Translations under genes and position numbers: made by a program
The notes under the pieces: model-generated
The model's database searches: none
Told to the model about the DNA's origin: nothing
What the model saw: only the letters and a program-made list of their open reading frames with translations
Shown: piece by piece, positions 1 to 64,000 of the stretch
Layout: every line of letters starts with the position of its first letter
Position numbering within the stretch: position 1 is the stretch's first letter
Origin: Negativicutes bacterium
GTDB taxonomy: Bacteria; Bacillota_C; Negativicutes; Sporomusales_B; JARLHX01
Length of the DNA stretch: 64,000 nucleotides
Direction: 5' to 3'
Assembly (NCBI GenBank): GCA_031292035.1
Contig: JARLHX010000221.1
Coordinates: 5,773-69,772, forward strand

Positions 1-2
1 GC

Positions 3-722
3 AAAGAAGTGGTGCTGAACACACCGCGGATCGTCATGGAGCGCCAGATGAAGGCGCTTGTGGCCGACCTGGCCCTGTTTGCCGAGCTTGCACCAGATGC
101 AGTATCGGCCGCCAACCTGGGAACCCTGCGTCTCTTGAAAGACTATCCGTCCCTCAAAATCCGCGGCGACTATTCGCTCAATATATTCAACAGTGTGACA
201 ATCGACTTTTTTGCCGGCCTGGGACTGACCGGACTGACATTGTCGCCGGAGCTCAATTTCGGTCAGGTCGAGCAACTGGCCGGGCGCTTCTCTGTGCCGC
301 TGGAATGTCTGGTGCACGGACACCTGCCGCTGATGATTTCGGAATACTGCGCGATCGGCTCTTTTCTCGGCGATCTTCATACCGGCAGCTGCAATAATGC
401 TTGTCAGCGGGGCGAATTCCGGCTGAAGGACCGCAAAGGCGAAACATTCCCCCTTGCCACCGATCAATTCTGCCGGATGCATGTCCTGAACGGCAAGGAA
501 CTTAGTTTGCTGCCCCATGTGTCGCGCCTCCGCCGCATCGGTATCCAGCGGTTGCGCTTCGAGGCCAAAGCGGCCAGCGTCGCCCATGTCGCCAAGATCA
601 CCCGTCTCTACCGTGAGCTTATCGACCAGGGTGAAGATCACCCCTTGATGAAAAACGACGGTTTGCGGGCGCTGGAGCAGGGGGAGATTACACGGGGGCA
701 TTATTTCCGCGGCGTCCTGTAG
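3..722 (+). CDS. Peptidase U32 family protein, C-terminal part (5' end outside window)
   Basis: The reading frame is open to the left window edge, so this is the C-terminal ~240 residues of a longer protein. The stretch around SCNNACQRGEF and the preceding ICS-like CAIGSFLGD segment fit the Cys-rich region of U32 peptidases (the YhbU/YrrO/RlhA group), which are linked to collagenase-like activity or to tRNA/rRNA hydroxylation. The family assignment comes from motif resemblance; the substrate cannot be told. A GTG near position 9 is internal and should not be taken as the start. A short GC-rich hairpin without a T-run (723-744) follows the stop. Confidence 0.75.
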   Translation, partial: KEVVLNTPRIVMERQMKALVADLALFAELAPDAVSAANLGTLRLLKDYPSLKIRGDYSLNIFNSVTIDFFAGLGLTGLTLSPELNFGQVEQLAGRFSVPLECLVHGHLPLMISEYCAIGSFLGDLHTGSCNNACQRGEFRLKDRKGETFPLATDQFCRMHVLNGKELSLLPHVSRLRRIGIQRLRFEAKAASVAHVAKITRLYRELIDQGEDHPLMKNDGLRALEQGEITRGHYFRGVL

Positions 723-744
723 GGGCGGCTGCTGATAGCCGCCC
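723..744 (+). other. GC-rich hairpin after the U32 gene
   Basis: GGGCGGCT (723-730) pairs perfectly with AGCCGCCC (737-744) around a 6-nt loop. There is no T-run, so it is a weak terminator at best or a 3'-end stabiliser. The interval to the next gene (745-913) shows nothing else convincing. Confidence 0.45.
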
Positions 745-913
745 AGCTGCGTTGTTGGGCTTCCGCCGGCTCGCCTAGCATCTGGACAACTCTGACCGAC
801 CTATAAATACGAATTTGGGAGAAAGAAATATTCGTGCGCGTCCTCGGTGCGCATTGCATCAAAAGCATTCCGAGTATTCTTACGATAGCTTGTGTTTAGA
901 GGAGAAAGTTTTA

Positions 914-3274
914 ATGGATTCATCTGTACTGCGTACGCTGGAATTTGATAAAATAATTGCCCGGTTGGCGGATTGCACGGGCTCGGTGATTGCCCGGGAG
1001 TTGGCTGAGAGTCTGGAAGCGGTGGACGACTTTGCCGAGGTCGAGCGGCGGCTGGAGGAAACTGGCGAGGCGCTGGATATCCAGGCCTCGGTGGCGACTG
1101 TGCCGCTAGGCGGCATCCGCGACATCCGCTCTCAGGTCAAGCGGGCCGAACTGGGGTCGTCGCTGGAGGCCTCGGAGTTTCTTGCCGTCGGCAGCACCCT
1201 TTATGCCGCCAGGCGGATTAAACAGTTTTTCAACGAGCTGGCAAAACCGGTGCCGCGCCTTGCCGAAGTGGTGGAGGGCATCACCGTTTACCGCAACCTG
1301 GAGATCAGTATCGATAATACGGTAAATGAGCAGGGTATGGTGCGGGACAGCGCCAGCCCGGAGCTGGCCAACCTCCGCCGCGAGATCCGCACCGCCCAGC
1401 ATCGGGTCAAGGAGAAACTGGACAGTATTCTCCACTCCAGCGAATACCAAAAATATTTTCAGGACGCTTTGGTGACCATCCGCGGTGACCGCTATGTCAT
1501 CCCGGTAAAACAAGAATACCGCCACCACTTCCCCGGCATTGTCCACGACCAGTCGGCCAGCGGCGCAACTGTGTTTATCGAACCGATGGCGGTGGTTAAT
1601 CTCAATAACGATCTAAAACAGATGGTGGTCGCCGAGCACAACGAAGTGGAGCGCATCCTCCGTCATCTTTCCACCCAGGTGGCGGCGGTGGCCGAAGGGC
1701 TGCTGGTTACCTGCCAGGCGTTGGGCGAAGTCGATTTCGCTTTTGCCAAGGCCCGTCTGGCGATTGCCCAAAAAGCCTTTAAGCCTGTGCTCAACTCCGT
1801 CGGCAGGGTCAACCTGCGCCAAGCCCGCCACCCTCTGATCGCGGCAGATAAGGTCATGCCTATCGACGTCCGTATCGGCGAGGACTTTCAGGTGATGGTC
1901 ATCACCGGACCCAACACCGGCGGCAAGACGGTATCGCTAAAAACGTTGGGGCTGTTCGCCCTTATGACCCAAGCCGGGCTGTTTATTCCGGCAGCCTCCG
2001 ACTCGGAAATGCCGGTATTCGCCAATATATTCGCCGATATCGGCGACGAGCAAAGCATCGAGCAGAGTCTCAGCACCTTTTCCGGGCACATGACCCATCT
2101 GGTGGGCATCCTCAGACAGGTCGGGCCGGACGACCTGGTGCTGATCGACGAGATCGGCGCCGGCACCGACCCGGACGAGGGGGCGGCCCTGGCGATGGCA
2201 ATTCTTGAGTTTCTCCACGCTTCCGGCGCCCGGACCATCGCCACTACTCACTACAGCGAGTTGAAAACCTTCGCCTACTCCCGGAATGGAATCGAGAACG
2301 CCAGCGTAGAATTTGATATCCAAACCCTCCGTCCTACATACCGGCTGCTGATCGGCGTGCCTGGCAGCAGCAAGGCCTTCCTCATTTCTAAACGATTAGG
2401 GCTTGACGAAGGGATCATCGAACGCGCCCAGCAACTGGTAGACGAGGACTACGCCGAATTTGACAAGGTGCTCACCGCGCTGGAGCAGCAGAAACAGCTC
2501 TACTCTGACCGGGAGCGCGAGATGGCCGGACTGCAGCGGGAGATGGAAACCCTCAGGCGCGGCCTGGCAGACGAACGGGATAAAATGGCTGACAAGAAAA
2601 ATCAGATCCTGACCAAGGCGCAGGAGGAGGCTGCCCTCACCCTGCGCAGGGCCCGTCAGGAGGCTGAGGAGGTCATCAGCCAGCTCAAGGCCCAGTTTGC
2701 CGTGACCGACGTCCGTCAGCGGCAGCAGGCCATCGACGGCGCCCGTCGCCGCATCAAGGACAGTTCCGCCGAGGTGCGGTCCTTGGACGACGGGGCCAGC
2801 GAGCGGGGCCGGGCGGTGAAGGCCGGGGACTTGACCGCCGGAGCGGCGGTGTATGTGACCAGCCTCGGCCAGAAGGGAACGGTGCTGGCGGTGAACGGCG
2901 ATGAGGCCACAGTTCAGCTGGGCATCATGAAAGTGAGCGTTCCGCTCGTCAACTGCCGCCTGCTGGATGACGCGCCGGCCTCGCCCAAGACAGACAGCCG
3001 CTATGGCGTTTCACTGGCGAGGAGTACTGAGACGCCTCGCCAGATCGACATCCGCGGCACCAACATTGAAGAAGGCGAAATGATACTTGATAAATATCTC
3101 GACGACGCTGTTCTCGCCGGGCTCGGCGAGGTCATCATCATTCACGGCAAAGGCACCGGCGCCCTCAAAAAAGGGATTCGCGCCTATCTTAGAGTTCATC
3201 GCAGTGTCAAAGAAATCCAGATTGGCGAGGTCAACCAGGGCGGTGACGGGGTCACGGTAGCCAAACTCAAATGA
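914..3274 (+). CDS. mutS2: Endonuclease MutS2 / ribosome-rescue factor
   Basis: MutS2 is a MutS-like ATPase that suppresses recombination and, in Bacillus, splits collided ribosomes. At 786 residues it matches the usual family length when started at ATG 914, which follows a GAGGAGAAAG ribosome-binding site. The frame stays open a further 33 codons upstream but has no better start. A Walker A motif GPNTGGKT lies near residue 331, followed by the DEIGAGTDP Walker B/signature segment. A charged coiled coil spans about residues 510-620. The C-terminal Smr nuclease domain (IDIRG near 711, then HGKGTGALKKG) is intact. The gene is followed closely by the DUF2148 gene, probably in one transcript. Confidence 0.96.
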   Translation: MDSSVLRTLEFDKIIARLADCTGSVIARELAESLEAVDDFAEVERRLEETGEALDIQASVATVPLGGIRDIRSQVKRAELGSSLEASEFLAVGSTLYAARRIKQFFNELAKPVPRLAEVVEGITVYRNLEISIDNTVNEQGMVRDSASPELANLRREIRTAQHRVKEKLDSILHSSEYQKYFQDALVTIRGDRYVIPVKQEYRHHFPGIVHDQSASGATVFIEPMAVVNLNNDLKQMVVAEHNEVERILRHLSTQVAAVAEGLLVTCQALGEVDFAFAKARLAIAQKAFKPVLNSVGRVNLRQARHPLIAADKVMPIDVRIGEDFQVMVITGPNTGGKTVSLKTLGLFALMTQAGLFIPAASDSEMPVFANIFADIGDEQSIEQSLSTFSGHMTHLVGILRQVGPDDLVLIDEIGAGTDPDEGAALAMAILEFLHASGARTIATTHYSELKTFAYSRNGIENASVEFDIQTLRPTYRLLIGVPGSSKAFLISKRLGLDEGIIERAQQLVDEDYAEFDKVLTALEQQKQLYSDREREMAGLQREMETLRRGLADERDKMADKKNQILTKAQEEAALTLRRARQEAEEVISQLKAQFAVTDVRQRQQAIDGARRRIKDSSAEVRSLDDGASERGRAVKAGDLTAGAAVYVTSLGQKGTVLAVNGDEATVQLGIMKVSVPLVNCRLLDDAPASPKTDSRYGVSLARSTETPRQIDIRGTNIEEGEMILDKYLDDAVLAGLGEVIIIHGKGTGALKKGIRAYLRVHRSVKEIQIGEVNQGGDGVTVAKLK

Positions 3275-3297
3275 ATAGAAGGATGGGGGAATAACAG

Positions 3298-3828
3298 ATG
3301 ATCACGAAAAGCGAGCAGATTGAAGAGCGGGCAGTGGAGCGGATCGCTGACGCCATGTGCGTAGCAGCCCGGACAGCCCCGAAAGCCAAAGGCACCGACC
3401 GGCTGGTAACCATGGTGGTGAACGCCCGGGAAAAAGACCGGCTGGCTGACGAGATGCGGCGGATCGCCAAGGATTCGGGTCCGGCATTTTTCGAGCGCGA
3501 CGCCGGCTGTCTCGACCGTTCGGCAGCAGTCGTACTGCTGGGGCAGAGGGTGCAGCCCATGGGGGTGGCGCCATGCGGTTTTTGCGGCTATGCCGATTGC
3601 GCCGCCTGCGTCCAGGGCACAGGGATGTGCGCCATCAGCACCGGTGACCTGGGGATCGCGATCGGTTCAGCGGTCAGCACCGCGGCCCAGCATCATGTCG
3701 ATAATCGGGTGATGTTTTCTGTCGGTAAGGCAGCCTTAAATATCGACCTATTTGACGATGATGTAAAAATCGCCTATGGCATTCCACTCAGCATATCCGG
3801 CAAGAGTCCGTTCTTTGACCGGGGGTAA
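3298..3828 (+). CDS. DUF2148 ferredoxin-domain protein
   Basis: This 176-residue soluble protein matches DUF2148-type proteins, which carry a cysteine-rich ferredoxin-like domain. The cysteines sit in a cluster near residues 93-111 (APCGFCGYADCAACVQG, then GMC), spaced for an iron-sulfur cluster. Such proteins are common in anaerobes and their reaction is not established. It starts 23 nt after mutS2, with a GGGGGAATAAC ribosome-binding site, and a strong terminator closes the unit. Confidence 0.85.
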   Translation: MITKSEQIEERAVERIADAMCVAARTAPKAKGTDRLVTMVVNAREKDRLADEMRRIAKDSGPAFFERDAGCLDRSAAVVLLGQRVQPMGVAPCGFCGYADCAACVQGTGMCAISTGDLGIAIGSAVSTAAQHHVDNRVMFSVGKAALNIDLFDDDVKIAYGIPLSISGKSPFFDRG

Positions 3829-3834
3829 AAAAAT

Positions 3835-3866
3835 AAACCGGAGCGATTTCATTCGCTCCGGTTTTT
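3835..3866 (+). terminator. Intrinsic terminator of mutS2-DUF2148
   Basis: A 12-bp perfect stem, AAACCGGAGCGA (3835-3846) with TCGCTCCGGTTT (3853-3864), has a 6-nt loop and runs into a T-tract. Confidence 0.9.
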
Positions 3867-3869
3867 GTA

Positions 3870-4471
3870 TTTTATGTGAGCAGATCGGCATGATCATGGT
3901 TGCACTACCAATAGTTATGAGATTCATGGCGCGTCAAATAAATGCACACGAACATTGCAATCGTGCGTTGCCGAGCAAACTACTGCACGCTGCTCTTCAT
4001 TTTATTTTGATTATCCAACTTTATAGTATAAATAGTATTTACGATCGCCAGAAGGGAGAGGACTACGATAAAAGCTTTGAAAACAAAGAGATTCTGGTTG
4101 ATCGTATCAAAAAGGATTTGCATTTACAACACCTGCCTGACTAGTCAGTCACTTGCTAATTCCAATATAAACCATTTTAATAAAGGAGTCAAGCGAAAAT
4201 TAATCCTGTTTTTACTTTGTCACGAAGAAATATTTTATATCTCAAATCGCGTATTGGTAATCGGCAGCAACAGCAATTATACCGGTTTTTTCGCGTCAGG
4301 AAATAGGCGGGTTTGTGAAGCGGCGTCAGTGTATAGTAAGCGGAAACTCATTTAATCTGCAAAAGGGGTAATTATAGTAATTTCGGTTGGTTTCGACTAG
4401 TTTAGACAGGAAAAGTCAGTTGTTATGTTGAATTAGGAAAATTACGAAAATTGCTTTCGAGGAGGTCTATT
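3870..4471. other. AT-rich interval without a convincing gene
   Basis: These 600 bp separate the terminator from the chemoreceptor. Two open frames (ending at 4144 and 4355) cross it but lack a ribosome-binding site joined to a start codon and look unlike proteins over most of their length. Two Shine-Dalgarno-like strings, GAAGGGAGAGGA (about 4050) and AAAGGAGTC (about 4183), are followed by short coding-like stretches but no ATG. Decayed gene remnants or an untranslated leader are both possible. Confidence 0.5.
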
Positions 4472-6496
4472 ATGAAACAGGATAAAGTCCGTCGGCGTAC
4501 CAGCATTCGCTGGAAGCTGGCACTCGGAATAGCCGCCATTTCTCTCGCCTCTCTGGCTATCATCTCGGCGTGGGGCTGGTGGCTGATGAAGTCTCAGGCA
4601 GAACATTTATCGGTGCAGGTCCTGTCAGAACAAGCCAGATTTAACGCCGAACAGGTATCCAATTCTGTTGAAAACACCCAACTGCTGTTGCAGGGGCTGG
4701 CCGAGTCGCGGGAGATTGCCGAGACGGCTACTCTGGCCGAGGCTCTTCCTGCCATGCAGCGTTTTGTTGCTAAGAACAAAAATTTGGTTGATAATGTTTT
4801 GATCGCCGGACCGGACGGTATCAGGCTGGCCTCGGACGGCACAACCACCAGCATTGCCGACCGGCCCTTTTTCCAGAGGATGATCAAGGAACAGGCGCCA
4901 TTGGTGTCGGAGATGCTGATCTCCCGGGCCACAGGCAAACCATCTGTCCTTGTCGTGTATCCCTGGAAGGGGCTGGACGGCCGGTTCAGGGGCGCAATCT
5001 GGGCCAGCATCCCGCTGGAAAAAATGCAAGAGCAAACAGGAGCAGTTCATTTCGGTGAAACCGGCTATGGCTTTGTTGTCAACGACGAAGGGATTTTTCT
5101 GGCCCATGGTGTCAACAAGGACCTGATCGGCAAAATGAACCTCAACGAACTTCCGGACACTGATGTTTTGAAAACTCTGTATAAAAAGGCCAAAGAAACC
5201 AAGAAGCAGGCGACCGGCAGCTACAATTTCCAGGGCAAGGACCGTTTCGCGGTCTTTACTCCGATCGAGATTCCCGGAAACCGGATCTGGGTGACTGGCA
5301 TGGCACTGGAACAGCATGAGCTGAACGGCAGCTCGGCTAAAGCCGGGCTTGGCCTGTTAGCAGGCTCATTTGTACTGGTGATCTTGGCGGCTGTGTGCGC
5401 CTATTTCTGGGCTCGGGCCTTTGCCAACCCGATCATACGATGTGTGTCGATCGCACAAAGGATCAGCTCCGGCGATGTGCGGCCGCTGACGAAAACCATC
5501 AATACCAACGACGAGCTGGATGATCTGTCTGATGCCATCCTCGGCATGAATGACTCGATCCGCAGTCTGGCTATGGAGTTTCAGGACAAGTCCTCCCGGA
5601 TCGCGTCGTCCTCGCAGCAACTGACAGCCAGCGCCGATCAGTCGGCCCGGGCCACAGCCCAGGTCGCCGAGTCGATTACCCAAATGGCGGGCGGGACGGA
5701 AAAACAAGCCGCCAGCGTTGGTGCAACAATGTCCACAGTGGACAAAACGGTCAGCGAAGTGAAATCAGCGAATGAAGGTTCGGCGCGGGTGGCGGAAATG
5801 TCCAACCAGACGCGGACAGCGGCCGAACAGGGCCAACAGTCTATTCGCTCAGCGGTGGGGCAGATGAATGCCATCGCCGCCAGCACCGTCAAAGTTCAGG
5901 AATCGGTGAATAAGCTGGCGGCAAGCTCAGGCCAGATCGGTGATATTGTCAATGTCATCTCCAGCATTGCCGGACAGACCAATCTTCTGGCCCTGAACGC
6001 AGCTATCGAGGCCGCAAGGGCCGGAGAAGCAGGGAGAGGTTTTGCCGTAGTGGCGGAAGAGGTCCGTAAACTGGCCGAGCAGTCCCATCAGGCGGCCCAG
6101 GAAATCACCACCCTGATCGGCGAAAACCAGGTCAATATGGAGCAGGCCATCGCGGCTATGGCAGCCGGGTCAGAGGATGTAAAAGGCGGGACGGCTGTGG
6201 TCCAGCAGGCTGGACAGGTCTTTGAAGTGATTGTCGGGGCGGCGCTGAAGACCCAGGCCGAGTCGACTGCCATCACCGGGGTCATGCAGCAGGTCGAAAA
6301 TCACAGCGGGCAGGTGGTCCAGGCCATGCATGAGATCGACCATTTGAGCCGGGAAAACGCCACCGAGGCCCAGACGGTATCGGCAGCGGCGGAAGAAATG
6401 TCGGCCTCTATGGAAGAAATCTCTTCTTCCAGCGAGGAATTATCCCACCTGGCCCAGGAAATGCAGAACGCAGTCAGCCGCTTCAAGGTCTCGTAA
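4472..6496 (+). CDS. Methyl-accepting chemotaxis protein with double-Cache-like sensor
   Basis: This is a membrane chemoreceptor that passes ligand signals to CheA/CheW. The ATG at 4472 sits behind GAGGAGG and gives 674 residues; an earlier TTG is unlikely. It has TM1 at about residues 15-38 and an extracytoplasmic Cache/PDC sensor at about 40-285 (note [15 protein letters not shown]). TM2 follows at about 295-318, then HAMP and a long signalling hairpin with the conserved tip [20 protein letters not shown]. The ligand is unknown; Cache receptors commonly bind amino acids or organic acids. The gene stands alone and is not near other che genes. Confidence 0.93.
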
Positions 6497-6513
6497 TGTT
6501 CTGACTGATCATA

Positions 6514-6544
6514 TCAGCGATTGGTGGCAACCACCAATCGCTGA
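6514..6544. terminator. Perfect 14-bp hairpin between convergent genes
   Basis: TCAGCGATTGGTGG pairs exactly with its complement around a CAA loop. It lacks a T-run of its own but sits directly before a second hairpin with one; together they separate the chemoreceptor from the convergent histidine kinase. Confidence 0.6.
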
Positions 6545-6560
6545 ACAGAAACACATAGCA

Positions 6561-6594
6561 AAAGAGGTGTGGATAGCCACACCTCTTTGTTTTT
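6561..6594. terminator. Bidirectional intrinsic terminator
   Basis: A 12-bp stem, AAAGAGGTGTGG (6561-6572) with CCACACCTCTTT (6577-6588), is followed on + by a T-rich run. On - it has A/T-rich flanks, so it can end both the chemoreceptor and the kinase transcripts. Confidence 0.85.
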
Positions 6595-6604
6595 ATTGCT
6601 CAAA

Positions 6605-7837
6605 CTAGCTTGGTAATGGAAAGAGAATCACGCAGGTGGTTCCACTGCTGCCGGTGACAAAATCGATGGTGGCGTTGTGCCGGTGGGCGATGCTGTAAGA
6701 GATGGCGAGGCCGAGACCGGTGCCGGTTTCTTTGGTGGTTAAAAACGGTGTGCCCAGTTTGGGCAGCAGATCGGGGTCAATACCCTTTCCTTGATCGGCG
6801 ATGGACAGGATAACGCAGTCGGGGCCGAGGCCAGTTTTAATGGTGAGGCGGCCACCAGGCTCCATTGATTCAAGGCCGTTGCGGGTAATATTCAAAACAA
6901 GCTGGCGGATCTCATTTTCATCGAGGTGAATATTCGGTACTTCTTTCAGCTCAACATCGATGGCCAGGCCGCGCATCAGGGCGTCAGACTGGATCAGTGG
7001 CTGAAGAGCCTCGATTACCGAATTCAGGTTGCAGTCCTGCATCGCGATCGCTTTGTTGTGGGCCAAAGAGAGAAATTCGGTGATAATGCCGTTAGCCCGG
7101 TCCAGTTCGTCGATCATTAACTGGAACTGTGGCGCCGAGTCAGCGTATTCCTGGCGGCGGGCGTACAACTGAAGGTAGCCTTTGACGGTGGTGAGCGGGT
7201 TGCGCACTTCGTGCCCGATGCTTGCCGCCATCTGGCCGATAAGCCTGAGCCGGTCCAGACGGGCCACCTGCGACTCGGCCTGGAGCTGGGCCTGATGGGC
7301 GTGACTCTGGACCCCTCTTTCAGCCAGTCTGACGATATGAACAGGATATTTGTAGAGAAAAATACCGGCAGCCGCGCCGATCAGTCCAAAAACGATAGAC
7401 AGTATCAGTGTATCACAGATAATATCGCTGGCACTTTCGTACAGGTCGATATAGCCATAGTTTTCGTTGTTGTAGCGGACAGGAATGCGAAAGGGAAAGG
7501 TGAAGGGACGATCAGCCTTCAATTGCTGGGTATACCGCAGGGTGGCATTTTTGTCATAGATGCTGATGGCCGCGATTTCCGGCTGGAGACTGGTCTGATC
7601 GGCCACCTCAATAAATTTGGTCACATTATAATACCAAAAATCAGGGCTTTCCCTGACCTGCATCTGGATCTTGGCGGCGATCAGCGAGCCGTGAATTTGC
7701 GCGTCATCCTGAAAATCACGCCAAGCCATAAAAAAATATGTTGCCGGCATCATCACCGCGATGGCCATTCCGACCAAGAGCGCGCTCCAGGCCATATGAC
7801 GGGCGAACATGTCGGAAAAGTTCAGGCGGCTGGCCAA
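6605..7837 (-). CDS. Membrane sensor histidine kinase (orphan)
   Basis: This is a two-component sensor kinase. The frame opens further upstream, but TTG at 7837 behind AGGAAGGTGAT, just after the stop of the upstream lipoprotein gene, is the best start (410 residues). TM1 spans about 18-38, followed by a ~105-residue extracytoplasmic sensor of unrecognised fold and TM2 at about 144-164. The HisKA box IGHEVRNPLTTVKGYLQLY carries phosphoacceptor His209. The ATPase domain has N-box LNITRNGLESM, G1 DQGKGI and G2 GTGLGLAIS. It resembles sporulation-type (Kin) kinases in having only a kinase core and no adjacent response regulator. Its partner lipoprotein suggests that it reads a periplasmic or extracellular solute. 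Confidence 0.9.
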   Translation of the reverse strand: MASRLNFSDMFARHMAWSALLVGMAIAVMMPATYFFMAWRDFQDDAQIHGSLIAAKIQMQVRESPDFWYYNVTKFIEVADQTSLQPEIAAISIYDKNATLRYTQQLKADRPFTFPFRIPVRYNNENYGYIDLYESASDIICDTLILSIVFGLIGAAAGIFLYKYPVHIVRLAERGVQSHAHQAQLQAESQVARLDRLRLIGQMAASIGHEVRNPLTTVKGYLQLYARRQEYADSAPQFQLMIDELDRANGIITEFLSLAHNKAIAMQDCNLNSVIEALQPLIQSDALMRGLAIDVELKEVPNIHLDENEIRQLVLNITRNGLESMEPGGRLTIKTGLGPDCVILSIADQGKGIDPDLLPKLGTPFLTTKETGTGLGLAISYSIAHRHNATIDFVTGSSGTTCVILFPLPS

Positions 7838-7841
7838 TTGA

Positions 7842-8699
7842 TCACCTTCCTGTCGGGACGGCGCCCGCTTGCTCCATGATCCGCCGGGCCTCGCCCGACT
7901 GAGCGTACTCCACAAATGCCGCAGACCGGCTTGTCAGTTCGCCTTTAAACAAAAAGGAAAGGGTCAGCACCGGCCGGTAGCGGCCGCTGGCGACATTGGC
8001 CGGTGTGGGAGCCACGCCGTCGAGCTCCAGAGGCTTGATTCGCCCACCCGACCGGGCCACTTCCAACATATTGATTAGGCCGAATGCCCCTTTGGTTTTC
8101 GCCATGACATCACCCATATCCGAGTCGCGGTAGATTACCTGCCACCGCTGGTTGGCAATGGCGTCAGCTAGAGAGTCCTTATAACCGGGAAGCTGGGAGT
8201 AGAGCTCTAGGTTGCCGCTGTCGCTGGGCTCGCGGATGTAAACATACATTTTGGCGCCGTTTGCCCAGGTCGTCTTGGTTCCTTGCAGGACGGCGAGAAC
8301 TTCATCGGAGGAGATGGCGGAATCAGGAACTTCTTCATGGCCGGCGAATACCACTGCGATTCTGGCATAAGGGATTGCCTTCAGCCCGGCGGACGTTTCC
8401 TCGGCTGTCAGGGGGCGTGAAATCAGCCCCAGTTCGAGGCTGCCGGCCCGGACTGCGTTGACGGCGCCATTTGAGCCGATGCTTCCGGGGATTTCGATCG
8501 GAACTCCTGTTTTAGACTGATAGGCCTCAATCAATTTTGCGGTGACCGGGATGTTGGCACCAGAGCCGGCCATGACGAATTTTTCTGCCGGAAGAGACAA
8601 AGAAGAAGGGCTGCTATTGGTCGCAGCAGTGCTTTTTCCACAACCTGACGCGATCAATAAAATAAAAAGCAGGGAGAAGACAACAGCTTGCTTGTACAC
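7842..8699 (-). CDS. PstS-like phosphate/anion-binding lipoprotein
   Basis: This is a substrate-binding protein of the PstS family (periplasmic-binding protein, type II). GTG at 8699 follows AAAAGGA by 9 nt and gives 285 residues; a further upstream TTG would lengthen the leader implausibly. A hydrophobic leader ends in the lipobox LIASGC, so it is anchored to the membrane. The mature start VMAGSGANIPVTAKL matches the phosphate-binding loop of PstS-type proteins. No pstCAB transporter genes are nearby. It forms a bicistron with the histidine kinase, so a sensing role rather than uptake is likely (inference). Confidence 0.85.
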   Translation of the reverse strand: MYKQAVVFSLLFILLIASGCGKSTAATNSSPSSLSLPAEKFVMAGSGANIPVTAKLIEAYQSKTGVPIEIPGSIGSNGAVNAVRAGSLELGLISRPLTAEETSAGLKAIPYARIAVVFAGHEEVPDSAISSDEVLAVLQGTKTTWANGAKMYVYIREPSDSGNLELYSQLPGYKDSLADAIANQRWQVIYRDSDMGDVMAKTKGAFGLINMLEVARSGGRIKPLELDGVAPTPANVASGRYRPVLTLSFLFKGELTSRSAAFVEYAQSGEARRIMEQAGAVPTGR

Positions 8700-8749
8700 C
8701 GGCACACATCCTTTTCCCTGGGATTCATATGGTGATAGCAATCTCTATC

Positions 8750-8774
8750 TATTATTTCGTAATATATTATTTCG
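8750..8774 (-). promoter_or_regulatory. Direct repeat upstream of PstS-like/kinase operon
   Basis: Two exact 10-mers read CGAAATAATA on the - strand (8765-8774 and 8750-8759). They are spaced 15 bp start to start, about 50-75 bp upstream of the lipoprotein start. Such helically spaced direct repeats fit a response-regulator site; the protein is unknown. Confidence 0.45.
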
Positions 8775-8851
8775 ACATTAAGTTTAAAATCCATGCAAAT
8801 ATATACAAATAAATATTGGAAAACCCAGAAATTTCAATAAAACCCAAAAGC

Positions 8852-8888
8852 AAGAGAGCTGCGATGAAAATCGCAGCTCTCTTTTTCT
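8852..8888. terminator. Terminator downstream of the low-complexity gene
   Basis: AAGAGAGCTGCGAT (8852-8865) pairs with ATCGCAGCTCTCTT (8870-8883) around GAAA. It lies just past the - strand stop at 8890. Its best T-run is on the + strand, and a weaker T-rich stretch follows on -. Confidence 0.75.
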
Positions 8889-8889
8889 T

Positions 8890-9462
8890 TTAAAAATTAT
8901 GTTTCCAGTTTAGATAACGTCCGAGATTCTTTTTGTCGGGGTCCAGTGTTTCACTTGGCTCCGGATCAGGGTTTAGGGCTTCGAGAGATGTGACCGCCGC
9001 AGCGGGAGGCGCCGGCCGTTTGGTGTCGTGCTGGTCATCGCCTTTATCCGGACGGTCGCCCTTATCGCTTTTCTCGCTCTTGTCGCTTTTCTCACTTTTT
9101 TCGCCTTTATCACCCAGATTGCCGAGCAGGCCGAGTACGGCGGAAATGGTGGTCGGGTTGAGTTTGCTCTTGATTTGGGGACTGTTGAGGAGGGGCAGGA
9201 GGGACATCAGCGTGTCAGGCCCCAGTCCGCCTTCTCCTTTGCCGAGGTCCCCCAGCAGTTTTTGCAGTGGATTGGCGGCCGCACTTGCCGGTAGGGCCGG
9301 AGCGGAGGAGGACTGGCCGCGATTGAGAATCGAAACCAGGCACAGAAGTGACAGGACGGGGATCAGCGATTCGTAATTAGTGCCGTCGCCCGCTGCGGTG
9401 TCCAGCATGCGGGTTACCGACCTGAGCAGTGAGCCGGTTTGCTCGGCGGCTTCGTTCGCCAT
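8890..9462 (-). CDS. Hypothetical protein with Lys/Asp/Ser low-complexity repeat
   Basis: A 190-residue protein I do not recognise. The N-terminal half is hydrophobic in places (LIPVLSLLCLVSILN at about 33-47). It continues with leucine-rich helices (DTLMSLLPLLN, TTISAVLGLLGNLG). From about residue 118 a highly charged tract repeats KSEKSD/KGD units, followed by an acidic-proline C-terminus. It is downstream of the YbaB-like gene with a 12-nt gap, so probably co-transcribed. The ATG follows a GGAGGGGT ribosome-binding site. Confidence 0.7.
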   Translation of the reverse strand: MANEAAEQTGSLLRSVTRMLDTAAGDGTNYESLIPVLSLLCLVSILNRGQSSSAPALPASAAANPLQKLLGDLGKGEGGLGPDTLMSLLPLLNSPQIKSKLNPTTISAVLGLLGNLGDKGEKSEKSDKSEKSDKGDRPDKGDDQHDTKRPAPPAAAVTSLEALNPDPEPSETLDPDKKNLGRYLNWKHNF

Positions 9463-9474
9463 ATGTACCCCTCC

Positions 9475-9795
9475 TCAAAACAACCCGGGTATGTTCGGCA
9501 GATTAAATTCGCCGGCCAGTTTGGTCATTGCCGCTTGGTGCATATCCCGGGATTTGCCCAAGGCGTTGTTGATGGTTGTTACCAATAAATCCTGAAGCAG
9601 GGCTGCATCCTCGGGCGATAGGTACTTGGCGTTCAGTTCGATGGCTACGACCGACTGCTGGCCGTTGACCACCACTTTGACGGCATCGCCGCTGGCAACC
9701 TCGATCCGTTCGTTCTTAAGCTGTTCTTCCGTCTGGCTGACGTACTGCTGGACTTTTTTTACCATATCCATGACATTGCCGAATTGCTCCCACAC
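9475..9795 (-). CDS. YbaB/EbfC-like nucleoid-associated protein
   Basis: YbaB/EbfC proteins are small DNA-binding nucleoid-associated dimers. GTG at 9795 lies 7 nt after GGAGGTGAT, giving 106 residues, the normal family length. The N-terminal helix (VMDMVKKVQQYVSQTEEQL) and the strand-turn VKVVVNGQQSVVAIELN are typical, followed by LSPEDAALLQDLLVTTINNAL. It is not in the usual dnaX-ybaB-recR context, so it may be a second, specialised copy. It leads a two-gene unit with the low-complexity gene downstream. Confidence 0.8.
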   Translation of the reverse strand: MWEQFGNVMDMVKKVQQYVSQTEEQLKNERIEVASGDAVKVVVNGQQSVVAIELNAKYLSPEDAALLQDLLVTTINNALGKSRDMHQAAMTKLAGEFNLPNIPGLF

Positions 9796-9938
9796 TGCAA
9801 AATCACCTCCGAACGACTCTAAGCTAGTTTATTCACCAAGCGTTAATTTGTGTGTGTCTTAACAAGGTCCGTGATACCCTTTTTCCCTGTCTGTCATATA
9901 TTAGAGTAGAAATACGACGCCGAAGGAGTGACACGGTA

Positions 9939-10289
9939 ATGCGAATAAGGCGGAGAAATAGAAAGAAACGGGAACTGGAGAACGGGGGGGGAGGCGAAAC
10001 CAGCAAGGTTAAAGTAGCCAAACCTGTCAATCCCCTGCTGGAAAAACCGATGCAACTTGTCAGGCAGGTGCTCGATAATCCCAACCTGAGCTATCAAGTG
10101 ATGGTGATTTTGCTGGCCTTGACCTCAGATAATGTGAACATGGACCGGCGGATCAATAATATGACCTCCTCTATCGACAGTCTGCGCGGCATCACCGATG
10201 TGGTGAACAATTCCATCCGTTCGCTGCAGACGGCCGCCGAGGCCCCCCGGAAGATTCGCCAACTGATTAAGCAGCCAGGAAAAAGCTAA
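9939..10289 (+). CDS. Hypothetical basic protein, 116 aa
   Basis: ATG 9939 follows GAAGGAG at 9922; the open frame extends 29 codons upstream without a better start. The N-terminus is strongly basic (MRIRRRNRKKRELE), then a Gly run. A helix with a hydrophobic stretch (YQVMVILLALTSDNVN) and a long amphipathic helix follow. No family recognised. It is divergent from the YbaB-like gene, sharing the 9796-9938 interval as a likely promoter region. The hydrophobic LLALTS segment recalls LLCLVS in the low-complexity protein, so the two may act together (speculative). Confidence 0.65.
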   Translation: MRIRRRNRKKRELENGGGGETSKVKVAKPVNPLLEKPMQLVRQVLDNPNLSYQVMVILLALTSDNVNMDRRINNMTSSIDSLRGITDVVNNSIRSLQTAAEAPRKIRQLIKQPGKS

Positions 10290-10430
10290 AATTTATCGGT
10301 CAGGTAACACTATGACCCTATTGACCATATACTGAAACTAGAAGGGCGGGCGGTACTTAAAAGGTGCTGGCGACACCGCTGATTTAAACACCGCCCTCTA
10401 ATAAAGATGCGATTAAGGGGGTAATAACAG

Positions 10431-10547
10431 ATGTCAAGAGGCTTTGGTGGTTGTGGAGGCGGCGGCGGTTTCTTCATCGTATTCTTCATCATCATTATCC
10501 TGTTGCTGTTCTTCGTTGTTGCGGAAGAGGAATCAGGCACTATCTAG
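10431..10547 (+). CDS. Glycine-rich membrane microprotein 1 (38 aa)
   Basis: The sequence begins MSRGFGGCGGGGG, continues with one hydrophobic helix (about residues 14-30, Phe/Ile/Leu/Val) and ends with an acidic AEEESGTI. AAGGGGGTAATAACAG precedes the ATG. The architecture (glycine/aromatic head, single TM, short tail) recalls the YjcZ class of spore-associated microproteins, but I claim only resemblance. Near-identical in plan and length to the next gene, which confirms coding. Confidence 0.72.
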   Translation: MSRGFGGCGGGGGFFIVFFIIIILLLFFVVAEEESGTI

Positions 10548-10562
10548 TCGCTACTTACTCTG

Positions 10563-10585
10563 GGAACACGCGTCAGGCGTGTTCC
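10563..10585 (+). other. Hairpin between microprotein genes 1 and 2
   Basis: GGAACACGC pairs with GCGTGTTCC around a 5-nt loop and is followed by TAAAATTTT. It could be a weak terminator or a processing/attenuation site between the first two microprotein genes. Confidence 0.5.
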
Positions 10586-10684
10586 TAAAATTTTCGTGGC
10601 CGACGGTCACCGATGCAAGATCGGGCCCATATATTACAGTACCAGAAAGACAATAATGCAACAAACAGGAAGGAGGTAGTATTT

Positions 10685-10801
10685 ATGGGCTTTGGAGGAG
10701 GTTGTGGTGGAGGACGCGGAGGGTTCTTTGTCATATTCATCATCATTATCCTGCTGTTGTTCTTCTTTGTTGCTGAAGAAGATTCAGGCGTAACCATCTA
10801 A
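10685..10801 (+). CDS. Glycine-rich membrane microprotein 2 (38 aa)
   Basis: Same length and layout as the first microprotein: MGFGGGCGGGRGG head, one TM helix of Phe/Val/Ile/Leu, and an AEEDSGVTI tail. The start follows a strong GGAAGGAGGTAGT ribosome-binding site. The tails (AEEESGTI and AEEDSGVTI) align with one gap, showing paralogy and purifying constraint at the protein level. Confidence 0.75.
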   Translation: MGFGGGCGGGRGGFFVIFIIIILLLFFFVAEEDSGVTI

Positions 10802-10809
10802 GAGATGAT

Positions 10810-10896
10810 ATGGGATTCGGGTGCGGCAGGCTACCGGTGGGTGTGATTATCCTCATCCTAGTGCTGTTCTTCCTCAATTTTGATTACTGGCCATAA
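10810..10896 (+). CDS. Glycine-rich membrane microprotein 3 (28 aa)
   Basis: A 28-codon frame starts 8 nt after microprotein 2. It shares the MGFGCG head and one hydrophobic helix (VGVIILILVLFFL) but ends in NFDYWP instead of the acidic tail. The ribosome-binding site is weak (AAGAG), so it may depend on translational coupling to gene 2. Confidence 0.5.
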   Translation: MGFGCGRLPVGVIILILVLFFLNFDYWP

Positions 10897-10950
10897 GCAT
10901 TGGATCACTCAGGCGTTGGCTCAGTAATTTATATGCAGGCGAACACAAAA

Positions 10951-10978
10951 AAAACACGCGTGATAAACGCGTGTTTTT
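10951..10978. terminator. Bidirectional terminator between microproteins and PBP
   Basis: AAAACACGCGT (10951-10961) pairs with ACGCGTGTTTT (10967-10977) around a GATAA loop, with A-runs before and T-runs after. It can end the + strand microprotein transcript and the - strand PBP transcript. Confidence 0.85.
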
Positions 10979-10986
10979 GATTTCGG

Positions 10987-13116
10987 TTAATTTTTTCGCG
11001 GCTGATCCGGTTTTGTCGGCGGAGTCGGGGTAGTGGGTGATATCGGTGAAGCCGGTTTGGGAGGGGGAGGTGGCAGCGTCCTGTCGCCGGATGGGTTATC
11101 GCCGGTCTGGCTGCCTTGATTTTGGCCGTTGTTGCCAGAAGGTTTTGTCGGCTGGGTGCCCTCAATGAAGATTTCGTTCTGGGCATCCTTACTCTTGGGG
11201 TCAGAGCTTAACATGCCGTCCTTGGGAGAGATGGTTGCTGAGACGATGCCGCTGGGGCGGAGAAAATCCCGGGGCGGAAGGTTTGCGAGGGCGGCGGTCA
11301 TGAAATCTCGCCAGATGGTGGCTGGGATGGTGCCGCCTGTGACTCCGGCAAGGAGGCCGTCAGTGTCGAAACCCATCCAGACGGCGGCCGTCAGGTCGGG
11401 TGTGAAGCCCACAAACCAGGCATCTTTATAGTCGTTGGTGGTGCCGGTTTTGCCGGCGGAGGGGCGGCCGATATTGGCGCCTGCGCCCGTTCCGTTGGTA
11501 AGGACTCCGCGCATCATATCGGTGAGGACATAGGCGCTGCGTTCATTGACGACAGCCTTTTCCTTCGGCTGGTTTTGTTCGATGACCTTGCCGTTGCGGT
11601 CGACGATTTTGATGATGGCAACCGGTTCTACCCGCACGCCCTGGTTGGCGAGTACGCCGTAAGCACTGGCGATCTCCAGTGGTGTGACGCCGCGGGACAG
11701 GCCGCCAAGGGCCATCGCAAGATTGCGGTCGTTGACGTTGCCGCTGGTCACCAGGGTGGAGATCCCGAGTTGCTGGGCGTAATAGATGATCTTATCCGGA
11801 GTCACTTGCTGGGCGAGTTTTACCGCGACCACGTTCAGCGATTGTTCTAGCGCCGAACGCAGGGTGACCCGGCCGTGAGATTTGCCGTCATAGTTCATCG
11901 GCGACCAGGAGCCAAAGGTGACCGGGCTGTCGTCGACGATGGTGGCGGGGGACATGCCGCTTTCGATGGCGGTGAGGTAGACAAAGGGTTTAAAGGCTGA
12001 GCCGGGCTGGCGTTCGGCCAGGACGGCGCGATTGAACTGATCATTGCCCCGGCCGCCGACCATGGCTTTGATGTAGCCGGTATGGGGGTCGATGGCCACC
12101 AAGGCCCCCTGGGGCTGCTTGATGCCATTGGTGTCGGTGCGGTAAGTAGGCAGCTGGCTCATGGCTTTTTCGGCGGCGCGCTGCATATCGAGGTCGAGGG
12201 TGGTGTAAACTTTGAGACCATCTTTATAGACCGCGTCGGCGCCGTATTTATCGATCAGCTGTTGGCTGACAAAGTCGATGAAGTAAGAGGCCTCGCTGAT
12301 GCTGCCGGCCGGGCGGGATACCAGTTTAAGCTCTTTGCTCTTGGCCTGATCGGCAGTGGATTGGGAAATATATTCGTATTTTACCATCTGTTCCAGGACG
12401 ACTGCCTGCCGTTCCTTGGCGGCTTTTAGATTATTCAGGGGTGAATAGTAGTTGGGGCTTTTCGGGATGCCGGCCAGCATGGCGCATTCGGCTAAACTCA
12501 GATCTTCAACATTTTTCCCGAAATAGACATGGGCGGCTGATTCCACGCCATAAGCGCCCTGGCCGAAGTAAATCTGATTGAGATACATCTCAAGAATTTC
12601 GGTTTTGGTAAACTGGCGCTCGATCTGAAGCGCGAGGAAGGCTTCCTGAATTTTTCGCTTGAGGGTCCGCTCCTGGGAAAGCAGGGCATTTTTGGCCAGC
12701 TGCTGGGTGATAGTGCTGCCGCCCTCAGACACATCGCCGGTGGTGACGTTGGACCAAACGGCGCGCATGATGCCGCGGGGGTCGATACCGAAATGCTGAT
12801 AGAAACGGGCGTCCTCAGCAGAAATGAATGCGTTCTGCAAATCTTTGGGGATTTTGTTGATTGAGACTGGTACCCGGTCTTCTACCGAGTGAATGGTGGT
12901 AATGAGTTTGCCATTGATGTCATAGATCTGCGACGAGGCTGCAGGGCGAATCTCGCCCTTCAGACTGGGCATAGTATGGATGCTGGCAGTCAGAAAACCC
13001 AGACCGGCACCGGTAACCATGACAATAAAAACAATGGTGGCAACTGCCGCGATGGTAGGCCATTTGCGGCGGGTGCGGCGATTGTTTTGGCGTTTTTCAT
13101 TTGGTTCAGTACTCAT
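10987..13116 (-). CDS. Class A penicillin-binding protein (PBP1A type)
   Basis: This bifunctional cell-wall enzyme polymerises and cross-links peptidoglycan. ATG 13116 follows AAGGAGGT; the upstream extension of the frame is rejected. It has 709 residues: a basic cytoplasmic tail, a TM at about 20-45, and GT51 with EDARFYQHFG (catalytic Glu101), EGGSTITQQLAKN and the EMYLNQIYFGQG motif. The transpeptidase has PGSAFK (Ser373), SLN (Ser426) and KTG (Lys556). All active-site motifs are intact. The C-terminus is a proline/threonine-rich tail ending PRKN. Monocistronic and convergent with the microproteins. Confidence 0.95.
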   Translation of the reverse strand: MSTEPNEKRQNNRRTRRKWPTIAAVATIVFIVMVTGAGLGFLTASIHTMPSLKGEIRPAASSQIYDINGKLITTIHSVEDRVPVSINKIPKDLQNAFISAEDARFYQHFGIDPRGIMRAVWSNVTTGDVSEGGSTITQQLAKNALLSQERTLKRKIQEAFLALQIERQFTKTEILEMYLNQIYFGQGAYGVESAAHVYFGKNVEDLSLAECAMLAGIPKSPNYYSPLNNLKAAKERQAVVLEQMVKYEYISQSTADQAKSKELKLVSRPAGSISEASYFIDFVSQQLIDKYGADAVYKDGLKVYTTLDLDMQRAAEKAMSQLPTYRTDTNGIKQPQGALVAIDPHTGYIKAMVGGRGNDQFNRAVLAERQPGSAFKPFVYLTAIESGMSPATIVDDSPVTFGSWSPMNYDGKSHGRVTLRSALEQSLNVVAVKLAQQVTPDKIIYYAQQLGISTLVTSGNVNDRNLAMALGGLSRGVTPLEIASAYGVLANQGVRVEPVAIIKIVDRNGKVIEQNQPKEKAVVNERSAYVLTDMMRGVLTNGTGAGANIGRPSAGKTGTTNDYKDAWFVGFTPDLTAAVWMGFDTDGLLAGVTGGTIPATIWRDFMTAALANLPPRDFLRPSGIVSATISPKDGMLSSDPKSKDAQNEIFIEGTQPTKPSGNNGQNQGSQTGDNPSGDRTLPPPPPKPASPISPTTPTPPTKPDQPRKN

Positions 13117-13401
13117 GGACAACCTCCTTGCCCTGAAATGCCCGCCGCTGGATGTGATCATCCGGAGGCGGAATCTGTAGGCAATCAATTATGCGTTGGT
13201 CCGGACAGCGCCAGGAGCCAGCGCAAAGGACACAAACAATAATTATACATAACATGCTGGAAATCCTGCCAACTAACGGGTTCGGTAAAAAAACTTCCCG
13301 GTTCATCGGCTTAAATCGACATTTTGCGGTGAAGGAATTTCCGGGGGAAAATGGAATGATATCATAGAAATGGTAGTGTAAGGGCAACGAGGAGGAGTGA
13401 G

Positions 13402-14154
13402 ATGGATAAGGTAAGAATGCTCTCCGCCGGCGAGCAGGGACTGGTGGTGGAGTTTGGTACGCAAATCGATCCTGCGGTCAACGCCCGGGTTCACCGGGTG
13501 AGCAGACTGCTGACCGCAGCCAAGGTGGACGGGGTGGGCGACGTGGTTCCCACCTACCGGTCGCTGCTGGTGTATTTCGACCCGCTGCGTATATCCCGGC
13601 AGGCGCTGATCAAGCGGATCGAGGGGATGCTGACAGCGGGAGGGGCTTCTGGACCGGCACCGGCCGCAGGGCGGATTGTCGACATTCCGGTCGCATATGG
13701 CGGCGAATTTGGGCCTGACCTTGATTTTGTCATGCAGCACTCGGGTCTGACCGCTGAACAGGTGGTGGACATCCATACCGCAACGCCGTATTTGGTGTAT
13801 ATGCTGGGCTTTGTCCCGGGCTTTGCCTATCTGGGCGGCCTGGATGAACGTCTGGCCACGCCGCGCCTGGAAAAGCCGCGTACCGTCATCCCGGTGGGAT
13901 CGGTGGGAATCGCCGGCACCCAGACCGGATTTTATCCGATTGAGAGCCCTGGCGGCTGGCAGCTTATTGGCCGGACGCCCATTAAAGCTTTTCATCCCGA
14001 GGCCGCCAACCCCTTTCTCTTTGCCGCCGGCGATTATCTTCGCTTTCGGGCGATCGGCCGGGAAGAGTATGCGGCCATTCAGGCCGAAGTGGCAGCAGGC
14101 ACCTATACGCCGACAAGCACACCGCTGCCAGCAGGGGAGGGTGACAAGTCATGA
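13402..14154 (+). CDS. pxpB: 5-oxoprolinase subunit PxpB (KipI-like)
   Basis: PxpB is a subunit of the ATP-dependent prokaryotic 5-oxoprolinase, which opens pyroglutamate to glutamate; in Bacillus the homologue KipI inhibits kinase KinA. The 250 residues include the allophanate-hydrolase subunit 1 signature LGFVPGFAYLGG and the later PGGWQLIGRTP. GAGGAGGAGTGAG precedes ATG 13402. It overlaps pxpC by 4 nt (ATGA). First gene of the pxpBCA unit. Confidence 0.93.
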   Translation: MDKVRMLSAGEQGLVVEFGTQIDPAVNARVHRVSRLLTAAKVDGVGDVVPTYRSLLVYFDPLRISRQALIKRIEGMLTAGGASGPAPAAGRIVDIPVAYGGEFGPDLDFVMQHSGLTAEQVVDIHTATPYLVYMLGFVPGFAYLGGLDERLATPRLEKPRTVIPVGSVGIAGTQTGFYPIESPGGWQLIGRTPIKAFHPEAANPFLFAAGDYLRFRAIGREEYAAIQAEVAAGTYTPTSTPLPAGEGDKS

Positions 14155-15179
14155 TCGAAATATTGAGTGCCGGACTTTTTACCACTGTGCAGGACGAGGG
14201 CCGCTGGGGTTATCAGGCTTTCGGTATGCCGGTGGCCGGCTGCATGGACCGTTACGCCTGCCGGGTGGCCAATATTTTAGCAGGCAATCCGCCTGAGGCC
14301 GCCTGCCTGGAGATGACCTTGACCGGAGACAGCCTGCAGTTTCATCAAGACGCCTTTGTGGCGGTGACCGGGGCTGATATGCAAGGGACATTAAACGGGG
14401 AACCGGTTGCAAACTGGTCGGCCTTTGCCGTGCCGGCCGGCAGTGTACTGACTTTTGGCTATGCCCAGGAAGGCTGCCGGGGCTATCTGGCGGTAAACGG
14501 CGGCATTGACGTCCCCAAGGTGCTTGGCAGCAGGGCAACCTATACCCGGGCGGCAGTCGGCGGCGTCGAAGGCCGCAAACTGCGCGCTGATGACCGTCTC
14601 AAAATCGGCGGCGAGGCCCGGTTGGCCGGTGCGGCATGTTCTTTGCCGCCGGAGTACAAGCCGAGTTATGGCGGCAGCGTCACCTTACGGGTGTTGCCAG
14701 GCCCACAGGATGACCTATTCGAGCCCGACGGCTTGACGACCCTGTTCAACAGCGGCTATACCATTACCAATGAGGCCGACCGGATGGGCTATCGTTTGGA
14801 CGGTGCTGTCATCAAACACAAAGGGAAGGCCGACATTGTTTCCGACGCTCTTTGCCAGGGGGCCATCCAGGTGCCGGGACACGGCATGCCAATAGTTATG
14901 ATGGCCGACCGGGCGACCACCGGCGGCTACACTAAGATCGGCACCGTGATCGGTCCCGATCTCACCCTGATGGCTCAGGCCAAACCGGGTGATACGGTAT
15001 CCTTTCGCCAGTGCTCTGACGAAGGTGCGGTCGAGGCCCTCAAATTTGAGCGGGAGCGCTATGCGGCGATTGAAGCCTGGCGGGCCGATGCCGGAAAACC
15101 GCCTGCCGGAGAGGTGCGCAGCTTTTGGATGACAGTCAACGGGCAGACCTATTCGATAGAAATCAGCGAGGAGAGATGA
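14151..15179 (+). CDS. pxpC: 5-oxoprolinase subunit PxpC (KipA-like)
   Basis: The biotin-dependent-carboxylase-like subunit of 5-oxoprolinase, 342 residues, with the family start IEILSAGLFTTVQDEGRWGY and NGGIDVPKVLGSRATY, plus ITNEADRMGYRL. Its start overlaps the pxpB stop, and its stop lies 2 nt before the pxpA start, so the three are translationally linked. Confidence 0.93.
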   Translation: MIEILSAGLFTTVQDEGRWGYQAFGMPVAGCMDRYACRVANILAGNPPEAACLEMTLTGDSLQFHQDAFVAVTGADMQGTLNGEPVANWSAFAVPAGSVLTFGYAQEGCRGYLAVNGGIDVPKVLGSRATYTRAAVGGVEGRKLRADDRLKIGGEARLAGAACSLPPEYKPSYGGSVTLRVLPGPQDDLFEPDGLTTLFNSGYTITNEADRMGYRLDGAVIKHKGKADIVSDALCQGAIQVPGHGMPIVMMADRATTGGYTKIGTVIGPDLTLMAQAKPGDTVSFRQCSDEGAVEALKFERERYAAIEAWRADAGKPPAGEVRSFWMTVNGQTYSIEISEER

Positions 15180-15181
15180 CA

Positions 15182-15943
15182 ATGTTACAGATCGACCTGA
15201 ACTGCGATATGGGTGAAAGCTATGGCGTTTATACCTTAGGACACGATGAAGAGACCATGCCATTTGTGACATCGATCAACGTGGCCTGCGGCTTTCACGC
15301 CTCCGACCCGATGAATATGCAAAAAACGGTGAAACTGGCCAAGAAATATGGCGTGGCGGTGGGCGCTCATCCGTCCTTCCCAGATCTTGTCGGCTTCGGT
15401 CGCCGGGAAATGGTGGCGACGGCGGAAGAAGTCAAGGCCGACGTCATCTATCAGATCGGCTCTTTGTGGGGCTTTTGCCTGACTGAAGGGCTGAAAATGC
15501 AGCATGTCAAAGCCCACGGCGGGCTATACAACGTGGCTGTCAAAGACCTGACGGTGGCTACCGCTCTGGCTGAGGCCATCAAAACGGTGGATTCAGACCT
15601 TTATATGCTCTGCCTGGCCAATTCGGCCATGGTCGAGGCCGCCAAAAAGGTGGGGGTCAAATATGTTGAGGAGTCCTTCGCCGACAGGGCATACACCGCC
15701 CAGGGCACCCTGGTATCGCGCAAACTGCCCGGCTCGGTCATCCACGACGTGGACACCGTGGTCGAGCGGGTCATGGGCATGGTGAAAAAGCAGCAGGTCA
15801 CCTCCATCGACGGAGCGGCTATTTCCCTCAAGACCCAGACGGTCTGCGTGCACGGCGACACCCCAGGCGCAGTGGCGATGATCAAGAAGATCCGCGAGGT
15901 ACTGACAGGTGAAGGCGTAGTCTTCAAAGCCTTCGGGGCCTAA
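15182..15943 (+). CDS. pxpA: 5-oxoprolinase subunit PxpA (LamB/YcsF family)
   Basis: PxpA is the LamB/YcsF-family subunit of 5-oxoprolinase. 253 residues from ATG 15182, chosen over ATG 15176 because GGAGAG spacing is better and the mature family start is MLQIDLNCDMGESYG. Conserved segments include VNVACGFHASDP-like INVACGFHASDP, GAHPSFPD, HVKAHGGLYN and CVHGDTPGAV. It ends the operon, followed by a hairpin at 15967. Confidence 0.93.
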   Translation: MLQIDLNCDMGESYGVYTLGHDEETMPFVTSINVACGFHASDPMNMQKTVKLAKKYGVAVGAHPSFPDLVGFGRREMVATAEEVKADVIYQIGSLWGFCLTEGLKMQHVKAHGGLYNVAVKDLTVATALAEAIKTVDSDLYMLCLANSAMVEAAKKVGVKYVEESFADRAYTAQGTLVSRKLPGSVIHDVDTVVERVMGMVKKQQVTSIDGAAISLKTQTVCVHGDTPGAVAMIKKIREVLTGEGVVFKAFGA

Positions 15944-15966
15944 CCGGAAAATAATTTTGCTAACAG

Positions 15967-16002
15967 GTAAAGCCAGCAGTCCATAGGGGCTGCTGGCTTT
16001 AC
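15967..16002 (+). terminator. Hairpin after pxpA
   Basis: GTAAAGCCAGCAG pairs with CTGCTGGCTTTAC. The stem is 13 bp and perfect but there is no T-run, so termination may be partial. Confidence 0.55.
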
Positions 16003-16047
16003 TATGATCTCGTCCACAAAGCGATCGTCGTTGGCTCCTGTAAAATA

Positions 16048-16072
16048 AAGGCCGCCAACTGCGGCCTATTTT
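16048..16072. terminator. Bidirectional terminator between pxpA and the SASP-like gene
   Basis: AGGCCGC and GCGGCCT form a short GC stem flanked by ATAA on one side and ATTTTTG on the other. It can end + strand readthrough from pxpA and the - strand SASP-like transcript. Confidence 0.7.
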
Positions 16073-16083
16073 TGTTGACCCGG

Positions 16084-16449
16084 TCAGCCAGTCGGGCCGG
16101 CTTCAATGGCCTTTTTGTCAATCGCCTCTTTGGCGACAGGTGCCATTTGCTCCTCAGCCTTGGCGATGAGTTCCTTGACCATCGTCCCGCCGATTTTTCC
16201 GCCGGTTGCCCCGCCGATCTTACCTACTTCAGCAGTGGTCATATTTTCCCAGCCCACAGACTCAACTTTTTCCTTGAGTCCGAGTTCTTCGGCGGCTTCC
16301 CATTTTTTCGCGTCCAGGACGCTTTCATAATTTTCGGCGGTGATTTTCTGGTTGGTCTCTTTGCCCAGCGTTTGATTCGCCGCATCAATTTTGAGCTTAT
16401 CCAGACCCTTTCGCGCCGCGGGGACGAGGATTTCGTCTTTATCCGGCAT
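16084..16449 (-). CDS. Atypical alpha/beta-type small acid-soluble spore protein (SASP-like)
   Basis: SASPs coat spore DNA and are cleaved by the Gpr protease at germination. ATG 16449 (or the adjacent ATG 16452) follows AGGAGG, giving 121 residues, about twice the usual ~60-70. Residues ILVPAARKGLDKLKIDAA match the SASP N-terminal helix, and GGKIGGTMVKELIAKAEEQM matches the SASP C-terminal helix. Between them is an insertion with a second helix-like copy (VLDAKKWEAAEELGL) and TAEVGKIGGATGG. KWE-AAEELG resembles a Gpr cleavage site. A sigma-G-like promoter lies upstream. Confidence 0.75.
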   Translation of the reverse strand: MPDKDEILVPAARKGLDKLKIDAANQTLGKETNQKITAENYESVLDAKKWEAAEELGLKEKVESVGWENMTTAEVGKIGGATGGKIGGTMVKELIAKAEEQMAPVAKEAIDKKAIEAGPTG

Positions 16450-16476
16450 CATGCTACCTCCTATTGCGGTTTTTAT

Positions 16477-16506
16477 TAGCATGTCCTCGGTCCTGACGGT
16501 GTAAAC
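16477..16506 (-). promoter_or_regulatory. Candidate sigma-G-type promoter of the SASP-like gene
   Basis: On the - strand GTTTA (16502-16506) and CATGCTA (16477-16483) are 18 bp apart. They lie close to the forespore sigma-G pattern (GHATR, N18, CATWMTA), each box with one mismatch. The position about 30 bp upstream of the start and the SASP product support it. Confidence 0.4.
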
Positions 16507-16587
16507 AGTCATTTTTTTGCGACAGCGGTACCAAACGCAAGATGAAGCATATATATACTAGGCGATACTGCTTTGGGAGGGGAGAAC

Positions 16588-17262
16588 ATGAGGTTCTCCG
16601 TCAAGAAACGACGACAAGTTTCGGGGTTGACACTGCTGGTCGGTTTTCTTCTGGGGATCCTTTTGATCGGCTTTGGGATCGTCGAGGCCCATCTGAAACC
16701 GACAGTCCTGGCCATCGCTGAGGCCCGGGCGACCCTGATCGCCACCCAGGCCATCAACAATGTCATCAACGAGAAAGTCAGCCAGTCCATCGATCCCCAG
16801 TCACTAGTCAATATCAAGCTCGACAATCGCGGCCGGGTGGTATTCATCCAGCCCAATACGCTGGAGTTTAATAAACTGGCGGCCGACACCACCATGAAAG
16901 TGCAGGACGCCTTGCGGGCCATCAGCGAAGAGCGCATCCAAATCCCAATTGGTCAAGTGCTCGGCAGTCAACTGCTGGCCAGTCTCGGGCCAAAAATCGT
17001 CGTGACCATCATTCCGGTCGGGACCGTCCAGGTCAAAGTGGTGGACAAATTTGAGCAGGCCGGGATCAACCAGACTCGCCATATGATTTATCTTTATGCC
17101 ACCACTTCGATTCGCATTGTTGTGCCGTTGGTCAGCTCGACGGTGAGTGTCAATACCCAGGTTCCGATCGCCGAATATGTAGTTGTCGGCGAAGTGCCCA
17201 ACACCTATGTCCAGGTGCCTTTCCCGCTGCCAGGGGAACCCGGCGGGAGCGGACAGCCGTGA
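16588..17262 (+). CDS. yunB: Sporulation protein YunB
   Basis: YunB is a sporulation protein whose loss impairs spore formation in Bacillus. ATG 16588 behind GGGAGGGGAG gives 224 residues. It has an N-terminal TM (LTLLVGFLLGILLIGFGIV) and the family core AIAEARATLIATQAINNVINE, then LGPKIVVTIIPVGTVQV and the C-terminal PIAEYVVVGEVPNTYV. The protein is likely membrane-anchored with the bulk outside. It is divergent from the SASP-like gene and closed by a terminator at 17323. Confidence 0.9.
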   Translation: MRFSVKKRRQVSGLTLLVGFLLGILLIGFGIVEAHLKPTVLAIAEARATLIATQAINNVINEKVSQSIDPQSLVNIKLDNRGRVVFIQPNTLEFNKLAADTTMKVQDALRAISEERIQIPIGQVLGSQLLASLGPKIVVTIIPVGTVQVKVVDKFEQAGINQTRHMIYLYATTSIRIVVPLVSSTVSVNTQVPIAEYVVVGEVPNTYVQVPFPLPGEPGGSGQP

Positions 17263-17322
17263 TCGACAGTCGACGAGCGTGCTGGTTGATTTAGGGGTGA
17301 AAGAGAATATATGGAAAAGTAC

Positions 17323-17353
17323 CGGTGCGAAGGGCTTTCGCGCCGTTTTTTTT
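17323..17353 (+). terminator. Intrinsic terminator of yunB
   Basis: CGGTGCGAA (17323-17331) pairs with TTCGCGCCG (17337-17345), with one T-G wobble, followed by eight T. Confidence 0.85.
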
Positions 17354-17369
17354 ATAAAATACCTATTGC

Positions 17370-17397
17370 TTGCCGGACGATTTAGGAGTAATATTAT
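17370..17397 (+). promoter_or_regulatory. Candidate promoter of the hydrogenase module
   Basis: TTGCCG (17370-17375) and TATTAT (17392-17397) are 16 bp apart, placing a start point near 17405, just before the palindrome at 17411. Spacing is slightly short, so confidence is moderate. Confidence 0.45.
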
Positions 17398-17410
17398 TAC
17401 CATAGAAATA

Positions 17411-17428
17411 ATGTGAAAAGTTTCACAT
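17411..17428 (+). promoter_or_regulatory. Rex- or Crp/Fnr-like palindromic operator
   Basis: ATGTGAAAAGTTTCACAT is a perfect 18-bp palindrome apart from the central spacer. It contains TGTGA-N6-TCACA (the Crp-family consensus) and also fits the Bacillus Rex pattern TTGTGAA-N4-TTCACAA with only the outermost base changed. It lies between the predicted start point and the ribosome-binding site, a repressor-like position, in front of a redox gene cluster. The regulator itself is not in the window. Confidence 0.6.
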
Positions 17429-17441
17429 ACGGAGGGTAATT

Positions 17442-17693
17442 GTGAATCAAATATCGATCTGCGTGGGTAGCGCCTGTCATCTGCGAGGAGCTGACGCTGT
17501 GCTTAGGGCTTTTGTCGCCCAGATAGAAAAACACAAGATAGAATGCCAAGTGGATATCGAAGGCAACTTCTGTCAGGGACGCTGTACCGAAGGGGTGGTG
17601 GTGAAAATCAACGACGAGATTATTACCCAGGTATCGCGTGAGAAGGTTGACACCATTTTTCGGACAAAGATATTGGAAGGAGGGCGGACATGA
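17442..17693 (+). CDS. Thioredoxin-like [2Fe-2S] ferredoxin (NuoE C-terminal type)
   Basis: An 83-residue electron carrier with the four cysteines of the thioredoxin-like [2Fe-2S] fold: C7, C12 (CVGSAC) and C44, C48 (CQGRC). GTG 17442 follows GGAGGGTAATT. It overlaps the next gene by 4 nt (ATGA). It probably passes electrons to or from the sensory hydrogenase, as related small subunits do in HydABC and NADH-linked complexes (inference). Confidence 0.88.
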   Translation: MNQISICVGSACHLRGADAVLRAFVAQIEKHKIECQVDIEGNFCQGRCTEGVVVKINDEIITQVSREKVDTIFRTKILEGGRT

Positions 17694-19381
17694 GTGCAAT
17701 AGTGACCCAAAAGGCTAACTGCCAGGACTGTCACCGCTGCCTGCGGTCCTGCCCGATAAAAGCCATCGGGATCGAAGACGGACAGGCTCGCCTGCTGGAA
17801 AATAAATGCGTGCAGTGCGGCCGCTGCGTGGTGGAATGCCCACAACAGGCCAAACAGGTTAGCAGCCATGTGGCAATGGTGAAGACTGCGCTGGCTGCCG
17901 GGCAAAAGGTAGTCCTCAGTCTGGCGCCGTCAGCGGTGGCGGCGTTCGGTGATATTGGCCTGGATAAGCTGCGGGACAAGCTGAAGGCACTGGGCGTTAG
18001 CGTCGTGGAAGAAACAGCGGTGGGGGCCGAGGTCGTCTCGCGGTACTACGCGGAAATGCTGGCGACGGCCACAGCACCTGTTATTTCAGCCTGTTGCCCG
18101 GTAATTGTCAGTATGATAAAAAAATATTACCCCGGACTGGTAGGCAATCTGGCGCCGGTTGTGTCGCCGATGCAGGCCCACGGCCGCCTGCTCAGACAGC
18201 GTCAGGGGCCGGACGCTATGGTGGTGTTCGCCGGACCCTGTATTGGTAAAATCGGGGAAAGGGATGAAGCAGGCAGCCAGGTGGACGCCGTCATCACCTT
18301 TGAAGACCTCAGGCAATGGCTGACCGCCCCCTCGGCCTCGTCAGGCGCTGCCTCTGCGGCATCCTTTCGCCAGGCTGCCAGCGAAGCCCGCCTCTACCCG
18401 GTCGCAGGCGGTATTTTGAAATCGTTTACAACCAGTGAATATATTTCCAGCGATATCATCGCCGTCGACGGCTTGGAAAAATGCATGGAGGTCTTCGACA
18501 GTCTGGTGCGCAGGGAGATCGCCCCGCGCTTCATCGAAGCCTTGGCCTGCAGCGGTGGCTGCATCAACGGTCCGGTCAGCGGCACTGAACAATGCTCTCC
18601 CGCCAAACGGCTGCGGATACTGGAATTCGCCGCTGCTAGTACGCCGCTCGGGCCGCAGTTTCTGCCAGACAGTCTATGCTTTGACCGTGTCCATGTTGCC
18701 GACCCTGTCCGCGATCTGGCGCCGTCAGAAGCCGAAATCAGGCAGGTGCTGGCCCGGACCGGCAAATTTACCAAACAGGATGAAAAGAACTGCGGCGCCT
18801 GCGGCTTTAATTCCTGCAGGGAAAAGGCGATAGCGGTCTGCCGGGGACTGACCACCACCGATACCTGTGTGCCCTATATGCGATCCAAAGCGGAGTCCTT
18901 TGCCAACGTCATTGTCGACAACTCCATGAACGCCATCATCGTAGTCAACGGCAAAATGGAGATTCAGGAATTTAATCCGGCGGCAGAGACCATGTTTGGC
19001 TGTCAGAAGGAAATCGTCAAAGGGCGCGAGCTCCATGACATTATGGACTGCACCGACATTATCGCCGCTGCCGGGTCGCGGAGCAAAACCAATCACCGCC
19101 GGGTCACTCTGGTGCAGGGCCCTGTCACCCATCAGATGATTGTACCGGTGGACGGCCAGGATCTCATTATCATTGTATTGACTGACATCAGCGCCCAGGA
19201 AAAGCATTCCCTCGAACTGGAGGAAATGAAGCAGCAGACAGTGGCGAAGGCCACCGAGATCATTAACAAGCAAATGCATGTAGCCCAGGAAATCGCCGGT
19301 CTCTTGGGGGAAACGACGGCTGAAACGAAAGCCGCTCTCATCGAGCTGGTCGGGTTGCTCAAGATAAAGGGGGAAGACTGA
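17690..19381 (+). CDS. [FeFe]-hydrogenase-like sensory protein with PAS domain (HydS/group C type)
   Basis: The layout matches putative H2-sensing group C hydrogenases. 563 residues: two [4Fe-4S] motifs (C11/14/17/21 and C40/43/46/50) and an H-cluster domain at about 70-320. A four-cysteine Fe-S motif (C368/371/376/384) and a PAS domain at about 400-500 follow, with a C-terminal helical region. The H-cluster ligands are all present: C136 in SACCP, C184 in GPCIGK, C287 and C291 in ACSGGC. C135, the proton-shuttle cysteine of catalytic enzymes, is also kept. It overlaps the next gene (the phosphatase) by 1 nt. Confidence 0.88.
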   Translation: MSAIVTQKANCQDCHRCLRSCPIKAIGIEDGQARLLENKCVQCGRCVVECPQQAKQVSSHVAMVKTALAAGQKVVLSLAPSAVAAFGDIGLDKLRDKLKALGVSVVEETAVGAEVVSRYYAEMLATATAPVISACCPVIVSMIKKYYPGLVGNLAPVVSPMQAHGRLLRQRQGPDAMVVFAGPCIGKIGERDEAGSQVDAVITFEDLRQWLTAPSASSGAASAASFRQAASEARLYPVAGGILKSFTTSEYISSDIIAVDGLEKCMEVFDSLVRREIAPRFIEALACSGGCINGPVSGTEQCSPAKRLRILEFAAASTPLGPQFLPDSLCFDRVHVADPVRDLAPSEAEIRQVLARTGKFTKQDEKNCGACGFNSCREKAIAVCRGLTTTDTCVPYMRSKAESFANVIVDNSMNAIIVVNGKMEIQEFNPAAETMFGCQKEIVKGRELHDIMDCTDIIAAAGSRSKTNHRRVTLVQGPVTHQMIVPVDGQDLIIIVLTDISAQEKHSLELEEMKQQTVAKATEIINKQMHVAQEIAGLLGETTAETKAALIELVGLLKIKGED

Positions 19382-20532
19382 TGATTCAGTTGCACCCGGA
19401 GGTGGCAGTGGCTCAGCTTTCTAAGTGCCGCGAGGAACTTTGCGGCGACAAGGTCGAGGTCACCCGCTCCGGCGAACTCACCACCGTCGTCATCTCCGAC
19501 GGCCTGGGGAGTGGCGTGAAGGCCAATATTCTGGCCACGCTGACCACCAAAATCGCCTCATCCCTGCTCAAACGCGGCATCCCGCTGGAAGAAGTGGTCA
19601 ACACGGTAGCGCAGACCCTGCCGGTTTGCCGAGAACGAAAAATTGCCTATTCCACCCTTCATATCATAAAATTCCGGCCTGATGGCCAAACCACCGTCGT
19701 CGAGTTCGACAGCCCGGCCACCTTTCTGGTGAGGGGCGGCCAGGTAGTGCCTTTTCCGACCAAGGAAAAGGAGATCGCCGGTAAAACCGTCATGGAAGGT
19801 CATTTGGCTTTGCAGGAAAATGACTGCATTGTCGCTGTCAGTGACGGAGTCATCCATTCAGGGATCGGCGGCCTTTTGAAACTGGGCTGGAATTGGCAGG
19901 GCATCTCAGCCGAGCTCACAGCCATGGATCCGGGAAAATTAAGTGCAGCCCAAATTGCCGCCGGTATTCTAAATTGCTGCAACGGCTATTATCTCGGCCA
20001 GCCGGGGGATGACTCCACCGTGGTGGCGGTCAAGCTCCGCCGGCCGCGGCGGCTGACCCTCCTGACCGGACCTCCCGCTGATACGGCCCAGGATGAGGCA
20101 GTGGTGCGGAGATTTCTGTCGGAACCAGGCAAGAAAGTGGTTTCCGGCGGGACTACCGCCAATGTTGTCGGCCGGGTGACTGGTAAAAAGGTCAAAGTTG
20201 ATTTATCGTATTACGACCCCTTGGTACCGCCTACCGCCAGGATTGACGGCATCGACCTCGTTACCGAGGGGGTGCTGACCCTGGCAGCAGCAAGTGAACG
20301 GTTTTCCGATCCGACGAGGCTTGACAACCTGTCCCATCAGGATGGTGCCACACTGATGGTACGACTGCTGCTGGAGGCTGATAAGATCTGTATTTACGCC
20401 GGCACCGCAGTCAATCCGGCCCACCAAAACCCCAATTTCCCGACTCATATCAACATCAAAAAACAGGTGCTCGACAACCTGCAGGCCAAGCTGGAAGCCG
20501 CCGGCAAGGATGTGACGGTGGAATGGATATGA
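19381..20532 (+). CDS. SpoIIE-type PP2C protein phosphatase of the hydrogenase module
   Basis: Serine/threonine phosphatase of the SpoIIE/RsbU superfamily, 383 residues. The N-terminal ~215 residues hold the PPM metal-binding motifs ISDGLGSG, VSDGVIHSG and QPGDDSTVVAV. A further ~165-residue C-terminal region (from about RRLTLLTGP, residue 222) is unrecognised and not part of the minimal catalytic fold. It overlaps the sensory hydrogenase gene by 1 nt, so the pair is likely a signalling unit: redox/H2 state to dephosphorylation of an unknown protein (inference). Confidence 0.87.
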   Translation: MIQLHPEVAVAQLSKCREELCGDKVEVTRSGELTTVVISDGLGSGVKANILATLTTKIASSLLKRGIPLEEVVNTVAQTLPVCRERKIAYSTLHIIKFRPDGQTTVVEFDSPATFLVRGGQVVPFPTKEKEIAGKTVMEGHLALQENDCIVAVSDGVIHSGIGGLLKLGWNWQGISAELTAMDPGKLSAAQIAAGILNCCNGYYLGQPGDDSTVVAVKLRRPRRLTLLTGPPADTAQDEAVVRRFLSEPGKKVVSGGTTANVVGRVTGKKVKVDLSYYDPLVPPTARIDGIDLVTEGVLTLAAASERFSDPTRLDNLSHQDGATLMVRLLLEADKICIYAGTAVNPAHQNPNFPTHINIKKQVLDNLQAKLEAAGKDVTVEWI

Positions 20533-20608
20533 AGGACTCAACGGCGTTTTGCTGAAAGGCATGAAACCCGAGCATTTGTTGGAACTGATCGACGATAATT
20601 TGCAGTAA
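20516..20608 (+). pseudogene. Possible remnant open frame between phosphatase and hydrogenase
   Basis: A frame out of phase with the phosphatase encodes about 30 residues ending GVLLKGMKPEHLLELIDDNL. That resembles the C-terminal end of NuoE/NuoF-type [2Fe-2S] ferredoxin domains (…VTPEDVPEIL…). No upstream start or ribosome-binding site exists. Either a decayed ferredoxin gene or a chance frame; low confidence. Confidence 0.25.
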
Positions 20609-20624
20609 TATTTGGAGGAAGATC

Positions 20625-22091
20625 ATGATACAAGTAAGTGAAGTAACGAAAATACGCCGGAAGGTACTGGCTGAGATCTGCGGCCTGGTTTTCCAGGGCA
20701 AGCTGGTGGAAAAAATCAAAGAACTGCCGGGAGAAGTGGTGACCGAAGACGGGCCCCGTTACCGCTGCTGCGTCCACAAGGAACGGGCGGTGCTCAAAGA
20801 CCGGATCAATATGGCCCTGAGCCAGCCCATCGGTACAGATCTGACCGTCGCCGCCGAACGCGCCCTGGCCGGTGAAACAGCAACATTACCGGTGGTGACC
20901 ATCTTGCCTGAGGCCTGTGATCGCTGCCCGATCGATAAATTCCTGGTCACCGACGCCTGCCGCAACTGCCTGGCCCATAACTGCATCACTAGCTGCCCCA
21001 AGAAAGCCATTATGGTGGTCCAGAACAGGGCCTATATCGATAAAGCCAGATGCGTCGAATGCGGCCTGTGCAAGCGTTCCTGCTCCTATGGCGCCATCAT
21101 CGAAATCAGCCGCCCCTGCGAACGGGCCTGTGAACTGCAGGCCGTCACCGCCGGCGTCGACCGGCGTGCAGTCATCGACTACAATAAATGCGTGGCCTGC
21201 GGCGCCTGCAAAGTGGCCTGCCCCTTTGGCGCCATCAGCGATGCGGCCCAGATCGTTCAATTGATCCGGGGACTTCAGGGTCCGCGGCCGGTATACGCCC
21301 TTTTGGCGCCGGCCTTTGTCGGCCAGTTCGGCGCGAATGTGAAACCGCCGCAAGTCATCGCGGCACTCAGCCAACTGGGCTTTGCCGATGTGGTTGAGGC
21401 GGCCTGCGGCGCCGATATCGTGGCTGCCGCTGAAACGGCGGAATTCCACGAGGCAATGGAGGAAGGGCGGTCCTTTTTTACCACCTCCTGTTGCCCGGCC
21501 TTTGTCGGCATGATCGAAAAACATATGCCTGAACTTGTGCCCCATGTATCCACCACCGTATCGCCGATGATCGCCGCCGCTAAGATCATCAAGGCAGCCG
21601 ACCCCGAGGCGCTGGTGGCCTTCGTCGGCCCTTGCGTCGCCAAAAAAGGCGAAGGGCGGCAGCATCCGGACCTCATCGACTTTGTTCTGACCTTTGAAGA
21701 AATGGCAGCCGTTCTTGTCGGCGCCGGCATCAACGCAGCGGCTATGGAGGCCACCTCCTTTATGAGCAAAGCGTCCAGCGACGGAGCTACCTTCGCCCGG
21801 GCCGGCGGGGTCACCCAAGCGGTGGCTAACGCCCTGGCGCGGCTGGCGCCGGAGGTCGAGTTTAAACCCCAGCCTTGCGACGGTCTGGAAAGCTGCCGGG
21901 AAACACTGCGGAAACTGACGCAAAACAAGCTGGACGCCAACTTTATCGAAGGGATGGCCTGCCCGGGCGGCTGTGTGGGCGGACCAGGCACTCTGACCGA
22001 CCCGCGGGTGTCGACACGGCTTGTGGAACAATTTGCAGCCGCGGCAAAAGCCAAGGACGCTGGCGAAAAGACTGGTACTCAGGCGGGATGA
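20625..22091 (+). CDS. Group-B-like monomeric [FeFe] hydrogenase
   Basis: 488 residues with three [4Fe-4S] motifs (C112/115/120/124, C143/146/149/153, C189/192/195/199) and an H-cluster domain from about 220. The ligands are C290 in TTSCCPAF, C337 in GPCVAKKGE, and C446/C450 in ACPGGC; C289 is also present. TSCCPAF rather than TSCCPGW points to the little-characterised group B. Probably a cytoplasmic ferredoxin-linked hydrogenase. GGAGGAAGATC precedes ATG 20625. It may be the target of the upstream sensor-phosphatase pair. Confidence 0.9.
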   Translation: MIQVSEVTKIRRKVLAEICGLVFQGKLVEKIKELPGEVVTEDGPRYRCCVHKERAVLKDRINMALSQPIGTDLTVAAERALAGETATLPVVTILPEACDRCPIDKFLVTDACRNCLAHNCITSCPKKAIMVVQNRAYIDKARCVECGLCKRSCSYGAIIEISRPCERACELQAVTAGVDRRAVIDYNKCVACGACKVACPFGAISDAAQIVQLIRGLQGPRPVYALLAPAFVGQFGANVKPPQVIAALSQLGFADVVEAACGADIVAAAETAEFHEAMEEGRSFFTTSCCPAFVGMIEKHMPELVPHVSTTVSPMIAAAKIIKAADPEALVAFVGPCVAKKGEGRQHPDLIDFVLTFEEMAAVLVGAGINAAAMEATSFMSKASSDGATFARAGGVTQAVANALARLAPEVEFKPQPCDGLESCRETLRKLTQNKLDANFIEGMACPGGCVGGPGTLTDPRVSTRLVEQFAAAAKAKDAGEKTGTQAG

Positions 22092-22190
22092 CGGACAGGA
22101 TTTTCCTTTCCAGGAATAAAGTCCTTCTCAAATGAGCATAGTTATGCTAAAATATAGCCTGACTCAGATTGTATTGAGAGGGGAACCGGC

Positions 22191-22937
22191 ATGTCAGGAC
22201 ACTCTAAATGGGCAAATATCAAACATAAAAAAGGTAGAATGGACGCCATTCGTGGCAAAGTGACCACCAAAATCAGCCGTGAGATCACCGTAGCCGTGAA
22301 AACAGGCGGCGCCGATCCGTCAGGCAACATGCGTCTCAAACTTGCTCTGCAGAAGGCGAAAGAAAATAACGTCCCCAAAGATAACATCCAGCGGGCCATC
22401 CAAAAAGGGCAGGGGGCGCTGGACGGCGGCAACTACGAGGAAATCCTCTATGAGGGCTACGGACCGGGCGGCGTGGCTGTGCTGCTGGATATCCTGACCG
22501 ACAACCGCAACCGTACGGTGGCTGATATCCGGCACCTCTTTTCCAAGAACGGCGGTAATCTTGGTGAGTCTGGCTGTGTGGGCTGGATGTTCGACAAGAA
22601 GGGACTCTTTCTGATCGACAAGACCATCAAGATGGCAGAGGAAGACCTCATGCTCCTGGTAATTGAAGCTGGAGCCGAGGATTTTAAAAGCGAGGACGAC
22701 CAGTACGAGATCATCACCGCCCCGGGAGACTGGGAAGGGGTGCGCGAAGCGCTGGATCTGGGCGGCATCCCTATGGCCACCGCCCAGATCACTATGGTCC
22801 CCCAGACGACAGTCGAGCTCACCGGCGACGACGCCGTCAAGATGCTCAAACTCATGGACGCCCTGGAAGACCACGACGATGTACAGGAAGTCTATGCCAA
22901 CTTCGATATCGACGAAGACGACCCGGCGATGCAGTAA
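22191..22937 (+). CDS. YebC/PmpR family transcription/translation factor
   Basis: 248 residues beginning with the hallmark [25 protein letters not shown] segment, split here as [39 protein letters not shown] follows in shorter form, and [15 protein letters not shown] ends the protein. YebC proteins act as DNA-binding regulators or help ribosomes translate polyproline stretches; which applies is not visible. GAGAGGGGAACCGGC precedes the ATG. In many Firmicutes it sits before ruvC; here it is about 10 kb away. A strong terminator follows. Confidence 0.94.
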
Positions 22938-22993
22938 AATCGCGGGTTTGGATTTTTTTGAAATTGATTTAGCGCGCGTTATACGTAGCCTTG

Positions 22994-23027
22994 CCTCCCA
23001 CTTTGACTGACAAGTGGGAGGTTATTT
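22994..23027 (+). terminator. Intrinsic terminator of the yebC-like gene
   Basis: CCTCCCACTT (22994-23003) pairs with AAGTGGGAGG (23012-23021), followed by TTATTTTTA. Confidence 0.88.
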
Positions 23028-23128
23028 TTATGGGGAAATGGTCATGACGCATTAATTTTTAAACATCAAAGGATGGGTATAGAGTCGTTACAATTTTCAC
23101 ATTTAACTTGTTTTTTACCTAGATTGTG

Positions 23129-23157
23129 TTGCAAAAGGAGAAATTTGGCAGTATAAT
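23129..23157 (+). promoter_or_regulatory. Sigma-A promoter of the tetR-chemoreceptor operon
   Basis: TTGCAA (23129-23134) and a perfect TATAAT (23152-23157) are 17 bp apart. Confidence 0.8.
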
Positions 23158-23166
23158 TTGAACAAA

Positions 23167-23181
23167 TGAACAATACGTTCA
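23167..23181 (+). promoter_or_regulatory. Palindromic operator, likely TetR autoregulation site
   Basis: TGAAC-AATAC-GTTCA is an exact inverted repeat 10 bp downstream of the -10 box, over the start of transcription. An overlapping wider repeat (ATTTGAAC ... GTTCAAAT) brackets it. Its place before the tetR gene suggests self-repression. Confidence 0.65.
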
Positions 23182-23253
23182 AATGTTACAGATATGTGGA
23201 ATGAGAATTCAACGCTGCATGTCTGCGGGTCAAAGGAGGACGGATAAGGATAA

Positions 23254-23853
23254 ATGACTACTCAAAGACGGGATCAAATATTGGATGCTTTCGTTCGAAT
23301 TGTCGCCGATCACGGTATTAACAGGACAACAATGCGCGATGTGGCGCGGGAAATCGGCTGCAGCGTAGGGACAATATATAATGAGTTTGCCAATAAAGAA
23401 GCTTTGATTGACGGGTTGTTGGAGCGGGCGCAAACAGAGATCGATCATTTGCTGAAAAACTTATCGGTTTCTTGTCAGGCTGCTCCGGAAATGCGGCTTC
23501 GTCGATTTATGATTGGCTTTATCCGAGCGGTCAATCTCAAAATGCGGCAAGACCTGGCCTTTACCGAATTTGTTAAGGAAGCAAAGCATTATCGCCATAT
23601 TGGCACTAAGACGACGTATTTCGGCAAAACAGTAAAAGGGAAGGTAGTTAAGATCCTGGAGGATATTCTGGAACTGGGTGTGCGTGAAGGTGCATTCCAG
23701 ATAGAAAATATCCCTATGACTGCGAGGCTGGTACGTGAAGCATTCACCGAATATTTGATCCCGTTTCTTATTCTTGAAAGAAAACTCGAAGATATTCTCC
23801 AGGATGCAGAGGACATGTTAGATTTGATCATTAAATCGCTCAGGACAGTGTAG
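23254..23853 (+). CDS. TetR family transcriptional regulator
   Basis: 199 residues. The N-terminal helix-turn-helix is intact: ILDAFVRIVADHGINRTTM then DVAREIGCSVGTIYNEFANKEAL. The C-terminal ligand domain (~60-199) is unrecognised, as is normal in the family. The start follows AAAGGAGGAC. It is co-directional with, and 72 nt upstream of, the chemoreceptor, with no terminator between, so both likely answer to the same ligand. Confidence 0.92.
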   Translation: MTTQRRDQILDAFVRIVADHGINRTTMRDVAREIGCSVGTIYNEFANKEALIDGLLERAQTEIDHLLKNLSVSCQAAPEMRLRRFMIGFIRAVNLKMRQDLAFTEFVKEAKHYRHIGTKTTYFGKTVKGKVVKILEDILELGVREGAFQIENIPMTARLVREAFTEYLIPFLILERKLEDILQDAEDMLDLIIKSLRTV

Positions 23854-23925
23854 CCAGCCCGGGTATCGGCCTATTTGCCGAAGGGGCACAACATTATTTT
23901 CTTCGAAAAAGGAGATGTCGAAGCA

Positions 23926-25617
23926 ATGAAAGTCAATCTAACCGTAAAAATGATTTTGTTTTTCCTTGTTGTGGTGCTTGTTGGTGTAATCAGTTCAGTA
24001 TGGGTAGTGACCAACATCCAGCAGGTCGTTCGGGCTAGCAGGGAGGTCCAGCAGCAATATTTGCCGACATTGATTAAAACAAATCACATTGTATTAAATG
24101 TTGCCAATCAAGTGGTGAATATCAGAGGTTATTTGCTGACTGGGCAGGAGAATTACGCCAACGAATATCAGCGAATCGCCAAAGAGAACCAGGGCCTTGA
24201 AACAGAACTGATTCAAAGTGCTGCAAGCGAGCAAGAACGCAAACAGGTACAGGAAATTAAAGCGGTAAATGACCAGTATAGCGAAACCGTTATCAATAAG
24301 GTAATACCCCTAAAGCGAGCAGGTCAGGATCAGGAGGCAGTTCAGTTTAACCTCACACAGCTGGGGCCGATTGCGCGGGGGCTGATAGAAAAAACCAATG
24401 CATACGGGGATTTTAGTGAAAAGCAAATCATCGATATCTTTGCCCAGGTGATCGGCAATGCTGAGGCCACGAAGAATGTCGCGATTACGGCCAGCATTAT
24501 CAGCGCTTTACTCGGCATCCTGGTAGGTTTCTTCAGTGCCCGGTCGATTGCAAAGCCAGTGAAGGCACTAGCCGAAGTCACCGGTTACATCGCCGAGGGG
24601 AATCTTCAGCATGAGGTTGAGGTCACCAGGCAGGATGAGATCGGGCAGCTGCAGCGGTCGATCAATGGCATGGTTAACAATCTGCGGCAACTGGTTGAGA
24701 GGGTGCAGAACGAGTCGCAGCATGTTTCTGCAGCGTCTGAAGAACTGACGGCAAGCGCTGCACAGTCAGCCCAGGCCGCCAACCAGGTTGCTCAGGTTAT
24801 CGGTGAAGTGACAACCGGAGCCGAAAATCAACTCACAGCGCTTGACAATACTTCCACCGTTGTCGAGCAGATGTCGGCAGGGGTGCAGCAGATTGCAGCC
24901 AATGCCAACATGGTGGCCGGCACGTCGGCCAAATCGGCCGAGGCGGCCCAGGAAGGCAGTAAAGCGGTGGAAAAGGCGATCAGACAGATGGGGCAGATCG
25001 AGGAGACTGTTATTCATTCGGCGGAGGTAGTGACAAAATTGGGGACCCGGTCGAAGGAAATCGGACAGATTGTCGATACCATCTCGGGAATTGCCGGGCA
25101 AACCAATCTATTGGCCCTGAACGCCGCGATCGAAGCGGCGCGCGCCGGTGAGCAGGGACGCGGCTTTTCGGTGGTAGCCGAAGAGGTCCGTAAACTGGCA
25201 GAGCAGTCGCAGGAAGCGGCCAAACGGATTGCCAGCTTAATTGCTGAAATCCAGACAGATACCGACAGTGCTGTTGTGGCGATGAATGAGGGAACTAAAG
25301 AAGTCCGTATTGGGAATGAAGTAGTGAATCACGCCGGAAAGAGTTTTCAGGAAATTTTCGGGCTGATTGGCAATGTGACTGACCAAGTGCGGGAAATATC
25401 AGCCGCCATCCAGGAATTAGCGAGCGGCAGTCAGCAGATCGTGACAGCGGTGAGGGACATCGACGCAATCAGTAAGGAAACGGCTGGTCAGTCCCAGACG
25501 GTCTCGGCGGCAACTGAGGAGCAGTCAGCCACGATGGAAGAGATCGCCGCATCCAGCCAGGCGCTGGCCAAAATGGCGGAAGGATTGACCCAAGCGATCA
25601 GCAAATTTAAAGTATAG
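23926..25617 (+). CDS. Methyl-accepting chemotaxis protein with 4-helix-bundle sensor
   Basis: 563 residues from ATG 23926, which follows AAAAAGGAGATG; an upstream start adding 17 residues is unlikely. TM1 is at about 7-28, a 4HB_MCP sensor at about 30-185 (one long helical array), TM2 at about 187-205, then HAMP and the signalling domain with [20 protein letters not shown]. The ligand is unknown. Second gene of the TetR operon; a chemoreceptor under its own TetR switch is uncommon. Confidence 0.93.
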   Translation: MKVNLTVKMILFFLVVVLVGVISSVWVVTNIQQVVRASREVQQQYLPTLIKTNHIVLNVANQVVNIRGYLLTGQENYANEYQRIAKENQGLETELIQSAASEQERKQVQEIKAVNDQYSETVINKVIPLKRAGQDQEAVQFNLTQLGPIARGLIEKTNAYGDFSEKQIIDIFAQVIGNAEATKNVAITASIISALLGILVGFFSARSIAKPVKALAEVTGYIAEGNLQHEVEVTRQDEIGQLQRSINGMVNNLRQLVERVQNESQHVSAASEELTASAAQSAQAANQVAQVIGEVTTGAENQLTALDNTSTVVEQMSAGVQQIAANANMVAGTSAKSAEAAQEGSKAVEKAIRQMGQIEETVIHSAEVVTKLGTRSKEIGQIVDTISGIAGQTNLLALNAAIEAARAGEQGRGFSVVAEEVRKLAEQSQEAAKRIASLIAEIQTDTDSAVVAMNEGTKEVRIGNEVVNHAGKSFQEIFGLIGNVTDQVREISAAIQELASGSQQIVTAVRDIDAISKETAGQSQTVSAATEEQSATMEEIAASSQALAKMAEGLTQAISKFKV

Positions 25618-25691
25618 GCTTGAAGTGGGTGCAGGTATTGGTTTTACAGGCTATGCATATACCTGTTTAGCCAGATGACAAAAACAGCCGC

Positions 25692-25736
25692 AGAAGTAAT
25701 AAAAACCGCCTTTCTGGCGGTTTTTTTATTACTTCT
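25692..25736 (+). terminator. Terminator of the tetR-chemoreceptor operon
   Basis: A long stem: AGAAGTAATAAAAACCGCC pairs with GGCGGTTTTTTTATTACTTCT around TTTCT, with a built-in T-run. The A/T arms make it usable from either strand. Confidence 0.9.
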
Positions 25737-25888
25737 GTAGATTAGAGAAGATGGTGTCGTTATTTATGTGTTGGCGCTACTTATATCTTCGGTATTCCGT
25801 CTTTCTTTTCGGTGGCGAAAACTATAGTTTGTGTTTAAAATAAAATTGTTGCACACGACATACTAAATATAGTGTTTGAGGTGTTGGC

Positions 25889-26203
25889 ATGAATATGGCG
25901 CAAATTAACAAATTGCGAAAGGCCAATCAGATCCCTTTCCGGGTTGTATCCTGGCTGGAACAGTTAACTCCAGTTGTGCTTGACGATGAATTTGGGACGA
26001 TGTATGAAGGCCGTATTATTGCGGAAGATCACTATGGGCGATATGCTGCCACTGTAGGGGTTACCGATCAGTTAATGGTGTCACCTGTGACCACTTGCAG
26101 CAGGACACCCTTTCGAATACTGAAGATGGAACAGGGGATTTTAGTGTTTGAGAAGAAAGGCGGGCAGCGCCATACCATGCTAAATAGTAGTGATGAATCA
26201 TGA
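25889..26203 (+). CDS. Hypothetical protein, 104 aa
   Basis: A small soluble protein, ATG 25889 after TGAGGTGTTGGC. It has alternating hydrophobic strands (RVVSWLEQLTPVVLDDEFG, YAATVGVTDQLMVSPVTT) that suggest a small beta barrel. No cysteine pair or TM. No family recognised. First gene in a run of small, unrecognised genes. Confidence 0.6.
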   Translation: MNMAQINKLRKANQIPFRVVSWLEQLTPVVLDDEFGTMYEGRIIAEDHYGRYAATVGVTDQLMVSPVTTCSRTPFRILKMEQGILVFEKKGGQRHTMLNSSDES

Positions 26204-26306
26204 TGGAGAGCAATTGAATGGCTGATTATGATTATTACTCATAGTTTCGACCGGATGTTTCGGGGAGAAGATGGATATACTATCGTTGCTTGATTTGGAG
26301 GGAATA

Positions 26307-26525
26307 ATGATGGAAAAAGTGATTGACCTTGTGCAATATAAAAAGGATCTAGACCAGTTCCATGGCGATTGTGGAATACTTGAACTCGAAGAATCTGCCA
26401 ATCAACTTTGTGAAGAAGCGTGGCATTTGCTGGTTCCCATGCGTTTACTGAAAATTGATGCCTTAACTATCGATTCCACAGGCAGCATATTAAACATACA
26501 GTATAAAGAGGATGAACCGAACTAG
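26307..26525 (+). CDS. Hypothetical acidic protein, ~72 aa
   Basis: MMEKVIDLVQYKKDLDQF starts behind GGAGGGAATA; an upstream ATG at 26271 with GGGGAGAAG is a possible alternative giving 84 residues. The protein is acidic and helical with one Cys-containing helix (LCEEAWHLLVPMRLL) and ends in a short strand pair. Not recognised. A terminator follows at 26574. Confidence 0.6.
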   Translation: MMEKVIDLVQYKKDLDQFHGDCGILELEESANQLCEEAWHLLVPMRLLKIDALTIDSTGSILNIQYKEDEPN

Positions 26526-26573
26526 CAGTTTGTCTGACTCGGGACAATTGACTATAGGACGTTTATCAACAGG

Positions 26574-26614
26574 GAAAGGGAGCAGGGCATCTGTCTGTCT
26601 CCCTTTCTATTTTT
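26574..26614 (+). terminator. Intrinsic terminator
   Basis: GAAAGGGAG (26574-26582) pairs with CTCCCTTTC (26599-26607), then TATTTTTG. Confidence 0.8.
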
Positions 26615-26775
26615 GCGAGTATATCTTATGATAGTCCGGTGCGAGGCGAGAAAGAGATTTTGCAATATCTCAGGCTACTATAAAAGGAATGTCCCAGCAG
26701 CCTAAAACATAGATTGCAATTAGCGGCTAATAAAATTGATGGGAGAGAATGCGCTTGGCTAAAGAGGGGGAGACA

Positions 26776-26955
26776 ATGAAAACCCATATCCTGTCACCCG
26801 GAGAGATTGAGCAGTTACTGCAGCATGATTTCGGTAATAAACTTCAGCCGGTCGACAGTAAAAAACTGGCCAAACAGCATCATGTCCGCGAAGCTGTGAC
26901 GGCTTATAAAATCAGAAGTGTCAACTGTACTCGGCCGGACACCACAAAGCCATAA
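26776..26955 (+). CDS. Small paralogous family protein A (59 aa)
   Basis: ATG 26776 follows AGAGGGGGAGACA. It begins MKTHILSPGEIEQLLQHDFG and continues NKLQPVDSKKLAKQ. The core L-x-P-x-E-(I/V)-E-x-x-L-x-x-x-FG-x-K-(L/I)-x-PVD is shared with the proteins at 27709 and 28353. The conserved front half is followed by a divergent, basic or Gln-rich tail. No known family; no TM or signal. Likely a short helix-turn structure binding something unknown. Confidence 0.7.
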   Translation: MKTHILSPGEIEQLLQHDFGNKLQPVDSKKLAKQHHVREAVTAYKIRSVNCTRPDTTKP

Positions 26956-27041
26956 ATTTATCTTTCTATCCGGGCATAATTCGACTTGAGGCACGTAAAT
27001 ATAGACAGTGATGTAATATCATATGAAATTGGGGGTATTTT

Positions 27042-27275
27042 ATGAAGTGTAAGAGTTTAGTTTGTCCGGAATGCGGCGAGGTTGCCAGTGTGTTGGTTGA
27101 AGCAGGTGATCTGGTGGTAAAAGACGGCGAACTGCTGCTGCTGCAAGTCTCGTATGAGGATGGAGACATCTATCTTTCATTTGAAGAATCAATGACAGAG
27201 CTGGATGACTTCGGTGAATGCGGTGATTGCAACGGGGCGTTCCGCATAGCAGAGTTTCTCGAAGATGACGGCTAG
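27042..27275 (+). CDS. Small zinc-ribbon-like protein, 77 aa
   Basis: Two CxxC pairs, CPEC (residues 8-11) and CGDC (about 60-63), frame a beta-rich core (ASVLVEAGDLVVKDGELLLLQVSYEDGD, given here in parts: VLVEAGDLVVKDG and LLLLQVSYEDGD). The spacing fits one zinc ribbon. The remainder is acidic. Function unknown. It ends 28 nt before the initiator tRNA and may be co-transcribed with it. Confidence 0.65.
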   Translation: MKCKSLVCPECGEVASVLVEAGDLVVKDGELLLLQVSYEDGDIYLSFEESMTELDDFGECGDCNGAFRIAEFLEDDG

Positions 27276-27303
27276 CGCGTAAAGGCGCGAGGCGAGATAT
27301 GAT

Positions 27304-27379
<76 letters not shown>

Positions 27380-27465
27380 AGTTTTGAGGTTCTGTAAAGG
27401 CTGCAATCAGTGTTGATCTTTAAAGCATGTCAAACAAATAGCAAGGTGCCAGGGCAGGGCTGGCA

Positions 27466-27520
27466 TAAAATAACGCAAATTTGCGCCGCATGGAGCTGCA
27501 AAGTTTGCGTTATTTTATTT
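27466..27520 (+). terminator. Long hairpin downstream of tRNA-fMet
   Basis: TAAAATAACGCAAA (27466-27479) pairs perfectly with TTTGCGTTATTTTA (27504-27517), with a further short inner pairing (TTTGC/GCAAA). The A/T-rich outer arms act as a T-run; it probably ends the tRNA transcript. Confidence 0.7.
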
Positions 27521-27708
27521 CAACCCATGTTTCGAATTATGGCGCTGAGAATGCCGCGCGAAGTAAAGGCCTGCTGCCAGGAGGGCACAAAACGGTAAAC
27601 ATGCCGAGTTTAATATAATCAGACAAAGAAAAGGGTAAAGTGCATACGATTAGGATTGCGGGCAATAATAGAGAAGCATTATTAACGCTGTTTCGAAGGG
27701 GCTATATC

Positions 27709-27906
27709 ATGGAATTACTCAGAAATAGATTAACAGTGTACGCGCTGACGCCGGAAGAAGTCGAGTCGATGTTGATTTGTCGATTTGGCGGGAAGATTGA
27801 GCCGGTAGATAAAGCCGGACTGGCGAGAGCAAGGCAGGTGCAGATCCAACAGGAGGCGCGGCAGTTGGCTTTTCAAGCAAGCAAACAACCGAAGGAAATA
27901 GTTTAG
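27709..27906 (+). CDS. Small paralogous family protein B (65 aa)
   Basis: ATG 27709 behind CGAAGGGG gives 65 residues, the same length as paralogue C; the frame opens 23 codons earlier without support. Shared core: YALTPEEVESMLICRFG, then GKIEPVDKAGLARA. The tail is Gln/Ala/Arg-rich. It sits between two terminators, so it has its own transcript. Confidence 0.7.
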   Translation: MELLRNRLTVYALTPEEVESMLICRFGGKIEPVDKAGLARARQVQIQQEARQLAFQASKQPKEIV

Positions 27907-27995
27907 CTTATGGTAATTTTTACTCCGGCGTTTAATGAATAGCACCTCTCCTGATAGGGGCACAATATTCATACTCCAAACAACTCCCTAAACTC

Positions 27996-28022
27996 GCCGC
28001 CTGAACAGGTGGCAATTTTTTT
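27996..28022 (+). terminator. Intrinsic terminator after paralogue B
   Basis: GCCGCCTG and CAGGTGGC pair with one G-T wobble, followed by AATTTTTTT. Confidence 0.75.
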
Positions 28023-28181
28023 GAAGGGGTATTTTGGTACGGCAGAGTGAAGGGCAGGTGAAGTTTGAAGACCAGTGGCGGTGAAAGTGGCTTGTTTTAA
28101 ACCCTAATGTTGTGGTGAAAATTTTCCACAAGGATGGTGTTTCTATTGCTGCTTGCCGATATACAATATCAAGAAGCGCTT

Positions 28182-28349
28182 ATGAAATTGATCACTGCTT
28201 CTTCGGAAGAGCTTGAGCAGTGTCAGGAAAAATTTGATATGTTTGTCGCCGCAAATCCAGAATATACAGTCCCTAATGCCATTTTGAAACTATTTTGTCC
28301 GCCAGGAAGCAGGCATAAAGAAACCGACAGATCATACAAAGGAGTCTGA
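28182..28349 (+). CDS. Hypothetical protein, ~55 aa
   Basis: MKLITASSEELEQCQEKF starts after an AAGAAG string; an ATG at 28134 in the same frame would give 71 residues with a Leu-rich N-terminus. Contains a Pro/Tyr stretch AANPEYTVPNAI. Not recognised. It ends 3 nt before paralogue C, whose ribosome-binding site lies inside its 3' end, so translation is probably coupled. Confidence 0.5.
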   Translation: MKLITASSEELEQCQEKFDMFVAANPEYTVPNAILKLFCPPGSRHKETDRSYKGV

Positions 28350-28352
28350 TTT

Positions 28353-28550
28353 ATGAAGGAAAATGAATTAAAAAGTTATACCCTTATGCCGGAAGAGGTT
28401 GAAGCGATATTGCAAAATAATTTTGGCGATAAACTCCAGCCAGTCGATAATGTAATGCTTGAACAACAAAAACGCAAGCAGCAGCAGCACCAAGCAAATA
28501 TGGAGACATATAAAACACGATTTCAAAAAGAGCCAAAGGGGTTGCATTAA
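28353..28550 (+). CDS. Small paralogous family protein C (65 aa)
   Basis: ATG 28353 follows AAAGGAGTCTG. Shared core: YTLMPEEVEAILQNNFG, then DKLQPVDNVMLEQQK, closest to paralogues A and B described at 26776 and 27709. The tail is Gln/Lys-rich (QQKRKQQQHQ). A strong terminator follows at 28588. Confidence 0.72.
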   Translation: MKENELKSYTLMPEEVEAILQNNFGDKLQPVDNVMLEQQKRKQQQHQANMETYKTRFQKEPKGLH

Positions 28551-28587
28551 TTAAAAGGGTAGAATCGCCCGGACAGATGGAAAGCAA

Positions 28588-28617
28588 AAAAAAGAGCCTT
28601 AGGAGGCTCTTTTTTTA
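28588..28617. terminator. Bidirectional terminator
   Basis: AGAGCCT (28593-28599) and AGGCTCT (28604-28610) are flanked by long A- and T-runs. It can end paralogue C on + and the small gene at 28628 on -. Confidence 0.9.
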
Positions 28618-28627
28618 ATGTCAGGAG

Positions 28628-28843
28628 CTATTTTGTCGTGATAGTCATCTGGGCAGTCGCCGGTTTTGCATAGGTTCCAGTTTGAACTTGATTGTTCTGG
28701 CTGCCTAGCTCAACGGTGTCCATTTGTTGTATGGGATGTTTGCGGTGCTTGTTCTGCAGCGGCAAATTTGAAGTTGCCTGCTGTTTTTGGTATTGGGCAA
28801 TCGCATTCGTACCGGCGCCGATGGATGTGATTGAATTAGCCAT
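28628..28843 (-). CDS. Hypothetical Gln/Asn-rich protein, 71 aa
   Basis: Starts MANSITSIGAGTNAIAQYQ after a GGGGGGTGCG ribosome-binding site and shares its 3' terminator with the convergent gene. It is polar, rich in Gln, Asn and Thr, with no TM and no Cys; MDTVELGSQ lies near the middle. The pattern recalls small FlgM- or YjfB-like motility peptides, but not enough to name it. Confidence 0.55.
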   Translation of the reverse strand: MANSITSIGAGTNAIAQYQKQQATSNLPLQNKHRKHPIQQMDTVELGSQNNQVQTGTYAKPATAQMTITTK

Positions 28844-29150
28844 ACAGGACGCACCCCCCTTTGCTTGTCAATTTGCTTTTATCGCCGAAGAAGTTATATT
28901 ATGGATTTCCTTCGACAGATATTGACAAATACCTCTAAAAAATAAAGCATGAAATAAATTTGGCTATAAAACAATTAGGAGGGAGAAAAACAAGAGCTGT
29001 TCGTCCGCTTGGGGCTCGGATGTTGGATCATCGAGGACAGGAGTGTTTTACAGGTTTGGGTGTGCAGCGCGGCAGGTATTTTGGCTGATGAGGAAGAATA
29101 TATAGTATAGAATACAATCAATTCAAAGGCTTGGAAAGGAACATTCAGTC
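28844..29150. other. Gene-poor interval
   Basis: Divergent promoter region for the genes at 28628 (-) and 29151 (+). It contains an AGGAGGGAG string at about 28978 followed by open frames of about 40 codons in two phases, but no ATG or well-placed GTG/TTG, so no gene is called. Confidence 0.5.
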
Positions 29151-29537
29151 ATGATTCTGGGTTTTATTTTTGGTGTAGGTATTGCCTACTTTCTTACGCT
29201 CTTTCATATCGACCAAACCATCATCGCCGGAGTGAAGGACCTGATCAATATTAATATCGGCCAGAGTGGCTATTTTTTAATGATGGGGCTGATCGGCGGC
29301 ATATCTCGTGTTATGATCGGGGGCTTCCTCACCGGATTGGTGGTTGCCTATCTGTTTACATTCGTCAAGCTGGACCATATCGTCATCGAAGGTCTGAAGG
29401 AATGGTTCAAGTACGATTTGAGTACCGGCGGTTATTATCTCTTGTTTGCTGTCAGCGGCGCGGCGCTGAGTTTCCTCAAGGTGGTGCGGGTGTTTTTGAA
29501 ACCGGTATTTTATCTGACTGGGAGAAAGAGCAAGTAA
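29151..29537 (+). CDS. Internally duplicated small membrane protein, 128 aa
   Basis: Four hydrophobic segments arranged as two tandem copies of a ~49-residue unit (residues 4-52 and 58-106, offset 54). Fourteen positions are identical, including G4/58, A12/66, Y13/67, T16/70, D21/75, G27/81, K29/83, G40/94 and Y41/95. Each copy has TM-helix, a short loop with D and K, then a second TM. A basic C-terminus (GRKSK) follows. Family not recognised. AAAGGAAC precedes the ATG; a terminator follows. Confidence 0.75.
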   Translation: MILGFIFGVGIAYFLTLFHIDQTIIAGVKDLININIGQSGYFLMMGLIGGISRVMIGGFLTGLVVAYLFTFVKLDHIVIEGLKEWFKYDLSTGGYYLLFAVSGAALSFLKVVRVFLKPVFYLTGRKSK

Positions 29538-29564
29538 AACTATAACTATCAATCATTGAGAGCG

Positions 29565-29591
29565 ACAGCGTCAATAGGACGCTGTTTTTTT
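29565..29591 (+). terminator. Intrinsic terminator
   Basis: ACAGCGTC (29565-29572) pairs with GACGCTGT (29578-29585), then TTTTTTG. Confidence 0.85.
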
Positions 29592-29624
29592 GTCACGCTT
29601 ACATGATCCGGGTTAAAAAAGGAC

Positions 29625-29654
29625 TTGTCAAAAGTGTGAATTTTCTGTTAATAT
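29625..29654 (+). promoter_or_regulatory. Candidate sigma-A promoter
   Basis: TTGTCA (29625-29630) and TAATAT (29649-29654) are 18 bp apart, 50 bp before the gene at 29705. Confidence 0.55.
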
Positions 29655-29704
29655 ATGAATGCGGCACTAAATGATATTGATAGAATCAAGGGAGCGGAAT
29701 AACT

Positions 29705-29923
29705 GTGGAACAAGAGGGAAATTGGCGACTATTAATGAACGAAGGCAAGGGTAAAATGTCTCGGTTGATTTTTTCTAACCGTCGCTGTCTTATTGACACC
29801 ATTGTGCAGTCCCAAAATGCGGCGCGCGTAGTCCATAATGTCCTGGCCAACTCCTGGAACAGGGATCAGTTGATGGTCTTTTTGCGCGGCGAATCCGAGC
29901 AGGTTGTGCAGGAGGCGCTTTAA
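29705..29923 (+). CDS. Hypothetical protein, 72 aa
   Basis: GTG 29705 after AGGGAGCGGAAT. Soluble, helical (MSRLIFSNRRCLIDTIVQSQ, VVHNVLANSWNRDQLMVFL). Its own promoter and terminator make it a single-gene unit. No family recognised. Confidence 0.6.
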   Translation: MEQEGNWRLLMNEGKGKMSRLIFSNRRCLIDTIVQSQNAARVVHNVLANSWNRDQLMVFLRGESEQVVQEAL

Positions 29924-29971
29924 TAGAGCCAGACTGCAATATGATTTGTTCTATTGTTGATAGATTAGCTG

Positions 29972-30005
29972 TATCCTCTATTACTATTGATAGAGGATAT
30001 TTTTC
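29972..30005 (+). terminator. Intrinsic terminator
   Basis: TATCCTCTAT (29972-29981) pairs with ATAGAGGATA (29990-29999), then TTTTTC. Confidence 0.85.
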
Positions 30006-30084
30006 TGTCTGTCTGGCTTTTTGGACAAAGCGAAACATAAAAGAAAACAAATGGTAATTTTTTACAAAACAAGGCAAGAAGGTC

Positions 30085-30112
30085 TTGCAAAAATACCAAT
30101 ATATGTTAAAAT
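30085..30112 (+). promoter_or_regulatory. Candidate sigma-A promoter
   Basis: TTGCAA (30085-30090) and TAAAAT (30107-30112), 16-bp spacer, before the gene at 30143. Confidence 0.5.
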
Positions 30113-30142
30113 TGGATTAAAATAGGTAGTGGAGGGAAGCTA

Positions 30143-30625
30143 ATGTCGGTTTTTAAAACATATATTGGTGACCTTGAAGGTCATAGTTTTGTCTGGAATC
30201 CGGATGACGCGACCTATAACAACGGCAACATGCCACCGGCCCTCAGTCCGCATTTTCCAGTACTTAATGGTTTGGAGAGCGTGGGTTTCCGGCTGGTGTA
30301 TAAGATTTTGACCGGTGAATTTTATGGCAAGCAGGTGGATTGGGGCTGCTGGGTCGCTAAGGTAAACAAGACACAGATCATCGACTTTATTAATACTCAT
30401 TACCTGTGGGGTGAATGCTACCTTGGTTTTGGTGAGACCGATCCAGCGTTTGAAGACGAGTTGGGTGAGCTGCTGGTTGCGGTGCGCTCGTTGGAACCAG
30501 GTAAAATGTATGGTCTGGTAGCTTGTGAAGCAGCCGATCTTACGGCAATACACCGCAGGATGGCGGGCGGACGGCGAAAGACTAAGGCCAACCATGAAGG
30601 GTTGCCGAAACGGCGACTGGCATAG
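30143..30625 (+). CDS. Hypothetical protein, 160 aa
   Basis: ATG 30143 behind GGAGGGAAGC. A soluble alpha/beta-looking protein with many aromatic residues (YIGDLEGHSFVWNPDDATY, VDWGCWVAKV, YLWGECYLGFG) and a basic C-terminal tail (AGGRRKTKANHEGLPKRR). No family recognised. It is followed at 107 nt by the BofC-like gene without an evident terminator. Confidence 0.65.
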   Translation: MSVFKTYIGDLEGHSFVWNPDDATYNNGNMPPALSPHFPVLNGLESVGFRLVYKILTGEFYGKQVDWGCWVAKVNKTQIIDFINTHYLWGECYLGFGETDPAFEDELGELLVAVRSLEPGKMYGLVACEAADLTAIHRRMAGGRRKTKANHEGLPKRRLA

Positions 30626-30731
30626 GTGTAGGCCTATCGACCAGGGTGAAATGGTGCCACTATCGGGTGTTTGTATAAAAATTGGTTATTATGGTAATAA
30701 TAGCGGCAACACGAAACTGGGAGGGTTTTCG

Positions 30732-31304
30732 ATGTTGCCGTTTCCTAAAAGCGCTAAACAGCGCATCATCCTGGCTTCGAGCATCTTTGCCGCGGCTTTC
30801 GTTTTGGCCTACTATTTCGGTGCGTTTTCACTTTTTAGAGAAACCGTACCAAGATTGCCCATGGAGGCAGAAGTGGCCAAAGACAGCAAACTGAAAGTCA
30901 CCGCTAATACCGATTTGGTGCAAAAAATCCTTTTCCTTAAGTGTAACGACGAGGAAGTATACCGTACCAAGCCAGCCGAGAATCTGGTGGGACTGAGTCT
31001 TTACCAGGTGCAGAAGGTGTATAACGGCTGGACCATCGACAGGTTTGACGCCCAGGAGGTGGATCTGTCGCTGAAGGTGGACAGCTATTGCCGTGAACAT
31101 GCCAACAATCAGTTTGTCGGGGCGAAGGACGGCTTTGTCGCCGTCTTCTATGGTAAACCTGGAGCCAAAGCGATTGTTAAGGAGATCACCGATATCCCGC
31201 TGAGTCGTCTGAGTGGCGAGGATGTCGATGAACTGCGGCGCGGCCTTGTTGTCCAGTCACGCGAAGATTTGCTGCGTACCTTGGAAGGCATGCAGTCCCG
31301 GTAA
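30732..31304 (+). CDS. bofC: BofC-like forespore signalling protein
   Basis: In Bacillus, BofC acts in the space between forespore and mother cell to restrain SpoIVB and so pro-sigma-K processing. ATG 30732 follows GGGAGGG and gives 190 residues. One N-terminal TM/signal (RIILASSIFAAAFVLAYYFG) and an extracytoplasmic body follow. The last 60 residues (DGFVAVFYGKPGAKAIV, then SRLSGEDVDELRRGLVV and LLRTLEGMQ) match the BofC C-terminal domain. The neighbourhood with ruvAB agrees with Bacillus, where bofC lies beside ruvA. A terminator follows at 31332. Confidence 0.72.
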   Translation: MLPFPKSAKQRIILASSIFAAAFVLAYYFGAFSLFRETVPRLPMEAEVAKDSKLKVTANTDLVQKILFLKCNDEEVYRTKPAENLVGLSLYQVQKVYNGWTIDRFDAQEVDLSLKVDSYCREHANNQFVGAKDGFVAVFYGKPGAKAIVKEITDIPLSRLSGEDVDELRRGLVVQSREDLLRTLEGMQSR

Positions 31305-31331
31305 CTTATCAGGATGTATCGAAGCAAGCTG

Positions 31332-31360
31332 CCCGCGGGTCCTATGGCTCGCGGGTTTTT
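31332..31360 (+). terminator. Terminator of the bofC-like gene
   Basis: CCCGCG (31332-31337) pairs with CGCGGG (31350-31355), followed by TTTTT. Confidence 0.75.
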
Positions 31361-31609
31361 GTTGTCTCTGCGCTGTTTTCGGTCGATTTCGAAAAGAGAT
31401 ATATTGCCATGGAAATTATTGACAATAAAAACCTGTGACAGACGCTTCTGTAGTATGTCTCCGCCAGTGCCAGCAAATATAAGCCCGACTACGTGGTGGC
31501 TGCTGCAGACTCAGGCACTTGTATCCGCGCGGATAATCGGACCCGCGCCGGCGAAAACTAGAGAAGCAGTTGATTGGCGGATGCGACACCGGCAGGTGGA
31601 GGAATGACT
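31361..31609. other. Interval without a gene
   Basis: Together with the preceding terminator these are about 300 bp between bofC-like and CBO0543 genes. Open frames run through but lack family features or ribosome-binding sites; I see no promoter I would defend. Confidence 0.5.
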
Positions 31610-32101
31610 ATGGATACTGAGCAAATTATCATGGCGGCAGCGGCTGGGATTTCTTTGCTGCTGCTGATTTTCGCCGTGGACTGGCGCTATTTCCGTGACT
31701 GGGTCGTCGTCTTTTTATTCAAATGCACGCTTGATTTTGCCTGGGGCAGCCCGGTGGTCAAGAAAGGGCTTATCGAATATCCTGTCCGGCTGCTGCCCGA
31801 TTGCTTCGAGACAAGCATCCTCTTTGAGCTATGGGTCTTCCCGGTGCTGTGCATCTTGTACAACCAGATCACCAGGGAGCGGGGACTCGGACCGATACTC
31901 TATTATGCCCTGCTGTTCAGCGTAGGCATGACGGCGGTGGAATACTCCCTGGAAGTATACACCGGACTGATCAAATACCTGCACTGGAGCTGGCTTACAA
32001 CTTTTATCACCTTGACGGCCACCTTTTTGGCATCGCGGACTTTCATCGCTTTCTATCGCTGGGGATGCCAGTATTTTACCCCTAAATACCGCCAGAAATA
32101 A
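31610..32101 (+). CDS. CBO0543-family membrane protein
   Basis: ATG 31610 is 7 nt after GGTGGAGG (an ATG at 31604 is too close), giving 163 residues. About five TM segments: IMAAAAGISLLLLIFAVDW, then WVVVFLFKCTLDFAWG, ELWVFPVLCILYN, ILYYALLFSVGMTAVEYS and WLTTFITLTATFLAS. This pattern matches the CBO0543 family, found mostly in spore formers and of unknown function. A terminator at 32102 closes it. Confidence 0.72.
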   Translation: MDTEQIIMAAAAGISLLLLIFAVDWRYFRDWVVVFLFKCTLDFAWGSPVVKKGLIEYPVRLLPDCFETSILFELWVFPVLCILYNQITRERGLGPILYYALLFSVGMTAVEYSLEVYTGLIKYLHWSWLTTFITLTATFLASRTFIAFYRWGCQYFTPKYRQK

Positions 32102-32137
32102 TGAAGCCCTGCAGGCTATGCCGCAGGGTTTCATTTT
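32102..32137 (+). terminator. Intrinsic terminator
   Basis: TGAAGCCCTGC pairs with GCAGGGTTTCA (one wobble), then TTTTG. Confidence 0.78.
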
Positions 32138-32244
32138 GAATATGATGAGTGCTGGAATGGGCAGGGGCGAACAGAGATTTGCCCCTCCTTTGGAGGAAAA
32201 GCGCCGGGGGCCGTCGAATTAGCCTGGTGTGAGGAGGGCTGGCG

Positions 32245-32742
32245 ATGCTTGTTTTGGGAATTGACCCGGGAACCGCTATTTGCGGCTACGGGATTGTACA
32301 TATGGAAGGCAGCCGCCTCAAAGCACTGAAATACGGCGCGGTCCAAACTCCAGCCGGAACGCCGACGGCTGATCGGCTGCAGGCGATTTTCAATGGGGTA
32401 GATGCTCTGATTAAGGAGTTCAAACCCGACCTTGTCGGTGTCGAGCAGCTCTTTTTCAATACTAATGTTTCGACTGCCATGACGGTGGGGCAGGCCCGGG
32501 GGGTCGTACTGCTGGCTGCCGCCCAGAACAGCGTCGAGGTGCTGGACTGCACGCCGCTGCAGGTCAAACAGGCGGTGGTGGGCTATGGTAAAGCGACCAA
32601 AGAGCAGGTGATCTTTATGGTTCAAAAGCTGCTGTGTCTGCCGGCAAAGCCCCATCCCGACGATGTGGCCGACGCGCTGGCTGTAGCCATCTGTGCCGCT
32701 CACTCCAGTGTGCTGGGGCGGTTGAAGGAGTATCGAAGATGA
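32245..32742 (+). CDS. ruvC: Holliday junction resolvase RuvC
   Basis: RuvC cuts Holliday junctions after RuvAB branch migration. 165 residues. The catalytic acidic residues are visible: D7 in LGIDPGT, E67 in GVEQLFF, and D140/D143 in KPHPDDVADALA. GAGGAGGGCTGGCG precedes ATG 32245. Overlaps ruvA by 4 nt (ATGA). Confidence 0.96.
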   Translation: MLVLGIDPGTAICGYGIVHMEGSRLKALKYGAVQTPAGTPTADRLQAIFNGVDALIKEFKPDLVGVEQLFFNTNVSTAMTVGQARGVVLLAAAQNSVEVLDCTPLQVKQAVVGYGKATKEQVIFMVQKLLCLPAKPHPDDVADALAVAICAAHSSVLGRLKEYRR

Positions 32743-33341
32743 TTGGTTATCTTAGAGGGAAAATCACCCATCTGTTCAACGAATCTTGTTTTATTGATGT
32801 TGCCGGTGTGGGCTATCGGGTATTTATCCCTAATTCGACCCGTCAGGAACTTGTAGTAAACGGGGATGCACTTCTTTTCACCTATCTGAATGTGCGGGAA
32901 GACGCCCTGCTCCTTTACGGGTTTTCGAGTCAGGCGGAGTATGATCTTTTTCAGCTTTTAATCGGCATCACCGGAATCGGTCCGAAGGTGGGACTAGGCG
33001 TACTGTCGGCCATTAGTCCGGTGGATTTTGCCCTGGCTGTGAGCCAGAAAAACGCAGCACTCTTGACCCGTATTCCCGGTATCGGCAAGAAGACCGCCGA
33101 ACGGATGATACTGGAACTGACTGACAAGATTGGGTTACCGGAAGGCGGGACAATCACGCCGGTCAAGGGTACTGTCGGTCGCGCCGGGCCGCCGGATGAG
33201 GCCCAGGAGGCTTTATCAGCGCTGATGGCTCTGGGGTATAGTCAGGCGGAAATCCTGCCGGCCCTTCACCAGGTGAAAAGCGAAGGCCAGACTGCGCCTG
33301 AACTGATCAAACTGGTCCTGAAGGAGTTTTCTAGGAGGTAG
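32739..33341 (+). CDS. ruvA: Holliday junction branch-migration protein RuvA
   Basis: RuvA binds four-way junctions and recruits RuvB. 200 residues with the OB-fold start MIGYLRGKI, the helix-hairpin-helix segments LLIGITGIGPKVGLGVLS and LTRIPGIGKKTAERMILEL, and the C-terminal three-helix domain (QEALSALMALGYSQAEILPA) that binds RuvB. Start overlaps the ruvC stop; ruvB begins 3 nt after. Confidence 0.96.
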   Translation: MIGYLRGKITHLFNESCFIDVAGVGYRVFIPNSTRQELVVNGDALLFTYLNVREDALLLYGFSSQAEYDLFQLLIGITGIGPKVGLGVLSAISPVDFALAVSQKNAALLTRIPGIGKKTAERMILELTDKIGLPEGGTITPVKGTVGRAGPPDEAQEALSALMALGYSQAEILPALHQVKSEGQTAPELIKLVLKEFSRR

Positions 33342-33344
33342 TCC

Positions 33345-34373
33345 ATGGAAGAAGAAAGAATCATCGCCGGAGGCGAGCTGGAAGGCGACAACTGGCAATA
33401 TAGCCTTCGCCCCCGCCGGCTCAACGAATATATTGGCCAGGACCAGGTCAAACAGAACCTGTCGATTTTCATCCAGGCCGCCGTAGCCCGGGGCGAAGCT
33501 CTCGACCACGTTCTTTTATACGGACCGCCTGGTTTGGGGAAAACTACGTTGGCTGGCATCATCGCCAACGAACTTGGCGTCAATTTCCGCATTACTTCCG
33601 GGCCGGCCATCGAAAGACCTGGCGATTTGGCAGCCATACTAACCAATCTTGGCGAAAAAGACGTGCTGTTTATTGATGAGATTCACCGCCTGTCCCGCGG
33701 TGTCGAAGAAATCCTTTATACCGCCATGGAGGACTACGCTCTGGATATTATTATCGGCAAAGGTCCCAGCGCTCGTTCCATTCGGCTGGATTTAGCTCCT
33801 TTCACGCTGGTGGGGGCCACCACACGGGCCGGGGCGCTGACTTCGCCGCTCCGCGATCGCTTTGGTGTCATCAGTCGCCTTGAGTACTATGAACACAAAC
33901 ACCTCGAATGCATCGTCGAGCGGGCGGCTGCCATTCTCAATATCGCCATCGACAACCGCGGTGCCCAGGAAATTGCCTGCCGATCCCGCGGCACCCCCCG
34001 GGTGGCCAACCGTCTCCTGAAACGGGTGCGGGATTATGCCCAGGTTGCTGGTGACGGAGTCATCACCGAAGATATCGCCGATAAGGCGCTGGCCATGCTG
34101 GAAGTCGACAAATGCGGTCTGGACAAGACCGACAGGCGGCTGCTGGAGGCCATCATCACTAAATTCGGCGGCGGTCCGGTGGGGCTGGAAACACTGGCTG
34201 CGTCGATCAGCGAAGAAACCGAGACCATTGAGGATGTCTACGAACCCTTTTTGCTTCAGCTCGGCCTTTTAAACCGTACACCCCGTGGACGGACGGCCAC
34301 CATGGCCGCTTACCAACACATGGGTATCGCCTGCCGCAGCGGCGAAGAGGGAAAACAAGATAAATTGTGGTAG
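33345..34373 (+). CDS. ruvB: Holliday junction helicase RuvB
   Basis: AAA+ motor that drives branch migration, 342 residues, normal length. Walker [11 protein letters not shown], Walker [10 protein letters not shown], sensor 1 LVGATTRAG, arginine finger segment SPLRDRFG, and a C-terminal winged helix ([16 protein letters not shown]). AGGAGGTAGTCC precedes the ATG. Confidence 0.97.
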
Positions 34374-34383
34374 GGTATTGCTT

Positions 34384-34929
34384 ATGAAAATGTTACTTCA
34401 TGTCTGCTGCGGCCCCTGCGCCGCCTATCCGGTTCAGCACCTCAAGGAGGAGGGGCATGAACTTGTCGGCTTTTTTTACAACCCCAATATTCACCCTTAC
34501 AAGGAATTCAGCCGACGGCTGGAGACCACGTGCGAGTTTGCCGCCCAGGCGGGTCTTGAGCTGGTGGTCGATGACCGCTATACCCTGGAAGAGTTTCTTC
34601 ACCAGGCGCTCACCGCCGGTGAGGGGCGCTGCCGCGAATGCTATGCCATGCGGCTGCGCGTGGCCGCCCGTTACGCGAAAGAGCATGCCTTCGACTGTTT
34701 CAGCACCACCCTGTTGGTCAGCCCTTACCAAAAGCATGAGCTGATCCGGACCACCGGCGAAGCCATCGCAGCCGAAGAGGGAGTACCGTTCTGCTATATC
34801 GACTTTCGGTCAGGCTGGCCGGAAGGGGTGCGGATCAGCAAGGAACTGGAGCTCTACCGGCAGCCTTACTGTGGCTGCATCTTCAGTGAAAAGGAACGTT
34901 ATCTTAAGCCGCGAAAGGGGATTGGCTGA
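34384..34929 (+). CDS. queH: Epoxyqueuosine reductase QueH
   Basis: QueH reduces epoxyqueuosine to queuosine in tRNA, replacing the unrelated QueG in many anaerobes. 181 residues from ATG 34384. The conserved cysteines are visible: HVCCGPCAAYPVQHL at the N-terminus, GRCRECYAMRL in the middle, and QPYCGCIFSE near the C-terminus, with FYNPNIHPYKEF. Sits with queA and tgt, the other queuosine genes, in the same stretch. Confidence 0.93.
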   Translation: MKMLLHVCCGPCAAYPVQHLKEEGHELVGFFYNPNIHPYKEFSRRLETTCEFAAQAGLELVVDDRYTLEEFLHQALTAGEGRCRECYAMRLRVAARYAKEHAFDCFSTTLLVSPYQKHELIRTTGEAIAAEEGVPFCYIDFRSGWPEGVRISKELELYRQPYCGCIFSEKERYLKPRKGIG

Positions 34930-35156
34930 TGTTGCCGGAGTTTGACTCATTCGGCAAGACGCTGATGTTTTTCGGAGTCATCCTACTGATTGTCGGGGCG
35001 CTTGTTCATTTCGGCGGCAAGTACACCAGCCTGGGACGGTTGCCTGGCGACATCCGCATCGAAAAGGAGAATTTCAGTTTCTATTTTCCCATTGTCACCT
35101 CAATCCTGGTCAGTGTGATTCTGACTATTGTGCTCAACATATTTAGCAGGCGCTAG
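34929..35156 (+). CDS. DUF2905 family small membrane protein
   Basis: 75 residues, two TM helices (TLMFFGVILLIVGALVHFGG and IVTSILVSVILTIVLNIF) flanking the signature LGRLPGDIRIE. Function unknown. Overlaps the queH stop by 1 nt. Confidence 0.9.
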   Translation: MLPEFDSFGKTLMFFGVILLIVGALVHFGGKYTSLGRLPGDIRIEKENFSFYFPIVTSILVSVILTIVLNIFSRR

Positions 35157-35172
35157 AGCCAAAGGAGTAGTT

Positions 35173-36513
35173 ATGGGCAAAAAAATTCTGGTATGTTTCC
35201 TGCTGCTGCTGGGGATCGTTTCTACGGCGGTGGCTGATGCCGATGCCGACGCGGCAAGCACTGGGCCGATTCTCCGGGTGGGGCTGCTCGCCAATCAGAT
35301 CAATATCATTTTGTCAGCCGACGCTGATTATGTTTTGACTGATACGGCCACTGCAGAGACATTGGTTGAGTTTAAGGCAAAACAAAAGGCGGCATTGTCA
35401 ATAAAAAACAAGCAGATCACCATCAACGGCGCAGCGGTGGCTGCCCGTGAAATCAGCGTGACTGTCCGGGGGACCGGGCCGCAGATTACCGAAGTCAACA
35501 ATCGCCATTACCGGGGCGCCATCACCATCCATCCCACTCAGGGTAAAACCGGGTTGACGGCGGTGGATACCCTACCGCTGGAAGAGTATCTTTATGGCGT
35601 CATTCCCACAGAAATTTCTCCGGCCTGGCCGGTCGAGGCCATGAAGGCCCAGGCCGTGGCTTCCAGAACCTATGCTCTTTACAGTATGAAAAAATTTCAT
35701 GACGACGGCTATGATGTAAATACCTCCACCGATTGTCAGGTATACAAAGGCCGGGATATCGAGGACCCGCGGTCGACCAAGGCGGTAAACGACACCTTCG
35801 GCCAGGTCATCCTCTACCAGGGTAAGCTCATACCGGCGTTTTTTCACAGTGACGGCGGCGGCTATACTGAAAGCAGCGAAAACGTCTGGGGTAACTACGA
35901 ACCGTCCCTGCGCGGGGTAGTGGACTATGACCAGAAATCGCCTCACTACTACTGGAAAAAAGAGATGAAACCCCAGGAACTTGGCGATACCCTGCGGGCG
36001 GCCGGTTATGACGTCGGCACGTTGCAGGCTTTTGAACTGTCGGCGCTGACCAAGCAGCCGGTGAACGCCTCTGACCGGGGTGTGTCCGGCCGCTTAAAAA
36101 CCATTCGAATCATCGGTTCGACCGGCAGTGTCGAAGTGAGCGGCGCAAAATTCCGCAGTGCCCTCGGCCTGGATAGCACCTTGTTTGATATCAAGGTCGT
36201 CCTGCCAACCGAAAAATCCTTCAATGTCGACATCGTCGACAGCTATGGCAATATCGGCACCAAAGTCTTTGAAGTCAACGTGCCGCCGCTGCCGGAACGC
36301 AACCTGATCACCGATAAGCCCACCACCCGCCGGATTGGCGGCCGGGGCGACGAGACGGTTGTATTCAGCGGTTATGGCTGGGGGCACGGCCTGGGGCTCT
36401 CCCAGTGGGGTGCCAAGGCCATGGCGGAAAAGGCATCAGATGGTGACACCACATATTTCAAAGAGATATTGAAACACTATTATACAGGTGTGGATATCCA
36501 AAAGTCTTATTAA
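35173..36513 (+). CDS. spoIID: SpoIID/LytB-domain protein (stage II sporulation protein D-like)
   Basis: SpoIID is a lytic transglycosylase needed for engulfment of the forespore. ATG 35173 behind AAAGGAG gives 446 residues with a signal peptide ([17 protein letters not shown]). The SpoIID domain follows: [50 protein letters not shown] and [16 protein letters not shown]. Because this family also has non-sporulation (LytB-like) members, the exact role is less sure than the fold. Confidence 0.88.
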
Positions 36514-36524
36514 GGGGCAGTTCC

Positions 36525-37544
36525 ATGCTATTATCCGATTTTGATTATCACTTGCCGGAAGAGCTGATCGCACAGCAGCCGGCTGACATCCGCGACCATT
36601 CCCGCCTGCTGGTGCTTGATCGCACCACCGGGGCCCTAAGCCATCGCCTGTTTTTCGATCTGCCGCAGTACCTTGCCGCAGGCGATACCTTGGTATTCAA
36701 CGACACCCGGGTCATTCCGGCGCGGCTGATCGGGATCAAGGCCGGTACCGGCGCCAAGGTGGAGGTCTTTTTGCTCCACCGGCTGGATGCTGATCGCTGG
36801 GAAGCCCTGGTCAAGCCCGGCCGCAAACTCAGACCAGGCACTATGGTCGAATTCAACGCCGAATTGTCGTGCGAAATACTTGCTGTTACCGACTTTGGCG
36901 GACGCATCGTCCGCTTTGTTTTTGACGGGATTTTTGAAGAAATTCTCGACCAGCTGGGGGAAACGCCGCTGCCTCCTTATATCCATGCCAAGCTGGCCGA
37001 CAAGGAGCGCTACCAGACAGTCTATGCCCGCGAGCGCGGCTCGGCCGCGGCGCCGACGGCGGGACTGCATTTTACCCCCGAGCTGTTGGCTGGGCTGAAG
37101 GAAAAAGGGGTCAATCTGGCGTTTGTTACCCTGCATGTTGGCCTTGGGACCTTCCGGCCGGTGAGTGTCGACGATGTTACCAGCCATAAAATGCACCGGG
37201 AATTCTACTCTGTTCCGGCCGAGACTGCCGATATCGTTAATCGCACTCGGGCGCGGGGCGGGCGGATTATTGCCGTCGGCACCACCGCGGTGCGGACGCT
37301 GGAAACGGCGTCTGCCTCCGGAGTTTTGGAGGCAGGCAGCGGCTGGACCGAGATTTTCATCTACCCAGGCTATGAATTCAAGATGGTCGACGCCCTTGTT
37401 ACCAACTTTCACCTGCCCAAGTCTACCCTGCTGATGCTCATCAGCGCCCTCGCCGGGCGGGACAAGGTACTTGCCGCCTATCGCGAAGCGGTGGCCCAGC
37501 AATACCGCTTCTTCAGCTTCGGCGACGCCATGCTGATTGAGTGA
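36525..37544 (+). CDS. queA: S-adenosylmethionine:tRNA ribosyltransferase-isomerase QueA
   Basis: QueA adds the epoxycyclopentane ring from SAM to preQ1 in tRNA. 339 residues with the family starts [21 protein letters not shown] in outline ([14 protein letters not shown]), [22 protein letters not shown] and [18 protein letters not shown]. Eleven nt after spoIID with GGGGCAG upstream. Confidence 0.96.
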
Positions 37545-37636
37545 TGCAGTATTTTGGATAAAGAAAAAACCACATTGTGCGGCAAGGGCCGATACAACAT
37601 GGTCAGTTATTGAATCAGAGATGTTAGGGTGCAGTG

Positions 37637-38380
37637 TCAATCGCCTGGCGTGACAGGTTCGGGTGCCGCAGCAGCGGGAGCGCGACTTTTTATTGATTCC
37701 AGCCGCAAAAACAGCAGGAGTAGGACAACCTGGCTGAAGCCTTCGAAGGCCGCATCTAAAATGGCGGTTGGCACAAGGAGCAACAGGTTATCGGGAAAAA
37801 TGAACACAATTAGTACGCCCCAGATATACTCAACCGCGATTCTGGCAATTGTCAGTAATACCAACATTCCAAATACAGTCCACCAATGACCTTCAACCAA
37901 GCTTTTACTGTAGCGAAGAGCGGCCATGCCGCGAAAGTCCCGCAAGATAACAGCTTGCAACGCAAATAAATAAAATACTCCCATGATAATCCCAGGGATT
38001 ATAACCAGCAGGAACGCTACCAATAGGATGACTGCAGCAATGGAACAGGTCATCGCAGCAGCTGCCGATTTGGTTCGCACGGTGCTCATTATTGCAGACC
38101 ATTTGACGGTTTCGCCGTGTACAATGCTGGCAAGTAACTGAATCAGCGCACAGGATACCAATACATAGAGGACGAAATAAAGGATGAACCATCCAATAGA
38201 AGATAGCGTAAGATTTTGTTTGTCGATCAAGAGGTCTTTGAAATAAGGCGGCACTGTAATCAGCAGTGAAGCTATCACAATGAGGATTGGATGGCGGGAG
38301 AAGATCCCCCAACCGAGGCGGAAAATTTGCGTGACCGACAGGTCTTCAGCAGCAGAAATCTGCTCATTGTATGTAACCAA
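37637..38380 (-). CDS. Multi-pass membrane protein on the opposite strand
   Basis: TTG 38380 lies 6 nt after GGAGGTGCGCC, giving 247 residues. Six or so hydrophobic segments, e.g. ILIVIASLLITVPPYF, WFILYFVLYVLVSCALIQLL, IAAVILLVAFLLVIIPGIIM, YLFALQAVIL, VFGMLVLLTIARIAVEYIW and FSQVVLLLLFLRLE. The layout with an RYSKSLVEGHWW loop recalls the DUF975/GPDPase-membrane-domain group. Function unknown. It sits between queA and tgt, which are usually adjacent, and is read against them. Confidence 0.7.
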   Translation of the reverse strand: MVTYNEQISAAEDLSVTQIFRLGWGIFSRHPILIVIASLLITVPPYFKDLLIDKQNLTLSSIGWFILYFVLYVLVSCALIQLLASIVHGETVKWSAIMSTVRTKSAAAAMTCSIAAVILLVAFLLVIIPGIIMGVFYLFALQAVILRDFRGMAALRYSKSLVEGHWWTVFGMLVLLTIARIAVEYIWGVLIVFIFPDNLLLLVPTAILDAAFEGFSQVVLLLLFLRLESIKSRAPAAAAPEPVTPGD

Positions 38381-38428
38381 GGCGCACCTCCAAAACCACT
38401 TCAATTCTCAACAAAATATTCCGTTATA

Positions 38429-39605
<1,177 letters not shown>

Positions 39606-39665
39606 AGGATTTCGACCCAGGGTGTGGAATATATCGAAAAGACAAATTAAGGGAGGTGAATTTGC

Positions 39666-39965
39666 TTGGCAATTCCAGACGACATTCTGCAAATGATCAA
39701 TGCTTCCTGGCCTTTTCTTCTGATGATGGTTATTTTCTATTTCCTGTTCTATCGCCCACAGAAAAAAGAGCAGCAGAAGCGCAATGAACTGCTTAACAGC
39801 CTGAAAAAAGGGGACCGCATCATTACTGCCGGCGGCATGTACGGGACTATTACCGCCCTTTCCGAAAAGACGGTCACCATCCAGGTGGCTGACAAGGTGC
39901 AGGTCGATTTCTCGCGGAGCTCGGTGACGGGTTTCCAGAATTCGAACAAGAACAGCGACAAGTAA
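39666..39965 (+). CDS. yajC: Preprotein translocase subunit YajC
   Basis: 99 residues from TTG 39666, 6 nt after GGAGGTG. One N-terminal TM (FLLMMVIFYFLFYRPQKKEQ) and the YajC body LLNSLKKGDRIITAGGMYGTI. YajC associates with SecDF, whose genes lie 2.4 kb downstream. Confidence 0.94.
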   Translation: MAIPDDILQMINASWPFLLMMVIFYFLFYRPQKKEQQKRNELLNSLKKGDRIITAGGMYGTITALSEKTVTIQVADKVQVDFSRSSVTGFQNSNKNSDK

Positions 39966-39967
39966 GT

Positions 39968-40567
39968 ATGACACACGAGGCCGCACGAGCGGAAAAGCAG
40001 CGGCTGCGCCAAGAAATATTGGAAAAGCGGCGTAGCCTCACTCCAGAGCAGGTGGCGGACGGCAGCAGTCGAATCGCCGCTGATTTTTGCGCCTGGCCGG
40101 TGTATCTGGCTGCAAATACCATCATGATTTACCTGGCCATGGCGGACGAGCCCCAGACAGATGGTCTGATCGTTGACGCCCTGGCGTGGGGAAAACAGGT
40201 GTGTGTACCCGTTCTGACAGAGAAATACGGTGTGATGACCGCCGCCGAAATCACCGGCCTTGAGGGTTTGGTGACCGGCCGGCTGGGCCTTAAAATGCCT
40301 GACCCGGCCTCAGCCAGACCAGTTTGCCCTGCCACCATCGATCTGGTGGTGGTGCCGGGTGTGGCTTTTGATTCAAGCGGCAACCGACTTGGTATGGGCG
40401 CCGGCTACTACGACCGTTTTCTGGCTGAGGCCAGCAACGGCGTGCGGCTCGGGCTGGCCTGGTCGTGGCAGCTCGCCGCAAGGGTTCCCAGTGAAGATTT
40501 CGATATCAAGATGCACTATCTGTTGACGGAAGGTGGCTTTTTATCCTGCGGCCGGGGCGGAGGATGA
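39968..40567 (+). CDS. 5-formyltetrahydrofolate cyclo-ligase
   Basis: Converts 5-formyl-THF to 5,10-methenyl-THF with ATP. 199 residues, ATG two nt after the yajC stop. Family motifs: RLRQEILEKRRSLTPEQ, VVPGVAFDSSGNRLGMGAGYYDRFL and the ATP-binding Lys/Arg positions near the N-terminus. Confidence 0.93.
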   Translation: MTHEAARAEKQRLRQEILEKRRSLTPEQVADGSSRIAADFCAWPVYLAANTIMIYLAMADEPQTDGLIVDALAWGKQVCVPVLTEKYGVMTAAEITGLEGLVTGRLGLKMPDPASARPVCPATIDLVVVPGVAFDSSGNRLGMGAGYYDRFLAEASNGVRLGLAWSWQLAARVPSEDFDIKMHYLLTEGGFLSCGRGGG

Positions 40568-40598
40568 TCGAGCGCCGTGCAGGCTCAGGGAATGGGTT

Positions 40599-41303
40599 AT
40601 GGAGATTAAAGTTGGTATCGCTAAAATCAATAAATACGCGGTGGCCGATTGTGGAGACAGTGTAGAAGTGGCAGAACGACCACGTGGTGGTATTTCTGCC
40701 ATTTTAGCTGATGGTCAGGGCAGCGGAAAATCGGCCAAGATTACCAGTGGCCTTGTTGTGGCGCGGGCGGCGGCCCTTATCACCGAAGGGGCGCGCGACG
40801 GCGCGGTGGCCAGGGCAGTCCACGACTATCTTTACACCATCAAGGACGGCAAAGTTTCGTCCACCCTCGCCATTCTCAGCGCCGATCTGGAGACTGAGAC
40901 AGTGGTTTTTTCCCGCAATTCCAACTGCCCGGTACTGGTTAAAGGATTATATGGTATTGACAGTTATGACGACGAAGTCAATCCGATCGGCGTTCATAAA
41001 CATATGAAGCCGTTGATGAATCAAATCCCCCTCGAAGTGGGCACAATTGTGGTAACATACTCCGACGGCATTCAAGCAGCCGGACGGAAGAGGGGCAATC
41101 CCATGCAGCTGGACAAGATCTTCCGCTATATAACCGAAAATGAGCCGGAGGACGTGGATTTTATCGCCCAAAGCATTCTTGAATATGCTCTGGAACTCGA
41201 CGAATATCGTGCCGGAGACGATATGACGGTGGTGGCTTTGGGGATTTCGGGGCGGGAGTCGGCCTACAAGATTCAGCGGATTAGCGTTTCTTTTCCGTAT
41301 TAA
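40599..41303 (+). CDS. SpoIIE-type PP2C phosphatase (small form)
   Basis: 234 residues from ATG 40599. Carries the metal-binding motifs ILADGQGSGKSAKI, YSDGIQAAGRK and AGDDMTVVALGI, so a stand-alone phosphatase domain of the SpoIIE/RsbU class. No TM and no regulatory domain. The ribosome-binding site is weak. It heads a tight three-gene set with the P-loop and HD genes; the target is unknown. Confidence 0.82.
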   Translation: MEIKVGIAKINKYAVADCGDSVEVAERPRGGISAILADGQGSGKSAKITSGLVVARAAALITEGARDGAVARAVHDYLYTIKDGKVSSTLAILSADLETETVVFSRNSNCPVLVKGLYGIDSYDDEVNPIGVHKHMKPLMNQIPLEVGTIVVTYSDGIQAAGRKRGNPMQLDKIFRYITENEPEDVDFIAQSILEYALELDEYRAGDDMTVVALGISGRESAYKIQRISVSFPY

Positions 41304-41315
41304 GTGGGTGATACT

Positions 41316-41654
41316 ATGCGGGTTGTTGTAAGCGGCCCCTGCGCGTCAGGCAAGACTACCCTGGTGGCCGGCCTCACGGCACGGGGTATAGAGGCGTACA
41401 ATGTGGCTCAGGAACATTCCGGCGTTCCAACCTTGTGGCGGAGAAAAAACCCTGATGTCCTGGTGCTGCTTGATGCTACCCTGCCGGTTATCCGCACACG
41501 GCGCAACGTCCCCTGGGGCGAAGAAAGGCTGACGGCCCAGCGCCTGCGTCTGCGCGACGCCCGCCAGAACGCTGATCTCTATATTGACACAGATCCCCTT
41601 ACCCGGGAAGAAGTCGTCGAGAGAGTATTAGAGCATATCAAGGAGAGACACTGA
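41316..41654 (+). CDS. Small P-loop NTPase, 112 aa
   Basis: ATG 41316 after GTGGGTGAT. Walker A GPCASGKTTL near residues 7-16, a hydrophobic strand VLVLLDATLPVI, and a basic helix (RTRRNVPWGEERLTAQRLRLRDARQ, here in parts: RTRRNVPWGEERL and RLRLRDARQ). It resembles nucleotide or small-molecule kinases of about this size, but no substrate is identifiable. One nt before the HD-domain gene. Confidence 0.75.
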   Translation: MRVVVSGPCASGKTTLVAGLTARGIEAYNVAQEHSGVPTLWRRKNPDVLVLLDATLPVIRTRRNVPWGEERLTAQRLRLRDARQNADLYIDTDPLTREEVVERVLEHIKERH

Positions 41655-41655
41655 C

Positions 41656-42318
41656 ATGCTAATTACTGAAGCTAATTTGAAGCAGGATCATGAAGTCCAA
41701 GTGTATCTCGCCAGCGGCACCGAATATCTCCGCCAAATGGGCTTTACCGAGCACGGCGATCGGCACGCCTCCATTGTTGCCAAGTTTTCCCGCCGGGTAC
41801 TGGAAAGTCTGTCTTATAGCGAACGAGACTGTGAGCTAGCGGCCATCGCCGGGTATCTTCACGATATTGCCAACATGGTCAACCGCTTCAACCATGGCGG
41901 CAACGGTGCGATGATGGCCCACAGCATTCTCAGGCGGCTCGAGATGCCGCCGGAAGAGATCGCGCTGGTGGTGTCAGCCATCGGCAACCATGAGGAAGAG
42001 CGGGGTAATGCTGTCAATCATGTGGCCTCGGCCCTTATTCTTGCCGACAAGTCTGATGTGCACCGTTCCCGGGTGACCAATCGCGATTTTGCCAAGTTTG
42101 AAATCCACGACCGGGTCAACTATGCGGCGGTAAGCAGCGAACTCCTTGTGGACAAGGAGAAGGAGACCATCTCCCTCAAGCTGGTAATTGATACCGACAT
42201 CTGCCCGGTTATGGAATATTTCGAGATTTTTCTTGAACGGATGATCATGTGCCGACGGGCAGCCGAGTTTCTCAAGTGCCGGTTTAAACTCATAATCAAC
42301 GAAAATGAACTGCTTTAG
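41656..42318 (+). CDS. HD-domain phosphohydrolase
   Basis: 220 residues with an HD metal site: H near GDRHASIVAKF, LHDIANMVN (His-Asp pair), HGGNGAMMAHSI and IGNHEEERG, then ILADKSDVHRSR. HD proteins hydrolyse phosphate esters, often nucleotides. The combination with a P-loop protein and a phosphatase upstream suggests a phospho-signalling or nucleotide role (inference). Often found before secDF in related bacteria. Confidence 0.82.
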   Translation: MLITEANLKQDHEVQVYLASGTEYLRQMGFTEHGDRHASIVAKFSRRVLESLSYSERDCELAAIAGYLHDIANMVNRFNHGGNGAMMAHSILRRLEMPPEEIALVVSAIGNHEEERGNAVNHVASALILADKSDVHRSRVTNRDFAKFEIHDRVNYAAVSSELLVDKEKETISLKLVIDTDICPVMEYFEIFLERMIMCRRAAEFLKCRFKLIINENELL

Positions 42319-42332
42319 CCTGTTGCCAGTCG

Positions 42333-42362
42333 TTGACAGGGCAGCAGCCGAAGGGATATAAT
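42333..42362 (+). promoter_or_regulatory. Sigma-A promoter of secDF
   Basis: Consensus TTGACA (42333-42338) and TATAAT (42357-42362), 18-bp spacer, 43 bp before secD. Confidence 0.8.
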
Positions 42363-42404
42363 GGATTTTAGTGCATAAGAGACTTAGGATTGGAGGAGAA
42401 ATCC

Positions 42405-43610
42405 TTGAGATGGGGCAATCTAGCTAAATTTTTAGTTGTCGCGCTGGCGATCATCGTAGGCTTCGGGGTGTTCATATCCCCGCTGGCCATGTCCATCAAA
42501 CAGGGACTAGACCTGCAAGGCGGCACCCATGTTGTCATGGAGGCCGTGGACACACCGGACGCGCCGGTGAATGAAGACGCCATGCAGCGGTTGGTCCGGG
42601 TTATTGAACGCCGGGTCAACGAAATGGGCCTTACTGAGCCCATTATTCAGCGCCAGGGAGAACGGCGCATTATTGTCGAACTGCCGGGGGTCAAGGACCC
42701 TGAGGCAGCGATCGCTCTGATCGGCAAGACGGCCATGCTGGAGTTTAAGGACGAAAGCGGGACGACTCAGCTAACAGGCAAAGACCTAAAAGACGCCAAG
42801 GCGCAGATTGATAACAATAACCGCAATCTTGTCGCCCTGGAATTCACCGATGAAGGCGGCAAAAAATTCGCTGATCTCACTGCCAAGAATGTCGGTAAAC
42901 AGATCGGCATCCTGTTGGACAAGCAGATGCTGACAAATCCGGTGGTCAATGAACCCATCCCCAACGGCAAGGCCATCATCACCGGCCAGCGGACCCTGGA
43001 GGAAGCGCAGCAGATCGCGCTCTTGCTCCGTTCCGGCGCACTGCCTGTCAAAGTTGACATTATCGAGACCCGTACCGTGGGACCCACCCTTGGTCAGGAT
43101 TCCAAGGAAAAAAGCCAAGTGGCTTTCGCCATCGCTATTGTTGCGATCATTATCTTCATGCTTTTGTTTTACCGCATGTCCGGGTTGGTGGCCAACATCG
43201 CCCTGACGCTGTATGTCCTCTTGCTGCTCTTCTGTTTGAAAATGCTCAACGCAACGATGACCCTGCCTGGTATCGCGGGCATCATATTGTCGATGGGTAT
43301 GGCGGTTGACGCCAACGTACTGATTTTTGAGCGCTTCAAAGAGGAATATCGCGCAGGAAAGACCCTGCGGGCGGCCATGGATGCCGGGTTTGACCGGGCA
43401 TTCAGGACGATTATTGACGCCAATACCACCACCTTTATCGCTGCAGCGGTACTGTACGCTATGGGTACCGGCCCGATCAAAGGCTTTGCCATCAACCTTG
43501 GCCTAGGCATTATCCTGGGCATCCTTACCGCGGTTTTTGTTACAAAATTCTTACTGAAGTCGCTGATGAACTCCAATGCCTTCAAAAGCGGCAAAGTATT
43601 TGGGGCATAG
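42405..43610 (+). CDS. secD: Protein translocase subunit SecD
   Basis: SecDF uses the proton gradient to pull exported proteins out of SecYEG. TTG 42405 is 6 nt after GGAGGAG, giving 401 residues. N-terminal TM, GLDLQGGTHVVMEAV, the P1 domain, and five TMs at the C-terminus with LPGIAGIILSMGMAVDANVL (the D and N of the proton path) and ANTTTFIAA. secF follows 14 nt later. Confidence 0.96.
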   Translation: MRWGNLAKFLVVALAIIVGFGVFISPLAMSIKQGLDLQGGTHVVMEAVDTPDAPVNEDAMQRLVRVIERRVNEMGLTEPIIQRQGERRIIVELPGVKDPEAAIALIGKTAMLEFKDESGTTQLTGKDLKDAKAQIDNNNRNLVALEFTDEGGKKFADLTAKNVGKQIGILLDKQMLTNPVVNEPIPNGKAIITGQRTLEEAQQIALLLRSGALPVKVDIIETRTVGPTLGQDSKEKSQVAFAIAIVAIIIFMLLFYRMSGLVANIALTLYVLLLLFCLKMLNATMTLPGIAGIILSMGMAVDANVLIFERFKEEYRAGKTLRAAMDAGFDRAFRTIIDANTTTFIAAAVLYAMGTGPIKGFAINLGLGIILGILTAVFVTKFLLKSLMNSNAFKSGKVFGA

Positions 43611-43624
43611 GGGGTGGATGAGAA

Positions 43625-44536
43625 ATGACATATAAGTTTGACATTATCGGCAAGCGTTATTGGTTTTTCCTGCTTTCCGCCCTCATCGTCATTCCGGGCC
43701 TGATTTCTATTGCTGTTCAGGGCTTTAACCTGGGTATCGACTTTACCGGCGGCACTATGCTGGACCTGAAATTCGCCCGTGCGGTAACGGTAAGCGAAGT
43801 TCGGGAAGTTCTCAAAGATGTCCATCTGGAAAACAGCACCATCCAGCTGGCCTCCACCAGCGGAGAAGCTTCGCCCAACGTATTCATCCGTACCCGGGTG
43901 CTGGAAGAAAACGAGCGTATCGAAATCCTCAGTGATCTTCAGAAAAAAATCGGCCCTTATGACGTACTGCGTGTCGAAAAGGTCGGCGCCATCATCGGCA
44001 CCGAGCTGACCCGCCAAGCCCTCATTGCGCTGATTGTAGCCTGGGCGCTGATGATCCTCTATATCAGCTGGCGGTTTGAGCACAAGTTCGCCGTCTCCGG
44101 TGTGCTGGCCATCCTCCATGACATCATTGTCGTGATGGGCATCTTTTCGCTATTGCACAGGGAGATCGACGCCTCTTTCGTGGCCGCCATCCTGACCATT
44201 GCCGGTTATTCGATCAATGACACCATCGTCATTTTCGACCGGATCAGGGAAAACCTGAAAACTCACAAGAAAACCGAGACCTTCCAGGAACTGGTCAACC
44301 GCAGCATCTGGCAGACCATGACCCGATCGATTTATACCGTTCTGACTGTGCTGTTCGCCACCGCCTCGCTCTATTTCTTCGGCGGCGAGACAACCAAAGG
44401 CTTTGCCCTGGCTCTCTTGATCGGCTTTACCAGCGGCGCGTATTCGTCCATCTTTAACGCCAGCCCCATCTGGGTGACCTGGAAAGAGTGGGAAGAACGC
44501 CGCCGGATCGCGGTCAAGACCAAAGGCGCGAAGTAA
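43625..44536 (+). CDS. secF: Protein translocase subunit SecF
   Basis: 303 residues with GIDFTGGTMLDLKF near the N-terminus, six TMs and the conserved AAILTIAGYSINDTIVIFDR segment. Separate secD and secF genes, unlike the fused secDF of Bacillus. A terminator follows at 44555. Confidence 0.96.
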   Translation: MTYKFDIIGKRYWFFLLSALIVIPGLISIAVQGFNLGIDFTGGTMLDLKFARAVTVSEVREVLKDVHLENSTIQLASTSGEASPNVFIRTRVLEENERIEILSDLQKKIGPYDVLRVEKVGAIIGTELTRQALIALIVAWALMILYISWRFEHKFAVSGVLAILHDIIVVMGIFSLLHREIDASFVAAILTIAGYSINDTIVIFDRIRENLKTHKKTETFQELVNRSIWQTMTRSIYTVLTVLFATASLYFFGGETTKGFALALLIGFTSGAYSSIFNASPIWVTWKEWEERRRIAVKTKGAK

Positions 44537-44554
44537 ATCCAAATCGATAACAGT

Positions 44555-44588
44555 AAAAGAGGCAGGGATTTCTCCCGCCTCTTTTTTG
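44555..44588 (+). terminator. Terminator of secDF
   Basis: AAAAGAGGC(A)GGGA pairs with TCCCGCCTCTTTT with one bulged A, ending in a T-run. Confidence 0.85.
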
Positions 44589-44690
44589 TTTGTCCGGAAA
44601 ATATTTATATACACCCGGCAGCGGTGAATATTGCGCCAGACGCGGTCAGCGCTTAGTATAAAGATAAACGAAATGACAGGCAGGTGATTG

Positions 44691-45488
44691 ATGGTGAACA
44701 GCATCCTTCTCAGGCTGGAACAGCTAGGTTTTTCCTCCTATGAGGCCAAGGCCTATCTGGCGCTCCTGCGCAAGCACCCGGCCAACGGTTATGAGGTTAG
44801 CAAAATATCACGGATTCCGGTAGCTAAAATCTACGATACCTTAAACCGGCTAAAGGTCAAGGGCGCGGTGGCGGAAAGTGGAACCGACCAGGGGAAATAC
44901 TATCCTGTGCCGCCGGAAGCGCTGATGAATAAGCTGAAACAAGATCTGACCGGCATGATGGAAGATCTGGAGGTCAGCCTGAAAGAGGTCGAGCCCCTGC
45001 CGGACATCGAACTGACGATGAATCTGTCCGGTTATGAGATCCTGGTGGACAAATTGCACCAGCTCATTGTCAACGCCCGTCAGTCGCTGCTGGTGTCGCT
45101 GTGGCCGGCGGAGGCGCAGCTTCTGGCTGATGATATCGTCGCAGCGGAAAAACGGGGTGTCACGGTGGTGTGCGGGGTATTTGGCGCTATGAACCTGGCG
45201 GTTGCCCATACAGTGAATCTCGAGAACTGCGGCCGGTCATCCGAGGACCGCCTGGGCAACCGACTGACGGTGGCGGTTGCTGACGCAACAGAGGTGGTCA
45301 TCGGCGAGATCGGCGGCGAAGGCGGTGAGGGAATCTGGACCACAACGCCGGCCATCGTTCTGGTGGCGAAGGAATATGTCAAACACGATATATGGGGTCA
45401 TTTTTTGATAGAGGCTCTGGGCGAAGAAAAGTTTGCCGGTCTCTGCCGGGAAAATTCACTATTGTCGTATTTAATAAAACAACGCTAG
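44691..45488 (+). CDS. TrmB family transcriptional regulator
   Basis: 265 residues. N-terminal winged helix (RLEQLGFSSYEAKAYLALL, then ISRIPVAKIYDTLNRLKVKG), a linking helix, and the C-terminal TrmB sensor domain (from about residue 105) with LLVSLWPAEAQ. TrmB regulators usually sense sugars; here no sugar transporter is near. Starts ATG 44691 (GTG 44694 possible), AGGTGATT upstream. The next gene begins 11 nt later. Confidence 0.85.
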   Translation: MVNSILLRLEQLGFSSYEAKAYLALLRKHPANGYEVSKISRIPVAKIYDTLNRLKVKGAVAESGTDQGKYYPVPPEALMNKLKQDLTGMMEDLEVSLKEVEPLPDIELTMNLSGYEILVDKLHQLIVNARQSLLVSLWPAEAQLLADDIVAAEKRGVTVVCGVFGAMNLAVAHTVNLENCGRSSEDRLGNRLTVAVADATEVVIGEIGGEGGEGIWTTTPAIVLVAKEYVKHDIWGHFLIEALGEEKFAGLCRENSLLSYLIKQR

Positions 45489-45499
45489 GAGGGGTATTT

Positions 45500-45790
45500 A
45501 TGGCTGATTTAAAGATTACCGCCACTGCGGTGCAGGGCAAGTGCTCTGCCGGAATCAAAGCCGGTGACAAAATCGTCCTGCGGGGTGCTACCGTGTCCTT
45601 GGAGGAAAGCGACTGTATCTGCGGCTTTGCCTTTGCCAACATCTATCCGGCAGTATTTGCCGCCCGCCTCGGCCACGACCTGAAAGACCTCGGTCTGACC
45701 ACGCGGACGGTGCAGTGCATCGATCCCGGTCCACCCTACAGCGAGGGCGGCACTGTCCATTTCCAGATTGAGGCCATCGAGCCGCGATGA
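45500..45790 (+). CDS. TIGR04076 family protein, 96 aa
   Basis: ATG 45500 follows AGGAGGGGTATTT. Features ITATAVQGKCSAGIKAGDK, CICGFAFANIYPAVFAARLG and FQIEAIEP match the small TIGR04076 family, common in anaerobes and of unknown function. Cysteines C15 and the CIC pair may bind metal. Overlaps the transporter start by 4 nt. Confidence 0.8.
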   Translation: MADLKITATAVQGKCSAGIKAGDKIVLRGATVSLEESDCICGFAFANIYPAVFAARLGHDLKDLGLTTRTVQCIDPGPPYSEGGTVHFQIEAIEPR

Positions 45791-46683
45791 AGGAAGCAGA
45801 GCTGAACCGTCCCGAACCCAGCCTGATATATGTTCATCTGGAACTATTGGTTGTTGTGGCCATTTGGGCCGGGACTTTTGTCGCCACAAAGCTCCTTTTA
45901 ATGGAGGTTCCCCCGGCATTGTCGGCCTTGTACCGGTATCTGCTGGCCTCAGTGGTGATCGTGGCTGTGGACTGGCGGAATGGGGAGAAAATCCAGCGGC
46001 AAGACTATCCGGCTATTATTTTTCTCGCTTTGACCGGGGTGACCCTTTACTACCTCTTGCAGCATTTTGGCATCCGTTATACCGATGCCACCGACGCCGC
46101 CATCCTGATCAGCCTGTCGCCTGTATTCATCGGTTTGATCTCCTGGATTTTGCTGGGCGAGAAGCTCCGCCCGCTGACCGTGACCGGCCTGGCGCTGGCC
46201 TTTGTCGGCGCCGTCCTGGTCATTACCGGCGGCCGCTTCGACTACGCGGCAATGGATCAACAGGTATGGGGAGATATTCTCATCCTGCTGACCGCCGTTT
46301 CCTGGGCCTTTTACAGTGTATATGGCAAGAAACTGCTCGGGCGATACCAGGTCAACACCATCATCAAATACACGACCGTGATTGGCACCATCTTTATCTT
46401 GCCATTTTCTCTGTCAGAGATTGCCGATGTCAAATCCTTTGCCCTCAGCTGGGTAGGAGTCGGCTGTCTTCTTTATCTCGGACCATTGGCGTCGGTTTAC
46501 GGCTACCTGGCTTGGTACCGGGCGCTGTCCAGACTGGCGCCGGTAACGGTGGGCAGCTATCTGTACTTTCGGCCGCTGCTCACTGGGATCATCGCCGCAC
46601 TGGTCCTGGGTGAGGCGATCGGAGCCGGGGTGGCTGTCGGCGGCGGACTCATCCTGCTGGGCACCTATCTGACTGTGAAGTGA
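45787..46683 (+). CDS. EamA/DMT-superfamily transporter
   Basis: 298 residues, about ten TMs in two EamA halves (AIWAGTFVATKLLLMEVPP begins the first, SWAFYSVYGKKLLGRYQ the second). Likely exports metabolites or amino acids; substrate not determinable. Coupled to the TIGR04076 gene, so the three genes from 44691 form one transcript, probably controlled by TrmB. Confidence 0.9.
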   Translation: MKEAELNRPEPSLIYVHLELLVVVAIWAGTFVATKLLLMEVPPALSALYRYLLASVVIVAVDWRNGEKIQRQDYPAIIFLALTGVTLYYLLQHFGIRYTDATDAAILISLSPVFIGLISWILLGEKLRPLTVTGLALAFVGAVLVITGGRFDYAAMDQQVWGDILILLTAVSWAFYSVYGKKLLGRYQVNTIIKYTTVIGTIFILPFSLSEIADVKSFALSWVGVGCLLYLGPLASVYGYLAWYRALSRLAPVTVGSYLYFRPLLTGIIAALVLGEAIGAGVAVGGGLILLGTYLTVK

Positions 46684-46750
46684 CAACATTTTTTACACCA
46701 TCCTGCCCCTATCCTAATATCATAGTAGCGATAGAGGTGGTGGTAAGGAT

Positions 46751-47761
46751 ATGGGCTCATTCTTACCTGCGATTTCTCTGGCCATTGTCCATATAGCCGG
46801 GGATAATGCCGGGGTGGTACCGGACGCGGCAGCCGCATCCGGCGCAGATGTATATCTTGTGACCGTCTTGGCGTACATGGTGTTGGGGACGATAATCACC
46901 GCCGTTTGCGCCTGGATTGGCGCCTGCTCTGGTTTTGAACTGGGGGTGCTGACTCGGCGGATCTTCGGATGTTCCGGCAAAAAAATGTTGGCAGTCGCCA
47001 TCCTGGTTATTTCCATTCCAGCCAGCGCCCTGACCGGCGGTTATTTCAGCGGCTGGCTGGTCCACAACCTGACCGGACTGCCGTATGCCGTGGCGGCTTT
47101 CGGCTGTCTGGCACTATTTTCTCTTCTCGCGGCCGGTTATTTTGATGATGTATTAACTCTTGCCAGTTATGGTTCGTTGCTTTTCGTGCCGATCGTAATT
47201 TTGCTGTTTCTTGGCGGAGGTCGTCCGCCGGCCATTCCTTCGTTTGCAAACACCAGTATCGACTGGGCGCTGGTACTGGCGTTGCTTGCCTATAATGCCG
47301 GTGGGATGCGACCCATCCTGGTGACCGAAGCGGCGGCCTGTCTGGCAAAAAGAGGACGCCCGGCAGTGGTGGTGTCGATAGCGGCAAAAATGGTGGAAGG
47401 ACTGGTCACCCTGGCGATGGCCGGGCTGGTGATCGCAGCCGGCACAGAGGGGCCATTGGCCATATCAGTGGCTGCCACCAATTACCTCGGGCCGGTGGGC
47501 GGCCTACTTTTCGACTGTAGCCTGCTATGTGTCTTTCTGACCGCCATGGCCCCGGCAATGATGGTCAACGCCAGACAAACCGCCAGCCTGACCGGACTGG
47601 GGTTCTGGCCCTCTCTTATTACCGCGGCGCTGGCCGTTTATCTGGTCAATTGCATTGAGTATTTCACCCTGCTCTCCATCATGGGAGGGACGGGCTTTTT
47701 GATGATGGGGTTTATTGTTTATACAGCCTATGTCCTTTATAAACAGCGGAGGAAACAATAG
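46751..47761 (+). CDS. YkvI-like APC-superfamily membrane protein
   Basis: 336 residues, about ten TM segments with features of the YkvI family: FGCLALFSLLAAGYFD, LLAYNAGGMRPILVT, GGLLFDCSLLCVFLTAMAPAMM. YkvI proteins are distantly related to amino-acid transporters and GerAB. GATAGAGGTGGTGG precedes ATG 46751. Substrate unknown. A terminator-like hairpin follows at 47775. Confidence 0.75.
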   Translation: MGSFLPAISLAIVHIAGDNAGVVPDAAAASGADVYLVTVLAYMVLGTIITAVCAWIGACSGFELGVLTRRIFGCSGKKMLAVAILVISIPASALTGGYFSGWLVHNLTGLPYAVAAFGCLALFSLLAAGYFDDVLTLASYGSLLFVPIVILLFLGGGRPPAIPSFANTSIDWALVLALLAYNAGGMRPILVTEAAACLAKRGRPAVVVSIAAKMVEGLVTLAMAGLVIAAGTEGPLAISVAATNYLGPVGGLLFDCSLLCVFLTAMAPAMMVNARQTASLTGLGFWPSLITAALAVYLVNCIEYFTLLSIMGGTGFLMMGFIVYTAYVLYKQRRKQ

Positions 47762-47774
47762 TATAATCAGTCGG

Positions 47775-47814
47775 AAACAGGGTGGTATGTAAAACTGCTG
47801 CCCTGTTTATTTTG
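47775..47814 (+). terminator. Terminator-like hairpin
   Basis: AAACAGGG (47775-47782) pairs with CCCTGTTT (47801-47808), followed by ATTTTG. Confidence 0.65.
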
Positions 47815-47963
47815 TTAGAGCTCGTCTGAAGCGTCTATTTTCCGATAGACCACTATCTACAAAAAGGGAAATATCCTATTGGTGCCTAAATAGCAAATAA
47901 TGAATCGTCGCGAATGGGTCCCATTAGAGCCAGTGCAGGCAATAATCATCGCTCTAGAAAAAT

Positions 47964-48017
47964 TTTACATACTATTAACAAAAGCTTAATGTTGTGCCGT
48001 TCCCAGGCCAATATAAT
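47964..48017 (+). promoter_or_regulatory. PhoP-type Pho box and promoter of alkaline phosphatase
   Basis: Three hexamers, TTTACA (47964), TTAACA (47975) and TTAATG (47986), are each separated by exactly 5 bp, the Bacillus PhoP arrangement. A perfect TATAAT (48012-48017) follows 20 bp later. The gene encodes alkaline phosphatase, a classical Pho-regulon member. Confidence 0.7.
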
Positions 48018-48052
48018 AAACTTAGTGAGAATGGAATTGAAGGAGGCGCAAC

Positions 48053-49537
48053 ATGTTCAAAAAGGCAAGATGGTTCGGCGTGGCGGCGACAACTGTCGCT
48101 TTAGTCGCCGTAATGATCGCGGCAGCTCTTCCCCAGCAGCAGACTGCTACTGCGGGTGTAAGCAACGGCTATTACGGCAAAAAGCCCAAGTACATCTTTT
48201 TCTTTATCGGCGACGGCATGGCCATGCCCCAGATCACGTCCACTGAAATCTTTAAAGGTACGGTGGAAAGCACCAACCCGATGAACAAGGAAAAACTCAA
48301 TTTCGAAACTTTTGCCTATCAGGGAATGCAGGCCACCCATTCGGCCAACACTTTTATTACCGAGTCGGCTGCCGCCGGAACGGCACTGGCTACCGGCCAC
48401 AAAACCAACAATGATGTTTTAGGAATGGACCCGACCAAAACGATAAAATATAAATCCATGGCCGAAATGGCCAAGGAAAAGGGTATGAAGGTCGGCATCG
48501 TCACCAGCGTGTCCCTCGACCATGCCACCCCGGGGGCGTTCTATGCTCATGAGGCCACCCGGAAGAATTATTATGAGATCGGCCTGTCTATGGTCAACAG
48601 CGGCTTTGATTACTTTGCCGGCGGCGGCCTGCTGGCTCCCACCGGGGCGAAGAAAGACAAGCGCGACGTGCTGGACATCGCCAGACAAGCCGGCTATAAG
48701 GTGGTCAACACCCAGGAGGATATCACGAAATTGAGCGCGGCCGACGGCAAGGTTATCGCCATCAACCCACTGCTGGCTGCTGATGAAGCTTTGGAATACG
48801 ATATCGACCGCACCGACCAGCTCTCTCTGGCTGATTTCACCCAAAAGGGCATTCAACTGCTCGATAACCCCAACGGCTTTTTTATGATGGTCGAGGGCGG
48901 AAAGGTTGATTGGGCCTGCCATGCCAACGACGCGGCGACCACCGTTCACGATATGATGGCCTTCGAGCGCTCCATCGATGAGGCCCTCAAATTTTACGCC
49001 AAGCATCCGGATGAAACCCTGATTGTCGTTACCGGCGACCACGAGACCGGCGGAATGACCATCGGCTTTGCCGGCACCGAATATCAGACCTTTTTCAGCA
49101 AAATCAAAAAACAAACTTTGTCTTTCGAGGAATTTGACAAAATGGTCAAGGTCTATCGCCAGACGGTGAATCCCAGCGCAGCCACCCTGGAAGACTGGCT
49201 GCCTGTTCTGGCCGACAAATTCGGCTTGACTGATCTGACCGACTATGACAAGACCCGTCTCAGCGACGCCCTTGCCGCCAGTATGCTCGAACCTGGCAAG
49301 CGCAACAAGGACCCGCAAAGTTATCTTCTGTACGGCACCTATGAACCATTTTCGGTGACTGTAACCCATATTCTCAACCAGCGGGCCGGTATCGGCTGGA
49401 CGACCTATGCTCACACCGGGGTAGCCGTTCCCGTCTTTGCCCAGGGGGTTGGCGGCGAGAGCTTCCAAGGGTCGTATGACAATACCGATGTGGCCAAGAA
49501 AATGATGAATATCATGGGACTGCAGTTTCAACAATAA
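48053..49537 (+). CDS. Secreted alkaline phosphatase (PhoA family)
   Basis: 494 residues with a signal peptide (ATTVALVAVMIAAALP). Metal site D54 in FFIGDGMAMP, nucleophile Ser105 in TESAAAGTALATGHKTN, metal ligands in VEGGKVDWACHANDA and VTGDHETGG, and a late His in TYAHTGVAVPVFAQG. Cleaves phosphate monoesters outside the membrane. AGGAGGCGCAAC precedes the ATG. Behind a Pho box, so probably induced by phosphate starvation. Confidence 0.93.
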   Translation: MFKKARWFGVAATTVALVAVMIAAALPQQQTATAGVSNGYYGKKPKYIFFFIGDGMAMPQITSTEIFKGTVESTNPMNKEKLNFETFAYQGMQATHSANTFITESAAAGTALATGHKTNNDVLGMDPTKTIKYKSMAEMAKEKGMKVGIVTSVSLDHATPGAFYAHEATRKNYYEIGLSMVNSGFDYFAGGGLLAPTGAKKDKRDVLDIARQAGYKVVNTQEDITKLSAADGKVIAINPLLAADEALEYDIDRTDQLSLADFTQKGIQLLDNPNGFFMMVEGGKVDWACHANDAATTVHDMMAFERSIDEALKFYAKHPDETLIVVTGDHETGGMTIGFAGTEYQTFFSKIKKQTLSFEEFDKMVKVYRQTVNPSAATLEDWLPVLADKFGLTDLTDYDKTRLSDALAASMLEPGKRNKDPQSYLLYGTYEPFSVTVTHILNQRAGIGWTTYAHTGVAVPVFAQGVGGESFQGSYDNTDVAKKMMNIMGLQFQQ

Positions 49538-49560
49538 TAACCCGCGTGATTGACTGTCTT

Positions 49561-49599
49561 CAAAGGCTGGAGCGGGAGAGCATCCTGTTCCAGCCTTTG
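49561..49599 (+). other. Hairpin between alkaline phosphatase and YibE/F
   Basis: CAAAGGCTGGA pairs with TCCAGCCTTTG around a 17-nt loop. No T-run, so perhaps partial termination or a processing site between the two genes. Confidence 0.5.
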
Positions 49600-49622
49600 T
49601 ATCTCAGAAAGGATTTGACGCC

Positions 49623-50744
49623 ATGTTCCGTCCAACCGCCGATAGAATCTTTGTCCTATTGGTTGCAGCAGTTTGCGCCATCCTCTACTTTTTGCCCACC
49701 GGGTTTCCCCAGCAGGAAGACGGCTATATCCGCAGCCGGGGCCAAGTCCTGGCAGTCGACAACAGCGACGTCCACCAGCGGGGGGTGGTCCAAGTCGGCA
49801 TCCAGGGGGTGACACTGCAAATCGCCGATGGCCCCTTCCGGGGCCAGCAGGTGGAAAGCACCAATTCCTTATTGGGCAAGCTGGAAATGGACAAGGTCTT
49901 TCAGGCCGGCGACAATGCGCTGGTTGTGCTCAAGGGCGAAGAGGGGCGGATTGTTGCCGCCAACCTGATTGATCATTACCGGCTGGATGTGGAGGCACTG
50001 TTATTTATCCTCTTTGTTGCAGCGCTTTTTTGGTATGCCCGCTGGACAGGGGTCAAGGCGGTATTATCGTTTGTTTTTACCATTCTTATTTTGTGGAAGG
50101 TCATGTGGCCGCTGTTTTTGAAGGGCTGGGACCCGGTCCTTCTCTCCCTGGTGGTGGTGGCCGCCATTGTCGGCTGTGTGATTTTCCTGGTCACCGGCCT
50201 CAGCCGCAAGGGGCTTGTCGCCTTTCTTGGCACCATGAGCGGGGCAATAGCCGCCTGCCTTCTGGCCCTGATTTTCGGCGGGCTGTTTAAAGTCCACGGG
50301 GCAGTGGTGCCGTATGCCGAAACGTTGCTGCATGTAGGGTTCAGCCATATCGATCTGACCAAAGTTTTTCTTGCCGGTATTTTCCTGGCGTCATCGGGGG
50401 CGATGATGGATGTCGCCGTGGATATCGCGGTATCGGTGGCCGAACTGGTGGATAAAAAGCCGGATATAACCCGCCGTGAGGCGGTCGCTTCGGGAATGAA
50501 CGTGGGGCGGGCCGTGGTCGGCACAATGACCACCACATTGCTTCTGGCCTATTCCGGGTCGTTCACCGCCTTGATGATGGTTTTCATGGCCCAGGGAACG
50601 CCGGTGGTAAACATCCTCAACCTGACCTATATTGCCGCCGAACTTCTTCACACCCTGGTTGGCAGCTTTGGCGTCGTGCTGGTTGCTCCCTTTACAGCAG
50701 TACTGGCCGGCTGGCTGCTTGTCGGCAAGACAACAGAGGATTGA
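49623..50744 (+). CDS. YibE/F family membrane protein
   Basis: 373 residues: one N-terminal TM, an extracytoplasmic beta-rich part (about 35-120), then about seven TMs with FLVTGLSRKGLVAFLGTMSG, LASSGAMMDVAVDIAVSV and NVGRAVVGTMTTTLLLAYSG, as in YibE/F proteins. Function unknown. AGAAAGGATTTGACGCC precedes the ATG. Confidence 0.9.
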   Translation: MFRPTADRIFVLLVAAVCAILYFLPTGFPQQEDGYIRSRGQVLAVDNSDVHQRGVVQVGIQGVTLQIADGPFRGQQVESTNSLLGKLEMDKVFQAGDNALVVLKGEEGRIVAANLIDHYRLDVEALLFILFVAALFWYARWTGVKAVLSFVFTILILWKVMWPLFLKGWDPVLLSLVVVAAIVGCVIFLVTGLSRKGLVAFLGTMSGAIAACLLALIFGGLFKVHGAVVPYAETLLHVGFSHIDLTKVFLAGIFLASSGAMMDVAVDIAVSVAELVDKKPDITRREAVASGMNVGRAVVGTMTTTLLLAYSGSFTALMMVFMAQGTPVVNILNLTYIAAELLHTLVGSFGVVLVAPFTAVLAGWLLVGKTTED

Positions 50745-50780
50745 CAGGAGCGGACGGTCTCAACTACATTTGACGTCAGC

Positions 50781-50819
50781 AGAAACAGCCCTGAAATTGG
50801 GGGGCTGTTTCTTTGCTTT
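50781..50819 (+). terminator. Terminator of the yibEF-like gene
   Basis: AGAAACAGCCC (50781-50791) pairs with GGGCTGTTTCT (50802-50812), then TTGCTTT. Confidence 0.8.
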
Positions 50820-50947
50820 ATACTAAAAATCGGGCGAGCGCGGCATGATAAAGACAGGGGCCAGGCGGCTCGACTGTGTGCGGTTAAAAGGCAAAAGCGC
50901 TGGGAAGTCTGGTTGAATCAGTCTCGCGCCGGAAAGGTGGGGCAGGG

Positions 50948-51418
50948 TTGTTTATCATCAAAATACTGGCGGCGTTAATCATGATGGCAGGTTTGTTCGG
51001 GACGCTGGTGCCGCGGATTCCGGGGACGGTGCTGATCTTTTGCGGTGCATTGTTTTATGGTGCTGTCAGCGGCTTTTACGCGGTTGCACCCTGGATATGG
51101 ACTTTACTGCTGGTGCTTTTGGCGGTGGCCGAATTGGGTGGGAGATGGCTTCGGGTGGTTCTGACCCGCCGTTTTTCGATGACCCGATTGTTTGCAACCA
51201 ACAGCACCATCGCCAACTTAGGCGGCATTCTGGCAGCAGATGCCTTGCTCGGGCCTGCTCTGGGATTAATCGCCTGGGAACTTATCGCCGGCAAGGCGCT
51301 TGAGCCGCGGGGCAATACGGTCGCGAAAATCCTGCTCCGGCTGGCGGCGGTCGCTATACTCCGTTTTGGTTGCGGGGTGGCGATGGTAGTAGTGGTAATC
51401 AAATACATGTTTATCTAG
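50948..51418 (+). CDS. DUF456 family membrane protein
   Basis: 156 residues from TTG 50948 behind AGGTGGGGCAGG. Three or four TM segments and the DUF456 segments GLFGTLVPRIPGTVLIFCGA and ATNSTIANLGGILAADALLG. Function unknown. Confidence 0.85.
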   Translation: MFIIKILAALIMMAGLFGTLVPRIPGTVLIFCGALFYGAVSGFYAVAPWIWTLLLVLLAVAELGGRWLRVVLTRRFSMTRLFATNSTIANLGGILAADALLGPALGLIAWELIAGKALEPRGNTVAKILLRLAAVAILRFGCGVAMVVVVIKYMFI

Positions 51419-51523
51419 GGACGGCGATTCCGGATGGCCTCACCTGCCGTCGGGAAGAATAGAAGCAAGGTGCTATCAGTTCGCACCGGCGCGAACAGCG
51501 AGAATACAGCGGGGAGGGGTTCG

Positions 51524-52870
51524 ATGCGACAGTACAGCCATCTTGTCCGGCACAGCGGCAATCTACCATTGTTTCAGGCCGTCGAAATGGCGGCAACAGC
51601 TATATCTGGCGGACATCCTTTTCATATTCACGCCGAAGGAGTCAGAGGGACTGGGAAGACCACTGTTATGCGCGCCGCCAGAGTCATTCTTCCACCGATC
51701 AGGCGCATCAAAGGCTGCTGTTACAACTGCGATCCCGCCTGTCCCCACTGCCCGGAGCACAAACACTTGACAGGAGCTGAGCTGGCCGCAGTGGGTACGG
51801 AGGTTGTCCCTCGTCCGTTTTTAGAAATATCGCATGGTGCTAAAATCGGCACTGTTGTCGGCAGCATTGACCTCGGCAAGCTGATCGACCGTACCCAGCC
51901 GACCGCCGCCCTGCTTCCGGGAAGCATTCTCAAGGCCCATTGCGGCGTCCTGTTTATTGATGAAGTTAACCGGCTGGCCGATACAGCGCCGGAGCTGGCT
52001 GATGTGCTGCTGGATGTCATGGGCACTAAGCCAGGGCGAATCCAGGTGGAGGAAACCGGCCTGCCAACAGTGGAAATGCCGGTAACGGTGAGTGTTTGGG
52101 CCGCCTCCAATCCGGATGAAGAACCAGGTGCCCTGGCTAGGGTACGAAAACAATTGGCCGACCGGTTTGATCTGGTTGTCAATATGGGGCGACCTGGTGA
52201 TTACCAGTCTGTTCAGGATATTCTGGCCCAGGCGGACGGTAAAGCCGCCCTGGAGACTGTCTATACCCTTCCGGCGGCAGATTTTCGTCAGGTGGCGGTG
52301 GGGGAGGCCATCAGGGCCATTTTGGCGGCGGTGTATGTAGATTTTGGGCTGGAGAGTCTGCGCGGGGTGGAGGCCATTGAAACAGCGGCCCGGCTGGCGG
52401 CAGCAAAAGCCTGTCGCCAGACTGTCGAGGTGCAGGATATGATCCAGGTTGTGCCGCTAGCCCTCGGGCATCGTACCGACGCTGCCACCCTCACTGCGAT
52501 ACTCCGCTACCTGCACAGCATTGCTGGAGATCCGGGAGGGAGGCTGATCCGACCCAGACTGGACCTGCCAGGGGAAACCACCGGCCCGGCGTCGTCAGAC
52601 GGAAAAAAATCGATGGCAACAAGCTCATGGTGGCAGCGTTTTTCCGAGCGATTACGCGGTTCACGCCGAACGCCACCGGCCGAAAATACAGTCGATCAAA
52701 AGAAACCAGCCAGACAACAAGCCGCCGGTTCCAATGCGGGAGGCTCTGGTGAAACCGTCGCCGATCCGATGAAGACAGAAATTATTGCTCCCCCCCAGGT
52801 CGCGAGTTCGCTGGTCGATTTGCCGCTGGAACGGTATGTAAGCGCAGAGGCGAGTCAGCCTCATGAATGA
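51524..52870 (+). CDS. ChlI/MoxR-like AAA ATPase with cysteine cluster
   Basis: ATG 51524 behind GGGGAGGGG gives 448 residues; the frame opens 30 codons earlier without support. Walker A AEGVRGTGKTT, followed by a Cys-rich insertion CCYNCDPACPHCPEHKH, Walker B VLFIDEVNRLAD, and sensor VWAASNPDEEPG. Related to the magnesium-chelatase I subunit, but no tetrapyrrole genes surround it. The C-terminal ~90 residues are low-complexity and disordered. It overlaps the VWA gene by 8 nt; the two probably form an ATPase-VWA chaperone pair. Confidence 0.85.
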   Translation: MRQYSHLVRHSGNLPLFQAVEMAATAISGGHPFHIHAEGVRGTGKTTVMRAARVILPPIRRIKGCCYNCDPACPHCPEHKHLTGAELAAVGTEVVPRPFLEISHGAKIGTVVGSIDLGKLIDRTQPTAALLPGSILKAHCGVLFIDEVNRLADTAPELADVLLDVMGTKPGRIQVEETGLPTVEMPVTVSVWAASNPDEEPGALARVRKQLADRFDLVVNMGRPGDYQSVQDILAQADGKAALETVYTLPAADFRQVAVGEAIRAILAAVYVDFGLESLRGVEAIETAARLAAAKACRQTVEVQDMIQVVPLALGHRTDAATLTAILRYLHSIAGDPGGRLIRPRLDLPGETTGPASSDGKKSMATSSWWQRFSERLRGSRRTPPAENTVDQKKPARQQAAGSNAGGSGETVADPMKTEIIAPPQVASSLVDLPLERYVSAEASQPHE

Positions 52871-54617
52871 GGGACTTCATGACCAAATGAAAGATTTGCT
52901 GCCCCTTCTCAGCCGTCAAGCTGAGGAGCTGGCAGGGCATATCCGTAGATATGGCGGGGCTCGGATCGGTGAAAGCACAGTGGTCAGCAAAAAAATGCAC
53001 ACCTTCGTCCCGTCCACACCGGAAGAAGTCACCATTATTCTAAACAGCGACGCCGGTCAGATATTTTATCAGCGTAGCGATCCGGGGGAAGTATTTCACC
53101 TTGATATTTTTCATCAGTGTGGTTTGGTTGATCACCGTCAGGTGGCATCAGCTGTTAAAAAAGCGGTGGAGGTCTTCAATTACCATGTTGCTCTTTCCAG
53201 TCTGACCATCCCACCGGACATCGTAGACTTAGTCAAGGCCGATTTGATCGATGTCCAAACAGCCACCGGCGGGGGGCGGCTGACAGGCAGCCTGAATTTT
53301 GGTCGTAAACCTTCCTTGCGGCGGGCGCACGAAAATCATGTCCATATCGCCGCCATGCTGCCGGAGGAGCGTGTCGCCTGTCTGTTTATGGTCGTGATGG
53401 CGGTAGAAGGGGTCATCACAGCACACAGTCTCGAAATCAGGCGAAACGAACGGCTGACTTGCCGGCGCGGGGCGGAAAATTCGCCGGCCGACCTGTCGGC
53501 ATATTCCGACCATTCGGATTCTTTTCTCAAAGGGCGGGGCGGCAAAGCTCTGCCGCCAGAGGCCAAACAGCAGCAATATACCCAGGACGCCGCTGAACTG
53601 GCTGATCTTTTCGAAACAGTCGAGGAAATGCGGGAGTTTCTCTCCCGGGTGGAGCAGGAAGGAGGGAAGCAAAAGACGTTCGCCGCCGGCAATTCCTTTG
53701 ATGAAACCATCATCGGGCGGTTGTCTTTACAGGGAATTGTCAAAACTGACGCCAAGAAAGTCACTTTGACTGACTACGGCAAGGAATTTAAAGTCTACCT
53801 GGAGCGCCATCTGCCGGAAGTGGAAGCGATGTTGCGCCGTTCATTGCGGATGATCAAGCCGGCGGCAGGGCGGCCAGGACGCTTCAAGTCATTGTCGCGG
53901 GCCAGCGGCGGGGCAAGCGGTAAAAAGATGCTGGTCCCGGAGTCCTTCAATGGTTCACTGCAGGAACTGGCTGTTGCGGAAACGGTAAATGCGGCGGCGC
54001 GAAGGACAGTGGCCGAAAATCGAATCAGTATCAATATTGAAGCCGACGATCTCCGTTACTGGACAAGGAAAAAACAGAGCAAGGCGGCCATATGTCTGCT
54101 GCTTGACGCCAGCGCCAGCATGGCGGGACCGCGCCTCAGAGCCGCTAAATTTTTAGTCCGGCACTTGCTGCTGTCGACCCCCGACCAAATCAGCCTCGTG
54201 CTATTCCAGCAGGAAGCGGCAAACGTTCATATGCCGTTCACCCGTGATTATCAGTTGGCCCAGGAGAGTCTGCGGCGAATCACCGCCTTCGGCTCCACGC
54301 CACTGGCGCTGGGACTGAGGACTTGCAGCACCTATCTCGCCGGGGCGGGCGTCAAAAATCCGTTGATTATCCTGATCACCGACGGCGTTCCAACCATTGG
54401 CGACCGGAGTCGTGACCCGCTGGCCGACGCGCTGGCGGCTGCGCAGGAAATCAAAGAGCAGAAATGGGGTTTTACTTGCTTGGGACTCAAACCTTACCGC
54501 AACTATCTGGTTCAGCTGGCAGAGGAGGCCGGCGGCACCGTCTGTGTGCTGGAGGAGTTGGAAAAGAGCGCCTTGGTGGAGCAAACTTGGCGGGAGCGGG
54601 CGGTCCGTCATTATTGA
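52863..54617 (+). CDS. VWA-domain partner protein (ChlD-like)
   Basis: 584 residues. The C-terminal von Willebrand A domain (about 405-584) has the MIDAS motif DASASMAG, with T in FGSTPLALGL and D in LITDGVPTIGD. The ~400-residue N-terminal half is unrecognised apart from a possible winged-helix stretch (LQGIVKTDAKKVTLTDYG). Overlaps the ATPase gene. Likely a metal-ion-dependent partner in remodelling an unknown target protein. Confidence 0.85.
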   Translation: MNEGLHDQMKDLLPLLSRQAEELAGHIRRYGGARIGESTVVSKKMHTFVPSTPEEVTIILNSDAGQIFYQRSDPGEVFHLDIFHQCGLVDHRQVASAVKKAVEVFNYHVALSSLTIPPDIVDLVKADLIDVQTATGGGRLTGSLNFGRKPSLRRAHENHVHIAAMLPEERVACLFMVVMAVEGVITAHSLEIRRNERLTCRRGAENSPADLSAYSDHSDSFLKGRGGKALPPEAKQQQYTQDAAELADLFETVEEMREFLSRVEQEGGKQKTFAAGNSFDETIIGRLSLQGIVKTDAKKVTLTDYGKEFKVYLERHLPEVEAMLRRSLRMIKPAAGRPGRFKSLSRASGGASGKKMLVPESFNGSLQELAVAETVNAAARRTVAENRISINIEADDLRYWTRKKQSKAAICLLLDASASMAGPRLRAAKFLVRHLLLSTPDQISLVLFQQEAANVHMPFTRDYQLAQESLRRITAFGSTPLALGLRTCSTYLAGAGVKNPLIILITDGVPTIGDRSRDPLADALAAAQEIKEQKWGFTCLGLKPYRNYLVQLAEEAGGTVCVLEELEKSALVEQTWRERAVRHY

Positions 54618-54835
54618 AGGCATGATAGGGCAAACGTTTTATCCGGAGGCTGGTGAAAAGCTTCAGATGCAAGGCCTGATATGGACCTGCCGGCAGCTTG
54701 GCAAAGGTAAGCCAGCCGGAAGGGAGAAGCAGGCTGCAGATGGACTTTTTCTCCAGCCTCTTTGTAATTGAAAAGGATTATTAGCTAGCGGCGAGAATTA
54801 TAGTAAATCAGCAAATATCGCTGGGAGGTACTAGG

Positions 54836-55165
54836 ATGCTATATTTTTTCCTAGCGTTACTTTTTTCGCTTTTGGTGGCAACCTTTGCCATCCAAAATTC
54901 GGCGGCAGTGACAGTGGCGTTTATCACTTGGAGCTTTCAGACATCATTGGTACTTGTTATTCTTGGATCAGCCACCTTCGGGGCGCTGACCGTCCTGTCG
55001 CTGGCCGCACTGATTCAGATCAAGGCCCGCTGGGTATTAAAACGATGCATGCAGCGCCAGGGGGAACTGGAAGCCGAGGTCAGCACGCTGAAAAGCCGCT
55101 TGTGCCAAGAAACGGCGAAAGAAGCGGCGGTGCAGGATGAGGCTCAGCCAGGCAATTCGCATTGA
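54836..55165 (+). CDS. LapA-domain membrane protein, 109 aa
   Basis: Two TM helices (FFLALLFSLLVATFAIQNSA and LVLVILGSATFGALTVLSLA) and a C-terminal coiled coil (RQGELEAEVSTLKSRL) as in LapA/YciS proteins, linked to membrane assembly. GGGAGGTACTAGG precedes ATG 54836. recJ starts 11 nt downstream. Confidence 0.85.
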   Translation: MLYFFLALLFSLLVATFAIQNSAAVTVAFITWSFQTSLVLVILGSATFGALTVLSLAALIQIKARWVLKRCMQRQGELEAEVSTLKSRLCQETAKEAAVQDEAQPGNSH

Positions 55166-55176
55166 CCGGAGGAATT

Positions 55177-57699
55177 ATGTTCAAAGTGGGAAAAAAATGG
55201 CGGGTGTCGCCGCGTCAGGCCGATTTGAGCCGTACATTCGGCCAGGATCTCGGCATATCCCCGGTGGTCGCCCAGGTCCTGATTAACCGCGGCATTTTGG
55301 ATCTTGAATCTGCCCGGCATTTTTTGCACGGCGGTGTCGAAGGGCTGGGCGATCCTTGGCTGATGGCAGGAATGAAACCGGCTGTTGACCGGATCAAAAC
55401 GGCCCTGGACCGCCGGGAGAAAATCACCATCTATGGTGACTATGACGTGGACGGTATTACCGCATCGGCGCTTGTTTATCGCGTTCTCCGGCAGCTGGGC
55501 GCCACCGTGGAATACTATATCCCTGAACGGCAGAGCGAGGGCTACGGTTTAAACGATACGGCCCTGGAGGGACTCGCCGCTTCCGGTACCAGCCTGGTGA
55601 TCACTGTTGACTGCGGCATCAGCGCCGTTGCCGAAGTGACAAAGATGGCCGAACGGCTGGATATTATCATTACCGACCACCACCAGCCGCCGGAGTTGTT
55701 GCCGCCCGCGCGGGCCATCATCAATCCGAAACAGCCTGACTGCCGGTATCCCGAGAAGCGGCTGGCCGGGGTGGGAGTGGCCTTTAAATTGTGCCAGGCA
55801 CTGTGGCTTGACCTTGGGCAGCCTGCTGACAGGTTGATGGAATATCTTGATCTTGTTGCTGTGGGAACAATTGCCGATATCGTACCGCTGAACGGCGAAA
55901 ATCGGATTTTGGTTAAACTGGGTCTGAAGACCCTGGGGGCTACAACCAACATTGGCTTGGCGGCGCTGATCAAGGTCAGCGGTCTCGCGGCCGACGGCAT
56001 TGACGCCGGTAAGGTCGGCTATACTTTGGCTCCCAGGCTGAACGCCGCCGGGAGGATGAGCCATGCGACAGCCGGGGTGGACCTCTTGGTCACCGCCGAT
56101 ACAGACCGGGCTGCTGAATTGGCCGCCGAGCTGAACGAAGAAAACATCAAACGGCAGGCAATGGAAAAGGAACTCTTGGTTGCGGCGGAAAAAACGCTGG
56201 CCGAGTACGACCTGTCGAAACAAAAGGTGCTTGTGCTGGCCGGGGAGGACTGGCATCCTGGTGTTATCGGGATTGTCGCGTCCCGCCTTGTGGAAAAACA
56301 CTACCGGCCTGTGGCGATGATTAGTGTCCGGGATGGTATCGGCAAAGGATCGTGCCGGAGCATCCCGGGTTTCGATATGTATCAGGCGCTGACCCGATGC
56401 GCCGATCTTCTGATCCAGTTTGGCGGCCATCAGATGGCTGCCGGTCTCACCATCGAGGCCGCCAAGATTGACGAGTTCCGAGCCAGGCTGGGCAGTCTGG
56501 CTGGCGAATGGCTGAGCGACGAAGATTATGTGCCGGTTCTGGCCATCGACTCCGAACTGGCCTTGGCTGAAGTCGATGCTGCCTTTATTGAGCAATTGGC
56601 CTGCCTGGCGCCTCATGGTATGGGAAATCCAAACCCGGTCTTCGTCTCCGAGAGCCTGGCTGTCACTGACAAAAGGCCGCTCGGCCAGGACGGGCGTCAC
56701 TGCCGCCTCAGGGTCAGGCAGAACGGCTCGGTGGGCGAGGTGCTGGCCTGGAATCTGGCAGGCGAGGCAGCCGGACTGGAAAGCAGCGACAATATCGATC
56801 TGGCCTTCATCCCGGAATTTAATGATTGGCAGGGACGACGTTCCATTCAGCTCCGGGCCCGCGACCTCAGGTCCAGAGCGCTGCTTCCTCCCGGGCTGAC
56901 GCTGACCGACGCCAGGGGAGAGGCTGATAAAGCAGCCTATATTGCTGCTCTAGCGGCCGGAGGACACCGCGTTTTTGTGTATGCCAACGACCGCCGTCAT
57001 GCTGTCAAGCTAGCCAGGCAGCTGCAGACAATCTTGCCTGGAAGGAGCGGGGTGTGCCACCGAGGACTGCCACCAGGCCGCATAAACCGCGGACAAGAGA
57101 ATTGGCAGGCAGGGAGTCTTCAGATTCTTATCAGTACCCAGCCCGTACCTGCGGTGCTGGCATTGGCTGAACAGATAGTCCTGTACCAGCCGCCGCTGTC
57201 GCGAGCCATCTTTATCCGCCTCAGCCGGTCGTTGTCTCCCCAGGCCCAGCCGGTCAACCTGCACTTTTTGTATGGTGCGGCTGATGATGCTCTGGCCGCC
57301 GGGGTTCTGGAGGCCACCTTTCCCGATCGAACGATGGTCGGCCGGGTCTATCTGGTGTTGAAAGGCTGGATCGCTAAAGAGGACGGGAGCCGAATATCTG
57401 TTGCGGCTTTGGGGCAAAAGGTCGGAACGGCTTATGGAGCTGCCTTGAACGAAGTGGGCGCAGAGACCGCCCTTCGCATCCTGGAAGAGCTGTGTCTGGT
57501 ATCCCGCAGCGATAGCGAGGGAGGGCGTATCAGACTGCTGCCCGAGCCTCCGGAAAAACTGGATATTGCCAAGTCGCCCCTTTTCCGGGAATGCAGTCGG
57601 TCCAGGGATGATTTCAGCCGCTGGAACCGGGAAGTGATGCAGGTCACGGTGGCCAAACTGTGGAAAAAGGCGACAGTCAATGCTGATGGGAGGGAATAA
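55177..57699 (+). CDS. recJ: Single-strand exonuclease RecJ
   Basis: 5'-3' single-strand DNA exonuclease of recombination and mismatch repair. ATG 55177 behind CCGGAGGAATT gives 840 residues, longer than Gram-negative RecJ (~577), with an extra C-terminal third as in other Firmicutes. DHH motifs: [35 protein letters not shown]1: [17 protein letters not shown] and [13 protein letters not shown]; then the OB domain. apt starts 1 nt after the stop. Confidence 0.95.
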
Positions 57700-57700
57700 T

Positions 57701-58207
57701 ATGGATTTAAAAGGAAAATTACGGGTGGTGCCTGATTTTAAGGGCGTCCAGTTTGTTGATATCACTACACTGCTTCAAGATGGACAGGCTTTTAAAAGTG
57801 CGATAGACAGTCTTGTCAGCCGTTTTGCCGGCGAGAAGATCGCGATTGTGGCCGGACCGGAATCACGCGGCTTTGTCATCGGCGCCCCGGTGGCCTATGG
57901 GCTGGAGGCTGGGTTTGTGCCGGTACGGAAACCGGGACGCCTACCGGCGGCGACGGTGCGCCGGGAATACAGCCTGGAATACGGTGCCGACGCGCTGGAG
58001 ATCCACGCCGACGCCATCCAGCCGGGACAAAGAGTGCTGATTGTCGACGATCTTTTGGCTACAGGCGGAACGGCGGCTGCAACCGCCAAACTGGTGGAAG
58101 ACCTGGGCGGAGTGGTAGTTGGACTGGCATTTTTGATCGAACTGACCTTCCTGAACGGACGGGCAGCCCTGCCAGGCTATGAGATTGTTTCTTTGATCCA
58201 GTATTAA
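57701..58207 (+). CDS. apt: Adenine phosphoribosyltransferase
   Basis: Salvages adenine to AMP using PRPP. 168 residues, ATG 57701 behind GGGAGGGAATA. Motifs: [32 protein letters not shown], and the PRPP loop [16 protein letters not shown]. The recJ-apt-relA order is common in Firmicutes. Confidence 0.95.
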
Positions 58208-58249
58208 TGTTACAATGGCACTAGGACTTTGTGGCCAGGAGGTGAGCAG

Positions 58250-60490
58250 GTGAGCGTAGTCAAACTCGAAATTGCGGATTTACTCAAACAGGTGGCGGCC
58301 TATTTGCCGGATGCCCCGCCGGGAGCCATTGAAACCATTGAACGGGCCTATCAGTACGCCAGGGCTGCTCATGAAGGCCAGCTCCGGGTGTCTGGCGACC
58401 TGTATATTTCTCATCCTTTGGGTGTGGCCAAAATCCTGGCCGACCTGCAGCTAGATGCGACCACCATCGCCGCCTCGCTGCTGCATGATGTTGTCGAAGA
58501 TACCGCCATTACCGAAGAAGTTTTAGAAAAGCAGTTCGGCAAGGAAATCGCCTCGCTGGTTGACGGCGTGACCAAGCTGAGCCGGATTGAATATAAATCA
58601 AAAGAAGAACAGCAACTGGAGAATTACCGCAAGATGTTTTTGGCGATGGCCAAGGACATACGGGTGGTGCTGATCAAGCTGGCTGACCGGCTGCACAACA
58701 TGCGGACCCTGAAGGTCATGTCGCCGGAGAAGCAGCGGGCCACCGCCAGAGAGACGCTGGAAATCTATGCGCCTCTTGCCCATCGGCTGGGTATCTATCG
58801 CGTCAAATGGGAACTGGAAGATCTGGCCTTTCGTTACCAGGAACCGGAGAAATATTACGAACTGGTGGAAACGGTCAAACAAAAACGCCAGGAACGGGAA
58901 GACCTGATCAAAGAGGCTGTCGAAACGCTGACCGAAAAGCTCGAGGGTGTGGGCATCAAGTCGGAGATTCAGGGCCGGCCGAAGAATTTTTACAGTATCT
59001 ATAAAAAAATGGAGAAAGACCATAAAGACCTGGCTGAAATCTACGACCTTTCGGCAGTAAGGGTTATTGTCGAATCGGTGAAGGACTGCTACGGGGCACT
59101 GGGCATTGTACATACATTGTGGAAGCCGCTGCCATATCGCTTCAAGGATTTCATCGCCATGCCCAAGACCAATATGTATCAGTCGCTACATACCACCGTT
59201 ATCGGCCCGAACGGCCAACCGCTGGAAATCCAGATCCGCACATGGGATATGCACAGGACGTCGGAATACGGCATCGCGGCCCACTGGCGCTATAAAGAGG
59301 GCGGTGATACCGAGAAACCTGCGGGCGGCAAAAGTTCGGCCAAAACGTATGATCAAAAACTTTCCTGGCTGCGGCAACTGCTGGAATGGCAGCAAGACCT
59401 GCGCGATCCCCGCGAGTTTATGGAGACCCTCCGTTTGGATGTATTGACCGATGAGGTCTTTGTCTTCACACCGAAAGGCGATGTCATCGACCTGCCTGCC
59501 GGTTCGGTGCCCATTGATTTTGCCTACCGTATCCATACCGACGTCGGCCACCGCTGCGCCGGAGCACGGGTCAACGGAAAAATGGTGCCGCTGGAATACA
59601 AGCTGAATAACGGCGACATTGTCGAAGTGGTCACAACTAAGCAGGGCAACGGACCGAGCCGCGACTGGCTGAATATTGTCGCCTCCTCTGAAACCAAGAA
59701 CAAAATCCGCCAATGGTTCAAGCGGGAAAAGCGCGAAGAGAATATCGCCAAAGGCCGGGAGATGATCGAGAAAGAAGGCAAGCGGCTGGGCTATGACTGG
59801 CACGAGCTGGTCAAAGGCGACCGCCTGCAGGAGATAGCCAAGAAAATGAATGTGGCCAGCGATGACGACATGTTGGCTGCCATCGGCTATGGCGGCTTGA
59901 CCCTCCACGGGGTCATGACCAAACTGATCGAGGCCTATAAACGCGAGGTCCGTAGCGCCGCCCCCCAGGATATCAGTTCTCTGCTCAGCGAAATCAAGCC
60001 CAAACGGACCAAGAGTAAGTCTAGCCACGGCATCCTGGTCAAGGGCGAATCATGGGTAATGGTCCGTCTGGCCCGTTGCTGCAACCCAGTGCCGGGAGAT
60101 GTCATCATCGGCTACATCACCCGCGGCCGGGGCGTGTCGGTCCATCGCGCCGACTGCACCAATATCATGAACAATCCCGAGGAGTTCGAGCGGATCATCG
60201 AAGTGGACTGGGACATGGGCGGCGACAACGTCTACAGCGTCCCGATCGAGATCACCTGTGTCGACCGGGCCGGTATCCTGTCCGAAATTCTGATGGTGGC
60301 GTCAGAGATCAAAACTAATGTCAGCTCGGTGAACGCCAAAACCCACAAAGATAAAACCAAGCAAGCGACCATCACCCTCAGCCTGGAAATCAGCAACCTG
60401 ACCCAGCTGGAGCATCTGATGAGTAAAATGCGCAAAGTAAAAGACGTTTATGTCGTGCAGCGGGCCACTCCATCCGGCGGAGCCTTATAA
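58250..60490 (+). CDS. relA: Bifunctional (p)ppGpp synthetase/hydrolase
   Basis: Makes and degrades the stringent-response alarmones. GTG 58250 lies 3 nt after AGGAGGTGAG, giving 746 residues. HD hydrolase: GVAKILADLQLDATTIAASL, LLHDVVEDT; synthetase: RPKNFYSIYKKMEK and YDLSAVRVIVES; TGS: FTPKGDVIDLPAGSVPIDFA; zinc-finger-like segment RCCNPVPGD; C-terminal ACT. Both active sites look intact. Confidence 0.96.
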   Translation: MSVVKLEIADLLKQVAAYLPDAPPGAIETIERAYQYARAAHEGQLRVSGDLYISHPLGVAKILADLQLDATTIAASLLHDVVEDTAITEEVLEKQFGKEIASLVDGVTKLSRIEYKSKEEQQLENYRKMFLAMAKDIRVVLIKLADRLHNMRTLKVMSPEKQRATARETLEIYAPLAHRLGIYRVKWELEDLAFRYQEPEKYYELVETVKQKRQEREDLIKEAVETLTEKLEGVGIKSEIQGRPKNFYSIYKKMEKDHKDLAEIYDLSAVRVIVESVKDCYGALGIVHTLWKPLPYRFKDFIAMPKTNMYQSLHTTVIGPNGQPLEIQIRTWDMHRTSEYGIAAHWRYKEGGDTEKPAGGKSSAKTYDQKLSWLRQLLEWQQDLRDPREFMETLRLDVLTDEVFVFTPKGDVIDLPAGSVPIDFAYRIHTDVGHRCAGARVNGKMVPLEYKLNNGDIVEVVTTKQGNGPSRDWLNIVASSETKNKIRQWFKREKREENIAKGREMIEKEGKRLGYDWHELVKGDRLQEIAKKMNVASDDDMLAAIGYGGLTLHGVMTKLIEAYKREVRSAAPQDISSLLSEIKPKRTKSKSSHGILVKGESWVMVRLARCCNPVPGDVIIGYITRGRGVSVHRADCTNIMNNPEEFERIIEVDWDMGGDNVYSVPIEITCVDRAGILSEILMVASEIKTNVSSVNAKTHKDKTKQATITLSLEISNLTQLEHLMSKMRKVKDVYVVQRATPSGGAL

Positions 60491-60939
60491 TGAGGGCAGT
60501 AGTGCAGCGCACCAACGCCGCATCGGTGGAAGTGGCGGGAGAGATTATCGCCGCTGTCGGGCCGGGACTGACTGTGCTTTTAGGGGTTGGCGACGGTGAC
60601 GGTGAAAAGGACGCCAGCTATCTTGCGGAAAAAATTGTAAATTTACGCATTTTTCCCGATAACGCGGGTAAAATGAATCTATCCTTGCTGGATACCGGCG
60701 GGGAGCTGTTGGTAGTATCCCAGTTTACCCTTTATGGCGACTGCCGCAAAGGCCGCCGTCCGGGCTTCGATACCGCCGCACCGCCGACAGAGGCCCAGAT
60801 GCTGTACGAATATTTCCTCAGCCAGTGCCGCGCGCTTGGCATAAAAACCGCCAATGGCCGGTTTCAGGCCGAGATGACGGTGAAAATAGAGAATCACGGA
60901 CCGGTCACCATGCTGCTGGACAGCGGCCGGCTGTTTTAA
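60490..60939 (+). CDS. dtd: D-aminoacyl-tRNA deacylase
   Basis: Removes D-amino acids mischarged on tRNA. 149 residues with MRAVVQRTNAASVEV, SQFTLYGDCRKGRRP and the NHGPVTMLLDS motif. Overlaps the relA stop by one base. Confidence 0.95.
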   Translation: MRAVVQRTNAASVEVAGEIIAAVGPGLTVLLGVGDGDGEKDASYLAEKIVNLRIFPDNAGKMNLSLLDTGGELLVVSQFTLYGDCRKGRRPGFDTAAPPTEAQMLYEYFLSQCRALGIKTANGRFQAEMTVKIENHGPVTMLLDSGRLF

Positions 60940-60951
60940 GGAGATGAGACG

Positions 60952-61572
60952 ATGAAAATTGTAGCCTTGGAAGTAGGAAATCTTGGTACCAACTGTTATA
61001 TCATTTATTCAGAAGCCCAGAAGAGGGCCGCGGTCATTGATCCCGGCGGCAGCGTCGAGCGTATTTTAGAGGTGCTCCGCAATGAAGATCTGACGGTGGA
61101 TATGATCATTAATACTCACGGCCACGCCGACCATGTGCTGGGCAACCTCGCCCTGAAAAAAGCCACCGCCGCGCCCATCCTCATTCACGGCGATGACGCC
61201 GATATGCTGGAAAGCGCTGAGCGCAACCTGTCGGCCTGGATCGGCGGCGGAGCAAGCTGCGGTCCGGCCGATAAAATCCTGAAAGAAGGCGACACCATCA
61301 CTGTCGGTGAGATTGAAATGAAGGTCATCCACACTGGCGGCCACACTCCTGGCGGCATCTGCCTGCTAACCGGCAACGTCCTTTTCAGCGGCGATACTCT
61401 GTTCGCCGAGTCCATCGGCCGCACCGACTTTCCCGGCGGCTCCTACCAGCAGCTCATCCGCAACATTCAAGACAAGCTGCTCATCCTCGACGACGCTGTC
61501 CGGGTGCTGCCTGGCCACGGGCCGGAAACCACGATCGGCTGGGAACGGAAGGCCAATCCGTTCATCCAATAA
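60952..61572 (+). CDS. MBL-fold hydrolase (glyoxalase II-like)
   Basis: 206 residues with the metallo-beta-lactamase metal motif THGHADHVLGN, then HTGGHTPGGICL, FSGDTLFAESIGRTDFPGG and LPGHGPETTIGWER. Related to hydroxyacylglutathione hydrolase; the thioester substrate is not certain. In the dtd operon, 12 nt after dtd. Confidence 0.88.
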   Translation: MKIVALEVGNLGTNCYIIYSEAQKRAAVIDPGGSVERILEVLRNEDLTVDMIINTHGHADHVLGNLALKKATAAPILIHGDDADMLESAERNLSAWIGGGASCGPADKILKEGDTITVGEIEMKVIHTGGHTPGGICLLTGNVLFSGDTLFAESIGRTDFPGGSYQQLIRNIQDKLLILDDAVRVLPGHGPETTIGWERKANPFIQ

Positions 61573-61592
61573 ACCGGAATCGGGGTGACGCC

Positions 61593-62627
61593 ATGTCTTC
61601 GCGATACGCCAATTGGCTCCGAATTGCCGTAGTGCTGGCAGTCCTGTATCTTTTGAGCCAGGTGACTGCCATCTACCTGCCGGTGATTGTAGCTGTGGTA
61701 CTATCCTTTATATTGAATCCTCTTGTCGATACGGTGGCCCGTCTCAAACTGTGGCCGGGTTCCCGCCCTCTGGCGCGGGGGTGGGCGGTCGTCGTCAGCC
61801 TGCTTCTTTTTGCCGGGTTCATGGCCATCGTCCTGACCTTTATCTTCAAACCCTTTGTCAACGAATTCAATCGTTTTGTCGCCAACCTGCCGGACCTGAT
61901 GGAAAAGCTGCAAATGCTGACCGGAGTGATCGAAGAGCGCACCAGCTCTTTGGAACTGCCTGGGAGTTTGCGCAGTTTGCTTGATCAGGCTCTGTCCAGT
62001 GCGGCCTCTTACGCATTGTCTCTTGGTCGCCGGGTACTTGAGGCGGTATTAGGCTTTGCCTCCCAGGTGGTAGCCCTTGTCGTCGTACCTGTTCTGACAT
62101 TTTATTTTCTTAAAGATTGGCATATACTGCGGGAAAGCTTCATCCACGCCCTGCCGCCTTCCGGCCGCCGCAAAGGGGAAGCGATCGTCGATGATATGGC
62201 GCTGGCGATGAGCGGTTATCTTCACGGCCAGGCGCTGGTCAGCGTTATCATCGGCCTGATGGTCTTCAGCGGCATGTATCTGCTGAAGGTCGATTATCCG
62301 CTGGTACTTGGCCTCCTGGCCATGCTTACCGAGACCATCCCGATTATCGGCCCGATCATCGGGGCGACGCCGGCCATCTTTCTGGCTTATCTGATGTCCC
62401 CGGCTCTGGCCCTTAAGGTAACACTATTTTTTCTTGTGATCCATCAAATCGAAAATCATATCGTTGTCCCAAAAATTATGGGTCATACCATCGACCTGCA
62501 TCCGGTGACCGTCATTCTCAGTCTGCTCATCGGCGGGCAACTGTTCGGCATAGTCGGTATGATCATGGCGGTGCCGGTCGCGGCATTATTGAAGGTATTG
62601 TTCAGGCAACTGTGGCATTATGATTGA
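61593..62627 (+). CDS. AI-2E family transporter
   Basis: 344 residues, about seven TMs, with YLPVIVAVVLSFILNPLVD, LTFYFLKDWHILRESF, ETIPIIGPIIGATPAIFLA and HTIDLHPVTVILSLLIGGQ. The family name is historic; most members are permeases or antiporters of unknown substrate. It ends close to the Fur-family gene. Confidence 0.88.
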   Translation: MSSRYANWLRIAVVLAVLYLLSQVTAIYLPVIVAVVLSFILNPLVDTVARLKLWPGSRPLARGWAVVVSLLLFAGFMAIVLTFIFKPFVNEFNRFVANLPDLMEKLQMLTGVIEERTSSLELPGSLRSLLDQALSSAASYALSLGRRVLEAVLGFASQVVALVVVPVLTFYFLKDWHILRESFIHALPPSGRRKGEAIVDDMALAMSGYLHGQALVSVIIGLMVFSGMYLLKVDYPLVLGLLAMLTETIPIIGPIIGATPAIFLAYLMSPALALKVTLFFLVIHQIENHIVVPKIMGHTIDLHPVTVILSLLIGGQLFGIVGMIMAVPVAALLKVLFRQLWHYD

Positions 62628-62646
62628 CGAAAGAGGGGGAGCCGGA

Positions 62647-63096
62647 TTGACTATCAATATGAACGATCTTCGGCGGATGCTCCGGGAGCGCCAGTACAAG
62701 CTAACCTCCCAGCGCCAAACCATCCTGCAGGCCTTTATCGACCATCGTGACGAGCACCTGAGCGCCGAAGACATCTACCATATCGTGCGCGAGCAAACAC
62801 CGGAGATCGGCCTGGCTACCGTGTACCGTACCCTGGAACTGCTGGGGGAACTCGACATCCTGAAAAAGCTCGACTTCGGCGATGGTCGTCACCGCTACGA
62901 AATTAACGAGACCAGCACGCCTCATCACCATCATCACTTGATCTGCCTGAGCTGCGGTATGGTCAAGGAATTTGGCGACGACCTTCTGGAAACGCTGGAA
63001 ACAGCGGTAGCCAGAAAAAGCAATTTTAAAATCGTCGATCATCAACTCAAATTTTACGGCTACTGCCAGGGGTGTCAGGCAAAAAGTGAAACTTGA
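62647..63096 (+). CDS. Fur family metalloregulator (Fur/PerR type)
   Basis: TTG 62647 is 5 nt after GGGGGAG; an upstream ATG (62620) overlapping the preceding gene and an internal ATG (62659) are alternatives. About 150 residues. Winged helix YKLTSQRQTILQAFIDHRD, IGLATVYRTLELLGE; metal ligands in HHHHHLICLSCG and the second CxxC CQGC. Two CxxC pairs form the structural zinc site. Iron, zinc or peroxide response cannot be told apart. Overlaps hemZ by 11 nt. Confidence 0.85.
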   Translation: MTINMNDLRRMLRERQYKLTSQRQTILQAFIDHRDEHLSAEDIYHIVREQTPEIGLATVYRTLELLGELDILKKLDFGDGRHRYEINETSTPHHHHHLICLSCGMVKEFGDDLLETLETAVARKSNFKIVDHQLKFYGYCQGCQAKSET

Positions 63097-64000
63097 CGGC
63101 TATCTCTACCCCCAGAGCGATGATCTGGGGCCAGCTGTGGCTGAGGCCATGGCGCTGTTCGCGATACCGACCTGTACAGAAGGTCAGGCTGCTTGTATTG
63201 CGGTGATCGTAAACAACATCCTTGAGCAGCCGCTGCGGGTGGCTACCACGATAGAATGTTCCGGCAGTAACAGTGAGCGGCTGGAGGCGGTTAGTCCGGC
63301 GGCCAATCACGGTGAAAACCGGCGGCGGGCCCTGCGGCGACTGACCCAGCTTAACCTTTTGGCTCTCTTGACCCGCAGCACCGGGCATCGTCCCGGTCCG
63401 TGGGGCATCCTGCGGGGAGTGCGCCCGGCAAAACTGGCCCACCGCCTGATCGACCAAGGACTGGCGTTTGCCACGGTCCAGCAGCGGATGGAAGCAGACT
63501 ATGGCCTCACCACCGCCAAAGCAAAATTGGCGACTGAGGTGGCCTTTCACCAGCGCCCCTTTTTTCTACCGGCTGACGTCGCCGCGAAAACCTGCAGTGT
63601 GTATATCGGTATCCCGTTTTGTCCTTCCCGCTGTCTGTATTGCTCTTTTCCGGCCAATGTTCTGCCGGAACGGCGGACCGAGCTGGACAACTTTCTCGCT
63701 GCTTTGGAGCGGGATATGCATGAGGCGGCTGCCTTGACCGATAAATATGGTCTGTCTGTTCAAAACCTCTATATCGGCGGAGGCACGCCAACCAGCCTGC
63801 CGGATGCCGATTTTGAACGCCTGCTGACCCTGACCGGTCAGCTGTTTAAAAGTCCCGCACTGCGTGAATTTACCGTCGAAGCCGGTCGGCCGGACAGCAT
63901 CGACGACGCTAAAATCGCCGCCATGCACCGCGCCGGTGTGACCCGGGTCAGTGTCAATCCGCAGACCATGCAGGAAAAAACTTTAAAACTTATTGGACGA
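63086..64000 (+). CDS. hemZ: Coproporphyrinogen dehydrogenase HemZ (3' end outside window)
   Basis: Oxygen-independent coproporphyrinogen oxidase-type radical SAM enzyme. Frame open from GTG 63086 to the window end (305 codons), overlapping the Fur gene by 11 nt. N-terminal HemZ-specific region with LRGVRPAKLAHRLIDQG, then the radical SAM motif IPFCPSRCLYCSF (CxxxCxxC), NLYIGGGTPTSL, and TRVSVNPQTMQEKTLKLIG. Truncated before the C-terminal domain. Confidence 0.93.
   Translation, partial: MKLDGYLYPQSDDLGPAVAEAMALFAIPTCTEGQAACIAVIVNNILEQPLRVATTIECSGSNSERLEAVSPAANHGENRRRALRRLTQLNLLALLTRSTGHRPGPWGILRGVRPAKLAHRLIDQGLAFATVQQRMEADYGLTTAKAKLATEVAFHQRPFFLPADVAAKTCSVYIGIPFCPSRCLYCSFPANVLPERRTELDNFLAALERDMHEAAALTDKYGLSVQNLYIGGGTPTSLPDADFERLLTLTGQLFKSPALREFTVEAGRPDSIDDAKIAAMHRAGVTRVSVNPQTMQEKTLKLIGR

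Follow-up and report, generated by a model that had tools for sequence, protein, structure and literature searches.

A window of 64,000 nucleotides from a Negativicutes bacterium (the whole stretch of DNA that was analysed) carries a cluster in which two [FeFe] hydrogenases are encoded together with a small ferredoxin and a phosphatase, raising the question of whether H2 or redox state could be converted there into a dephosphorylation event. Signalling by 'sensory' [FeFe] hydrogenases is still treated as putative (PMC8924675, PMC5037454), and the exact mechanism by which mutations in hfsB/C lead to a high ethanol yield is described as not known (PMC13277313). The hfsABCD arrangement has already been described (PMC5707799, PMC11837493), and the present locus is almost certainly an operon of this hfs/C3 type. 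The cluster is thus a widespread, already published system, common among the sampled relatives, while the C-terminal segment of HfsB, the Rossmann-like domain of HfsC and the remnant of a ferredoxin gene preceding hfsD may be new.

Layout and conservation of the locus

As proposed in the initial annotation, the left edge of which (17411) lies 31 nt 5′ of the hfsA start codon, gene calls and family matches reveal four genes on the (+) strand at positions 17442–22091, the first three of which overlap. The first, hfsA (17442–17693, +), starts with a GTG codon preceded by GGAGGG and encodes a thioredoxin-like [2Fe–2S] ferredoxin of 83 residues (PF01257, 39.3 bits against a cut-off of 24.8), the cysteines of which (C7, C12, C44 and C48) form a CX4C…CX3C motif present in 32 of the 32 HfsA rows checked. 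It overlaps by 4 nt with hfsB (17690–19381, +), which codes for a putative sensory [FeFe] hydrogenase of 563 residues with PF02906, Fer4, PF04060 and PAS matches above the Pfam cut-offs. A 1 nt overlap leads into hfsC (19381–20532, +), encoding a SpoIIE/PP2C-type phosphatase with an extra domain (383 residues; PF07228, 59.2 bits against a cut-off of 25), and hfsD (20625–22091, +) specifies a group B [FeFe] hydrogenase of 488 residues, in which PF02906 is found with Fer4.

The 92 bases separating hfsC and hfsD encode the tail of a second [2Fe–2S] ferredoxin gene, A′, represented by its final 24 codons and stop (20534–20608, +). The local score of this remnant against locus L069 is 75, the best of 1050 shuffles reaching 35. 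A whole A′ gene occupies the same position in 19 of 40 loci from the class; in the present lineage this second ferredoxin gene has been lost.

The closest locus found (L001) belongs to a Bacillota MAG; Sporomusaceae and Negativicutes are among the sources of the named proteins related to HfsC. A sample of 200 genomes, taken from the class to which the closest relative belongs, yielded 40 occurrences of near-full-length HfsC, spread over 37 genomes (partial matches in G140 and G116 were left out), with hfsB directly upstream in every case. HfsA was present in 35 of these loci, HfsD downstream in 28 and all four genes in 25, counts to be read with the masked stretches in mind: 7,500 masked bases in each of L050 and L053 hide HfsA and part of HfsB, and L055 and L066 also contain such stretches. 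hfsD was not found downstream in 12 of the 40 loci, where hfsB–hfsC was still in place, and in five loci (L041, L042, L063, L071 and L075) hfsC is directly followed by yebC, indicating that hfsABC persists without hfsD.

A wider search of 398 genomes of the phylum, with the FeS–PAS–C-terminal segment part of HfsB and with HfsC as queries, gave, among the matches listed, 142 strong HfsB places (119 genomes) and 147 HfsC places (121 genomes), HfsC adjoining HfsB at 140 of the former and HfsB adjoining HfsC at 140 of the latter. The two HfsB places without an adjacent HfsC correspond to a contig end (G442) and to a tandem HfsB (G548). Those of HfsC without HfsB comprise three second pieces of a split HfsC (G443, G466 and G530), three partial matches (G442, G575 and G580) and G205, a genome with no HfsB match whose HfsC, as judged by eye, is without the conserved stretch after DGLG. 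Among 29 phylum loci with short flanks, also inspected by eye, hfsC is followed by NuoE/NuoF-like genes in 12, by TetR-type genes in five, by rex-like genes in four, by a ferredoxin gene and hfsD in three and by other genes or none in five; the rex-like ORF of L080 matches PF06971 and PF02629 in Pfam.

Since the same neighbour genes recur in relatives, the locus is not a chance assembly. The expected co-occurrence of the phosphatase with the PAS hydrogenase holds throughout the class loci and at nearly all of the listed phylum places, whereas the notion of a compact four-gene module requires amendment: the HfsB–HfsC pair is near-constant, but hfsD is optional, so that the full set of four does not always stay together.

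The two hydrogenases and the phosphatase

HfsB displays ferredoxin-type [4Fe–4S] motifs and an H-cluster domain (residues 72–295; 17903–18574, +), the latter supported by the PF02906 match and the ligand columns. This domain is followed by a Cx2Cx4Cx16C cluster motif (residues 368–393; 18791–18868, +) conserved in 37 of 37 rows, by a PAS domain (matched residues 407–456; 18908–19057, +) scoring above the cut-offs of PF13188 and PF00989, and by a conserved C-terminal segment (residues 526–550; 19265–19339, +). In an alignment of 37 rows, 13 of them without the N-terminus, C184, C287, C291, C368, C371, C376 and C393 are invariant, and C136 is a cysteine wherever its column is occupied (36 rows). 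The motifs TSCCP, GPC and ACPGGC were recognized by eye in HfsD, from the window sequence alone. A PAS-bearing [FeFe] protein and H-cluster cysteines intact in both hydrogenases, as initially annotated, are therefore borne out, the cysteines by aligned columns for HfsB and by visual inspection for HfsD. The neighbouring C135 of HfsB aligns with the proton-transfer cysteine C299 of CpI and is a cysteine in 30 of the 36 rows that have a residue in its column. As an equivalent cysteine is kept by only 17% of sensory enzymes (PMC10055695), its retention suggests that HfsB is possibly a better catalyst than TmHydS and that its catalytic capacity may exceed that of most sensors of this kind.

HfsD scores above the cut-off of TIGR04105 (FeFe_hydrog_B1; 572.2 versus 450 bits) and below that of the group A model TIGR02512 (169.4 versus 405.95 bits), while HfsB remains below both (192.7 and 84.3 bits, respectively). 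Two trees of the H-domain were calculated, the groups of which are labelled by curated models and architecture and not by HydDB reference sequences. The first contained 75 rows (38 paralogs from nine genomes together with the syntenic HfsB and HfsD) and resolved group A as a clade of 26 rows (100/100) and HfsD within a separate clade of 23 rows (99/96), with HfsB grouping with other HfsB proteins outside both; P_L009_G001, with a branch length of 4.82, was also placed among the HfsB proteins, a position that is not trusted. For the second tree (64 rows, 11 of the 26 group A rows included) the long-branch rows P_L009_G001, L090_synB and L049_synB were dropped. Groups A and B together then formed a set of 34 rows (100/99), outside which were placed HfsB, four sigma54-linked rows and one MCP-linked row (L146), the last on a branch exceeding 4 and likewise not trusted in its position. 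Neither H-cluster domain therefore lies inside the group A clade in either tree, whereas a position of both within it would have spoken against the initial proposal, and the group B character ascribed to the second hydrogenase is confirmed by its TIGR04105 score and by its clade apart from group A.

Sensory hydrogenases built like HfsB are found elsewhere fused to sigma54 or MCP outputs. Residues 526–550, the most conserved 25-residue block of HfsB (0.86), carry a motif present in all 37 phosphatase-linked HfsB rows and absent from the five proteins with other outputs (none of four sigma54-linked and not in the one MCP-linked); among the 38 [FeFe] paralogs it occurs only in the one that is HfsB. 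This segment, assumed to be helical, is a candidate output element facing HfsC and may be the part that contacts it.

The predicted model of HfsC (pLDDT 89.3) comprises a phosphatase domain (residues 1–222; 19381–20046, +) and a C-terminal domain (residues 223–383; 20047–20529, +). Its PP2C fold and the phosphatase aspartates D40, D155, D210 and D211, conserved in 50 of the 50 rows of the alignment, identify it as a PP2C/SpoIIE member, and the preservation of these residues indicates that catalysis is under selection. It is distinct from the sporulation protein SpoIIE, reaching 48.6 against the 490.8 bits of TIGR02865 and matching in the phosphatase part only. The C-terminal domain gave no match in the Pfam search of the window protein; it is modelled with a mean pLDDT of 90.7, contains many invariant residues and appears Rossmann-like, with borderline fold matches, a molybdopterin-oxidoreductase-type domain being among the folds compared. 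In the available text of the hfs and sensory-hydrogenase literature, supplements aside, no description was found of this domain or of the HfsB C-terminal segment.

A possible signalling chain and its alternatives

We lean towards a signalling chain in which H2 or redox sensing through HfsB controls the dephosphorylation of a downstream target by HfsC. HfsA would exchange electrons with HfsB, the H-cluster of which would sense H2 or the redox state of ferredoxin, and the signal would travel through the FeS–PAS region until it reached the conserved segment near the C-terminus, by which the HfsC phosphatase would be switched. Dephosphorylation of a Ser/Thr phosphoprotein by HfsC would then tune the disposal of electrons during fermentation and, with it, the co-encoded HfsD, an enzyme that would evolve H2 from reduced ferredoxin. 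What HfsC acts on, the ligand sensed (H2 or the ferredoxin state) and a direct HfsB–HfsC contact are inferred, as the initial annotation already held for the link from H2 to dephosphorylation. The operon assignment and the chain are favoured by the matches to domains and curated models, the placement of both hydrogenases outside group A, the adjacency of HfsB and HfsC, the phosphatase aspartates, the PP2C fold, the C-terminal segment seen only in phosphatase-linked sensors among the proteins compared, the sigma54 and MCP outputs of similarly built hydrogenases, the co-culture response of the Ruminococcus albus sensor cluster (PMC6776011) and the genetics of T. saccharolyticum, including the phenotype obtained with hfsD alone (PMC11837493). 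In that species, deletion of hfsA or hfsB increased ethanol about 1.8-fold and raised adhE expression, and no such rises followed the deletion of hfsC, of hfsD or of all four hfs genes (PMC5707799). In a simple reading of these results, HfsA and HfsB would restrain HfsC, which would then set HfsD and fermentation.

Other observations weigh against such a chain. For the phosphatase, neither a target nor a kinase or STAS partner has been seen or is known. HfsB retains the equivalent of CpI C299, a cysteine that few sensory enzymes keep (PMC10055695). Re-expression of hfsD alone in the full hfs deletion produced the ethanol phenotype (PMC11837493), so that HfsC is dispensable under those conditions. 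Moreover, H2 does not reduce the C-terminal cluster of TamHydS, a group D relative (PMC13104023), which argues against a redox relay that simply runs through this cluster.

HfsA, HfsB and HfsC, with or without HfsD, might instead form a catalytic hydrogenase complex in which the phosphatase-like protein has a structural or complex-internal role and no phospho-signal leaves the complex. The retention of C135, the published suggestion that HfsABC is possibly a functional hydrogenase (PMC13277313) and the fall in hydrogenase activity upon deletion of hfsABCD (PMC5707799) are consistent with such a complex, but hydrogenase activity rose when hfsB alone was deleted (PMC5707799), hfsD was not found downstream in 12 of the 40 class loci and the uniform conservation of the HfsC aspartates argues for selected catalysis; we regard this explanation as unlikely. 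To a similar degree we doubt that two unlinked functions merely share one transcript, with HfsABC a sensor–phosphatase acting on distant targets and HfsD an ordinary H2-evolving enzyme outside its control: the genetics of T. saccharolyticum ties all four genes to one phenotype (PMC5707799, PMC11837493), although the intermittent presence of hfsD, the five loci with yebC directly after hfsC and the frequency of other genes at this position in the phylum set, such as the NuoE/NuoF-like ones, would suit such a separation.

As a whole, an hfsABCD-type operon that operates as a signalling chain is the explanation that we consider best, the balance tipping slightly in its favour. That the HfsB segment is a dedicated phosphatase-specific switch which co-evolved with HfsC, and that the Rossmann-like domain binds a second ligand (such as a nicotinamide or adenine nucleotide), is a more speculative proposal of rather low probability; if true, HfsC would be a two-input redox phosphatase, combining the input from H2 with that from the nucleotide before it dephosphorylates its target. 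The HfsB–HfsC pairing, the HfsB segment and the extra domain of HfsC provide concrete residues for testing in Thermoanaerobacterium.

Comparison with known systems

The hfsABCD operon of Thermoanaerobacterium saccharolyticum was reportedly presented by Shaw in 2009, and the hydS cluster of Ruminococcus albus is said to have been presented by Zheng in 2014. The match to the former was made on the published description of gene order: hfsA, a PAS hydrogenase, a serine phosphatase and a ferredoxin-linked hydrogenase succeed each other on one strand (PMC11837493). According to the same source, HfsA of T. saccharolyticum aligns well with no known protein, whereas HfsA here belongs to PF01257; a further difference is the second ferredoxin gene, here a fossil and whole in about half of the class relatives. 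TsHfsD has been classed as group B and TsHfsB is treated as a putative sensor (PMC8924675).

In HydDB, [FeFe] group C3 is termed 'phosphatase-linked (putative)' and unites H-cluster proteins with an adjoining Ser/Thr phosphatase gene (PMC5037454). HfsB shares its H-cluster ligands, C-terminal FeS motif, PAS domain and adjacent phosphatase gene, and no difference was seen in a comparison made by description and build. TmHydS from Thermotoga maritima similarly combines an H-domain with PAS and, like HfsB, has a glycine at the CpI M353 position; it differs in having alanine in place of the cysteine of HfsB at the C299 position and serine in place of leucine at the M497 position (PMC10055695), the M353 and M497 equivalents of HfsB having been assigned from the alignment and by eye.

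The R. albus hydS cluster likewise contains a PAS sensory hydrogenase, a putative phosphatase and a ferredoxin-only hydrogenase (PMC6776011). Its ferredoxin hydrogenase is called group A1 and the cluster includes an alcohol/aldehyde dehydrogenase (PMC6776011), while HfsD here is of group B and no such dehydrogenase gene is adjacent. The R. albus sensor cluster responds to co-culture, a response that has been read as one to H2 (PMC6776011).

Gene remnants, tandem genes and neighbours around the hfs operon

Between HfsC, the SpoIIE/PP2C phosphatase, and HfsD, the group B [FeFe] hydrogenase, the window retains the tail of a second ferredoxin gene (20534-20608), the remainder of which has been lost. 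In the related locus L061, a short HfsD-like remnant (9964-10155; 33 residues at 55% identity) lies between HfsC and yebC, a sign of HfsD decay. L141 carries a tandem pair of genes for the putative sensory hydrogenase HfsB with a single HfsC downstream (3288-8252). A second, standalone SpoIIE/PP2C phosphatase is encoded at window positions 40533-41303 (Pfam PF07228, 71.6 bits), and several relatives have similar matches approximately 11-13 kb from HfsC. The region adjoining the operon (16084-17262) contains the spore genes SASP (− strand; PF00269) and YunB (+ strand; PF09560).

A rex-type gene downstream of HfsC

In L080, the immediate downstream neighbour of HfsC is a rex-type redox repressor gene (762-1472), and inspection by eye placed a rex-type gene likewise directly after HfsC in L081, L082 and L084. 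This adjacency suggests that sensing of NADH is connected with the H2 sensor.

Sensory hydrogenases with other outputs

Four related loci encode fusion proteins of 855-889 amino acids combining an [FeFe] H-cluster domain, a Cx2Cx4Cx16C motif, a PAS domain, a sigma54 AAA+ activator and an HTH, as assigned by Pfam for L142 (1804-4428) and L144 (1714-4278) and by motif, tail and tree for L143 (1502-4168) and L145 (1276-3903). Such proteins are predicted to be sensory hydrogenases coupled directly to transcription; no description of a sigma54-fused sensory [FeFe] hydrogenase was found in the literature searched. In L146, an [FeFe] H-cluster domain with FeS is joined to an MCP signalling domain (1798-3711). 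This fusion is C2-like in the HydDB scheme, and HydDB's classes C1-C3 include no sigma54-activator output of the kind seen in L142-L145 (PMC5037454).
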